Below, piece after piece: positions 1-33,953 of a stretch of DNA of 33,953 bases (position 1 is its first letter; every line of letters begins with the position of its first letter). The translations under genes and the position numbers were made by a program. Source of the DNA: a virus; IMG/VR virus record IMGVR_UViG_3300031654_000145, positions 1 through 33,953 of that record. One strand, given 5' to 3'. The notes beneath the pieces were generated by a model. That model did not search any database and was not told where the DNA came from. It was given only the letters and a program-made list of their open reading frames with translations.

Positions 1-756
1 CCCTGGATAGGCCATTACCAGCAAGCCTATGTCTATTTTCAGATATGCAGCGTCCGGTATGACTGCATGGACGAAGAGAGTCCAGAGCCCAAGTATCAAT
101 GCGAAGTAGTCCCCCGGGGGGTATTCCCCGATATGCCCAGCGTAATTGACGAGCGATATCTGGTCGATTTGGGCGTGTGGTATCCGGTGCCGACAGAAGA
201 GGAAATCAAGGCTGAGTATACAAAGGGCACAAGAGGGATGGCAAATCAATTTCTCGACAGGCTAAATATAGAACAGGCCGAGCAGCCATACAGCTTCGAG
301 ATTGAAATGACGGCACTGTTCGACTCCTGGCCGGTTAAGTGGCGTGAGGTCACGCGGGGTGATTGGTATGACCACTTTCCCCAAGACATCGAGGCCGATA
401 ACCATATCCGGAAGCCGAGGATTTGCCAGGATTGCAGAGACTGGTTCGATGCCCTCGATTCGCGGTTCATGTGCCACTTCCCAAAAGAGAATTGTATGAG
501 GGATAAATGCTTCGAGTGCGCTCCGGAGATGTATATGACCCTCGACATGGATAAATTTCTCTGCCTAAAGAAGAAGGAAAAGACTTTGAGTTACGACGAA
601 ATGCTGGCGGTCGCCAGGCGGAAACTCAGGCAGGACGAAATCGAGGCAGTAAAAGAAGACGACAGAGCGCACAGTGAGCGCTTCGATAAGTTATATAGGC
701 AAAGTCCTAAAAATCTTAAAAAGAAAGGAGAACAAAAAGATGGGAGTAAGAGCTAG
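1..756 (+). CDS. Cys-rich hypothetical protein, 5' end outside window
   Basis: The frame is open from base 1 through the ATG at 67 to a TAG at 754-756, giving at least 251 residues. No Shine-Dalgarno precedes the ATG at 67, and the 22 codons before it look like ordinary protein, so the true start is probably upstream of the window; 67 is the fallback start. The protein is acidic and rich in Trp and Tyr. A central cysteine cluster (CQDC, then C, C, CFEC) about 140-175 residues into the visible part looks like a metal-binding knuckle. The C-terminus is Lys-rich and charged. It overlaps the next gene by 17 bases. I do not recognise the family; position suggests an accessory phage protein. Confidence 0.7.
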   Translation, partial: PWIGHYQQAYVYFQICSVRYDCMDEESPEPKYQCEVVPRGVFPDMPSVIDERYLVDLGVWYPVPTEEEIKAEYTKGTRGMANQFLDRLNIEQAEQPYSFEIEMTALFDSWPVKWREVTRGDWYDHFPQDIEADNHIRKPRICQDCRDWFDALDSRFMCHFPKENCMRDKCFECAPEMYMTLDMDKFLCLKKKEKTLSYDEMLAVARRKLRQDEIEAVKEDDRAHSERFDKLYRQSPKNLKKKGEQKDGSKS

Positions 757-997
757 AAAAGGCTGGTATCTCTATCACAGCATCACTTGTGAGGCGGTCG
801 ACCCCCAGTATTTGGGCATCACCGAAGAGCAGATAAAAGAATACCTGAAAGAAAACCCGATGCCGGAGGACCCGGGGTATAGTATCGAAGAAATGATAGG
901 CGATATCACCAACAGCACCGGGGCGCTGACCTTGCCAGATGAAACCAAGGAAGAAACGGCCGATTTTGTGGCCACCCTAATTGACGAATTGTTCTAG
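740..997 (+). CDS. small acidic hypothetical protein
   Basis: This is an 85-residue protein. The ATG at 740 is chosen over an upstream in-frame codon because AAAGGAG lies at 724-730, at ideal spacing. The sequence is acidic with predicted helices, one cysteine and no membrane segment or recognisable motif. It sits between the Cys-rich protein, which it overlaps, and the radical SAM gene 12 bases downstream, so the three are probably cotranscribed. Function unknown. Confidence 0.7.
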   Translation: MGVRARKGWYLYHSITCEAVDPQYLGITEEQIKEYLKENPMPEDPGYSIEEMIGDITNSTGALTLPDETKEETADFVATLIDELF

Positions 998-1009
998 CTA
1001 GGAGAGGAA

Positions 1010-1750
1010 ATGTTAAGAGTAATATATCAACCAAAAGGCAGAGCTGCGGAATACAAAGAGTGGGCGGTAAACCTATATAGAGGATGTGGGCATTGCTGTC
1101 GCTATTGTTACGCCCCGAGCATACTTAGGATTCCGACGCTGGAGTTCAACGATCCCAAGCCGAGAAAGGACATAATCGAAAAGCTCACAAAGGACTGCAA
1201 GGAACTCCGGTCCCGGATGGAGTCACTGCTAGTCCTGGTGTGTTTCACTTGCGACCCTTACCAGCCGATAAACGACCATCACCAGATAACACGCAAGGCA
1301 ATCCAGATCCTACAGGCCCACGGGCAAAGAGTGGCTATACTAACCAAAGGCGGCCACCGGTCGCAAGCCGATATCCCCTTGCTCAGACCAGGACTCGATG
1401 AATATGCCACGACGCTAACTTGCATTGACGCAGAGCTATCAAGGAAGTGGGAACCGTTCGCAGCTCTACCTATGGAAAGAATTGGAGCCCTCGCAGAAGC
1501 CCACGACAGAGGTGTATACACTTGGGTATCGATGGAGCCAGTGCTATATCCCGACCAAAGCCTTGAGCTAATCCGGGTGTCATCCCCCTTTGTGGACGAA
1601 TACAAGCTCGGCATACTGAACTATCACCCACACGCCAAGACAATCAACTGGCGGGAATACGGCCTAAAGGCCGCAGAGCTAGTCAATAACCTGGGCAAGA
1701 AAATCTATATCAAGGAAGACCTCAGAAGATACTTGAGAGGGGTGGTATAA
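1010..1750 (+). CDS. radical SAM protein, spore photoproduct lyase-like (SplB/Rv2578c type)
   Basis: This 246-residue protein has a CxxxCxxC cluster (Cys26, Cys30, Cys33, in the context GCGHCCRYCYAP), the signature that binds a 4Fe-4S cluster and cleaves S-adenosylmethionine. The aromatic residue before the last Cys and the following YAP match the SPL-like group. A TIM-barrel-like body follows, including FTCDPYQP near residue 82, a segment with TKGG, and WVSMEPV near residue 170. The start is supported by AGGAGAGG just upstream. Family knowledge: SPL proper repairs spore photoproduct in DNA, while related phage and bacterial members have unknown substrates. The sequence does not identify the substrate; a DNA or nucleotide modification or repair role is inference. 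Confidence 0.88.
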   Translation: MLRVIYQPKGRAAEYKEWAVNLYRGCGHCCRYCYAPSILRIPTLEFNDPKPRKDIIEKLTKDCKELRSRMESLLVLVCFTCDPYQPINDHHQITRKAIQILQAHGQRVAILTKGGHRSQADIPLLRPGLDEYATTLTCIDAELSRKWEPFAALPMERIGALAEAHDRGVYTWVSMEPVLYPDQSLELIRVSSPFVDEYKLGILNYHPHAKTINWREYGLKAAELVNNLGKKIYIKEDLRRYLRGVV

Positions 1751-1797
1751 GGTGACTTTCGTAAACCAAAGTGACCCCAGGGAAAGGAGAGGAGAAA

Positions 1798-2445
1798 ATG
1801 TCCAGCTGTAAAAACCAAGTCCTTGCCGATGCCGGCATCAAAGGTGGGTCGGCTCCGAAGCATAAATGGACTGAGGAAGAACGGAATATCGTCCGCAGGG
1901 ACTATACCCACACCCTACAGTCGGCGATCGAGATTGGCCAAAGGCTAGGAGTTACCGCATTTGCCGTCAAAGGCCAAGTCTCGATGATGGGCTTAGGGAA
2001 CCACAATAACCGGCATCCCTGGACACCGGCCGAAGAGGTAAAGCTGGAGCAACTTCTTGGTCGCTGGGGACCGCGGACGGTGGCCAAAAAGATGCACCGC
2101 TCGTTGAACTCGGTGGTGGTCAAAGCGACAAGGCTGCACATCAGCCGGCGGGACCGGGACGGCTGGTTCACCAAGAGGGATGTGTGCGAAATACTCGGCG
2201 TGGACCACAAGTGGGTTCAGACGAGAATTGATACCGGAGCCATCAAGGCTTACTATCACCACGGTGCCAGGCCGTCACAGCTTGGTATGCGGGCCTGGCA
2301 TATTGAGGAAGCCGACTTGAAAGAATTTATCCGCCGGTATCCACAGGAGCTAATCGCCCGCAACCTTGACATGATTATGATAGTAGATATCCTGGCCGGG
2401 GTTATCAATGGCCAAAAATTAGGAGCAATAAACGAGGAGGTATGA
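1798..2445 (+). CDS. Myb/SANT-like multi-HTH DNA-binding protein
   Basis: This is a 215-residue protein. The ATG at 1798 has GGAGAGGAG immediately upstream; an in-frame GTG at 1771 lies inside the same purine-rich stretch and is rejected. Two tryptophan-anchored Myb/SANT-like repeats are visible: KHKWTEEERNIV (about 20-60) and HPWTPAEEVKLEQLL (about 67-110). A third helix-turn-helix block follows (about 118-170, WFTKRDVCEILGVDHKWVQ), resembling MerR/excisionase-type domains. This architecture binds DNA, so a transcription regulator or an organiser of phage DNA is plausible. It lies in the accessory operon upstream of the packaging genes; the target sites are unknown. Confidence 0.78.
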   Translation: MSSCKNQVLADAGIKGGSAPKHKWTEEERNIVRRDYTHTLQSAIEIGQRLGVTAFAVKGQVSMMGLGNHNNRHPWTPAEEVKLEQLLGRWGPRTVAKKMHRSLNSVVVKATRLHISRRDRDGWFTKRDVCEILGVDHKWVQTRIDTGAIKAYYHHGARPSQLGMRAWHIEEADLKEFIRRYPQELIARNLDMIMIVDILAGVINGQKLGAINEEV

Positions 2446-2449
2446 CCCG

Positions 2450-2629
2450 ATGGAGATTAAAAAGAAGACAATATGCCTTTGCGGGGCAGAGATGGAGTTC
2501 CTATTCGACAACAAAGTTAGAGAGCTTTATGGATGCCCCTCGCCCGATTGCGACAGGGTATTAGTGAGGCAAACCAATGGAACTCAAGGAACATTCTACC
2601 GGAAGGAGGCGATGTGGAAGGTAAAATAA
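2450..2629 (+). CDS. zinc-ribbon microprotein (59 aa)
   Basis: ATG GAG ATT AAA at 2450 reads 59 codons to TAA at 2627-2629. ACGAGGAGG at 2432-2440 serves as a Shine-Dalgarno, and the gene begins five bases after the previous stop. Four cysteines in two knuckles (CLC and CPSPDC, about 20 residues apart) suggest a small treble-clef or zinc-ribbon fold. It overlaps the next gene by 16 bases. Small zinc ribbons in phage operons often act as nucleic-acid or protein adaptors; that role is inference here. Confidence 0.7.
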   Translation: MEIKKKTICLCGAEMEFLFDNKVRELYGCPSPDCDRVLVRQTNGTQGTFYRKEAMWKVK

Positions 2630-2778
2630 CATCCAAGCAGCTATTCGGGAAAGAGACGGCAAGGCTCATGGACGAGCTGGAACAGACGCAGGCAGGGGAA
2701 ACACAAATTGTCTTGATATTCCAGTCTCGGTGGGATAAAATACTGGAGAAGATACTGCGAAGAGTATTTAGGCTTTAA
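2614..2778 (+). CDS. small helical hypothetical protein (54 aa)
   Basis: A GTG start at 2614 is preferred because GGAAGGAGG lies at 2601-2609; the longer frame from 2533 has no ribosome binding site and runs back through the zinc-ribbon gene. The 54-residue product is charged and mostly helical, with a basic Leu/Arg-rich tail. Nothing in it identifies a family. It overlaps the previous gene, implying translational coupling. Confidence 0.55.
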   Translation: MEGKITSKQLFGKETARLMDELEQTQAGETQIVLIFQSRWDKILEKILRRVFRL

Positions 2779-2794
2779 GAAGGGGGTGACAAAG

Positions 2795-3052
2795 ATGGCT
2801 AAAGAAGCAATAGAGGAGATAGCGGGAATAATTAAGTCTGATGCGGCAGGTTCTGTCCACTTAATGGAGAACGACAGGAAGAGAATTGCCAAGCTGATAA
2901 CAGAGGCTGGCTACCACAAACTACCGATCCTGGAATGTTTGCGCTGCGGGCATACCTGGCGCCCCAGGACTGACAAGCTCCCGGCAGTATGTCCTAATCC
3001 CAAGTGCAAGTCACCGTATTGGAACAAGCCGAGGAAAGGAGCCGCTAAGTGA
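2795..3052 (+). CDS. zinc-ribbon protein (85 aa)
   Basis: The ATG at 2795 follows AAGAAGGGGG; a GTG at 2786 is in frame but lies inside the ribosome binding site. The first ~45 residues form a charged helical region. The C-terminus carries a clear zinc ribbon: CLRCGHTW, then CPNPKCKSPYW about 20 residues later, the style found in many phage and bacterial nucleic-acid-binding microproteins. The stop overlaps the following GTG start (GTGA), so the two are coupled. Specific function unknown. Confidence 0.72.
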   Translation: MAKEAIEEIAGIIKSDAAGSVHLMENDRKRIAKLITEAGYHKLPILECLRCGHTWRPRTDKLPAVCPNPKCKSPYWNKPRKGAAK

Positions 3053-3279
3053 GAGCCTATTTTACCTATGAGCAATTCAAAACGCTGGCGGCATTGGTGA
3101 AAGCCTTTGATGCCGTGTATCCGCAGTCTTCTTATGTTTGTATTAAACGGCGCAATGGAGAGTGGGGCACATTAGGATGGGGCAGACATGAAGGGATAAA
3201 TTATGACATGATTAAACTTGAACTCTCGAGCGAGGAAATTAAAGACGACAGAGCCCCAGGCTTGACAAAAAAGGAATAG
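3049..3279 (+). CDS. hypothetical protein (76 aa)
   Basis: The GTG start at 3049 has GGAAAGGAG upstream and overlaps the previous stop by four bases. The product is mixed alpha/beta, rich in Tyr and Trp, with an acidic lysine-terminated tail and no recognisable motif. It is the last gene before the regulatory gap ahead of the packaging module, and its 3' end overlaps the -35 element of the proposed late promoter. Confidence 0.6.
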   Translation: MRAYFTYEQFKTLAALVKAFDAVYPQSSYVCIKRRNGEWGTLGWGRHEGINYDMIKLELSSEEIKDDRAPGLTKKE

Positions 3280-3291
3280 TGTGTATATGCT
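3262..3291 (+). promoter_or_regulatory. sigma70-type promoter for the packaging/late operon
   Basis: A perfect TTGACA (3262-3267) is followed after 18 bases by TATGCT (3286-3291), four of six matches to TATAAT. Predicted transcription start is near 3298. It is the only good promoter I see before the terminase genes. The -35 overlaps the end of the preceding gene. Confidence 0.55.
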
Positions 3292-3297
3292 ATAAAG

Positions 3298-3311
3298 AGC
3301 AGACATAAAGC
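3298..3311 (+). repeat. 14-bp direct repeat, copy 1
   Basis: AGCAGACATAAAGC occurs identically here and at 29695-29708. Both copies lie in intergenic control regions on the same strand, this one at the predicted start of the late transcript. Possible operator, antitermination or protein-binding site. Confidence 0.6.
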
Positions 3312-3334
3312 GATAGTCCGCTGACCGAAAAGGA

Positions 3335-3378
3335 GGCGAACTTTAGCGGGAGAAATCCTGCGGGTTCGTCTCTTTTTT
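3335..3378 (+). terminator. intrinsic terminator/attenuator in the late-operon leader
   Basis: The outer stem GGCGAAC (3335-3341) pairs with GTTCGTC (3364-3370). The inner stem GCGGGA (3346-3351) pairs with TCCTGC (3356-3361) and closes a GAAA tetraloop. A run of six T (3373-3378) follows. Located between promoter and first late gene, it would terminate transcription unless read through. Confidence 0.7.
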
Positions 3379-3395
3379 ATTGCGGGATTTCAGAC

Positions 3396-3443
3396 AGACA
3401 TATAGACGCATAGACATATAGATACATGGACACATAGGCGGAT
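3396..3443 (+). repeat. degenerate 8-bp tandem (iteron-like) array upstream of the small terminase gene
   Basis: Six consecutive 8-bp units are visible: AGACATAT, AGACGCAT, AGACATAT, AGATACAT, GGACACAT, AGGCGGAT. The array ends five bases before the ATG at 3449. The last unit contains AGGCGG, which may double as the Shine-Dalgarno. Such repeats next to a small terminase gene are candidates for the packaging recognition (pac/cos) site. Confidence 0.6.
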
Positions 3444-3448
3444 ATATA

Positions 3449-4534
3449 ATGGCGGAAACCCAAAAGAAGCAGCATGTAGAGTTCAATAGGAAGATAAGAC
3501 TCCGCAAGGAGCTGATGGAGAAGGCCGGCAAGCTGACCGGCGCCTTCTATATACCCTTCATCGGCGAGGGCGATATAGCGGTCGCCTTATATAGTAATAA
3601 TAGTATATATGGCGCCGACATCGACCCAGCCATGGTCGAGACAGCCAGATCCCGGTTGCCAAACGCCAATATAATAACCGCCGACTGCGACCAGTTTCCG
3701 TTCTATATAGAGGATATAGAAAAGAAAGCCACATACTCACTCGCCGACTTCGACTCCTATTCCTACCCATATGATTCCTTTCGTAGCTTCTTCAAGGGGG
3801 CTAAATTAAGCCCTCAGTGCGTCTTAATCTTCACAGATGGACAGAGACAGGCTATTATACGCACCGGCCACTATAGAACGCCCGATGGAGAGAAGCATCA
3901 CCTTAAAACAGTAACCGAAAAGAGAGAGGTTTATAACTTCTATTATAATAGAATAATACTACCCTGGTTTAATGAATATATAAAGCCATATGAGGTAGTT
4001 TACATAACGAAATACCTCCGTAGTATGAATCAGCTATGCTGGGGTGCTGTAATAGCTCTCCCTTCAATAGAGAGCCATATAGAGAAGGAGAACGAAAACG
4101 GGGGGATCAAACCATACAAATTCGACGCTATAAAAAAGGCCAAGTATCTTGAGCATATAGGGAATGGGCAGACTCGGGGGTATGCTGCGACTCTCACCGG
4201 CATCCATCGGCAGACCGTGGCAGCTCACATGAAAGCGGATAAGGAGTTTGCCAGAGCGGTATCTGAAGCTGAAAGTGATGCTATAGGGAAAATGGAGAAC
4301 GCGCTCTTTGAGGCGGGGACTAGCGGGAATGTTACTGCGCAACAAGTATACCTATATAACCGGAACCCCAGGAGATGGGCGGACCGGAGAAATATCCGCA
4401 TTGCCGGCGAAGGCGGCGGACCTGTAGAGGTAGAGATAGATGCCAAAGGAAAACTCATTAGCCTACTCAATCGCATTGCTGCCAGAGCGGGAGAGGCAGA
4501 AGGCAGTAGAGAGCCTAACCCAACAGGAAGCTGA
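3449..4534 (+). CDS. SAM-dependent methyltransferase / small terminase fusion
   Basis: This is a 361-residue protein. Residues ~28-200 look like a class I methyltransferase: a glycine loop (YIPFIGEGDIA), an acidic strand end (YGADIDPAMV) and ADCDQFPF. A DFDSYSYPYDSF segment at ~100-110 recalls the Trm1-like DxDxxxxP region. Residues ~218-330 look like a small terminase (TerS) DNA-binding module: an HTH with GYAATLTGIHRQTVAAHM, then helices ending YLYNRNPRRWADR, as in TerS proteins with a homeodomain-like HTH. Position directly before the large terminase supports the TerS call. TerS recognises packaging sites; the methyltransferase substrate is unknown. The ribosome binding site is weak (AGGCGG) and the gene overlaps the large terminase by 95 bases. 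No internal stop separates the halves. Confidence 0.75.
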   Translation: MAETQKKQHVEFNRKIRLRKELMEKAGKLTGAFYIPFIGEGDIAVALYSNNSIYGADIDPAMVETARSRLPNANIITADCDQFPFYIEDIEKKATYSLADFDSYSYPYDSFRSFFKGAKLSPQCVLIFTDGQRQAIIRTGHYRTPDGEKHHLKTVTEKREVYNFYYNRIILPWFNEYIKPYEVVYITKYLRSMNQLCWGAVIALPSIESHIEKENENGGIKPYKFDAIKKAKYLEHIGNGQTRGYAATLTGIHRQTVAAHMKADKEFARAVSEAESDAIGKMENALFEAGTSGNVTAQQVYLYNRNPRRWADRRNIRIAGEGGGPVEVEIDAKGKLISLLNRIAARAGEAEGSREPNPTGS

Positions 4535-6494
4535 AGCTCTTATATATGACTGGGAAGTATGGGCTAGGCCGAAGCAACTACCGCCTGACTGGAACTGGTA
4601 TATATGGCTATTGCTCAGCGGCCGTGGCGGTGGCAAGACTCGCACCGGTGCCGAGCTGACCGTCAAGTGGGCAAGAGAGGGATTCAGCCCTATAGCCCTG
4701 GTTGGGCAGACTAAGGCCGATGTCAGGGATACCATGGTTGAGGTCGGGGAGTCGGCAATACTCAATATATGCCCGCCATGGTTCAGGCCTGATTACGAGT
4801 CTTCAAAGCGCCGGCTGACATTCCCCAATGGAGTGCTGGCCATAATCTATTCAGGGGATGAGCCGGATCAGCTTCGCGGACCGCAGCATTGTTTTGTCGC
4901 TGGAACTTTGATAGCAACTCCTTGTGGTGAGCGACCGATAGAGACAATCAAAAAAGGCGACTATGTTATAACTCGTCAAGGGAAATGTAGGGTAGTAGAA
5001 ACTTTTAGCAGAGTCGCTGAAGTGGGGCGAGTCAAGTTCTCAAATGGCACTGAACTGATTGCAACAAGACAGCACTATGTGTTACAATTGCTTGGGTGGA
5101 TGAGGATAGTAGACTTAAAAAAGGGGGCAATTGTATGCACTGGCGAGAAACTTCTAACGGATATATCGCAGCCTATTTTGATGGCAAGAAGGTTTACCAA
5201 CACAGATGGGTTTGGGAACAACATCACGGGCCTATCCCAAAGGGTTTTGAAGTTCATCACAGGGATGAGGTTAAAAAGCACAACGATATTAGCAACCTGT
5301 TTCTCAAGGCAAAGTCACCGCATCGTCGCCTACATGACCGAACTAGGGAAAGAATTATGGTTAAGTGCGAAGATTGCGGGGCAGACATTGCTAGGATTAG
5401 AAATTACCCCAGTCCCGCAGTTTGCAGGAGCTGCCAATCTAAACGAGCAGAGGAACGGCGTAAATCAGATAGGATATGCCAAGTATGTGGCAGCCACTAT
5501 AAATCAAGAGAGCGGGATTTCAACAAGGGGAACTTCTGTAGCCAGCGTTGTGTCAACTTGGGAGCACGCTGGGCGGGCAAAGGTCTATAACCTTACAGTA
5601 GAAGACCAGCCCGAATATATAGCTAATAGTATTATCGTTCACAATTGCAAGGCGTGGGTAGATGAGCTGAGCAAGTTCAAGTATCCGCAGGACACCTGGG
5701 ACAACCTGATGTTCGGCTTGCGTATAGGAGATAAGCCCCAGGCAGTGGTTACCACCACACCGCGACCAATCAAGGCCATTAAGGCACTGGTGGAGGATAG
5801 CAGGACGGCGGTCACCCGAGGACATACCCTGGAGAACAAGGACAATCTGGCACCTGACTTCTTGAACTATATCCTGAGAAAGTATGAAGGCACCAGGCTC
5901 GGTCGGCAGGAACTGGCCGGGGAGATACTGGATGATAACCCCGAGGCATTATGGCAGCGGGATAAGATAGATGAGCTGAGGGTGAAGAAGCATCCTGACT
6001 TGACAAGGGTAGTGGTGGCCATAGATCCCCAGGGGACCGACAACCCAGAGTCAGCCGAGACGGGGATTATAGTCGCTGGCATAGCCCATGTCGGTGACCG
6101 GATAGAAGGCTATATCCTGGCTGACATGACACTGAGTGGCTCTCCGGAGAAGTGGGCAAGTGCGGCAGTGGCTGGCTATCATAACTTTAAGGCTGACCGA
6201 ATAGTAGCTGAAGTAAACTTTGGCGGGGATATGGTTGAGAGCATCATTCGAGTTATGGGTGGCGGGATAGCATTTAAGAAAGTCCATGCCAGCCACGGTA
6301 AGTATGTCAGGGCAGAGCCGGTGTCGGCGCTATACGAGCAGGGCAGGGTTCACCATGTTGGATTCTTCCCAGAGTTGGAGGACCAGCTCTGCGAATGGGA
6401 ACCAGGGGATAAGTCTCCGGACAGGCTCGATGCCATGGTCTGGGCGATAACCGAGCTGATGCTTGGGACGGAGAGACTTGTGAGGTTTGGATAA
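4440..6494 (+). CDS. terL: terminase large subunit (intein-containing precursor)
   Basis: The precursor has 684 residues; removing the 252-residue intein (residues 151-402) leaves 432, normal for a TerL. N-terminal ATPase: YDWEVWARPKQLPP, a Walker A of GRGGGKT (residues 61-67, Lys66), and a Walker B of KAWVDEL (Asp408-Glu409) after the intein, in the usual RGPQ-x-AW-DEL context. C-terminal RNase H-like nuclease: AIDPQG with Asp529, EVNFGGD, and SPDRLDAMVWA with Asp664. TerL cuts and translocates phage DNA through the portal. The start overlaps the fused TerS gene by 95 bases; YDWEVWARP near residue 37 fits known N-termini. Activity should need intein splicing, since Walker B is otherwise interrupted. 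Confidence 0.95.
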   Translation: MPKENSLAYSIALLPERERQKAVESLTQQEAEALIYDWEVWARPKQLPPDWNWYIWLLLSGRGGGKTRTGAELTVKWAREGFSPIALVGQTKADVRDTMVEVGESAILNICPPWFRPDYESSKRRLTFPNGVLAIIYSGDEPDQLRGPQHCFVAGTLIATPCGERPIETIKKGDYVITRQGKCRVVETFSRVAEVGRVKFSNGTELIATRQHYVLQLLGWMRIVDLKKGAIVCTGEKLLTDISQPILMARRFTNTDGFGNNITGLSQRVLKFITGMRLKSTTILATCFSRQSHRIVAYMTELGKELWLSAKIAGQTLLGLEITPVPQFAGAANLNEQRNGVNQIGYAKYVAATINQESGISTRGTSVASVVSTWEHAGRAKVYNLTVEDQPEYIANSIIVHNCKAWVDELSKFKYPQDTWDNLMFGLRIGDKPQAVVTTTPRPIKAIKALVEDSRTAVTRGHTLENKDNLAPDFLNYILRKYEGTRLGRQELAGEILDDNPEALWQRDKIDELRVKKHPDLTRVVVAIDPQGTDNPESAETGIIVAGIAHVGDRIEGYILADMTLSGSPEKWASAAVAGYHNFKADRIVAEVNFGGDMVESIIRVMGGGIAFKKVHASHGKYVRAEPVSALYEQGRVHHVGFFPELEDQLCEWEPGDKSPDRLDAMVWAITELMLGTERLVRFG
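4890..5645 (+). other. intein in the terminase large subunit
   Basis: This is a 252-residue in-frame insertion. It starts with Cys (CFVAGTLIATPCGERPIE, splicing block A), has TRQH in block B (ATRQHYVL), and ends with block F/G (VYNLTVEDQPEYIA, then IIVHN) followed by Cys as the +1 residue. Both splice junctions, His|Cys and Asn|Cys, are canonical for class 1 inteins. It interrupts the conserved RGPQ-H/AWVDEL Walker B region. The middle ~150 residues show no LAGLIDADG motif in this frame; that stretch instead encodes an HNH protein in another frame. Confidence 0.92.
5135..5590 (+). CDS. HNH homing endonuclease nested out of frame within the intein
   Basis: This 151-residue protein lies entirely inside the intein DNA but in a different frame from terL. 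The ATG at 5135 has AAGGGGG at 5121-5127, a good Shine-Dalgarno; an ATG at 5096 is in frame but unsupported. The N-terminal half is an HNH_3-like nuclease: QHRWVWEQHHGPIPKG, VHHRDEVKKHNDISNL and PHRRLH give the H-N-H constellation. The C-terminal half has two zinc knuckles (CEDC, CRSC; CQVC, CSQRC) for metal or DNA binding. Homing endonucleases cut intein-less alleles and drive spread of the element. Expression as a separate protein is inferred. Confidence 0.85.
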   Translation: MHWRETSNGYIAAYFDGKKVYQHRWVWEQHHGPIPKGFEVHHRDEVKKHNDISNLFLKAKSPHRRLHDRTRERIMVKCEDCGADIARIRNYPSPAVCRSCQSKRAEERRKSDRICQVCGSHYKSRERDFNKGNFCSQRCVNLGARWAGKGL

Positions 6495-6727
6495 TGAAGC
6501 GAGATAAGCCAGCGAACAAAGTAGCTGTAATTGGAGTTTCAAGGCAAGAGGTTGATAGAGCCATAGCGACAGCTCTGGGCAAGGGGACTGCCGAGGAATT
6601 GGGTAATATGAAACCATCGCCGACAATGAAGGTGCACTTCGGTGATGGCACCGTCCTAGCGATGAACCGCAGGGATAGGCGGCGAAATCACCTGTATGGA
6701 GGCAGACTCGTGAGGAGTAGGGTATGA
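6494..6727 (+). CDS. hypothetical protein between terminase and portal (77 aa)
   Basis: The start overlaps the terL stop as TAATG, so translation is coupled. The 77-residue product is basic, with an Arg-rich RRDRRRN segment near residue 60, and a Met-rich middle. No cysteine motif, membrane segment or known domain is visible. Small genes here are common in HK97-like modules, but this one does not match a family I recognise. Confidence 0.6.
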   Translation: MKRDKPANKVAVIGVSRQEVDRAIATALGKGTAEELGNMKPSPTMKVHFGDGTVLAMNRRDRRRNHLYGGRLVRSRV

Positions 6728-7077
6728 GACACTATCGACCGCAAGAGGGATACGGCATCAACTACAGGGATACCGGTTGTAAGTTTGCGCCGTCATGTCT
6801 TAACTGCCCGTTCCCAGAGTGTCTGGAAGTTTTGAAAGATAGGGTTAGAGCTGAAGGAAGGCATATCTCTTCGCCCAAGAAGATGGCTCGAAATCGAGAG
6901 ATACGGCTTGCTTTCGTTCAGGGCAGAACTCAACGTGAAATAGCCAAGGAGTTTGGTGTTCATATAAGGACTGTTCGGCGAGTGTTGAGACAGGCAATGC
7001 CTGAAACGCCACTACAAATCGAGAGTGAATCGCAATATAGGAGAGAAGAATGTTTGACACCTTGCGCAAGCGAATAG
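6724..7077 (+). CDS. Cys4 plus helix-turn-helix protein
   Basis: This is a 117-residue protein starting at ATG 6724, four bases before the previous stop (ATGA). Cys19, Cys25, Cys28 and Cys33 (CKFAPSCLNCPFPEC) form a compact cluster that could bind zinc or an iron-sulfur centre. Residues ~57-92 (REIRLAFVQGRTQREIAKEFG and VRRVLRQA) form a Hin-recombinase or sigma-like HTH that should bind DNA. It overlaps the portal gene by 28 bases. A regulatory role is likely from the fold; redox or metal sensing is speculation. Confidence 0.7.
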   Translation: MRHYRPQEGYGINYRDTGCKFAPSCLNCPFPECLEVLKDRVRAEGRHISSPKKMARNREIRLAFVQGRTQREIAKEFGVHIRTVRRVLRQAMPETPLQIESESQYRREECLTPCASE

Positions 7078-9164
7078 CCGTTGCCCTTCTGCCGAGGTCG
7101 GTTAAGAAGGACGCCATGAGTCCCTTCCAGGTATTGTCAACCCAGTCTCCGAATATACCGGTCTACAGCGAGATGACAGTGCGGAAGGCTACCCGGGAAG
7201 GCTATAAATTGTCGCCCTCTGTCTACCGCGCCGTCAGGGTAATCGTGCAGGCGGCCTCTGGAATCCCCTGGATAGTGGAAGATAATAAGGGCGAAGTCAT
7301 ACCCGACCACGATTTTCCTAAAGTGTGGGCAAAGCCCAATCCTGAATTCTCAGGGCAGGATAATATGGAGTTTATCATCGCCCACCTCAAGCTGACGGGC
7401 AATGCCCTTGTCCAGCCAGTCATAGTCAACGGGAGGCCGAGGGAATTTTGGATATGTATGCCGGATTTAATCCAGCCGATCCCCTCGGATGTTCCAGGAG
7501 AATGGCTGAAGGGTTACAGGGTGACCAGCGGAGACGGCAGGCAGTATGATGTGCCACCCGAGCAGTTCATCCACTTTATGCAGTTCGACCCGGGCAATCC
7601 CTACTGGGGCATGGGCGATTTGCTGGCCGCCGCCAGGACTGTTGACACCGACAACGAGGCACAGGACACGCAGAAGGTATCGATGCAGAACCGAGGTACC
7701 CCTGACGGGGTTTTTGAAGCTGAAGCTATGACCAATGAGCAATATGAAGAAGCAAACCGAATGCTAAAAGAGCGGTACCTGAGCAAAGAGAAGAGGCGCT
7801 TGCCCTGGATAGTGGCCGGGGCTAAATGGCACCAGATGAGCCTAACCCCGGTAGAGATGGACTATATCAAGTCACGGCTCCACAACAAAAGGGATGTAGC
7901 CGGGGCATTTGGCATCAGCCCCATATTCCTGGGCGACCTCGAGCAGTCCAGCTATGCCAACATGATGGAAGCCCGCAAGGCTCTGTATGAAGACGTGGTG
8001 ATCCCGCTGCTGGACGATATAAAGTCCACGCTGAACCTCAAGATAGCCCCGATGTATGGGGATATAGTCATAACCTACGATGTGTCCCGCATACCGGCTC
8101 TGCGGGAAGACTACGGCAAGAAGGTAGACCAGGCACAGAAGCTATGGCAAATGGGCATCCCATTCGACCAGATAAATCAGAGACTGGAGATGGGTTTTGA
8201 GGAGTTCCCGGGCTGGGGCAGGGGATATCTGCCATTGAACCTGCTACCGACCAGTGGCTCGTCAGCCCCAGCTCCAGAAGAGCCGAAATCACTGGAAGAG
8301 TTTGAGAAAATGATGCCCAAGACCTTGGCTGAAGCTATCCCCTGGCTTGAAGAAATGCGAGGCAGGGTATCTGATAAGTGGATTAGTGATGCGATGAAAG
8401 CCCTCAATCTCCAGACCGAGGAGGCTAAAACAGCCCACTGGAAGCGTATAGACAGGCGCCGAGTGGCTTGGTGGGGAGTGGTGAGTAATAAGATTAAGCC
8501 GCTGTATGAGGCAGAGGTAAGAGCCATTGAGAAAGCTATCAGGGGAAAGAAGCCTGATAAGTTACTATCCGCAGCCGATGGAGCTATAGACAGCGGAAAG
8601 GCTGAGTGGGAGAAGGTGCTGACAGCGGTTTGCGCTGCCCTCATTGAGGACTTCGGTAGTGAGATAGCCGAAGACCTCGGTGCGGAGAAATCAGATAAGC
8701 CCACTGAGACAAAGTGGATGTTTGACCCGATGAGTGCGACAGCCAGGGCGTGGCTAGTCAAGCACGGCGCCGAGAGCATCAAGACCATACTGGCCACTAA
8801 CCTAGATGATGTTAAGCGAGTTATCTTGGCGGGAACGGATGAGAACCTGAGCACCGCACAGATAGGTAGGAACCTTCGGCAGTTCTACACGGACAGGTCG
8901 GCTTTCAAGGCGATGCGTGTAGCCAGGACTGAGACATCTCATGCTGCGGGCTTTGGGCAGAGAGAGGCCGCCAGGCAGTCGGGAGTAGTGAAGACAAAGA
9001 GTTGGATTTCAAGCCGGGACGATAGGGTCCGGGATGAGCATGTTCTTATGGATACTGACGAGAACCACGACATACCCTTTGATAAACCCTATTCAGACGG
9101 CTCAATGTATCCAGGCGAGCTAGCTATCAACTGCCGATGTGTTGAAAGCTATGGGACAAGATAG
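7050..9164 (+). CDS. portal protein fused to MuF-like minor head protein
   Basis: This is a 704-residue protein; the ATG at 7050 has AGGAGAGAAG upstream. Residues ~40-400 match HK97-type portals: an N-terminal LSPSVYRAVRVI segment, PPEQFIHF, and the AGAFGISPIFLGDLEQSSYANMMEARKALYE core. Portals form the dodecameric DNA gate at one capsid vertex. Residues ~570-704 match the phage Mu gpF (MuF) domain, with RVARTETSHAAG and a C-terminal NCRCVESY. MuF proteins are minor head components associated with the portal. A Ser/Pro/Ala-rich linker (~405-415) and a charged helical region join the two. It overlaps the Cys4-HTH gene upstream and is followed by the prohead protease, as usual. Confidence 0.92.
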   Translation: MFDTLRKRIAVALLPRSVKKDAMSPFQVLSTQSPNIPVYSEMTVRKATREGYKLSPSVYRAVRVIVQAASGIPWIVEDNKGEVIPDHDFPKVWAKPNPEFSGQDNMEFIIAHLKLTGNALVQPVIVNGRPREFWICMPDLIQPIPSDVPGEWLKGYRVTSGDGRQYDVPPEQFIHFMQFDPGNPYWGMGDLLAAARTVDTDNEAQDTQKVSMQNRGTPDGVFEAEAMTNEQYEEANRMLKERYLSKEKRRLPWIVAGAKWHQMSLTPVEMDYIKSRLHNKRDVAGAFGISPIFLGDLEQSSYANMMEARKALYEDVVIPLLDDIKSTLNLKIAPMYGDIVITYDVSRIPALREDYGKKVDQAQKLWQMGIPFDQINQRLEMGFEEFPGWGRGYLPLNLLPTSGSSAPAPEEPKSLEEFEKMMPKTLAEAIPWLEEMRGRVSDKWISDAMKALNLQTEEAKTAHWKRIDRRRVAWWGVVSNKIKPLYEAEVRAIEKAIRGKKPDKLLSAADGAIDSGKAEWEKVLTAVCAALIEDFGSEIAEDLGAEKSDKPTETKWMFDPMSATARAWLVKHGAESIKTILATNLDDVKRVILAGTDENLSTAQIGRNLRQFYTDRSAFKAMRVARTETSHAAGFGQREAARQSGVVKTKSWISSRDDRVRDEHVLMDTDENHDIPFDKPYSDGSMYPGELAINCRCVESYGTR

Positions 9165-9192
9165 TAATAAGTCAGAAACAGGGAGGTAAATC

Positions 9193-10416
9193 ATGCTAGA
9201 GCGCAAAACAGTCCAGTTCGAGGTCAAGGAAGTTGACGAAGAGGAGGGCACCTTTGAGGGTTATGCGGCCACCTTCTCCAGCAAGCCGGACAGTTGGGGG
9301 GACATAATTGACAAGGGGGCTTTCAAGAAGACTATCAAAGAAAGATTCAACCGGGTTAAAATCCTCTGGAACCACAGCACCATGGAGCCGATAGGCAAGC
9401 CCACGGAGTTGACAGAGGATGAGAAGGGGTTGCTAGTTAAGGGTAAACTCAGCCTCGGGGTCCAGAGAGCACGGGAAGTCCTGAGCCTGATGAAGGATGG
9501 CGTCATTACCGAGATGTCAATCGGCTACGACACCATGAAGGAAACATGGCAAGAGGGCATCCGGCACCTGCAGGAGATTAGGTTGTGGGATACATCGCCA
9601 GTGACCTTCGCCGCTAATCCAGAGGCGGTGGTGTTAAGCGTGAAGAAAGCTACCAGCTTTGGCAACCTACCCCTGGCTGACCGCGACAGGGAGTGGGATG
9701 CCTCGGCTTGCGAGAGGAGAGTCAGAGTCTGGGCCGGCGGCGAGGACAACATAAACTGGAATAAATACCGCCAGGCATTTTTCTGGTATGACGAGGGAGA
9801 TCCTGAGCTGTTCGGCAGTTACAAGCTGGGCTTCGTCGACATTATCAATAACCGGCTTACTGCCATCCCCAAGGGCATATTTGCCGTTGCCGGCGTGCTG
9901 ATGGGCGCCAGGGGCGGAGTTGACATTCCCGAAGCTGATGAGGCGGGGGTCAAAACCCATGTAGAGAAATACTACGCCAAGATGCGGAAGGAATTTGACG
10001 ATGAGGACATAGTAGCTCCTTGGAACAAAGAGGAGACATTCAAATGTGAATGTCTTGACTGTGGGCATAAGCTTGAATCCGAAAAGCACTGTAGTGATAT
10101 TAAATGCCCGAAATGTGGTGGTGAAATGAGAAGGGCTGAACGCCCTGGCCCGGGAAAGTCAGATGAGAAATCAGGGCGTGTCTTGAGTGCCTCTAGTCTG
10201 GATAAAGTCCGGGCGGCCCTGAACGCTCTCCAAGCACTTCTTGAAGCCGCTGAAAATGAGCCAGAGCCGGTTAAATCCACTCTACTCACGGAAGCTAACA
10301 AAGAAGCCGCAGAACTGGAGACGGTAATAGCCGCACTCAAGGCCGAGAACGAAGGCTTTGATACCAAAGAAGCCGAGAGGCGAATCGAAGCCATGCTTGA
10401 GCAACTGAGGAAATAA
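9193..10416 (+). CDS. HK97-family prohead protease (S78) with zinc ribbon and coiled-coil extension
   Basis: The 407-residue protein has AGGGAGG upstream of ATG. Residues 1-155 are the protease: FEGYAATF, catalytic His61 in WNHS and Ser109 in EMSIGY, and the WDTSPVTFAANPEA segment near residue 137. It processes the capsid and scaffold during head maturation. Residues ~155-280 form an extra domain (PLADRDREWD through IVAPWNKEE) found with some phage proteases. Residues 285-316 are a zinc ribbon (CECLDCGH, CSDIKCPKCGGEM). Residues ~330-407 are an Ala/Glu-rich coiled coil that could act as scaffold. The length is about twice that of a minimal S78 protease. The capsid gene follows directly. Confidence 0.9.
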   Translation: MLERKTVQFEVKEVDEEEGTFEGYAATFSSKPDSWGDIIDKGAFKKTIKERFNRVKILWNHSTMEPIGKPTELTEDEKGLLVKGKLSLGVQRAREVLSLMKDGVITEMSIGYDTMKETWQEGIRHLQEIRLWDTSPVTFAANPEAVVLSVKKATSFGNLPLADRDREWDASACERRVRVWAGGEDNINWNKYRQAFFWYDEGDPELFGSYKLGFVDIINNRLTAIPKGIFAVAGVLMGARGGVDIPEADEAGVKTHVEKYYAKMRKEFDDEDIVAPWNKEETFKCECLDCGHKLESEKHCSDIKCPKCGGEMRRAERPGPGKSDEKSGRVLSASSLDKVRAALNALQALLEAAENEPEPVKSTLLTEANKEAAELETVIAALKAENEGFDTKEAERRIEAMLEQLRK

Positions 10417-10435
10417 ACGAGAGAGGTAAAACGCA

Positions 10436-11683
10436 ATGGAATTAAAAGACCTAGCAGACATGATCCAGAGTGCAGTGGAGGAGCTGCACAACGCGGTGGA
10501 GCGTCAGGACGCCGAGATTGCGAAGTTCGGCGTAGTCACCGGTGAGACCAAGTCGACCATAGAGAAGATCAACACCGACCTGACCGAGCTCATAGGCCAG
10601 AAGGCTGACCATGACAAGAAGGTTGAAGAGCTCGAGGTCAAGCTCCAGCGCCAGACCATACCAGCCCCCGGTGCTCCAGGTGGACCCGAGGGAGCAACCG
10701 AGGAGCAGAAAGCCCGCAAGGCAGCCTTCTACAAGTATATCCGAGGCGGTGAGGTAGCTCTTGCTCCCGAGGAACGGAAAGCCTTGGTAGAGGATGCCAC
10801 CGGCCAGTTCCTGGTTGAGCCAGAACTGGATGCTGAGATCATCCGCGAGCTGCCGAAAATCACTGTTATCCGAGGCCTGGCCACGGTTCGCACAATCGGT
10901 AAAGACCGCATCAAGATGCGCAGCATTGGCGGGGTATCCGTAGGCTGGGGCAAGCTGGAGACCGGCGCTGAAATCACCGAATCCAGCCCAGTTCCTGCAA
11001 CGCCTACTTACCAATATGTGGAAGACCTCTACGGCCTAGCCAAGATCGGTGAAGATGAGCTGCAGGACTCCGACTTTAACCTTGAGCCCATACTGGCAGA
11101 GGAATTTGCCAGGGCTTTAGGTGAGGAAGAGGACAAGCAGTTCATACTCGGCGATGGCCACGATGTGGAGGAACCTGAGGGCATTACCAAGAATGCTACC
11201 CTTATCACCGCCGGCAATTTCGTAACGTCGAGTGTAGCGGGTGCTGTCACCGTAGAGAAGTTCCTTGAACTGCTTTACAAGTGCCCGACCCAGTTCCGGA
11301 GGAACGGTTCTTTTATAGTGAACTCCGCCACCGAACTGGCTCTCAGGCAGTTGAGAGGGAAGACCGGCGAGAGCTACGAGGGGCCATTCCTGTGGCAGCC
11401 GAGCACTCAAGAGGGCAAACCCAACACATTCTTGGGCAGACCAATCTACACCCAAGACGATGTCCTTGACCTTACCACATGTGGCACGGGGGGAGTATTC
11501 GCTATCTTCGGCGACATCAAGGCAGGCTACCGCATCGTGGACCGCATGGGCATGACCATCCAGAGGCTGACCGAGCTCTACTCCGAGGCCGGCCTAGTCG
11601 GCTTCAAGATTCACAAGCGGGTCACTGGCGGCGTCATGCGGGCAAGCCAGTTACCTCTGACCCTTATGGTCGAGCACTCCTAG
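10436..11683 (+). CDS. major capsid protein, HK97 fold
   Basis: The 415-residue protein begins with a ~75-residue coiled coil, typical of the HK97 delta/scaffold segment, then a Pro/Gly linker. Protease cleavage probably falls between the coiled coil and residue ~110. The mature part contains VEPELDAEIIRELPKITVIRGLATV (in pieces), an E-loop-like stretch with WGKLETGAEITES, TPTYQYVEDLYGLAKIGEDEL, LGDGHDVEEPEGI and a C-terminal region ending RVTGGVMRASQ. This order is characteristic of Phage_capsid proteins. The gene lies right after the protease, with GAGAGG upstream of the ATG. Confidence 0.93.
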   Translation: MELKDLADMIQSAVEELHNAVERQDAEIAKFGVVTGETKSTIEKINTDLTELIGQKADHDKKVEELEVKLQRQTIPAPGAPGGPEGATEEQKARKAAFYKYIRGGEVALAPEERKALVEDATGQFLVEPELDAEIIRELPKITVIRGLATVRTIGKDRIKMRSIGGVSVGWGKLETGAEITESSPVPATPTYQYVEDLYGLAKIGEDELQDSDFNLEPILAEEFARALGEEEDKQFILGDGHDVEEPEGITKNATLITAGNFVTSSVAGAVTVEKFLELLYKCPTQFRRNGSFIVNSATELALRQLRGKTGESYEGPFLWQPSTQEGKPNTFLGRPIYTQDDVLDLTTCGTGGVFAIFGDIKAGYRIVDRMGMTIQRLTELYSEAGLVGFKIHKRVTGGVMRASQLPLTLMVEHS

Positions 11684-11718
11684 TAATAGGTGAAGCGAAT
11701 AGAGTCGAGAAATAAAAC

Positions 11719-11743
11719 GGGGCGGTGAAAATGATTCCGCCCC
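11719..11743 (+). other. GC-rich hairpin downstream of the capsid gene
   Basis: GGGGCGG (11719-11725) pairs perfectly with CCGCCCC (11737-11743) around an 11-base loop. No T-tract follows, so it is more likely an mRNA-stabilising, processing or pausing hairpin than a terminator. It lies just upstream of the AAAGG ribosome binding site of the next gene. Confidence 0.6.
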
Positions 11744-11759
11744 AAAGGAAAGGTGACAC

Positions 11760-12521
11760 ATGACTGCAAAAATGCACAGAATGCACTTACCCAAGGTGGG
11801 AGAGGGCGTGCTCCACATTCCTGGTGGCACACCCTATCAGGTGGATACCGAACAGCAGTATGAGCTAGGGACATATGTGAGATTCGGTAATAAGGGGTTT
11901 GTCTACGCCAAAGCTGGCGGCACCCTCGTTCCTGATATTGGAGCCAAGCAGGCTAACAACCAGAAGATTGGCAATGTAGCCATTGCGGCTGATGCCGATG
12001 CTGGAACGCTGGTTATTACCTTTGAGTGCAATGTTGCCCTAGATGCTAACGAGCTAGCGGGTGGTGAGATAGTTGTCTTCCCTACTGGAAACAAGGCGTT
12101 TACCCGTAGGATAGTCAGCCACGCATCAAACGGTGGTGCCGCCGACTTAGCAGTAACCGTAGATTCTCCTATCCCCGTAGACCTAACTGACGGGGGCGGT
12201 AGCGTCGAATGCATACTCGACCCCTATGATGGTGTCACCCAAGACAGTAACGAATGGACTCCTGTTTTGGGCATGCCCGTGATAGGCGCTTCCGATGGCG
12301 AGTATTTATGGCTTCAAGTCGAAGGTATATCCTGGTGTGCTCCTGAAGGTGAGGTTGGAGCAGCTGCTAATTCCGTCGAGGTATGCTTCGGTGGTGATGG
12401 CGCTCTCCGATTACGTGATTCAGAATGTCTAGGGGAGCAGCGAGCAGGAATGGTTATCGCTCCTAATACTACTGGAAATGGTCAAGGCGCTCCATTCATC
12501 ATGCTCAATATAGACCACTAG
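11760..12521 (+). CDS. putative capsid decoration/structural protein
   Basis: The 253-residue protein starts at ATG 11760 behind AAAGGTG. It is acidic, Gly/Ala/Val-rich and predicted to be mostly beta strand, with repeated Asp-Gly turns. GTYVRFGNKGFVYAKAGGT and a long middle domain ending before IVSHASNG look like phage head surface proteins. Position right after the major capsid protein, isolated by hairpins on both sides, suggests abundant, separately tuned expression as expected for decoration proteins. I cannot assign a named family. Confidence 0.65.
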   Translation: MTAKMHRMHLPKVGEGVLHIPGGTPYQVDTEQQYELGTYVRFGNKGFVYAKAGGTLVPDIGAKQANNQKIGNVAIAADADAGTLVITFECNVALDANELAGGEIVVFPTGNKAFTRRIVSHASNGGAADLAVTVDSPIPVDLTDGGGSVECILDPYDGVTQDSNEWTPVLGMPVIGASDGEYLWLQVEGISWCAPEGEVGAAANSVEVCFGGDGALRLRDSECLGEQRAGMVIAPNTTGNGQGAPFIMLNIDH

Positions 12522-12551
12522 AGAATAGCCCCGTTCTAGTGCGGGGTTCTC
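12521..12551 (+). terminator. hairpin after decoration gene, weak terminator
   Basis: GAGAA (12521-12525) and CCCCG (12529-12533) pair with CGGGG (12542-12546) and TTCTC (12547-12551), with a three-base TAG bulge on the 5' side. Only a short CTTTCT follows, so termination would be partial. The stem begins on the last base of the stop codon. Confidence 0.5.
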
Positions 12552-12564
12552 CTTTCTAAGATAT

Positions 12565-12604
12565 GGGGCGGGAGCGGTCAAGTCAGTAGCCGCTCCCTAT
12601 CCCC
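12565..12604 (+). other. second GC-rich hairpin before gene 12640
   Basis: GGGAGCGG (12570-12577) pairs with CCGCTCCC (12590-12597). An outer GGGG/CCCC extension (12565-12568 with 12601-12604) lies beyond a small internal loop. No T-tract follows. With the preceding hairpin it makes a structured 84-base gap between two structural genes. Confidence 0.55.
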
Positions 12605-12639
12605 CTTGAAAAACTGGCAAAGGAAAACTGGGAGGAGAT

Positions 12640-13005
12640 ATGAGAATAAGAATAACTAAAGCCCTTATATCAGTCTATGGCCCTATGGTTCCGGGCATGG
12701 AAGTTACTGTTCCAGATCATACAGCCTTGAACTGGATTAAGAACGGGATAGCTATGCCGCTGGAGGAACCAAAGAATATCCCAGCCGGAATGTTCTGGTG
12801 TGGTAAGCATCAAACCCTGCATAAGCTGGACTCGAGGCCAGGGAAGCGGTGCCTTAAGCGCATCGAAAAAGAGAAAGAGGAAGCGGCAGCGAAGGCTAAG
12901 GAAGCCGAGGCGAAAGCAAAGGATGAAGCTGAGGCAGCGGCTGAAGAGGCTAGGAAGGCTGAGGAGAACGCCCAGGAGGCCAAGTCCCTAGCCGAAAACA
13001 AATAA
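12640..13005 (+). CDS. small structural protein with charged coiled-coil tail
   Basis: This is a 121-residue protein behind GGGAGGAG. Residues 1-45 form a small beta domain (MRIRITKALISVYG, PGMEVTVPDHTALNWIKNGIA) of the type seen in short head-completion proteins. A WCGKHQTLHKLDSRPGKRC segment could bind a metal through two Cys and two His. Residues ~72-121 are almost wholly Lys/Glu/Ala, a long coiled coil. The first domain resembles the next gene product, suggesting duplication. Confidence 0.65.
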   Translation: MRIRITKALISVYGPMVPGMEVTVPDHTALNWIKNGIAMPLEEPKNIPAGMFWCGKHQTLHKLDSRPGKRCLKRIEKEKEEAAAKAKEAEAKAKDEAEAAAEEARKAEENAQEAKSLAENK

Positions 13006-13028
13006 GGCATCACAGGAGAGGTTACATT

Positions 13029-13226
13029 ATGAGAGTCAGAGTGCTGAAGAATTTCGCTGCCGGCGGCAGAACTTTCCGGGCGGGTGAGGTTGTAGAGATT
13101 AGCCCTATGAAGGCAGATGCCTTGCTTAGTCAAGGTCTTGTGATGCAGGATAAGAGCCTCGACGGTGGCAAAGAGGCAAAGAAAATAATCGGGAAAAACA
13201 CCCGAGGAGGCAAGAGATGGCTGTAA
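13029..13226 (+). CDS. small structural protein, relative of preceding N-terminal domain
   Basis: This 65-residue protein starts at ATG 13029 behind AGGAGAGG. MRVRVLKNFAAGGRTFRAGEVVEI, then KADALLSQGLVM, aligns with the first ~45 residues of the upstream protein by pattern: a basic beta strand, a G-x-E-V turn, a small helix and a G-hydrophobic end. The tail is Lys/Gly-rich. Such proteins usually sit between capsid and connector genes; the precise role is unknown. It overlaps the next gene by 10 bases. Confidence 0.65.
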   Translation: MRVRVLKNFAAGGRTFRAGEVVEISPMKADALLSQGLVMQDKSLDGGKEAKKIIGKNTRGGKRWL

Positions 13227-14224
13227 AAAAACTATTAGAAAGGTATTATGAAGGCGAGTCGAGTGATGACAAACCCACCGGGGTTATTGCCGGCTCGACT
13301 TTCCGGGAAACAGATACTCAAAAGCTGTGGATAACCTACGACGGCACCAACTGGATTGTGGCCGATAAGCGAGTCAGGTTGGTTGATGAAAGTGGTGACT
13401 TTGTCGACCTTGCTGCAGTCCTGCAAGCAGCCACGGAAATGGCCATAGATACCGGTGAAGCCACCGGAGGGTCGAATACCACGCTTGTCGACACCGGTAA
13501 GAGCTGGGAAACCAATATGTGGGCCGACTCCACGTTTGAGGTTGTGATAGCGGGCAAGTCCTACCTTGGAGTTGTCATAAGTAACACCGCTACCACATTA
13601 ACCTTCGCTGCATTAGCTGCTTCGGCAGCCGTTGTAGCTGGCTGCGCATACGGCCTCAAGAGACCTGTCACCGTAGCTACTTTAGCAGCTGGTTCAGCGG
13701 TTATCGGCAAGCTCCAGTTGGTTGACTCCGCCGCAGCTGAGATACTCGGCGCGCTTACAGAAAGTCCTGCCACTTATTCACTTGGAGATAGACTCAAAGC
13801 TATAGTGACTGCTCTGGCAGCTCTGGGCTATGAGTTCACCATCAACGGCGTCAACTTCAATGGCTACGCCAACATAAAGATGCTAACGCTTGATGCCAAC
13901 GCTGAAGACGACGACCCTCATACTCTCCATGATGCCGGTGTGGATTATCAGGTTGGCGTTGGTAAGGTCTTCATAGCTTTCCAAGCCCTGATTTGGCTTG
14001 AGCAAATTGCCCTGGTGGGCAGGATAGGCGAATCAGATGAAGCCGATGGAGCTATCACCAAAGAGGTTCTCAAGTTTAGCAAGGGCGTTCAAGTGCCTTT
14101 CATGGAATCGTGCATTGGTGTCTTTGCTGCCGGTAAGTATGTGACAGCTGAGACCGACAGCAATAGTGACAATTACACCATAAAGTCAGGTAGCGTCCTT
14201 TACGGTGTCGAGGTAGATGCTTAG
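13217..14224 (+). CDS. virion structural protein (335 aa)
   Basis: ATG 13217 follows GAGGCAAGAG. Residues 1-50 (STFRETDTQKLWITYDGTNW) form a beta motif common in phage fibre or decoration proteins. Residues ~75-165 form a hydrophobic, Ala/Thr-rich beta domain. Residues ~205-335 form a C-terminal domain: FTINGVNFNGYANIK, VGKVFIAFQALIWL, FSKGVQVPF, ending GSVLYGVEVDA. That domain recurs in the next protein, with the same C-terminal pattern. The protein is probably on the capsid or neck surface. No catalytic motif is visible. Confidence 0.7.
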   Translation: MAVKKLLERYYEGESSDDKPTGVIAGSTFRETDTQKLWITYDGTNWIVADKRVRLVDESGDFVDLAAVLQAATEMAIDTGEATGGSNTTLVDTGKSWETNMWADSTFEVVIAGKSYLGVVISNTATTLTFAALAASAAVVAGCAYGLKRPVTVATLAAGSAVIGKLQLVDSAAAEILGALTESPATYSLGDRLKAIVTALAALGYEFTINGVNFNGYANIKMLTLDANAEDDDPHTLHDAGVDYQVGVGKVFIAFQALIWLEQIALVGRIGESDEADGAITKEVLKFSKGVQVPFMESCIGVFAAGKYVTAETDSNSDNYTIKSGSVLYGVEVDA

Positions 14225-14233
14225 GAGAAGCCG

Positions 14234-15094
14234 ATGTTAAAGTGGAAAGATTTTAGTATTGGCGGCTATAACTTCAATGATTGGAGTCTGGTGAAGGAGC
14301 TCTATGTCCCTACGGATGTAAGTAGTAGCACTGACAGGTCACTTCATATGAGAGGACGAGAGGCTTTACCTCATCATTTGCAGCACTATGTAATCCCGAA
14401 TGATAAGAGGTTCATAGTCTTTGCCATAACCAATGTCTTGCTCTCTACGAATACTGGTATAGGCTTGTTTGGCACAGGGAAAGGCTTTGGCAGATACCCT
14501 GAGAGTCACCAGCAACCTGGAGATACGAATCCTGGCGCTCCTCTTGCTTGGGTTAGTGAGGATTGGCCCTTTGGACAATACTGGTGTAGCCCCGGAGTTT
14601 GGGGTTCTCTTGTGATACACGGAGGTATAATTTACGAGTGCAAGCTGACCCATTGGCCAGATGCTGCTAAAGAACCGGGGACTCCAGGTGGTGATGCCTA
14701 CTGGGTTACTCACAATGAGGTATGGGAAGTAGATTGGAAAGAGAACAAGTGGTATTACTTCAACGAGCTTGCGATGGTTACGGTAGAAGGTGTAGCGGGG
14801 GCTTATATGTGTATGGTAGACCATACCTCAGAAGCCAGCAACAAGCCTTGCGATGGGAGCTGGGATGACATTTGGAACCCCGGGGATGAGTTTACACCTG
14901 ATTTGACGTCTCAATATGGGTTCAGCAAGAAGTGTCTCAATGTTTCCAAAGGCGCAAACAAGCCTTTTGGTAGGGAGATATTAGCCGTGTTTGATGGCAC
15001 TACAGGCACTTATGGACGGCGGATTGATGCCATGACCAGCGGCGGCACTATGAAAGCAGGAGCTACCCTGTTGGGTATAGAGGTAGACGCATAA
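14234..15094 (+). CDS. virion structural protein, paralogue with carbohydrate-binding-like insertion
   Basis: The 286-residue protein shares the C-terminal fold of the preceding one: FSIGGYNFNDWS, KRFIVFAITNVLL, NVSKGANKPFGREI and an ending GATLLGIEVDA. Between the two halves lies a ~120-residue Trp- and Cys-rich insertion with a segment resembling CBM5/12-like chitin-binding modules (VWGSLVIHGGIIYECKLTH, then WVTH) and a second, weaker one (GAYMCMVDHT and WNPGDEF). This suggests a glycan-contacting surface protein. AGGAG lies upstream of the ATG. The binding assignment rests on pattern only. Confidence 0.68.
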   Translation: MLKWKDFSIGGYNFNDWSLVKELYVPTDVSSSTDRSLHMRGREALPHHLQHYVIPNDKRFIVFAITNVLLSTNTGIGLFGTGKGFGRYPESHQQPGDTNPGAPLAWVSEDWPFGQYWCSPGVWGSLVIHGGIIYECKLTHWPDAAKEPGTPGGDAYWVTHNEVWEVDWKENKWYYFNELAMVTVEGVAGAYMCMVDHTSEASNKPCDGSWDDIWNPGDEFTPDLTSQYGFSKKCLNVSKGANKPFGREILAVFDGTTGTYGRRIDAMTSGGTMKAGATLLGIEVDA

Positions 15095-15105
15095 GGAGAT
15101 GACAG

Positions 15106-15723
15106 ATGTCTAGTTATTGGCCTTGCAAAAAGAACGACCCCAACGGGTATGTCTTCTATGTAGGCTTGGTATCTCAGGCTGACACAAAGCTACTCCAAGC
15201 TAACCCGACACTGGCGACCGGAGACGTGAAGATAGCCAAGGATGACGGCGAACCTGTTAATCTCGCTAGCATACCCGTAGTGGATGCCGACTTTACCAAG
15301 CGTGTCAAAGTCGTCCTTAGCCAGGCAGAAACCAATGCCGACAATATCACCGTCATCTTCTCGGATGCTGCCGGCACGGAGTGGTGCGACCAGATAATCA
15401 ATATCCAAACATCGGCGCAGACCCTGGATGGTGTGGTCGCTATCATTGATGCCCTGGAGAACCCGACATTGGCTCAGATAAACGCCGAGATACTAGATGT
15501 CCTCGGTGTAGACACCATCTCAGAGCTATCTCAGGGCATACCGGCAGCCACGCCCACGATCAAGACGGCTCTGATGCTACTCTATATGATAGCCAGGAAT
15601 AAGCTAACCACGACCAACACCGAGCTGGGCATCCACAACGATGTCGGCACCAAGATTGTCAAGAAATCGTTGGGGGATGACGGCGTGACATATGAAGAGA
15701 GCGAGATGGAGAGTGGGGCATGA
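15106..15723 (+). CDS. phage structural protein (205 aa)
   Basis: ATG 15106 follows AAGGAGATG. The first ~110 residues (GYVFYVGLVSQADTKLLQANP, VKIAKDDGEPVNLASIPVV, then FSDAAGTEWCD and INIQTSAQT) match a beta domain recurrent in phage virion proteins. The rest is helical, with an ALMLLYMIARNKLTTT segment characteristic of the same family. Position among head and connector genes supports a virion role. It overlaps the next gene by four bases (ATGA). Confidence 0.7.
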   Translation: MSSYWPCKKNDPNGYVFYVGLVSQADTKLLQANPTLATGDVKIAKDDGEPVNLASIPVVDADFTKRVKVVLSQAETNADNITVIFSDAAGTEWCDQIINIQTSAQTLDGVVAIIDALENPTLAQINAEILDVLGVDTISELSQGIPAATPTIKTALMLLYMIARNKLTTTNTELGIHNDVGTKIVKKSLGDDGVTYEESEMESGA

Positions 15724-15968
15724 TAGACTCGGCGGTAAAGAGGAGAATGGCGGCGTCCTTCAAGCCGATAACGAAGGCGCCGATACCGGATGGCACCATC
15801 TCAAAGCAGGACAGGGTGCATATCGGCTGGAATTATGGTGGCGTCTTTGTAGTCCTTGACCTAGAGGATATCCTGAGGAGAGTCAAGATAGGCTACAGTT
15901 TGGGCAGGGTGAAGCCTAACCCACATAATCTAGGAAAAATGCAAGAGAAATACACTCTGGGAGGTTGA
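15720..15968 (+). CDS. small basic hypothetical protein (82 aa)
   Basis: This gene is coupled to the previous one by an ATGA overlap. The 82-residue product is basic, with a predicted beta-rich centre (RVHIGWNYGGVFVVLDLEDI). It repeatedly sits downstream of the 205-aa type of protein in phage modules as I recall them, but I cannot name the family. No membrane segment or Cys motif is visible. Confidence 0.55.
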   Translation: MIDSAVKRRMAASFKPITKAPIPDGTISKQDRVHIGWNYGGVFVVLDLEDILRRVKIGYSLGRVKPNPHNLGKMQEKYTLGG

Positions 15969-15973
15969 ATTAA

Positions 15974-16144
15974 ATGCCGAAACAAATCGAGTTGACACTA
16001 ACGCAGTGGGGAAAACTAAAGGGTATCGTTGCCCAGGGAGAGCGAGCAGAAAGGGCACTGGGGCCACCTGTTGAAGTTATCAATGGCGATACCAAGATTG
16101 AAATTGAAGAGAATCAGGTAACGATCGAACTAGAGGACGATTAG
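15974..16144 (+). CDS. acidic microprotein (56 aa)
   Basis: ATG 15974 has GGGAGG about ten bases upstream and reads 56 codons to TAG at 16142-16144. The product starts MPKQIELTLTQWGKL and ends in an acidic beta segment (KIEIEENQVTIELEDD). It fills the gap between two confident genes, with normal spacing to both. Function unknown. Confidence 0.6.
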   Translation: MPKQIELTLTQWGKLKGIVAQGERAERALGPPVEVINGDTKIEIEENQVTIELEDD

Positions 16145-16153
16145 GAGGATAGG

Positions 16154-16951
16154 ATGTCTCTAAGCGATACAGCCTTAGTAACCCTGGTTCAAGCTAAAGC
16201 ACATCTGCGTGTGGACGCGGTGGCCAGTCTCCGTATCCCAGCCGAATATGTCGGCGTGGGCACTGGCTCTGCTACGGCGTTTTCTCTTGATAATACCCCG
16301 ATAGAGGGTAGCGTCCAGCTTTATGTAAATGGCACTCTTCAAGTCGAGGGTAGCGAGAACGACTACACGATTAGTGGAGCGGATATAACCTTCGTAACGG
16401 TTCCACCAAGCGGTCACCAAATCACAGCCAGCTATGATAAGGAGGCTAGCGATACCACCTTTGAGTCCTACGATGATGAGCTGCTTGAGAACCTTATCAA
16501 TGCTGCTACCAAGAAAGCCGAAGACTACACCGGGCGGGCTTTTATTATACGAGATATAACCGAGACGCATATTGGCGACAACAAGCAAGTCCTGAAGCTC
16601 TATAAGCAGCCAGTAGTAGCGGCCAGCATAAGTGCCGTGTCCGTCGGTGGTGATGCCCTTTCCAGCTGGACCGAGCGACTCACCATTGGCAGGATATACC
16701 ACCTCGTTGTTTGGCCATTGGATTATGAGATTATAGTTGCGTATAAGGCTGGCTATGCTACGACCCAGGCAGCCACGCAGGCCCTGGTGCCTGATGCGGT
16801 GGCCGCAGTGCTATTGATAATTGCCAATCTTTTTGAGAACAGGACTGACCAACTCAAGAGCGAGAGCATAGCTGGGCTCGGCTCAGTCACCTATGATATC
16901 CCCAGCCAGGCCAAGGAACTGCTGAATCCCTTGAGGGTGAACATATTATGA
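16154..16951 (+). CDS. head-tail connector (gp6-like) with beta insertion
   Basis: The 265-residue protein begins with TALVTLVQAKAHLRVD and continues with DDELLENLINAATKKAEDYTGRAFI, the pattern of gp6/gp15-type connector proteins. These form the ring between portal and neck. The C-terminal half (VAYKAGYATT, VPDAVAAVLLIIANLFENRTD) also fits. Between the first helix and the DDELL helix, residues ~28-95 are an added beta-sandwich-like domain (TAFSLDNTPIEGSVQLYVNG through ITASYD) not present in minimal connectors. AGGAGG precedes the ATG. It overlaps the next gene by four bases. Confidence 0.8.
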   Translation: MSLSDTALVTLVQAKAHLRVDAVASLRIPAEYVGVGTGSATAFSLDNTPIEGSVQLYVNGTLQVEGSENDYTISGADITFVTVPPSGHQITASYDKEASDTTFESYDDELLENLINAATKKAEDYTGRAFIIRDITETHIGDNKQVLKLYKQPVVAASISAVSVGGDALSSWTERLTIGRIYHLVVWPLDYEIIVAYKAGYATTQAATQALVPDAVAAVLLIIANLFENRTDQLKSESIAGLGSVTYDIPSQAKELLNPLRVNIL

Positions 16952-17259
16952 GTTTAGCAAATATCCTGAAAGACCGGGTGACGATACAGGTGAAGACCAC
17001 CACGCAGACAGCGACCGGTGAGACGGTGGTATGGTCGCCAGTGGAAACCAGACACGCTCGTGTAATCCCTCTGGATGCCAAAGCGCGGGCAGTCTATATG
17101 CAGATGCAGAGTGAGGTCAGCCACAAGGTGATATTCCGGGGTAGCGTGAGTCTGAGCTTGGGCAATAACCGCTTGCTCTGGGGGAGTAAGACACTGGAGC
17201 CGGTGGAGCCGGTCCAGGCTATCGATAATTCAAGCGTTGTCATGGTGAAGGAAGTTTAA
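16948..17259 (+). CDS. head-tail joining / head closure protein
   Basis: The 103-residue protein starts with LKDRVTIQVKTTTQTATGE and then WSPVETRHARVIPLDA, typical of the Phage_H_T_join family (SPP1 gp16-like stoppers). These proteins close the connector after packaging. The beta-barrel-like remainder and small size fit. Both ends overlap neighbours (ATGA at the start, shared base at the end), consistent with a coupled neck operon. Confidence 0.82.
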   Translation: MSLANILKDRVTIQVKTTTQTATGETVVWSPVETRHARVIPLDAKARAVYMQMQSEVSHKVIFRGSVSLSLGNNRLLWGSKTLEPVEPVQAIDNSSVVMVKEV

Positions 17260-17672
17260 TGGGAAATGAAGCTAGATTAACATTCCACACCAAAGAGGTG
17301 ATGCACTCCATGGAGCAGACAGCCTCCAAAAGAATGGCTGAAGCTGTGAATGTGGTGCGCAATACTGTGCTCGAGACCCTATCCGGCAGCCGTTCAGGCA
17401 GAACTTATTATGTCCCAGGGACAAAAAGGGCTTACACCGCCTCTGCCCCGGGTGAGCCGCCGGCACAGGCTACAGGCCAGTTGAGGCAATCCATTAAGGG
17501 AACGGTTGAAGGTGAAGGTAGGAAAGTCATCGGGAAGGTAGGGACAGACAAGAAGTATGGACCGATGCTTGAATTCGGAACTCGGAATATGGCTGCCCGG
17601 CCGTGGCTTAAAATCTCGTTTGAGAAGGCATTGCCGAAGGTAAAATCTATCCTCAGAAGGAAGTGGTTTTAG
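17259..17672 (+). CDS. HK97 gp10-like neck protein
   Basis: The 137-residue protein has an N-terminal helix followed by TYYVPGTKRAYTASAPGEPPA, TGQLRQSIKG, GKVGTDKKYGPMLEFGTRNMAARPWL and a final helix. The SAPGEPPA, LEFGT and RPWL blocks are characteristic of HK97 gp10-family proteins, which join the completed head and tail. Gene order (joining protein, gp10, tail terminator) is standard. Confidence 0.88.
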   Translation: MGNEARLTFHTKEVMHSMEQTASKRMAEAVNVVRNTVLETLSGSRSGRTYYVPGTKRAYTASAPGEPPAQATGQLRQSIKGTVEGEGRKVIGKVGTDKKYGPMLEFGTRNMAARPWLKISFEKALPKVKSILRRKWF

Positions 17673-18121
17673 TGACTATAGATACACAGAAGAGCCTATT
17701 GACCAAATTGTGGACTATCTTAACTAGCGATGATACTGCTGATATTGGTCTGCAAGCTCTTATGGGCGGCACGGTTCGCTGCTATCTTACTTGGGCGGAG
17801 CCGGATGCCGAGTTTCCCTATCTGGTTCACAGGATAGATATTCGGAAGGAGCCGGGGACTCATGTTATCCAGAAGGCGACCTACTATCTGGATATTTGGA
17901 GCGATAGCCCCAACGCCGATGAAATACTGGCAATCAGGAAGAGGCTCATTGAACTGCTAGATGAGCTAATCTTCAGCACAGATGAAGTATATAGAGCCCA
18001 CATAGAGGTCATGTCTGACGGGTTTGTGCCGGAGCCAGAGCAAGGTATCTGGCACTACGCCACCATGTGGGATTGGATATTCAGAAGGGATTCTGAGGCA
18101 GCTTCTATAGAGGGGAGGTGA
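17672..18121 (+). CDS. tail terminator / tail completion protein
   Basis: A GTG start at 17672 is chosen because GGAAG ends nine bases upstream; another in-frame GTG at 17663 has no space for it. The 149-residue product has SLLTKLWTIL, a short beta hairpin, AEFPYLVHRIDIRKEPGTH, LDIWSDSPNADEILAIRKRL and VMSDGFVPEPEQGIWHYAT, matching DUF3168/gp17-type tail terminators. These cap the tail tube and set its length with the tape measure. The start shares a base with the previous stop. Confidence 0.8.
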   Translation: MTIDTQKSLLTKLWTILTSDDTADIGLQALMGGTVRCYLTWAEPDAEFPYLVHRIDIRKEPGTHVIQKATYYLDIWSDSPNADEILAIRKRLIELLDELIFSTDEVYRAHIEVMSDGFVPEPEQGIWHYATMWDWIFRRDSEAASIEGR

Positions 18122-18210
18122 AAAGCTATGAAGAAGAAGTGAAGACGCCAAGAAATCAATCCTGTGCGTTCTGGTAGGGACGTAAATAAACACTGAGAGG
18201 TAAGATTATC

Positions 18211-19308
18211 ATGGGAAATGAATCAGAGAATGTTTTGGTAGGTGTGGCGACCCTAGCAATTCGACAACCGAACGATGCCCTTGCGGAGTGGTCATCCGTC
18301 AATCCGTATACCGGGAGTTATGCGGCCAAGCTAAGTAAGGCTGGATCGGGTAATGCGGGTAGCACTCACTTGGAGATCATCCCGACCGGCATCACGCTTG
18401 GCAGTTTCAATACCGGCGTTGGTGGAGCAGGTAGTTTCAATTTCTACTATTGCCACGGTATAGCAGGGGTTATTGGCAATTTCACCCAGATTGAGTTTAG
18501 GTTTGAAGACCCGAACAGCGATGGCCATATCGAGATCACAGCCGTCCCATTCCAGAACCAGGAATCAGATGGTATTTGGACTGCTTACGATCTAGCTACT
18601 GACCCTGCGGTTGGTTACTACGGAGCGAATGAGGTAGGCACTCGTATGGACGACTGGAGTTTATCACCGGCGAAAGTCTCTACCATAAGAGGCATAATCG
18701 GGCAACTGACCGTCGGTGGAGCCGAAGAGAGTGCGGATGATTGGGTATGCACCAGAGTGCGGTTTGAGCTTTGGGAGCCGACTCCTGCGCGATTTGCTCG
18801 CATTGATGCCGTGAGACTTCAGGGAACTCTTTACGCGATAGAGCCAGGTGGAGATGCGCCGGGTATGTCACTGAGTAGCCCATATACCGATGTAGGCTAC
18901 ACTGAGGATGGAGTGACGATTAATTATACTGTTGATGTCACTAACATCAATGTCGAAGAAGAGACTCTCCCCATCGCTGCACGTATTGCTTCTGGTGGGG
19001 AAGGAGTAGAAGTAGTCTGCAATATGGCAGAGGGTTCTCTTTTCAACATCGACAAAGCGATAGCTGGCAGTGTGTTGAGCGGTAACATCCTCACGATAGG
19101 AGCAGGAGTATTGAAGGAAATGTCCATCAAGCTGAAGGGTATAACTCCCGGGGGATTTATCCGAACCTATGAGTTCCCTAAAGTAGTTGCTGTGGGGGCG
19201 GTTGGGATGAGCTTCAGGAGAGCTGGGAAGACCATAGTTCCTGTAACTTTCCGGGCACTGAAACCCAGCAATGGACCTGCTGGCACCTATGTCGACAATG
19301 CTGCCTAA
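18211..19308 (+). CDS. major tail (tube) protein with lectin-like insertion
   Basis: The 365-residue protein starts at ATG 18211 behind GAGAGG. The N-terminal ENVLVGVATLAIR and the C-terminal ~140 residues (VGYTEDGVTINYTVD, EETLPIAARIASGGEGVEV, PKVVAVGAVGMSFRRAGKT, FRALKPSNGP) fit tail tube proteins. Residues ~25-210 form an inserted beta-rich domain, with YTGSYAAKLSKAGSG and WVCTRVRFELWEPTP, resembling concanavalin-like lectin folds. Tail tube proteins polymerise around the tape measure. The insertion would face outward and may contact glycans, which is inference. Confidence 0.8.
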   Translation: MGNESENVLVGVATLAIRQPNDALAEWSSVNPYTGSYAAKLSKAGSGNAGSTHLEIIPTGITLGSFNTGVGGAGSFNFYYCHGIAGVIGNFTQIEFRFEDPNSDGHIEITAVPFQNQESDGIWTAYDLATDPAVGYYGANEVGTRMDDWSLSPAKVSTIRGIIGQLTVGGAEESADDWVCTRVRFELWEPTPARFARIDAVRLQGTLYAIEPGGDAPGMSLSSPYTDVGYTEDGVTINYTVDVTNINVEEETLPIAARIASGGEGVEVVCNMAEGSLFNIDKAIAGSVLSGNILTIGAGVLKEMSIKLKGITPGGFIRTYEFPKVVAVGAVGMSFRRAGKTIVPVTFRALKPSNGPAGTYVDNAA

Positions 19309-19357
19309 AAATAAGAGAAGGGGGTAAACCCGTAGCTCTAATCTATACGGGTGGTGA

Positions 19358-19729
19358 ATGCTGATGGAAAATGATATTGAAGTCAGAGCACTACTGGTTG
19401 AGGATGTCTTTGCTATTGCTCGTATGTTGGGCAAGATTACCAAAGGGGTCAGGCAAGAGCTAGCTTCTACGCTAACAGCCAAGAAGCCTAACCCTACCGA
19501 AATTGGTATGGTGTTGTTCCAGAGTGTCTTCACCGTAGCTGAGGAAGACTTGAAAGCCTGGCTGGCAACCTTGATTGGTAAAGAGAAAGCCGAGTTTGAA
19601 GCGATGCCGGCAACAACTATTTTGGATATTGTGGAGAAGCTAGTTGAGCAGGAGGATATCAAAACTTTTTTCGCCAAGGCCTCATCGCTAGTGAACAAAC
19701 TCGCAGCAGCCAAGCCCATTACGGGCTAG
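19358..19729 (+). CDS. tail assembly chaperone, short form (gpG-like)
   Basis: The 123-residue protein precedes the tape measure gene, where the gpG/gpGT chaperone pair lies in siphoviruses. It is helical (LLVEDVFAIARMLGKITKG through LAAAKPITG). The ATG at 19358 is used; a second Met codon is two codons on. A slippery T-TTT-TTC at 19666-19672 lets some ribosomes shift to -1 and enter the following frame, giving a ~235-residue product. The chaperone coats the tape measure during tail assembly and is not part of the virion. Confidence 0.82.
   Translation: MLMENDIEVRALLVEDVFAIARMLGKITKGVRQELASTLTAKKPNPTEIGMVLFQSVFTVAEEDLKAWLATLIGKEKAEFEAMPATTILDIVEKLVEQEDIKTFFAKASSLVNKLAAAKPITG
19666..19672 (+). 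promoter_or_regulatory. -1 ribosomal frameshift site (TTTTTTC)
   Basis: In the gpG-like frame the codons read ACT TTT TTC, giving a classic X-XXY-YYZ heptamer. Slipping back one base leads into a frame with no stop until 20064. Position near the 3' end of the first chaperone ORF is the expected one. Confidence 0.78.
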
Positions 19730-20064
19730 TTGAAAGTTTTGATTTAATCCAGAATAGATACGGCTGGACAGATGAGGTGGTAAGCAGTCTACCATTCAGC
19801 CGTCTTCTACAGCTACAAAGGTTGTTAGGGAAGGCAAAGCTAGATGAGGCTAAAGACAAACTCGCGCTGGCTGCTTTTGTAGGCTTCCAGATGGGGGCTG
19901 CTGGTAAGATGACATATGGAGAGTATTTGAGGCATCTAGGATTATCGGATGAACCTGTTGGGCGTGCCGGTCCGGTGAGTAAGGCAGGCGGAGATGCGAG
20001 GCTCGCACGCATGGGGATCGTAGCCAAGAAGGTGGAGGACAAGAGTATGAAGAAGGGTAAATAG
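19672..20064 (+). CDS. tail assembly chaperone, frameshift extension (gpT-like)
   Basis: This is the -1 frame continuation, open from the slippery site to TAG at 20062-20064, giving 130 residues after the shift. Conserved gpT-type features are HYGLVESFDLIQNRYGWTDE and a helical LPFSRLLQLQRLLGKAKLDEAK. The first in-frame ATG comes late and lacks a ribosome binding site, which favours expression only as an extension of the upstream protein. It ends two bases before the tape measure start. Confidence 0.78.
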   Translation, partial: RQGLIASEQTRSSQAHYGLVESFDLIQNRYGWTDEVVSSLPFSRLLQLQRLLGKAKLDEAKDKLALAAFVGFQMGAAGKMTYGEYLRHLGLSDEPVGRAGPVSKAGGDARLARMGIVAKKVEDKSMKKGK

Positions 20065-20065
20065 C

Positions 20066-22408
20066 ATGGATGTATTTTCCTTAGTTGGCACTCTAACATT
20101 AACTGGGGCTGATAAGGTCAACCAGCAGTTATCTAAGACGGAGCAGCAGGCCCAGAAAGTCCAAAAGGGTCTGCGTATAGCCGGCGCTGCGCTCACCGCT
20201 CTAGGCGCTGCCGGGCTTAAGTTTGTGGATACTGCGCGGAAGACTAACGCCCAGCTCGCTGTGACAGCGCTCAACCTAGACATCACCACCGAAGAAATGC
20301 GGAATTTGACGCTGGAGACTGCTAATGTAACTTTTGCCATAGATGAAGTCGTCTCGACCTTTGACCTGCTGGTCAGGGCTGGAATAGAGAGCACACAAAT
20401 CCTGCAAAGTGTAGCAACAGCCTTTGACACACTCGGAGACGCTACCGGCTACTCAGCGAGTCAGGTTACCTCGATGATGGTGCCTGCGATGAAAACCTTT
20501 GGTCTTTCAGGGGAGGAAATGGCCACAAAGATTGACATGTTCACTTATATGTCAAGAGAATCCACTATGTCATTGGAAGATTTTAACACAATGGTCGGCT
20601 ACACCACGCCCGAACTTGTTGCTATGGGGTTAACTATAGAAGACCTCACTGCCATATTGATACATATGGAAAAGGAAGGTTATGCCCCGGGTAGGGTTAT
20701 GACAAGGGAGTTCAACAAGGCTGTAACCGAAGCTACGCAATCACAGATACCACTTACTCAGGCCATAGGTATCACCACTGAGGAGTTAGAAGGGTATAAA
20801 AACGAGATGGCCGGTGCCACCGGCATGGCTCAAGAATATGCCGATGCAGCCAATGCACAGTATGGAATCATGGATAAATTAAAGTTCCTCTGGAGCAAAC
20901 TTACTCTGACTGTCGGCTCATATTTGACCCCCCTCGAGCCTGTCCTTGCCGTAATGACAGCCTTGGGTCCCGTTATGATATTCCTCTCTACTTCTATGGG
21001 GAAGAGTGCCTTGATGTTCTTATTGCACGGCGCAGCCGTGATAAAGAGCCATCTTGCGACTGTTGCGCATACGATATCTTCAAGAGCCCTGGCAGGCTCT
21101 CAGACTCTTGTAGCTGGAGCTACCACCGCGGCGACAGGTGCGCAGTGGGGACTTAACAGAGCTATGATGGCCAATCCAATTATAGCGATAATCGCAGGTA
21201 TCATTGCTCTGGTAGCTGCATTAGTTTATATGTGGCGGAATTGGGAAACTGTATCTCACAGCATGGAGAAAACATGGCTGAAGTTCAAGATACTTGTTGG
21301 GGCAGGGGTAGATACGAGTCAGGTTAAGTTGGATGCTCTGGAGATTGAACAAGCCTGGATTGAATTGGTCAAGAAGGTAAAAGAGGAGCTTGACACCATG
21401 CTCTTTGACGTGGAGACCTACACTTCCCAAGCCATTGCAGCATTTGAAGGGGAGGCTCAGGCAGCTATCACTAGTGCTGAGAATTGGGCTAGAGCAGAGA
21501 AAGAAATCCTTCAAAAGCGCGCTGATTTCTTCAGGGATAAGCATTACGAAAGGCTCGAGCTGATAAATGAGGAGATGCTGGCGGAGATAAGAGCTATTGA
21601 TCCAGTCTTAGCAGCCGAGATAGAGGCTGCTCAGGAGGACGTCAAGATACTTGAGAATAGAGCAGAGGAGCGACAGAGGATAAGAGATGAAGACCGGTTA
21701 GCTAGCTTGAGAGAGCAATTAGATGAAGATGACCTGAGCCGAAGAGAGAAGAGACGCATTGAGGGTGAGATACAAGCCATGGAGGACGCAGGGAAGGAGG
21801 AGGCTATACGAGAGGAAATCTTCCGGAAAATATCCGAAGCGAAACTGGAAGAACATTACGATAACGAGATGGTGTTAGTTGATGAGCACTTAGCGAGGCA
21901 AATATCCTATTGGGAAGACACATGGCTGCCAGCACAAGTAAAAGTCTACCAGGAGGATTTAGATAATTTCAAGCAATTCCTTAAGGATAAAGAGAACCTC
22001 ACCGCCGAGCATGTTGATGAGATATTAAAGATATACCAGCGAATAGTCCCTGAAGGTATGGAATTTGAGATACCAGGAGGACCACCCCCACCGAAGCGTG
22101 AACGGCCAAGCACCCCCTGGGAAGCTTATGAGTGGGCTAAGAATTTAATAGGAATGGCTGGTGGCGGCGAAATCTCCGAACCGACTTTGCTTTATGGGCT
22201 AAAGTCTATGAAGCCTTACGCTATAGCTGGAGAGGCAGGCACGGAGTATGTCGGCAAAGCGGGAAATACTTATATCTACCATGTGAGCTTCCCGGGGGCG
22301 ATCATCAGGGAAGAGCAAGACCTTGATAAACTTTCAGAAATCGTATCACGGAAATTAAGAGTAATGCAGGATAGAACCGACAGGAGGGGAGGTTTAAGAG
22401 GTGGCTAA
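20066..22408 (+). CDS. tail tape measure protein
   Basis: The 780-residue protein starts at ATG 20066 just after the chaperone stop. Residues ~1-270 contain the TMP family domain (LRIAGAALTALGAAGLKFVDTA, ATGYSASQVTSMMVPAMKTFG, GYTTPELVAMGLTIEDLTA, EGYAPGRVMTREF). Hydrophobic segments lie at ~290-330 and ~370-395 (ANPIIAIIAGIIALVAALVYM). Residues ~480-660 are long charged coiled coil. The C-terminus ends in a Gly-rich and basic region. Tape measures set tail length and are ejected ahead of DNA. By the usual ~1.5 angstrom per residue, the tail would be roughly 115 nm; this is an estimate. Confidence 0.92.
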   Translation: MDVFSLVGTLTLTGADKVNQQLSKTEQQAQKVQKGLRIAGAALTALGAAGLKFVDTARKTNAQLAVTALNLDITTEEMRNLTLETANVTFAIDEVVSTFDLLVRAGIESTQILQSVATAFDTLGDATGYSASQVTSMMVPAMKTFGLSGEEMATKIDMFTYMSRESTMSLEDFNTMVGYTTPELVAMGLTIEDLTAILIHMEKEGYAPGRVMTREFNKAVTEATQSQIPLTQAIGITTEELEGYKNEMAGATGMAQEYADAANAQYGIMDKLKFLWSKLTLTVGSYLTPLEPVLAVMTALGPVMIFLSTSMGKSALMFLLHGAAVIKSHLATVAHTISSRALAGSQTLVAGATTAATGAQWGLNRAMMANPIIAIIAGIIALVAALVYMWRNWETVSHSMEKTWLKFKILVGAGVDTSQVKLDALEIEQAWIELVKKVKEELDTMLFDVETYTSQAIAAFEGEAQAAITSAENWARAEKEILQKRADFFRDKHYERLELINEEMLAEIRAIDPVLAAEIEAAQEDVKILENRAEERQRIRDEDRLASLREQLDEDDLSRREKRRIEGEIQAMEDAGKEEAIREEIFRKISEAKLEEHYDNEMVLVDEHLARQISYWEDTWLPAQVKVYQEDLDNFKQFLKDKENLTAEHVDEILKIYQRIVPEGMEFEIPGGPPPPKRERPSTPWEAYEWAKNLIGMAGGGEISEPTLLYGLKSMKPYAIAGEAGTEYVGKAGNTYIYHVSFPGAIIREEQDLDKLSEIVSRKLRVMQDRTDRRGGLRGG

Positions 22409-23153
22409 TAGCTTGAATTTTGACGGAAACGACTTGTCGGACTATGGCTTGGTGATTACCCATAGCAATATCCCCGACTTCAGGCAGGAGTATGACAGCC
22501 AGCTAATACAGGATATCAGCTATGGGTTCAAGCCAAAGAAGCCACCCAAGATAATAAGGCTTGAGGTAACAGTCCTCGCCGCCGACCGCACTACCCTGGA
22601 CGGCTACCTTGATAGCATAAAGAGCATTGTCGTAACTGAGACAGCCTGCGAACTAAAACTGGATACCATAACAGATAGATATTGGAATGCCAAGCAGACT
22701 ACTTTTGAAGGCATATACAGAGCGGCGGGAATGTGGGAAGGCATAGTAGTCTTCCAGGCTGACGACCCGATGGCATACGATAATACCGAGACCTCTAGCG
22801 ACCACAATATAGACGCCGACCCAAAGACTATTACAGAAACGCCCTCGGGCGGGACCGGATATATCAATCCTGTTTACACCCTGACTGCCGGCGAGAACCT
22901 AACAGATGTAACGATTAAGGTAGAGAACCTAACGACAGACGAGGAGATACAGTGGACGGGCTCATTGGCCATTACCGAAGAGCTAGAGATAGATGTGGCC
23001 ACTTGGATAGTCAAGAAAGAGGGAGTGGCAGATATGTCCAGCGTAACCGGACAGTTCCCTCGCTTGGCACCGGGAATAGCCAATTCAATCAAGGTGACAG
23101 CTTTCAGCGCCACCGGAAGCCTTAACATAACATACAGGGAACGATACTTATAG
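22401..23153 (+). CDS. distal tail protein (Dit-like)
   Basis: A GTG start at 22401 is supported by GGAGG upstream and overlaps the tape measure gene by eight bases. The 250-residue protein has the Dit/SPP1 gp19.1-like pattern: LSDYGLVITHSN, PPKIIRLEVTVLAADRTTLDGYL, then DRYWNAKQTTFEGIYRAAG and VVFQADDPMAYD. The C-terminal half is a beta-sandwich-like domain. Dit forms the ring at the tail tip that joins tube and hub. Its position after the tape measure is canonical. Confidence 0.85.
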   Translation: MANSLNFDGNDLSDYGLVITHSNIPDFRQEYDSQLIQDISYGFKPKKPPKIIRLEVTVLAADRTTLDGYLDSIKSIVVTETACELKLDTITDRYWNAKQTTFEGIYRAAGMWEGIVVFQADDPMAYDNTETSSDHNIDADPKTITETPSGGTGYINPVYTLTAGENLTDVTIKVENLTTDEEIQWTGSLAITEELEIDVATWIVKKEGVADMSSVTGQFPRLAPGIANSIKVTAFSATGSLNITYRERYL

Positions 23154-23167
23154 AAGGACAAAAGGTA

Positions 23168-23431
23168 ATGACAGCAGAAGAAAGAATAAATCCGCCGCCC
23201 TGTCCTTTCATCGGCGTGTCAGAAGTTAGAGAAGGAGACATATCAGTCTCAACACCTATCTATCAGGGCTATCCCAATAATAGAAGGTGGCCGTTGCCTT
23301 TTATGATTATCACAGTTCCTAGAGAGGATGATGTTAGAGCTATTAAAAGATTGGCGAGCCATATAAAGGGGGAAGTGAATGTTAAAATGTTGATAGTTAA
23401 ATGGGGTTCTACTACTACTCAAATAAATTAG
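23168..23431 (+). CDS. hypothetical protein in tail module (87 aa)
   Basis: ATG 23168 follows AAAGG. The 87-residue protein is proline-rich at its N-terminus and then mixed alpha/beta (FMIITVPREDDVRAIKRLA). There is no Cys cluster, signal or membrane segment. It lies between Dit and two fibre-like proteins, so a tail-tip accessory role is possible. No family recognised. Confidence 0.5.
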   Translation: MTAEERINPPPCPFIGVSEVREGDISVSTPIYQGYPNNRRWPLPFMIITVPREDDVRAIKRLASHIKGEVNVKMLIVKWGSTTTQIN

Positions 23432-23440
23432 GAGGGCGCG

Positions 23441-24004
23441 ATGAACAGAACAGTAATTTTCAATCCGATTTTCACACAAGAGACTAAACGACGGCTAGCG
23501 CAAAGAGATATTTCAATTGTCCCCAACTGGGCAAAACATCTACCTCCTGCGTTGGTCAAACTCCTTTTTTCTCAGTCGGGCGCTGCGGGAGCGTGGACTT
23601 TCACAAATGAGGGCAGAACTAAGCTATTAGACGCGACATTCAATGTCGAGACAGACACCTTTAAGATGGCACTATTCCTGAGCACGTCTAACATTTCTGC
23701 GACTTCGACGACCTATGCCGGGCTAACCAATGAGCATGCTAACGCCAACGGGTATACAACCGGTGGAATTACGGTTGCCTTAAGTCTTACGGGGACAACT
23801 ACTGTCAAAGCCGATATTGATACCGACCCGGTGTGGACTGCTAATGGCGGTTCGATAGTAGCCAGATTTGCGGTTATCTACGAAGTAGGCGGCAATGTGC
23901 TTTGTTACTGTCTGCTTGACTCAACTCCTGCTGATGTTACAGTTACGGATGGTAATACCCTCACGGTGGCTGCCCACGCGTCTGGAGTATTTGACCTTGC
24001 TTAG
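23441..24004 (+). CDS. phage virion protein, fibre/baseplate-like (187 aa)
   Basis: TAGGAGGG precedes ATG 23441. After ~50 helical residues, the protein reads AGAWTFTNEGRTKLLDATFN, then FKMALFLSTSNISATST, YAGLTNEHANANGYTTGG and VARFAVIYEVGG. This pattern recurs in many phage structural proteins of unknown detailed role, usually near the tail tip. The predicted fold is beta. No enzymatic motif is seen. Confidence 0.7.
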   Translation: MNRTVIFNPIFTQETKRRLAQRDISIVPNWAKHLPPALVKLLFSQSGAAGAWTFTNEGRTKLLDATFNVETDTFKMALFLSTSNISATSTTYAGLTNEHANANGYTTGGITVALSLTGTTTVKADIDTDPVWTANGGSIVARFAVIYEVGGNVLCYCLLDSTPADVTVTDGNTLTVAAHASGVFDLA

Positions 24005-24033
24005 GTATGACTGAGAACTGATAGGAGGCTTAT

Positions 24034-25920
24034 ATGGCTTACGCCAAAATTGAGCCTACTGGCTGTGGGGAATTTCACGGCAATGTTAAGGTAAGGCTTG
24101 CTTTTTATCTGGAGCCTGGCGATGCCCGCTATGATGAACGGCACTACCTTGTGCCTATAATACCACCTGAAGGCTACCAAGGTAAACTAACCTTAATGGG
24201 TATGCCAACTAGCCAAGCTGATTATGACGCTTGGTTAGAGAGCCTGCCTAAAAAATGGGTATTAGCTCCCTTTCATAATCACTTCATTTATTGCGACCCC
24301 GACATTACTGAGCAAGAGATACAGGATATTGCTTCGTTCCATCTGCCTAACTTTTACCGAGCTTGGCTAGAAGAAAAAGATAAAATTAAAGGCGGTATGA
24401 GGTCTGGTTGGGCTGTTGAAACACGAGTTAGACCAATCAGATATGAAGGACTTGATAAGCCTGAGATATTTACCCTTAGAAGAGCACAAGCTCAAGAAAA
24501 AGCTGATTTATTAAAAGTATCTAACCTTTCTGTTCGTTCAAAAGATGTTGGTGAGATATTCCCCTCTACTGATATTGATATAGGTGTGGCGGCAACTGAT
24601 AGGGGGGCTAATGCTGGTGCGACCCTTACATATATTAACGAGGATAACCCAGCCAATGATACAGGGGCAATTGATGAAGTTGAAATATTCGCTTGGACAA
24701 TTAATGACTTAGCGGATTGTGAAGTTGCCACATTTACAGAAGGTGATACTGATGTCTTTTCAACTCGTGATACCGAAACTATTGGTGCAGTTACAGCAGG
24801 AAGTAAGCAAACATTCTCATCTTTAGATATGGATGTCGCCACAGGTGATTATATCGGGATTTATTTTTCTGCTGGCACTATTGAGAGGGATAACACTGGT
24901 TATATTGGACATTGGTATGCCGCAGGAGACAATATTCCCTGCACTGATGTAACATTCTCATCTTTGGCTGGTAGAACCATAAGCCTTTATGGAACAGGGG
25001 AGACGGCAGCAGTCCCAACGATAGTAACCCCTCCAACCATAAGCCTAACTCTAACCGAATATGCTCCATCTATTGTCATTGGCACTGTTGTTATACCCTC
25101 TACACTAAATCTGATAATTACGGCCTACGCCTCTATCTTGAAAGAGGTTTTAACCCCTAGCACGGCAAGTCTTACTATCACTGCATATAGCCCTGTCTTG
25201 AAAGAAATCATTACTCCCGGGACTCTTAGTCTAACTATAACTTCTTACGCGCCTTCGGTAGTTAAGGGGACAGTGGTAACTCCTAGCACGCTTAACTTAA
25301 TCTTAACTGCTTATGCCCCCTCGATAACTATCTCAAATAACATCACGGTTACACCTAGCACGGCAAGTCTTACTATCACCGCGTATAGCCCTATCCTGAA
25401 AGAAATCGTTACACCTACTACTCTGAGTTTAATCCTCACAAAGTATGCTCCTATCCTGAAAGAAATCGTTACACCTACTACTCTGAGTTTAATCCTCACA
25501 AAGTATGCTCCGATACTGATAGAGGGCACGATAATAACCCCTGGCAAACTTGGTTTAATACTTACAACTTATGCCCCATTTCTCGGAGTGGCAACAGTTA
25601 TAACCCCTGAGACTCTTAATTTAATCCTTACCAAGTATGCTCCAGATATCATCTTAAAAATCTATCCCTCTGGAGCTTTGGGCTATACCATTGAAGTGAG
25701 AGACAGCTCAGGCAATCTCTTGGTTGTCTTGGAGAATGCTACTGGGATAAACCTTGTGGAGCAGTTAAACCGGCCGCCGATGCTGGACTTTATCCTGCCG
25801 GCAGATGATAGCAAAATCAGTCACATAGACCCTGACAATGAGATATGGCTGAGGGATTACGAGACCGGGACATTGATAAGGAAATTCTTACTCAGTAGAC
25901 GGAGTGATACAAGAGGATGA
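24034..25920 (+). CDS. tail fibre-like protein with tandem beta repeats and N-terminal half of tail hub
   Basis: The 628-residue protein has TAGGAGG upstream. Residues ~1-150 form an N-terminal domain of unknown type. Residues ~165-325 form a beta domain with DIDIGVAATDRGA, NDTGAIDEVEIFAW and FSTRDTETIGAVTAGSKQTF, recurrent in phage tails. Residues ~331-545 are about twelve ~20-residue repeats of the form T-P-x-T-L-x-L-x-L-T-x-Y-A-P, one pair duplicated exactly at DNA level. The last ~85 residues (YTIEVRDSSGNLL, LNRPPMLDFILPADD, LIRKFLLSRRSDTRG) match the start of a Gp37-like tail hub. The gene ends ATGA with the next start. The first ~1 kb looks AT-richer than its neighbours. Confidence 0.75.
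   Translation: MAYAKIEPTGCGEFHGNVKVRLAFYLEPGDARYDERHYLVPIIPPEGYQGKLTLMGMPTSQADYDAWLESLPKKWVLAPFHNHFIYCDPDITEQEIQDIASFHLPNFYRAWLEEKDKIKGGMRSGWAVETRVRPIRYEGLDKPEIFTLRRAQAQEKADLLKVSNLSVRSKDVGEIFPSTDIDIGVAATDRGANAGATLTYINEDNPANDTGAIDEVEIFAWTINDLADCEVATFTEGDTDVFSTRDTETIGAVTAGSKQTFSSLDMDVATGDYIGIYFSAGTIERDNTGYIGHWYAAGDNIPCTDVTFSSLAGRTISLYGTGETAAVPTIVTPPTISLTLTEYAPSIVIGTVVIPSTLNLIITAYASILKEVLTPSTASLTITAYSPVLKEIITPGTLSLTITSYAPSVVKGTVVTPSTLNLILTAYAPSITISNNITVTPSTASLTITAYSPILKEIVTPTTLSLILTKYAPILKEIVTPTTLSLILTKYAPILIEGTIITPGKLGLILTTYAPFLGVATVITPETLNLILTKYAPDIILKIYPSGALGYTIEVRDSSGNLLVVLENATGINLVEQLNRPPMLDFILPADDSKISHIDPDNEIWLRDYETGTLIRKFLLSRRSDTRG
25390..25509 (+). repeat. exact 60-bp tandem duplication within the fibre repeat region
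   Basis: Bases 25390-25449 and 25450-25509 are identical, and the identity continues two bases further. Each 60-bp unit encodes one 20-residue fibre repeat, so the duplication keeps the frame. Exact identity amid diverged repeats shows a recent event. Confidence 0.92.
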
Positions 25921-27416
25921 TAACTACAGAAGTGAAAACGGACGGCCTGATGACGCAACTCAGCGAAGAGGTTATCGAGAGCTACGACACAGGCACCGAT
26001 GGCAAGGCGGTAGAGGACATTATCGATGACCTCTTGGCCTTTCAGCGCAAGGCGACCAAGATAACTAAAGGCACCATTTCTGTCATTGGCACTAGAACGC
26101 TAAAGGTGGATGACCGGACTATTCAAGCGGCACTACTCCAGCTACAGGAGAGTATGGGCGGTTATATGTATGTGGACAACAACCGAGCACTTCAATGGCC
26201 GACTACCATTGGGGAGGACAAAGGACAGCAAATCAGATTCCGGAAGAATCTAATAGGGATAACCAGGGACATAGACTATGGCGGCTATTGCACCAAACTA
26301 CACCCGGTTGGCGGCGACGAAAAGTTATCGGATATTACTCTGACGAAAATGTTAGTGGATAAGAGTAGTGCTGACCCTTACGGCTATCTAACATTAAAGG
26401 AGATGTATGCTTGTTATGGAGGCTGGACTGGCTTGGGTGATGCTTTGCCCGCCCATGTTAAGGTTTATGGAGACGATGTTGAGTCGGAGGTTGTATGGGT
26501 AAGCCCGACCCACCACTGGGACCCGGGACCGTGTTGGGCCAATGAAGCTGCGGCTTATGACGATAACGAAGCCAGTTGGGCATACAATTCGCCAGACATT
26601 CCCGCTAAGACTTGGACTGATTGGTTACATCTGGCAGTTTCATCGTTCCCAGGGGCCGGCACCATCACCGCTATAGGAGTTAGGATAAAGTTCACTGGCA
26701 TCGGCACAGCTGGGATACGTCTTCGGATTGAGACAAGCCCAGATGGCGTGGATTATACGTCTGTTACATTCGTGGAATTATCCTCAGCGGATAATGATGA
26801 GTGGAAAGAATATGTTTTTGCCGAAAGGACTGTTTGGGATGCCAGGATCAAGATATACAACAAGGAAAATTACGCTACTTGGTATAAACTCAATGAGTTT
26901 GACTTTAAGACAGAGACCGGTGAGGAGAACGAGGTAACTGAGGATTGGGAGCAAGGAGCGGATGAACGCACTCTACGCTGTGCAATAGGAGATTATGGGG
27001 AGGATGTTTATAGGGTATCTTACGATTACGCTAATTACCTGATGGCCTGGGACAAGATAGTAGATGCTGACGATATCGTGGCCAAGGTAGTAACCAACAA
27101 ATATGAGGCCTATGCCATATCACTATTAGAAGCCGCCATCCTTTTGTTAGACGAGCTTAAAGAAATCCCGATTACCTACATGATTAACGCTATAGATCTG
27201 TCCAAAAATAAGGATTTCAACTTTGACTTTGAGGCTCTACAAAAAGGCTCTATCGTTACTGTAATTGATGAGGATTTAGGTATTAATGTATCTGTCAGAG
27301 TAGTCCTTTTGAGAAAACCAGACTTACTAAACCCCCAGAATATAGAGCTTGAATTGAGCACTAGGGTCAAAGACATAAGCGACTACCTGGCAGACTTGCA
27401 CAAGGAGATTGGCTAA
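25917..27416 (+). CDS. tail hub/Tal-like protein, C-terminal part, with galactose-binding-like domain
   Basis: The 499-residue protein begins MITTEVKTDGLMTQLSEEVIE, which continues the Gp37-like tail hub whose start lies at the end of the preceding ORF. The two overlap as ATGA, and no ribosome binding site is at proper distance, so coupling or frameshifting is likely. Residues ~75-200 contain TKLHPVGGDEKLSDITLT, hub-like. Residues ~200-345 form a beta sandwich (AYDDNEASWAYNSPDIP, TITAIGVRIKFTGIGTA, IRLRIETSPDGVDY), resembling discoidin/galactose-binding domains. The rest (SYDYANYLMAWDKIVDADD through IELELSTRVKDISDYL) closes the hub. It should sit at the tail tip. Confidence 0.78.
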   Translation: MITTEVKTDGLMTQLSEEVIESYDTGTDGKAVEDIIDDLLAFQRKATKITKGTISVIGTRTLKVDDRTIQAALLQLQESMGGYMYVDNNRALQWPTTIGEDKGQQIRFRKNLIGITRDIDYGGYCTKLHPVGGDEKLSDITLTKMLVDKSSADPYGYLTLKEMYACYGGWTGLGDALPAHVKVYGDDVESEVVWVSPTHHWDPGPCWANEAAAYDDNEASWAYNSPDIPAKTWTDWLHLAVSSFPGAGTITAIGVRIKFTGIGTAGIRLRIETSPDGVDYTSVTFVELSSADNDEWKEYVFAERTVWDARIKIYNKENYATWYKLNEFDFKTETGEENEVTEDWEQGADERTLRCAIGDYGEDVYRVSYDYANYLMAWDKIVDADDIVAKVVTNKYEAYAISLLEAAILLLDELKEIPITYMINAIDLSKNKDFNFDFEALQKGSIVTVIDEDLGINVSVRVVLLRKPDLLNPQNIELELSTRVKDISDYLADLHKEIG

Positions 27417-27417
27417 A

Positions 27418-27627
27418 ATGTTTAGCCGGCTAAAAAGAGCGCTCAAGTGGCTACTGAACTGGGACTGCTTCGAGATACCGACAATGAGCAAGGGCAAGGT
27501 AATACGAAAGCTGGAAGAGAATATGGCCATGACCGAGGACCCCGGGCTTATCGAGTTATATAAGAACTGTCTTTTTTACCTGAGGAAGATACCGATTCTA
27601 TACCGTTTGAAGAGAAGGAGGAAATGA
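27418..27627 (+). CDS. small basic hypothetical protein (69 aa)
   Basis: The ATG at 27418 lies ten bases after AAGGAG; an in-frame TTG at 27409 is less likely. The product is basic with two amphipathic helical stretches (FSRLKRALKWLLNWDCFEIP and LYFLRKI-like segments) and ends KRRRK. The end overlaps the next start. It may be membrane-associated through amphipathic helices. No family recognised. Confidence 0.6.
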   Translation: MFSRLKRALKWLLNWDCFEIPTMSKGKVIRKLEENMAMTEDPGLIELYKNCLFYLRKIPILYRLKRRRK

Positions 27628-27902
27628 CAATGGACAAATATAAATGGACAGGCCGATATGTGCTGGCTGGGTTAGCCCTCACATTCTGGGCGGTTACTTT
27701 CTGGGCTACCGGCGAGCTGCCTCCCGTATTCCTTTCTGGTTTGGTAGGGACCGCTTGGGGCGTGCTGTTCGCCAGCCGGGAGCGGGAAAAGGCAAGCGTT
27801 CAAAAACTTAGCAAGGACGCCGTGGTCCAGGCTCTCAAAGAGACTCTCGACGTTGATACCCTGCTCAAAGTAATAGGCGCCAAAGCTGAGACGGGTAAAT
27901 GA
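27624..27902 (+). CDS. holin candidate, two membrane segments (92 aa)
   Basis: ATG 27624 follows AGAAGGAGG and overlaps the previous stop. Residues ~10-30 (YVLAGLALTFWAVTFWATG) and ~34-52 (VFLSGLVGTAWGVLFA) are hydrophobic helices, followed by a charged cytoplasmic tail (SREREKASVQKLSKD). Size, topology and position after the tail genes fit a class II holin. Holins permeabilise the inner membrane at lysis. Sequence similarity to a named holin family is not obvious. Confidence 0.62.
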   Translation: MTMDKYKWTGRYVLAGLALTFWAVTFWATGELPPVFLSGLVGTAWGVLFASREREKASVQKLSKDAVVQALKETLDVDTLLKVIGAKAETGK

Positions 27903-28087
27903 AAATCATAGCTTATATAAAGGCAAAGTATTATTGGTTCTGGCACGACTACCGAGGTCGCTCCGAACCATATACGGCTTCGGCTAGGCGCGACTTCAAA
28001 AGACGACCCTGGCTATGGATAGGCCTGCCGGCCGGCTTGGGTGTAGCCTGGTATATATTTGTCTGCCATTTAGGAGGCTTCATATGA
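27899..28087 (+). CDS. small membrane protein (62 aa)
   Basis: An ATGA overlap couples it to the holin candidate. It has a basic, aromatic N-terminal half (YIKAKYYWFWHDYRGR) and one C-terminal membrane helix (PWLWIGLPAGLGVAWYIFVC). This could be a holin partner, antiholin or spanin-like accessory; the sequence does not decide. The coding end overlaps the next start by four bases. Confidence 0.58.
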   Translation: MKIIAYIKAKYYWFWHDYRGRSEPYTASARRDFKRRPWLWIGLPAGLGVAWYIFVCHLGGFI

Positions 28088-28449
28088 AAAGTGAAAAGAA
28101 GGACAAGGCAAATAACGAGAAGATGCTCAGGTATCGAGCTATGGAGGACCATGACATACTTGTGGCTCTGGGCACTAAGACAGAGTATATTGAGGAGCAC
28201 CTTACTATTATGAATGGCGCTATTAAGAAGCAGGCTAAGACAGCAGGTGAGCATGAAAGCCGAATCACGGCTATAGAGTCGACCTGTGAGGAGCGCTCAA
28301 AGACCGTCTTTAACCGGCTAAATGCTGTTGATAACCGCAGCGGGAGCTTCCACATCAGCAAAAAGTCAATCGGCATTTCTGCCGCCGTTATATCAACTAT
28401 TATTACTGTGATTTATATTGCCGGCAAAGTATTAAGGTGGTGGAGCTAA
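28084..28449 (+). CDS. coiled-coil protein with C-terminal membrane anchor (XhlA-like)
   Basis: The ATG at 28084 has TAGGAGG at proper distance; an earlier in-frame codon at 28015 lies inside the preceding gene. The 121-residue product has a charged helical/coiled-coil region (~20-80, EEHLTIMNGAIKKQAKTAGE) and a C-terminal hydrophobic helix (IGISAAVISTIITVIYIAGK). This layout resembles XhlA-type haemolysin/lysis proteins. It is the last gene of the late operon before the terminator cluster. Confidence 0.65.
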   Translation: MKSEKKDKANNEKMLRYRAMEDHDILVALGTKTEYIEEHLTIMNGAIKKQAKTAGEHESRITAIESTCEERSKTVFNRLNAVDNRSGSFHISKKSIGISAAVISTIITVIYIAGKVLRWWS

Positions 28450-28516
28450 AATGGCACTAGGCGACACCAGGCGACCGTCACGGGCATTATAAAGTTAATC
28501 GAATACTTTGCTACCG

Positions 28517-28539
28517 AGAGGGGCGAAGCCCCTCTTTTT
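28517..28539 (+). terminator. intrinsic terminator of late operon
   Basis: AGAGGGGC (28517-28524) pairs perfectly with GCCCCTCT (28528-28535) around a GAA loop, followed by a T run to 28539. This is the clearest + strand terminator after the last late gene. Confidence 0.88.
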
Positions 28540-28545
28540 AATATC

Positions 28546-28566
28546 TCCCTCTTTTTTGAGGAGGGA
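28546..28566. terminator. second hairpin in terminator cluster
   Basis: TCCCTC (28546-28551) pairs with GAGGGA (28561-28566); the loop starts with six T. It may reinforce termination or act on the other strand. Confidence 0.5.
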
Positions 28567-28585
28567 AAAGACCAGAGGAGAGTTT

Positions 28586-28606
28586 AAGAGAGGCGAAGCC
28601 TCTCTT
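28586..28606. terminator. bidirectional hairpin between convergent genes
   Basis: AAGAGAGGC (28586-28594) pairs with GCCTCTCTT (28598-28606) around GAA. The flanks are A/T-rich on both sides, so it could stop transcription from both the late operon and the minus-strand lipoprotein gene. Confidence 0.65.
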
Positions 28607-28621
28607 ATATAATCAGTCCCC

Positions 28622-28642
28622 CTTCCCCTTGGTAAGGGGAAG
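28622..28642. terminator. hairpin near 3' end of lipoprotein gene
   Basis: CTTCCCCTT (28622-28630) pairs with AAGGGGAAG (28634-28642) around a GGT loop. No T run is present on either strand, so it may protect the transcript end or pause RNA polymerase. It lies 28 bases beyond the lipoprotein stop codon. Confidence 0.5.
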
Positions 28643-28670
28643 TGAAGGGGCATACTTATTTAAGAGGGGC

Positions 28671-29231
28671 TTAATATAAGCTTAATGAAGCTTCGGCAAT
28701 AACATAGGCACCAGTGCTCTTTGATGTTTTGACTGCTTTGCCATTAAGGTAAATAGTAACGATGACGCTTCCAGATTCGCCTTGATTTTGGGCGAGGATA
28801 GAAGCATACCAATTATCAAACCTGTCGTATTCATATTCATGGGGAATTGAAACATTACTATACTGTTCTATACCACCCTCATCATTGAAGAGTGTTACAT
28901 TAACCCTATCAGCCGTGCCAGTTATTTTGTAGATGATAGAGTCGTATAGCCATTCTTCCTCTTCCTCTTCTGGCTCGGGCTCTAATTCAGGTTCTGGTTC
29001 AGGTGGCGGTAATGTAGGTTCAGTTATTGGTTCGGGAGTAGGACTGGGGGGTGGGGTGGGTGTGGGCAGAGGACCATCTTCTTTATAATACTCCTCATAG
29101 TATTCGTCCCAGCTAGAATACCCTTCCGGGGGTAGATGCGACTTTGGTTCTGAAGGTGAGCCACAGGCGCACAAGGCAAATACGCCAACGAGCAAGACAC
29201 AGATTATAATGAGAACACTAAATCTTTTCAC
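28671..29231 (-). CDS. secreted lipoprotein with MmpS-like C-terminal domain (moron-like)
   Basis: This 186-residue minus-strand protein starts at GTG (29229-29231) with AAGGGGG upstream. Residues 1-~23 form a lipoprotein signal peptide (KRF, then IIICVLLVGVFALCAC); the LCAC lipobox suggests lipidation at the second Cys. Residues ~30-55 are Tyr/Glu-rich, and residues ~55-92 are a Pro/Thr/Glu linker ending in a Glu run. Residues ~95-186 (IIYKITGTADRVNVTLFND, NVSIPHEY, SVIVTIYLNGKAVKTSKSTG) look like the MmpS/secreted beta domain. It has its own promoter and opposes the late genes, as phage-encoded host-fitness (lysogenic conversion) genes do. Its actual role is unknown. Confidence 0.75.
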   Translation of the reverse strand: MKRFSVLIIICVLLVGVFALCACGSPSEPKSHLPPEGYSSWDEYYEEYYKEDGPLPTPTPPPSPTPEPITEPTLPPPEPEPELEPEPEEEEEEWLYDSIIYKITGTADRVNVTLFNDEGGIEQYSNVSIPHEYEYDRFDNWYASILAQNQGESGSVIVTIYLNGKAVKTSKSTGAYVIAEASLSLY

Positions 29232-29260
29232 TTCAGCCCCCTTATATTTATGCAGTAATT

Positions 29261-29289
29261 CTTATAGCATTTTACCAGCGGTTTGTCAA
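29261..29289 (-). promoter_or_regulatory. minus-strand promoter for lipoprotein gene
   Basis: On the minus strand TTGACA (29284-29289) is followed after exactly 17 bases by TATAAG (29261-29266), with a TGC extended -10 directly upstream. This is close to a consensus sigma70 promoter, about 30 bases before the GTG start. Confidence 0.85.
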
Positions 29290-29332
29290 ATAGTATCTTA
29301 AAAAATAATCTCAAAAAAACTTTGAAAACCCC

Positions 29333-29361
29333 TTGACAAACTGCGAAAACTATGTTACATT
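29333..29361 (+). promoter_or_regulatory. divergent + strand promoter for HTH gene
   Basis: TTGACA (29333-29338), a 17-base spacer and TACATT (29356-29361), with a TGT extended -10. The predicted start is near 29368, two bases before the ATG at 29370, so the transcript would be nearly leaderless. Confidence 0.78.
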
Positions 29362-29368
29362 TAGTAAC
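29354..29368. promoter_or_regulatory. operator-like palindrome over the -10 region
   Basis: GTTAC (29354-29358), five bases, GTAAC (29364-29368). It covers the -10 box and start point of the HTH promoter. The GTTACAT half recurs in the inverted repeat at 29762-29789. Confidence 0.55.
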
Positions 29369-29369
29369 G

Positions 29370-29582
29370 ATGGACAGCCCAATAAAAGTTACAGTTGACC
29401 TACACCACCTACACACCCCATCAGAAGCAGCTAAAATGCTCGGCGTCAGTAGGATGACCCTATGGCGTTGGGTCAAAGCAGGAAAGATAACCCCGGTTGA
29501 AATCGACCGCCAAAAGCTATTTCTAGCCCACGAACTCAATCACCTTACGAAACGCACTAAAGAAGGAGAGTCAAAAACATAA
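29370..29582 (+). CDS. MerR/excisionase-type HTH regulator (70 aa)
   Basis: The ATG at 29370 is preferred; an in-frame ATG at 29352 lies upstream of the predicted transcription start. Residues ~10-50 (HTPSEAAKMLGVSRMTLWRWVKAGKI) are a classic helix-turn-helix of the excisionase/AlpA-like family, with a wing-like continuation (VEIDRQKLFLAHEL). The small size suits an excisionase or early regulator. It is expressed divergently from the lipoprotein and is a candidate to bind the palindrome at its own promoter. Confidence 0.8.
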   Translation: MDSPIKVTVDLHHLHTPSEAAKMLGVSRMTLWRWVKAGKITPVEIDRQKLFLAHELNHLTKRTKEGESKT

Positions 29583-29597
29583 CCCTTAATTTACCCT

Positions 29598-29682
29598 GGT
29601 AGGACTCCTCACCTGACATAACATATAGATAGTCAGCTCCATAAATTGAACGTCCTACCGGACATAACGGTAGGGCGTTTTT
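29598..29682 (+). ncRNA. attenuator-like structured RNA with mutually exclusive stems
   Basis: GGTAGGAC (29598-29605) can pair perfectly with GTCCTACC (29652-29659). The same 3' arm is needed for an intrinsic terminator stem: ACGTCCTACCG (29650-29660) with CGGTAGGGCGT (29668-29678), followed by T-rich sequence. An inner hairpin CTGAC (29613-29617)/GTCAG (29632-29636) sits inside the first stem. GACATAAC also occurs twice (29615-29622 and 29661-29668). The layout is that of an antiterminator/terminator switch, located after the HTH gene. Confidence 0.6.
29650..29682 (+). terminator. intrinsic terminator downstream of HTH gene
   Basis: An 11-bp stem ACGTCCTACCG/CGGTAGGGCGT (one G-T pair) with a seven-base loop is followed by TTTTTATTTT. 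It ends transcription from the HTH promoter or is controlled by the overlapping upstream stem. Confidence 0.85.
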
Positions 29683-29694
29683 ATTTTAGCTTGT

Positions 29695-29708
29695 AGCAGA
29701 CATAAAGC
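29695..29708 (+). repeat. 14-bp direct repeat, copy 2
   Basis: AGCAGACATAAAGC, identical to 3298-3311. This copy lies just after a terminator and ahead of the early gene block at 29816. Same strand as copy 1. Confidence 0.6.
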
Positions 29709-29761
29709 AGATTAAAAAGGGAGTATTACTTAATATCTATACGAACTAGTTATTTTGGTTG

Positions 29762-29789
29762 ATGTAACCCTTGCTGGGGCGGGTTACAT
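29762..29789. promoter_or_regulatory. perfect 9-bp inverted repeat before the early operon
   Basis: ATGTAACCC (29762-29770) and GGGTTACAT (29781-29789) flank a ten-base spacer. The arms contain GTTACAT, as in the operator at 29354. It lies 27 bases before the ATG at 29816, either as a regulator binding site or as an RNA hairpin close to the ribosome binding site. Confidence 0.6.
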
Positions 29790-29815
29790 AATAGGGGAAA
29801 GGGGGTGTTAAAGAA

Positions 29816-30178
29816 ATGAAATCACTACACACAAGACTAGACTATCAGAAGGACGCAGTGCTCAGCGTCACCGAGAATTTTGGCAGGTTCAAGGCAATGG
29901 CAGAATTTGGGGTGAGGGACTACCCGGGCTTTTGTAAATGGCTGAAGGAGGTTACAGGAGATGAGAACTACGGCGTGCGTCCTAAGATTAGCACTAACGG
30001 CGGTCGCCAAACTCTCGGCGACCAACTTGTGGAAGCTGTTCTACGAAAGGTGGCTAGTCTTGAGACTAAGCTGGCGGAGAGGGATGAAAGGATATCCGTT
30101 TTGGAGTGGCAATTAGAGCACGCCGATGGGAAGGAGCAAAACCAAGCCTTGGCTATCCTACAGGCATGTGAGACTTAA
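29816..30178 (+). CDS. hypothetical protein with C-terminal coiled coil (120 aa)
   Basis: ATG 29816 follows AAAGGGGG. The first half (YPGFCKWLKEVTGDENYGVRP) is compact and alpha/beta; the second half is a charged coiled coil (VLRKVASLETKLAERDERIS). No Cys cluster or catalytic motif is visible. It is the first gene of the block leading to the annealing protein, so an early regulatory or recombination-related role is possible but unproven. Confidence 0.6.
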   Translation: MKSLHTRLDYQKDAVLSVTENFGRFKAMAEFGVRDYPGFCKWLKEVTGDENYGVRPKISTNGGRQTLGDQLVEAVLRKVASLETKLAERDERISVLEWQLEHADGKEQNQALAILQACET

Positions 30179-30190
30179 GGGAGGTAGATA

Positions 30191-30328
30191 ATGAAACTTT
30201 GTCCGCATTGTCTCGCTAGGGGCTGGAGGTCTAGGCTCCAGCCAATGAATCCAGTAAGGGCAATAGTCCAAAGGCTACGCTGTATCTATTGCCCATGGAC
30301 TGAGAGAACTCAGGAGGTAGCGAAGTGA
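30191..30328 (+). CDS. zinc-ribbon microprotein (45 aa)
   Basis: GGGAGG lies 10-15 bases before ATG 30191; the frame reads 45 codons to TGA at 30326-30328. Two knuckles (CPHC at the N-terminus, CIYC near residue 31) form a small zinc ribbon around a basic middle. It overlaps the next gene by four bases (GTGA). Probably a nucleic-acid or protein adaptor by analogy. Confidence 0.65.
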   Translation: MKLCPHCLARGWRSRLQPMNPVRAIVQRLRCIYCPWTERTQEVAK

Positions 30329-30447
30329 TACCAGCAGGCTGGATAGTAGGAATATGGATAGCCGGAATTGCCCTCGTTATAGGTCTTATTTGTGCGGTTA
30401 TCTTTTATGAGAAGCCGTGGAAATACTGGCGAAAGGAACGGAAATGA
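30325..30447 (+). CDS. single-pass membrane microprotein (40 aa)
   Basis: GTG 30325 follows CAGGAGG. A short N-terminus leads into one hydrophobic helix (IVGIWIAGIALVIGLICAVI), then a basic tail (KPWKYWRKERK). The topology by the positive-inside rule puts the C-terminus in the cytoplasm. The frame overlaps both neighbours by four bases, typical for a real coupled gene. Function unknown. Confidence 0.6.
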   Translation: MIPAGWIVGIWIAGIALVIGLICAVIFYEKPWKYWRKERK

Positions 30448-30836
30448 CTTTATCTACGCCTATTCTAAAGCCCATCGAAAATGCCTCACAAGCCCTCCCA
30501 GAGACACTTTACTATGCTAGCCGACTTGCCTCTGGTGGACACCAGCCAATCTACAAGAGACTTATGCCTGACGGTGACCCTATCGAGCTGAGTCCTGAAC
30601 CAAGCCAAGAGCTATACAATCATTCACCGGATGGATTCCAGTGGGGTTACGGCGGCTCAGGACCGGCGCAGCTAGCTCTAGCCCTTCTGCTGGACGCCAC
30701 CAACGACCGGGAAACATCCCTGGCTTTTTATCAGGCTTTCAAGTGGGAGAGGGTGGCAACTTGGGGCGACTCTTGGTCTATTACCAGGGGTTTTATTCTT
30801 ATGTGGGTGAAGGGGCAACAAGACCAGCAACCTTGA
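30444..30836 (+). CDS. DUF6166-like protein (130 aa)
   Basis: The ATG at 30444 overlaps the previous stop; the longer frame from 30417 lacks support. The central NHSPDGFQWGYGGSGPAQLA, then LLLDATNDRETSLAFYQAFK and WSITRGFILMW, match the conserved block of a small family often found in phages and plasmids (DUF6166 as I recall it). The role of that family is unknown. The gene lies among early or recombination genes. Confidence 0.7.
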   Translation: MTLSTPILKPIENASQALPETLYYASRLASGGHQPIYKRLMPDGDPIELSPEPSQELYNHSPDGFQWGYGGSGPAQLALALLLDATNDRETSLAFYQAFKWERVATWGDSWSITRGFILMWVKGQQDQQP

Positions 30837-30871
30837 GCCCGCCAGTATAATAATTCAAAAAAGGAGAGCCA

Positions 30872-31678
30872 ATGGCAGACAAAGGACACTGTAAACATGG
30901 AGAATTTAATTTGAATGAGGGGTGCCCGCAATGTATGGAAGAGAGGCGGGCAGCCGGCATAAAGCCAGGGCAAGACGAAATGGAGGATGGCCTGAATCAA
31001 GAAGGCTTAACACTTGTCAGTGCCGAGGAGCCGGTGGCCGAGACAGCATTGGCCAATGCGCCAGGTGCCAACAATGAAGTAATAAGCTACTACAAAGAGG
31101 CATTAAAACTCCAAGCGCGGGCTGAAGCAAAAGTTATCGCCACACCCGACGATATCAAAGCGGCCACTGAAGACCTTTCGGATATCTCCAGACTGAAGAA
31201 GGCGATGGAGGAAAAGAAGCGAGAATACCTTGACCCACTCAAGATACAGGCCGAAGCTATCAGAGAGACTTATAGCACCTTGATGGACCCAATCCTAGCG
31301 GCTGATAAAATCACCCGAGACAAGATACTGGCCTACCGGCAAGAGCAGGAAGACAGGCGCCGGGAGCAAGAAAGGATAAATGCGGTAAAGTTACAGACGG
31401 CCGAGGACGAAAGGCGACTCAGCGGCAAACCAAGCGAGCCAGTGGAGTTAATTGAGGTATCGCCGACTGTCCCCACGCATGTGTCTACAGATCTGGGAGC
31501 GACCGGGCAAAGGGCTAACTGGAAGTGGGAAGTGACAGACTTCAGCCTGGTGCCTGACGACTACAAGCTAATAAACCCTGGCGTGCTAACGCGTGTCGTC
31601 AAGGCCAGCAAGGGCAAGGTAACCATCCCAGGCATCAGGATATTCAACGAGCCGATAATAACAGTAACTACGAGGTAG
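30872..31678 (+). CDS. partner protein of the annealing recombinase (268 aa)
   Basis: AAAGGAGAG precedes ATG 30872. The N-terminus has a small Cys/His cluster (CKHGEFNLNEGCPQC). Residues ~65-185 are a long charged helical/coiled-coil region (KEALKLQARAEAKVIA, REYLDPLKIQAE, YRQEQEDRRREQERI). The C-terminal ~60 residues (NWKWEVTDFSLVPDDYKLIN, KGKVTIPGIRIFNE) match a domain common in phage proteins encoded beside RecT/Bet annealing proteins. The exact function in that pair is not known; it may be a nuclease-related or DNA-binding accessory. Confidence 0.7.
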   Translation: MADKGHCKHGEFNLNEGCPQCMEERRAAGIKPGQDEMEDGLNQEGLTLVSAEEPVAETALANAPGANNEVISYYKEALKLQARAEAKVIATPDDIKAATEDLSDISRLKKAMEEKKREYLDPLKIQAEAIRETYSTLMDPILAADKITRDKILAYRQEQEDRRREQERINAVKLQTAEDERRLSGKPSEPVELIEVSPTVPTHVSTDLGATGQRANWKWEVTDFSLVPDDYKLINPGVLTRVVKASKGKVTIPGIRIFNEPIITVTTR

Positions 31679-31680
31679 AG

Positions 31681-31878
31681 ATGGCTATTTTCAGGCCGGG
31701 CAGAAAGATAACTGATATTCAAGACCTTGTTTATCAACTAGAGCAAGGCAGGTGGGTCTACTATAAGGAAAGGCCTAAAGCCCCTAGCTTTATTCAGCAC
31801 ATGATGTTCAATGTGGTTGTAAAGGGAATCAAAGCGGGGGTTTTTTGGACTGCGGTTAGGCCAGGAGAAAGGTTTTAA
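31681..31878 (+). CDS. small hypothetical protein (65 aa)
   Basis: ATG 31681 has GAGG six bases upstream, and its stop shares a base with the next ATG (TAATG). The product is basic and aromatic (LVYQLEQGRWVYYKERPKAP) with no cysteine and no membrane helix. It is wedged between two recombination-related genes and is probably cotranslated with them. Confidence 0.6.
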   Translation: MAIFRPGRKITDIQDLVYQLEQGRWVYYKERPKAPSFIQHMMFNVVVKGIKAGVFWTAVRPGERF

Positions 31879-33158
31879 TGCCACTTTACGAAGATGAAAA
31901 CACGACTAGGGAAGACTTGGAGAAAACCCGCTTGAAGTCTAAATGCTCGGTCTGCGGAGCTAGGCTGAATATGTATTATGACCAAGAGTCGGGCAAGGCA
32001 TTTATAGCTTGCTGGGACTGGCTCCGGAGCCACCACGAGGGCATCGAGAGAGAAGTCAGCCGCTATGAGAAAGAGGGATTGGCGGCACTAAATATACCGA
32101 CAAGGAGGAAAATTATGGCAGAAGAACACGGAGAGGCAAGGACTACGGCACTGGAGAAGGGGAGATTGCCGACTACCGGAGCCCTCACACAATCCCAAGC
32201 AATGCACATCTTAAAACTGGTCTACCCCGGGGCGCCGGAAGATGAGATTGTCAGGTGCGCTTTGCTATGCAGGGACTTCGGCCTACATCCACTAATGAAG
32301 GAAGTTTACCTCATACCATTCAAGGACAAGGAAGGGGGAGAAACCTATGTAACCGCGCTTGGCATCCGGGCTACTCGCAAACTTATGGCCCAGAAAGGCA
32401 GTTATTCTTATCTGGACAATACGCCCCGGATTATGACCGAGCAGGAGCAAATGACTATCTATGGCGAGATGGACGCCATCAATATCAAGGCTATTACCAA
32501 GCTCAAGACCAAAGATGGGCTAGAGGCTCAAGGATATGGCTCCTGGCCAAAAAATAAAGAGCCGTTTGGGGTAGACAAAGGTAATAGCAAAGCCAATATG
32601 GCCTTCATCAGAAGCGAGAGAAATGCCTTTGGGCGGCTCTACGCTGATGCGATTCCCCAGGGCGTAGAGATTATTGACGAAGCCTATGTTGAGGTTCCCG
32701 ATACGAGCAAGATAATCGATGCTACCGGCGAGATTATCGAACAGAAACCAGTGGCACCACCGGTATCGACCGCGAAAGAGCACTGGTGCCAAGAGCATAA
32801 TTGTGCTTTTGAGAAAAAGACGAGCAGGTTCGGGACATTTTACGCTCACAAGCTCGATGGCGGATGGTGTAACGAGGCCAAGAAAAAGGGCAAAGGCGTC
32901 AAAGAGCAAAAGGCCGAGCCGACTTTAGATACTCCAGCACCGGCGGCAGCACGCCCACCAAGCACTCCGCCTGGAGAGTCTCAGCAAACCAAGCGAGACC
33001 CGGACACTATTACGACCATCAATGAGCTCTATAAAGCCTGTAATGAGGACTTCAAGCTCCAGCCGGCAGATGTTATTAAGGAGCTTGGGGTCACTTCTCA
33101 GACCTTTATTAGTGACACGCCGGCGGACTGTTATCGGAAGATTGCGGCAGTTAGGTAA
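31878..33158 (+). CDS. Bet/RecT-like single-strand annealing protein with zinc-binding ends
   Basis: The 426-residue protein has an N-terminal zinc knuckle (CSVCGARL) with a later Cys in FIACWDW. Residues ~100-280 are the recombinase core: LTQSQAMHILKLVYPGAPEDE, CRDFGLHPLMKEVYLIPF, GGETYVTALGIRATRKLMAQK and NMAFIRSERNAFGRLYAD. This fits the Bet/RecT superfamily, which anneals complementary DNA strands for phage recombination. A C-terminal CxxHNC-type motif (HWCQEHNCAFEKK, then GGWCNEA) follows, and then a Pro/Ala linker. It is coupled to the preceding gene through TAATG. Confidence 0.82.
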   Translation: MPLYEDENTTREDLEKTRLKSKCSVCGARLNMYYDQESGKAFIACWDWLRSHHEGIEREVSRYEKEGLAALNIPTRRKIMAEEHGEARTTALEKGRLPTTGALTQSQAMHILKLVYPGAPEDEIVRCALLCRDFGLHPLMKEVYLIPFKDKEGGETYVTALGIRATRKLMAQKGSYSYLDNTPRIMTEQEQMTIYGEMDAINIKAITKLKTKDGLEAQGYGSWPKNKEPFGVDKGNSKANMAFIRSERNAFGRLYADAIPQGVEIIDEAYVEVPDTSKIIDATGEIIEQKPVAPPVSTAKEHWCQEHNCAFEKKTSRFGTFYAHKLDGGWCNEAKKKGKGVKEQKAEPTLDTPAPAAARPPSTPPGESQQTKRDPDTITTINELYKACNEDFKLQPADVIKELGVTSQTFISDTPADCYRKIAAVR

Positions 33159-33164
33159 TAAGGC

Positions 33165-33254
33165 ATGAGGAAGATTTTAGAAGAGTTCTGGGAATGGTTA
33201 AGCTATGTAGCTTGCTACTTGGGCGAACTCTATATTGAGGTTGAATATGCGTAA
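33165..33254 (+). CDS. possible 29-aa microprotein
   Basis: ATG 33165 to TAA 33252-33254, encoding an acidic, aromatic peptide (MRKILEEFWEWLSYV, then ELYIEVEYA). No clear Shine-Dalgarno is present and it overlaps the next ORF. It fills otherwise empty sequence after the annealing gene. Low certainty. Confidence 0.3.
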   Translation: MRKILEEFWEWLSYVACYLGELYIEVEYA

Positions 33255-33345
33255 GTTAGCCTTTGCTTTAATTATCTTTTGGACGCTATATGGACTATGT
33301 TCAATCGTATTTACAAGAGATAGGCGAGAGGAAGTGCGAGGCTAA
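33247..33345 (+). CDS. possible membrane microprotein (32 aa)
   Basis: ATG 33247 has GAGGTTG upstream. The 32-residue product has a hydrophobic helix (LAFALIIFWTLYGLCSIVF) and a charged tail (TRDRREEVRG). It overlaps the following ORF by 56 bases in another frame, so one of the two starts may be wrong. Confidence 0.38.
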   Translation: MRKLAFALIIFWTLYGLCSIVFTRDRREEVRG

Positions 33346-33544
33346 TGCTCTTGTTATAGCCCCAACTCAGGGCAGGTTGCTTTGTAGAGAGGCTATAGAG
33401 AATTATCTAGGCGAGGATGCCGTTGACCGCTTTGAGGCTAGACGGCAGACCATCTCAGATAAGATGGAAGGAATAAGGGAGAAAGCTGGGCTGAGGGGGT
33501 CGGTAAAAGAGGCTATAAGAATAATTGATGGGCTGAGGGAATAA
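33290..33544 (+). CDS. hypothetical protein (84 aa)
   Basis: The longest frame starts at ATG 33290 without an obvious ribosome binding site. The product is helical and charged (SYLQEIGERKCEANALVIAP, EDAVDRFEARRQTIS, then REKAG and IRIIDGLRE). The stop overlaps the next ATG as TAATG. Family unknown. Confidence 0.55.
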   Translation: MDYVQSYLQEIGERKCEANALVIAPTQGRLLCREAIENYLGEDAVDRFEARRQTISDKMEGIREKAGLRGSVKEAIRIIDGLRE

Positions 33545-33663
33545 TGAGTATAAGCCGATCAGATATTATCCGAGCCGGAAGCTCAATGAGGAGGGGTAGG
33601 CAGCTTGATGTAACTAAAGTAGATACAGTTAAGAAGCTACGGCAAAAGAAAGGAGGCAAGTAG
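33544..33663 (+). CDS. small basic protein (39 aa)
   Basis: ATG 33544 to TAG 33661-33663, coupled on both sides by overlapping start/stop codons. The peptide is strongly basic (SSMRRGRQ, VKKLRQKKGGK), consistent with a nucleic-acid-binding microprotein. Function unknown. Confidence 0.5.
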   Translation: MSISRSDIIRAGSSMRRGRQLDVTKVDTVKKLRQKKGGK

Positions 33664-33869
33664 TGAATCTATATGAGAGGTTTAAGGCGGGATTACTGGG
33701 GCGAAAGCCGAGGATCTGTAGCCGGGTGCGTGTGTTCACGAAGCCACTCCGGTATTACGGCTATAGATATCATCTTATTGATCCTGATGGGAGAGAGGTG
33801 GCAATGGTCAGAAGCGATGCTGTGGTAGCAGTTCGGGCACTAGATGCGATACTAAAGGCTACGAGGTAG
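33663..33869 (+). CDS. small basic hypothetical protein (68 aa)
   Basis: GTG 33663 follows AAAGGAGG and shares its first base with the previous stop. The 68-residue product is basic, with a beta-rich middle (RYHLIDPDGREVAMVRSD) and a C-terminal helix (VVAVRALDAIL). No recognised family. It is the last protein gene before the tRNA. Confidence 0.6.
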   Translation: MNLYERFKAGLLGRKPRICSRVRVFTKPLRYYGYRYHLIDPDGREVAMVRSDAVVAVRALDAILKATR

Positions 33870-33883
33870 GGGGTAGCGGAGTA

Positions 33884-33953
33884 TGCGGAGTAGAGCAATG
33901 GTAGCTCGCCAGACCCATTATCTGGAACTGGGGGTTCAAATCCCCCCTCCGTT
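33884..33953 (+). tRNA. tRNA with CAT anticodon (Met or Ile2), runs to window end
   Basis: Cloverleaf: acceptor 33884-33890 with 33947-33953, D-stem GAGC/GCTC (33893-33896, 33904-33907), anticodon stem CCAGA/TCTGG (33909-33913, 33921-33925), loop CCCATTA with anticodon CAT at 33916-33918, four-base variable loop, T-stem GGGGG/CCCCC (33930-33934, 33942-33946) with TTCAAAT loop. Oddities: C instead of T at position 33, T at 37, and a T-T mismatch at the first acceptor pair. The discriminator and CCA would lie beyond the window. CAT reads Met, or AUA if the C is modified to lysidine (Ile2); frequent AUA codons make the latter worth considering. Confidence 0.8.

Follow-up and report, generated by a model that had tools for sequence, protein, structure and literature searches.

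What is a methyltransferase doing in the same reading frame as a small terminase (TerS)? The question is raised by one gene in a sequence of 33,953 nucleotides from an uncultured bacterial virus (IMG/VR record IMGVR_UViG_3300031654_000145, positions 1 to 33,953), the whole of which is referred to here as the window. A sequence-only reading had proposed that a single uninterrupted ORF joins the two domains, and this holds to the nucleotide: the frame runs from ATG to stop without interruption on the plus strand (Table 1). The analyses below confirm that its product is a real two-domain protein, i.e. a methyltransferase followed by a TerS.

Table 1. Location of the fused gene, its domains and motifs, and two further genes in the window.
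Feature	Position	Strand	Basis or remark
Radical-SAM gene (PA0069/Rv2578c/COG1533-like), probable methyltransferase partner	1010..1750	+	Radical_SAM, E 3.9e-10; rSAM_PA0069, E 4e-20
Fused methyltransferase-TerS gene	3449..4534	+	361 aa; fusion kept in 7 other contigs
Class I SAM methyltransferase domain, aa 1-207	3449..4069	+	AlphaFold2, fold matches, Pfam
Motif I, YIPFIGEGDIA, aa 34-44; by its place in the fold the loop that would bind SAM	3548..3580	+	Y34, P36, G39, G41 and D42 invariant in 35 members
Motif II, IYGAD, aa 53-57; D57 expected to hold the SAM ribose	3605..3619	+	D57 invariant in 35 members
Motif IV, ADFDSYSYPY, aa 99-108; presumed catalytic strand end	3743..3772	+	D100 and P107 invariant; D102 in at least 90%
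Interdomain linker	4070..4114	+	Differs among relatives (alignment)
Small terminase domain (HTH, helical region, C-terminal tail)	4115..4534	+	PHROG; aligns with stand-alone TerS proteins
Large terminase (TerL) gene with in-frame intein	4440..6494	+	Terminase_6N, E 9e-19; Terminase_6C, E 6e-15; Hint_2; Intein_splicing

The identity of the C-terminal half, which had been described as TerS-like, was settled by profile searches. Residues ~223-361 match three PHROG small-terminase families (phrog_309, E 3.7e-12; phrog_4044, E 2.9e-9; phrog_4102, E 6.2e-7), and the TerL gene lies directly 3' of this half, a gene order that is the same in the relatives. In the window no plausible start codon is seen where the domains meet, the closest ones in frame being codons 193, 257 and 261, i.e. 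inside the domains; the enzyme is therefore probably part of every TerS subunit. That TerS might be translated separately, from a start inside the gene, was considered and set aside, the boundary being without a suitable start in the eight fusions except for a GTG at codon 212 in L015.

The N-terminal half had been read as methyltransferase-like, and the Rossmann fold that this implies is present. The structure of residues 1-207 was predicted by AlphaFold2 using an alignment of 35 family members, and the result is a complete class I methyltransferase (pLDDT 94.3, pTM 0.90). Strands and helices follow each other in the order expected for class I, with the motifs unpermuted, as judged from the model and from its matches in Foldseek and VIA-align. 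The predicted fold matched 787 PDB chains at E≤1e-3, those listed being SAM methyltransferases, and Pfam assigned Methyltransf_25 at E 4.7e-5, i.e. below the curated cut-off. The features of a class I enzyme are found in the sequence as well, namely a glycine-rich motif I and an acidic residue at the end of strand 2 (G39, G41, D42 and D57). The alignment reaches down to 36% identity, and the residues Y34, P36, G39, G41, D42, D57, D100, P107, A118, T129 and D130 are invariant throughout. The family consensus begins with KQHV..RK..LR..LL...YVPFIGDGDIA.ELY...YGAD.DP.RV..A..RLP....ADCD.WPF...VADFDAYSYPY and continues with.SFR.FW.....FFTDGQRQ...PDG...ERR..NFY...PWF...I.PY......YLR..M.YWGAVI. In the AlphaFold2 model this ~200-aa enzyme has no visible target recognition domain.

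The fold by itself says little about the substrate. The sequence-only reading had seen a likeness to Trm1-type enzymes in motif IV, and this is true in part. The motif IV of Trm1 is of the D-x-D-x-aromatic type, and the D-x-D-x-Y-x-x-P of the present family (ADFD[AS]YSYPY) is presumably of a similar kind; moreover, Trm1 (3axs) is one of the top-scoring structures, with a Z of 13.4 across 193 residues. The likeness is not specific, however, as the tRNA enzymes CmoM, Trm5b and TYW2 as well as small-molecule and protein methyltransferases tie with it at the top, and we do not claim any one of them as the structural relative. Ribosomal protein L11 methylase is also present among the structural matches. 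By sequence, a single solved structure comes near to matching, that of a tRNA dimethylguanosine enzyme at E 0.048, and none of the 35 members matches the TRM profile of the Trm1 family (PF02005) at E≤0.01. In other words, the family shares the unpermuted class I fold with the Trm1/TrmG10 tRNA guanine-N2 methyltransferases but differs from them in having no TRM assignment in Pfam, no RNA-binding domain and a fusion to TerS, and the structural match is a tied one. The [DNS]PP[YFW] motif IV of amino-methylating DNA enzymes (N6-adenine, N4-cytosine) is likewise not found in the family, which has ADFD[AS]YS[YF]PY at this place. An RNA or protein target is possible because motif IV departs from the DNA type and resembles that of Trm1, and because Trm1 is among the tied structural matches.

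The same fusion was found in seven further non-redundant contigs (L003 [equal to L002], L004, L005, L012, L014, L015 and L016) by scanning viral and genome contigs; they come from several metagenomes and one genome bin, and their proteins are 61-67% identical to that of the window over the full length. L015 is a contig in a Dehalococcoidia genome bin (MAG), which suggests hosts in the Chloroflexota, for the window phage by extension only. In the alignment of the relatives both domains are conserved while the linker varies in length and sequence. Two close pairs, taken from two fusion lineages, were used for calculating dN/dS. The values for the methyltransferase half and the TerS half were 0.095 and 0.113 in the pair L012/L015, and 0.113 and 0.116 in the pair L049/L086; more distant pairs gave 0.09-0.25, with dS near saturation. 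With ratios of ~0.1, both halves are under purifying selection. A chance ORF or an assembly artefact is ruled out because the seven further contigs, i.e. eight distinct records of the clade with the window, and distant contigs of other lineages carry fusions of the same domains. Homologues with two separate genes do exist and are common, but the fusion itself is conserved, and neither of the outcomes named beforehand as refuting it (no Rossmann fold, or a fusion that is merely an assembly artefact) came about.

The extent of this second arrangement was seen when the family was collected as a whole. Scanning with the clade alignment gave 40 methyltransferase loci, later 47. The ORFs of the loci were pooled, and iterative profiles were built for the methyltransferase, TerS, TerL and the radical-SAM protein. 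The methyltransferase is in one ORF with TerS in 16 of the 47 distinct members, and in 27 a separate TerS gene begins no more than 600 nt downstream, in many cases with an overlap at the stop codon. The four that remain are L075, where the gene is truncated, L053, where TerS is 1.7 kb away, L067, with no TerS in reach, and L069, which has an unassigned C-terminal extension; as this extension matched no TerS profile, it was not counted as a further fusion. PHROGs confirm the TerS part in the fusions L049, L058, L064, L074, L107 and L120. L058 has the domains the other way round, with the TerS-like part in front of the methyltransferase and another TerS following, and this reversed order alone is an independent event. 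On a tree of 43 methyltransferase domains the fused state requires 7 changes (6-7 in the bootstraps), at least two of which are forced by well-supported branches alone; many deep branches are weakly supported, which makes the exact number of fusion origins uncertain. Within these bounds, the fusion has arisen in several lineages, and fused or neighbouring pairs recur in viruses unrelated to that of the window. TerS proteins of the same family mostly occur without a methyltransferase, and since these, including the closest one (L006, 64% identity), work without it, the methyltransferase is best regarded as an accessory. The adjacency to TerS could partly reflect shared phage synteny.

As far as the comparisons go, the methyltransferase constitutes a ~200-aa phage family that has no name. 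Pfam, PHROG and NCBIfam are all without a dedicated model that matches it, and a tblastn search with four members against 50,697 deposited phages did not find the domain; the full 361-aa protein gave one weak match, to the TerS part. Among 400 genomes of the phylum of L015, the known locus alone matched strongly, and four others matched weakly over part of the domain.

A second gene accompanies the methyltransferase; like the separate methyltransferase genes beside TerS in many phages, it had escaped the sequence-only reading. Where more than 1.5 kb of upstream sequence was available (38 methyltransferase loci), the nearest 2.5 kb upstream include a radical-SAM or DUF5131 gene in 32 cases. Pfam identified DUF5131 in L051, L055, L072, L096, L098, L109, L110 and L120 (directly upstream) and Radical_SAM in L046 and L048; the partner in the window is a COG1533-like radical-SAM gene and not DUF5131. 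As a control we used loci that TerS alone had brought up and whose upstream sequence was 2.5 kb or longer. The radical-SAM gene was present in 4/6 of those with the methyltransferase vs 0/12 of those without (Fisher p 0.005), some of the twelve being copies of one phage; a recount with duplicates removed gave about 4/6 vs 0/9 (p about 0.01). The gene is absent from the sequenced flank of some family members. The DUF5131 proteins encoded beside the methyltransferase (L110 938-1708 and similar genes) match the candidate-defence models PDC-M41B and PDC-M30B (E 4e-80 and 2e-76). In the open-access literature searched we found no mention of DUF5131.

Pairing with DUF5131 (PF07505, Gp37/Gp68) is also a property of TcmP (TIGR04474, three-Cys-motif partner protein), which is methyltransferase-like too. 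The present methyltransferase differs in being linked to TerS as well. Membership in TcmP was rejected for lack of significant profile similarity: an alignment of profiles with four TcmP proteins kept the motif order at a non-significant hhalign probability of 0.8-1.4%, and none of the 35 members matched the NCBIfam TcmP model at E≤0.1.

Directly upstream of the fused gene, at 3396-3443, there are five to six degenerate tandem octamers (AGACATAT), which had been put forward as a possible packaging site. The repeats exist, but no comparable array was found upstream of the genes of 18 relatives, nor was any conserved candidate for a packaging site found upstream among the relatives. We did not adopt the octamers as a packaging site, as they are not conserved. 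Elsewhere in the window, a 60-bp tandem repeat (25390-25523, 2.2 copies, 95% identity) is located inside the ORF 24034-25920, and a tRNA-Met is found at the 3' end (33884-33953).

The neighbouring head and packaging genes show mobile elements of their own. The intein in the TerL of the window is intact, and its DNA also contains, in the +2 frame, a nested HNH endonuclease ORF (5096-5590). Three relatives have HNH and intein out of frame in this way (L004 4330-4770, L007 2238-2681 and L014 6631-7065), and TerL is free of the intein in L005, L012 and L016. In L002/L003 the portal-MuF gene (8776-12545) is broken up into several ORFs with a possible endonuclease-like ORF between them (11356-12003), which suggests an intron or other mobile insertions. 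In L006 (8002-9729) the portal-MuF ORF passes over into UbiE-like methyltransferase sequence (VLEIGCGNGRDS...) where the contig ends, i.e. either an insertion or a chimeric contig.

Two known systems offer partial parallels. In phage P1, packaging proceeds properly if the pac sites are Dam-methylated (PMC12707154, after Sternberg and Coulby 1990). P1 resembles the present case in that the phage has a methyltransferase of its own (Dmt) and that methylation state is linked to the initiation of packaging. In P1, however, the methyltransferase is separate, of the Dam type and not fused to the small terminase, whereas the present enzyme belongs to another family. The Bacillus phages Sam46 and Sam112 have a small terminase with an N-terminal FtsK_gamma domain (PMC8190038); there, too, a single ORF adds a domain in front of the small terminase, and this domain likely affects the choice of DNA. 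FtsK_gamma is a DNA-binding winged helix, whereas the extra domain here is an enzyme. Two-domain small terminases and methylation-dependent packaging are thus already known. In the open-access papers searched we found no description of a methyltransferase-TerS fusion, of an enzyme-bearing small terminase or of the present enzyme family; nor are methylation or fusion mentioned in a review devoted to small terminases (PMC9611059).

From these elements we infer catalytic activity, DNA as the substrate, TerS as the targeting part and a role in packaging. The TerS half would form the usual ring and engage viral DNA and TerL, and the N-terminal half would be an active, small SAM-dependent methyltransferase. 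As the latter has no recognition domain of its own, TerS would serve as its DNA-targeting part, by fusion in the window and as the product of a neighbouring gene elsewhere. The methyltransferase and the radical-SAM enzyme encoded nearby would then modify a base on the DNA held by TerS. By analogy with Dam methylation at P1 pac, the mark may serve packaging, i.e. it would license, orient or limit the initiation of packaging, or label the DNA as viral. We give this reading, a bifunctional packaging protein that together with a radical-SAM enzyme modifies bases at or near the packaging start, about as much credence as doubt. It is a tentative and rather doubtful proposal that the two enzymes carry out a two-step modification, delivered by TerS to the packaging start, by which phage DNA is selected, licensed or tagged.

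The main rival reading is general anti-restriction, in which the enzyme would protect the whole genome from host restriction and the link to TerS would just ensure that modification precedes packaging, with no role in the choice of the start. Guarding against restriction is a common task of phage methyltransferases (PMC4190342 and PMC12707154), and the sporadic presence of the gene in otherwise similar phages (L006 is without it) fits an accessory, host-dependent function. On the other hand, genome-wide protection needs no recurrent, TerS-specific fusion, let alone in both orders, and the ~200-aa domain shows no target recognition domain; we think general protection possible but on the whole unlikely.

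The remaining readings concern other substrates or none. Radical-SAM and methyltransferase pairs occur in tRNA modification (the wyosine pathway), which would agree with an enzyme that acts on tRNA or other structured RNA and became fused to TerS by chance of gene order. The tRNA enzymes among the top structural matches (CmoM, Trm5b, Trm1, TYW2) and the solved near-match by sequence point the same way, and so does L016, where the fused gene is immediately preceded (upstream of 2910) by a tRNA-like sequence whose anticodon is CAT. However, the structural matches are all ties, and several independent fusions to a DNA-binding packaging protein are hardly due to chance, which leaves an RNA target improbable. 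For a protein of the packaging machinery or head (TerL, portal or capsid) as the target it can be said that TerS contacts TerL and is near the portal, so that these would be the nearest substrates of a tethered enzyme, and that the L11 methylase is among the structural matches; the radical-SAM partner is then left unexplained, and we regard such a target as very improbable. Rossmann folds are often reused as scaffolds, and the domain might have lost catalysis and act as a SAM-binding sensor or as a structural extension of the TerS ring. This is scarcely to be expected, given that the residues of the cofactor site and of motif IV do not vary among the 35 members, whether fused or separate, that dN/dS is about 0.1, and that the domain is common in free-standing form.

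How phages of the headful and cos types choose their own DNA over that of the host is only partly understood, P1 being the standard case in which methylation is involved. The recurrent physical link between TerS and a methyltransferase, together with the radical-SAM gene, suggests that coupling of packaging to modification is widespread among phages not yet in culture. The finding defines an unnamed methyltransferase family that is absent from the libraries and deposited phages searched, and it gives TerS a possible enzymatic partner. It also names the residues and genes with which modification-coupled packaging can be put to the test.

Follow-up and report, generated by a model that had tools for sequence, protein, structure and literature searches.

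The large terminase (TerL) gene of this virus most probably carries a mobile class 1 intein whose homing endonuclease is a separately initiated gene, overprinted in the -1 frame on a dispensable linker; we give this reading a probability of about 0.86. The window, i.e., the whole stretch of DNA analysed, is a 33,953-base IMG/VR virus record from an uncultivated assembly. The same bases code in two frames, and selection acts on both.

The TerL ORF occupies 4440-6494 on the + strand (Terminase_6N 9e-19, Terminase_6C 6e-15), as do all the features of the locus described here. Its N-extein lies at 4440-4889, its intein of 252 codons at 4890-5645 (Hint_2 9e-12, Intein_splicing 4.6e-11), and its C-extein begins at the cysteine at 5646; the continuous 252-codon intein of the original prediction was exact and in frame with TerL. 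The insertion site is directly before the TerL Walker B motif (GPQH|CKAWVDEL). The intein starts with Cys1 and ends with VHN, followed by the +1 Cys (5646-5648). By HMM match, an N-terminal Hint subdomain (4890-5159) contains blocks A and B with TxxH at residues 59-62, and a C-terminal Hint subdomain (5532-5645) contains blocks F and G, ending in VHN|C. This is a class 1 signature, in which C1, T59-H62 and VHN|C vary little or not at all among 40 homologs.

We generated predicted protein structures with AlphaFold using alignments of the loci collected in this analysis, with L048 left out. The intein model is confident across most of both Hint halves (pLDDT 96-98; 87-98 over the whole N-terminal and 80-98 over the whole C-terminal subdomain), whereas the open, unconserved linker between them (5160-5531), which the HNH gene overlaps, is predicted to be disordered (pLDDT 44-71). 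A domain search of the intein-frame middle retrieved no recognised domain, as had been expected of it from the sequence. Foldseek matched the model to the gp41-1 and Ssp DnaB inteins with TM scores (target) of 0.72-0.86, as expected of a Hint fold, and its matches also include the Mtu RecA intein. With the catalytic residues present and the fold predicted, the intein would be expected to splice. A group I intron carrying a homing endonuclease gene was rejected: Rfam gave no match at an E value of 1 or below, and the host frame is open throughout.

Elsewhere in the window, the gene at 3449-4534 has a small terminase signature (PHROG 309, residues 251-335) behind an N-terminal region resembling Methyltransf_25, a SAM methyltransferase family (8.7e-5, below the cut-off), which would be an unusual TerS fusion. 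The gene at 7050-9164 joins a portal protein to a Mu F-like head morphogenesis domain, and a radical SAM protein gene lies at 1010-1750, upstream of the packaging genes.

Wholly within the intein, in its +2 (= -1) frame, is an ATG-initiated gene of 151 codons plus TAA (5135-5590) whose product matches the Pfam family HNH_3 (1.4e-15; 57 bits against a cut-off of 24.8). The second frame, its ribosome binding site and its likeness to an HNH_3 endonuclease with two zinc knuckles had all been proposed beforehand, and all were confirmed. The HNH catalytic region (5201-5323) holds H23, H41-H42, N50, N54 and H63 in invariant or nearly invariant alignment columns over 37-43 homologs. A first zinc knuckle, CEDC...CRSC, seen in the sequence and in the alignment, spans 5366-5434, and a second, CQVC...CSQRC, spans 5477-5551, where C115/C118 and C135/C139 show little or no variation; the two follow the patterns CxxC..CxxC and CxxC..CxxxC. 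The HNH-frame model has a mean pLDDT of 90.9, and its top PDB match by Foldseek is I-HmuI (E 6.6e-3, probability 1.00), with which it shares the features of that kind of homing endonuclease, namely an HNH motif with conserved His and Asn and zinc knuckles. Going by the contrast in AlphaFold confidence, one set of bases encodes disorder in the intein frame and a fold in the HNH frame. The HNH gene begins shortly before the N-terminal Hint half is complete and stops about 20 codons into the C-terminal half; endonucleases of inteins are usually inserted between the Hint subdomains (PMC6801210), and the start and stop of this gene therefore place it at the usual insertion point.

A Shine-Dalgarno sequence, AAAAAGGGGG (5119-5128), stands 7 nt before the ATG, with a duplex energy of -10.7 kcal/mol, and such a good site suggests that translation initiates internally at ATG 5135. 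Locus L051 has an AAGGAGG Shine-Dalgarno sequence and an ATG at the same place. Across nested HNH starts, pairing is stronger than in controls (median -5.85 vs -4.0, p 0.004), and several nested relatives are missing a clear Shine-Dalgarno sequence.

We searched viral contigs, GTDB genomes and phage records for inteins with HNH genes, screening with home-made HintN, HintC and HNH profiles. The search of other inteins that the original prediction had recommended yielded 82 distinct contiguous inteins with an HNH gene nested in the -1 phase and four in the +1 phase (L132, L188, L192 and L207), and the home-made HNH profile found no in-frame relatives. Members in the -1 phase include the isolates Tetrasphaera phage TJE1 and Acinetobacter phage Highwayman, as well as Rhodobacteraceae phage LS06 and the Bacteroides mediterraneensis chromosome. 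Such recurrence in dozens of unrelated phages means that the arrangement is under selection and not an accident. What had been put forward as a single case of dual coding is real and was undersold, the architecture being widespread and phase-locked. Among the nested inteins examined, the host protein is mostly TerL, and the insertions fall mainly in two places, the region of Walker B (the site in the window) and a D..RY motif, which we take to be in the TerL nuclease domain. One TerL ORF (L206, 1251-3017) contains two inteins, each with its own out-of-frame HNH gene. On the HNH protein tree, the nested state is clearly clustered (18 changes vs 46 when shuffled), and the deep branches are too poorly supported to place the nested and split states in order. 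Overprinting is also not confined to HNH genes, since an intein in an SNF2-type helicase (L079, 2501-3420) carries a DUF559 nuclease in the +1 frame (1.7e-6, above the cut-off) and stays open across it. The DUF559 nuclease is restriction-like, of a family unrelated to HNH.

Selection for an open intein frame can be read from the stops that the nested genes avoid. Read in the intein frame, the nested HNH genes contain 0 stops in 14,378 codons, a count conditioned, like any count of contiguous inteins, on that frame being open. The -1 frame contains 168 stops in 5008 codons (3.35%) of 37 free-standing HNH genes and 94 in 2426 (3.9%) of 13 HNH genes from split inteins. Only a frame-blind HNH scan, in which 36 Hint-HNH-Hint loci were contiguous and 11 split, and, in part, the codon-choice contrasts escape this conditioning; the scan is the fair count because calling a locus contiguous presupposes the open frame. 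A -1-frame stop arises where a codon ending in TA or TG precedes a purine. Among Leu, Ile and Val codons, 144 of 401 in free-standing genes would make such a stop, compared with 0 of 907 in nested genes (Fisher 7e-84). A Met codon followed by one that starts with A also makes a stop, and no synonymous change can remove it; this combination is found in 0 of 114 nested vs 24 of 76 free-standing cases (2e-11), which shows constraint on the amino-acid sequence of the HNH protein. Nests in the +1 phase carry ordinary -1-frame stops and avoid T-ending codons before AA, AG or GA (0/47 vs 456/845, or 54%; 6e-16). In the window's HNH gene, 0 of 10 Leu, Ile and Val codons before a purine are stop-making, compared with 132 of 311 in the phage's other genes.

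At the stop rate of the free-standing genes, simple arithmetic leaves a fraction of a percent of such genes open by chance. Stops per codon in HNH genes run at about 8-9% in the third frame and about 3% in the -1 frame, and opening the -1 frame needs far fewer changes because the third frame is richer in stops. The 82:4 phase bias needs no cause beyond this stop frequency, though shared ancestry contributes.

The substitution pattern, compared in both frames as the original prediction had advised, points in the same direction. The third codon position of the HNH gene is the second position of the intein codon, and in six homolog pairs substitutions within the overlap fall mostly at HNH position 3 while those in the Hint halves fall at intein position 3, a flip in codon-position bias with chi-square p of 2e-3 to 2e-7. 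Between the window and L051, changes at the three intein codon positions number 38/67/42 for the overlap, against 22/17/51 for the Hint regions (p 1.3e-5). The dN/dS values are rough because the Nei-Gojobori method ignores overlap and is biased in overlapping frames; they are about 0.17-0.26 for the HNH frame (five pairs, the sixth being saturated), 0.6-1.6, near neutral, for the overlapped stretch of the intein frame, and 0.06-0.23 for the conserved HintN. The intein linker thus appears to be kept open and otherwise to be nearly free to change; near-neutral values together with 0 stops bear out the suggestion that selection acts mainly to keep it open.

These data bear on two rival explanations, both of which we consider to have almost no chance of being correct. 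The window comes from an uncultivated assembly, and genuine split inteins with an HNH gene between their halves occur among its relatives, so one could suppose that an assembly or sequencing indel has split one frame into two, the true locus being a canonical intein with an in-frame HNH or a split intein. However, the intein frame is open through the whole HNH gene and takes in both Hint halves, codon choice bears the mark of long-term selection, and the phase is common to 82 distinct loci, including the TJE1 and Highwayman isolates and the B. mediterraneensis chromosome; this recurrence refutes an indel artefact. The two outcomes named in advance as fatal to the original prediction, homologous inteins without a conserved HNH frame or an indel artefact, did not materialise, as homologous inteins keep the frame and the artefact is excluded. 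Alternatively, the HNH gene could be functional and the intein-frame overlap open by luck, without selection for continuity. Some GC-rich members do keep the -1 frame open under synonymous shuffling, with values up to 0.73, but the window's own value is 0.5-2% over its synonymous shuffles (0.5% of trials when randomised with extein codon usage), 161-264 intein-frame stops would be expected over all members where none is seen, and free-standing or split relatives carry -1-frame stops freely. Shuffling and stop counts together reject a chance open frame.

The presence of the intein at a fixed TerL site is sporadic. Twenty-five TerL relatives, up to 84.6% identical, are uninterrupted at the window's insertion site, and six loci (L051, L052, L053, L055, L103 and L131) have nested inteins at that site or a few residues away. 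Related free-standing HNH genes directly adjoin terL in phages PAE1, SN1, FBPa53 and EauM-23 and lie near it in BP10 and Shemara. In Lactobacillus phage CL2 and Vibrio phage 1.245.O, a related HNH gene sits between the two halves of an intein. Split inteins with the window's HNH family between their halves were found at L046, L147, L153, L154, L165-L167, L169, L178, L191, L193, L203 and L225; the host is TerL at L046 and L225. All of these are candidate new natural split inteins. In a Pelotomaculum MAG (L211, 2501-3220), the nested HNH gene has acquired a stop and no longer has its catalytic core, with the intein frame still open, and about 10 inteins have a short linker and no HNH gene. The empty, nested, split, decayed and HNH-less forms look like stages of a homing cycle that inter-converts with split inteins. 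The family resemblance to I-HmuI and this pattern of presence and absence suggest that the HNH protein cleaves DNA and promotes homing, and it is probably the nuclease that spreads the intein.

Two further alternatives concern what the HNH product is, and the stronger of them is still unlikely. It holds that the protein is a terminase-associated packaging nuclease of the HK97 gp74 type that merely happens to be located in an intein, which would fit the free-standing relatives beside or near terL; terminase-adjacent HNH proteins can act as packaging factors, at least as Kala et al. 2014 is cited in PMC10448857. Against this, several close TerL relatives have neither the intein nor an HNH_3 match (in records that are fragments), both the domain plan and the top structural match point to I-HmuI, a homing enzyme, related nested HNH genes occupy several different TerL insertion sites, and a helicase intein has the DUF559 nuclease in the corresponding place. 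Less probable again is a programmed -1 frameshift from the TerL-HintN frame, which would yield a HintN-HNH fusion and not a separately initiated protein. The window has a dnaX-type heptamer, A_AAA_AAG (5117-5123), in the exact register for a -1 shift into the HNH frame, and 17 of the 82 nested loci have some heptamer in this register, compared with 8 and 10 in the other registers. Nevertheless, 65 of the 82 have none, the closest relative, L051, lacks the heptamer yet keeps its Shine-Dalgarno sequence and ATG, a hairpin sought downstream of the window's heptamer was not found (z 0.32), and a HintN-HNH product would come at the cost of its own precursor. The heptamer is probably incidental.

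Under our preferred reading of a mobile intein with an overprinted homing endonuclease, ribosomes in the TerL frame would make a precursor in which the two Hint halves, joined by the long disordered linker, fold and splice out to give TerL, while ribosomes initiating at ATG 5135 would make the free HNH nuclease. During co-infection, terL alleles that lack the intein would be cleaved by this nuclease in or around GPQH|xAWxDE, and repair of the cut copies would bring in the intein together with its nested gene.

Whether this extends beyond individual loci is a question on which we lean slightly to one side: at a little better than even odds, the overprinted linker is a general and undescribed architecture, usual for the HNH-bearing inteins of phage TerL, phase-locked, invented multiple times and interconvertible with split inteins. 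The phase lock would then follow from the -1 frame of HNH genes needing the fewest codon changes, the repeated invention would cover both phases as well as nucleases of two unrelated families, and one stop or frameshift would be enough to turn such an intein into a split one or back. At the window's locus, a probable mobile element uses the same bases twice, its linker held open for the sake of an essential host gene and sheltering a nuclease gene without fusion to the splicing protein. The arrangement points to a possible passage between contiguous inteins and naturally split ones, and more than 80 distinct cases with clear selection on both frames allow quantitative tests of how overprinted genes are maintained. 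Nested nucleases are easily missed because gene callers drop one of the frames; the TJE1, LS06 and Highwayman loci are annotated as terminase only.

Canonical large inteins contain an in-frame homing endonuclease, usually LAGLIDADG and rarely HNH. They resemble the window in having the endonuclease between the Hint subdomains (PMC6801210) and in the proposed homing cycle. Their endonuclease is a domain of one polypeptide, whereas the window's HNH is encoded in the -1 frame as a separate protein. Fractured genes, said to have been reported by Dassa et al. in 2009, contain a split intein whose halves flank a free-standing endonuclease; gp41-1, among the closest fold matches, is a split intein from such a locus. 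They share with the window an endonuclease gene between HintN and HintC, but their host gene is divided between two ORFs, while here HintN and HintC both lie within the continuous ORF 4440-6494 and the endonuclease overlaps it. In collaborative homing, a free-standing homing endonuclease gene sits beside an intron-bearing gene (PMC10448857), comparable to the free-standing HNH genes of the window's family beside terL in isolates; those are separate genes, whereas the intein and endonuclease gene of the window share bases.

The original prediction knew of no described system exactly like this one, and in the open-access literature we found no out-of-frame nuclease within a true intein, but a close precedent exists. 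A bioRxiv preprint on actinobacteriophage inteins and "non-canonical architecture" (Gosselin, Arsenault and Gogarten 2025) may, to go by its title and by PMC11855218, which cites it on overlapping frames, report related and possibly overlapping arrangements. Among published elements, the closest is the hidden HNH of the ShiLan domain, an insertion in a phage DNA methylase (Arsenault, Gosselin and Gogarten 2025, PMC11855218). Like the window's intein, the ShiLan domain is open in the frame of the host gene, encodes an out-of-frame HNH with zinc fingers and is sporadic among relatives. Unlike it, the ShiLan domain has no detectable splicing domain or ribosome binding site and stays in the host protein as a loop (PMC11855218), whereas the window's HNH gene is surrounded by a complete intein that matches both Hint_2 and Intein_splicing.
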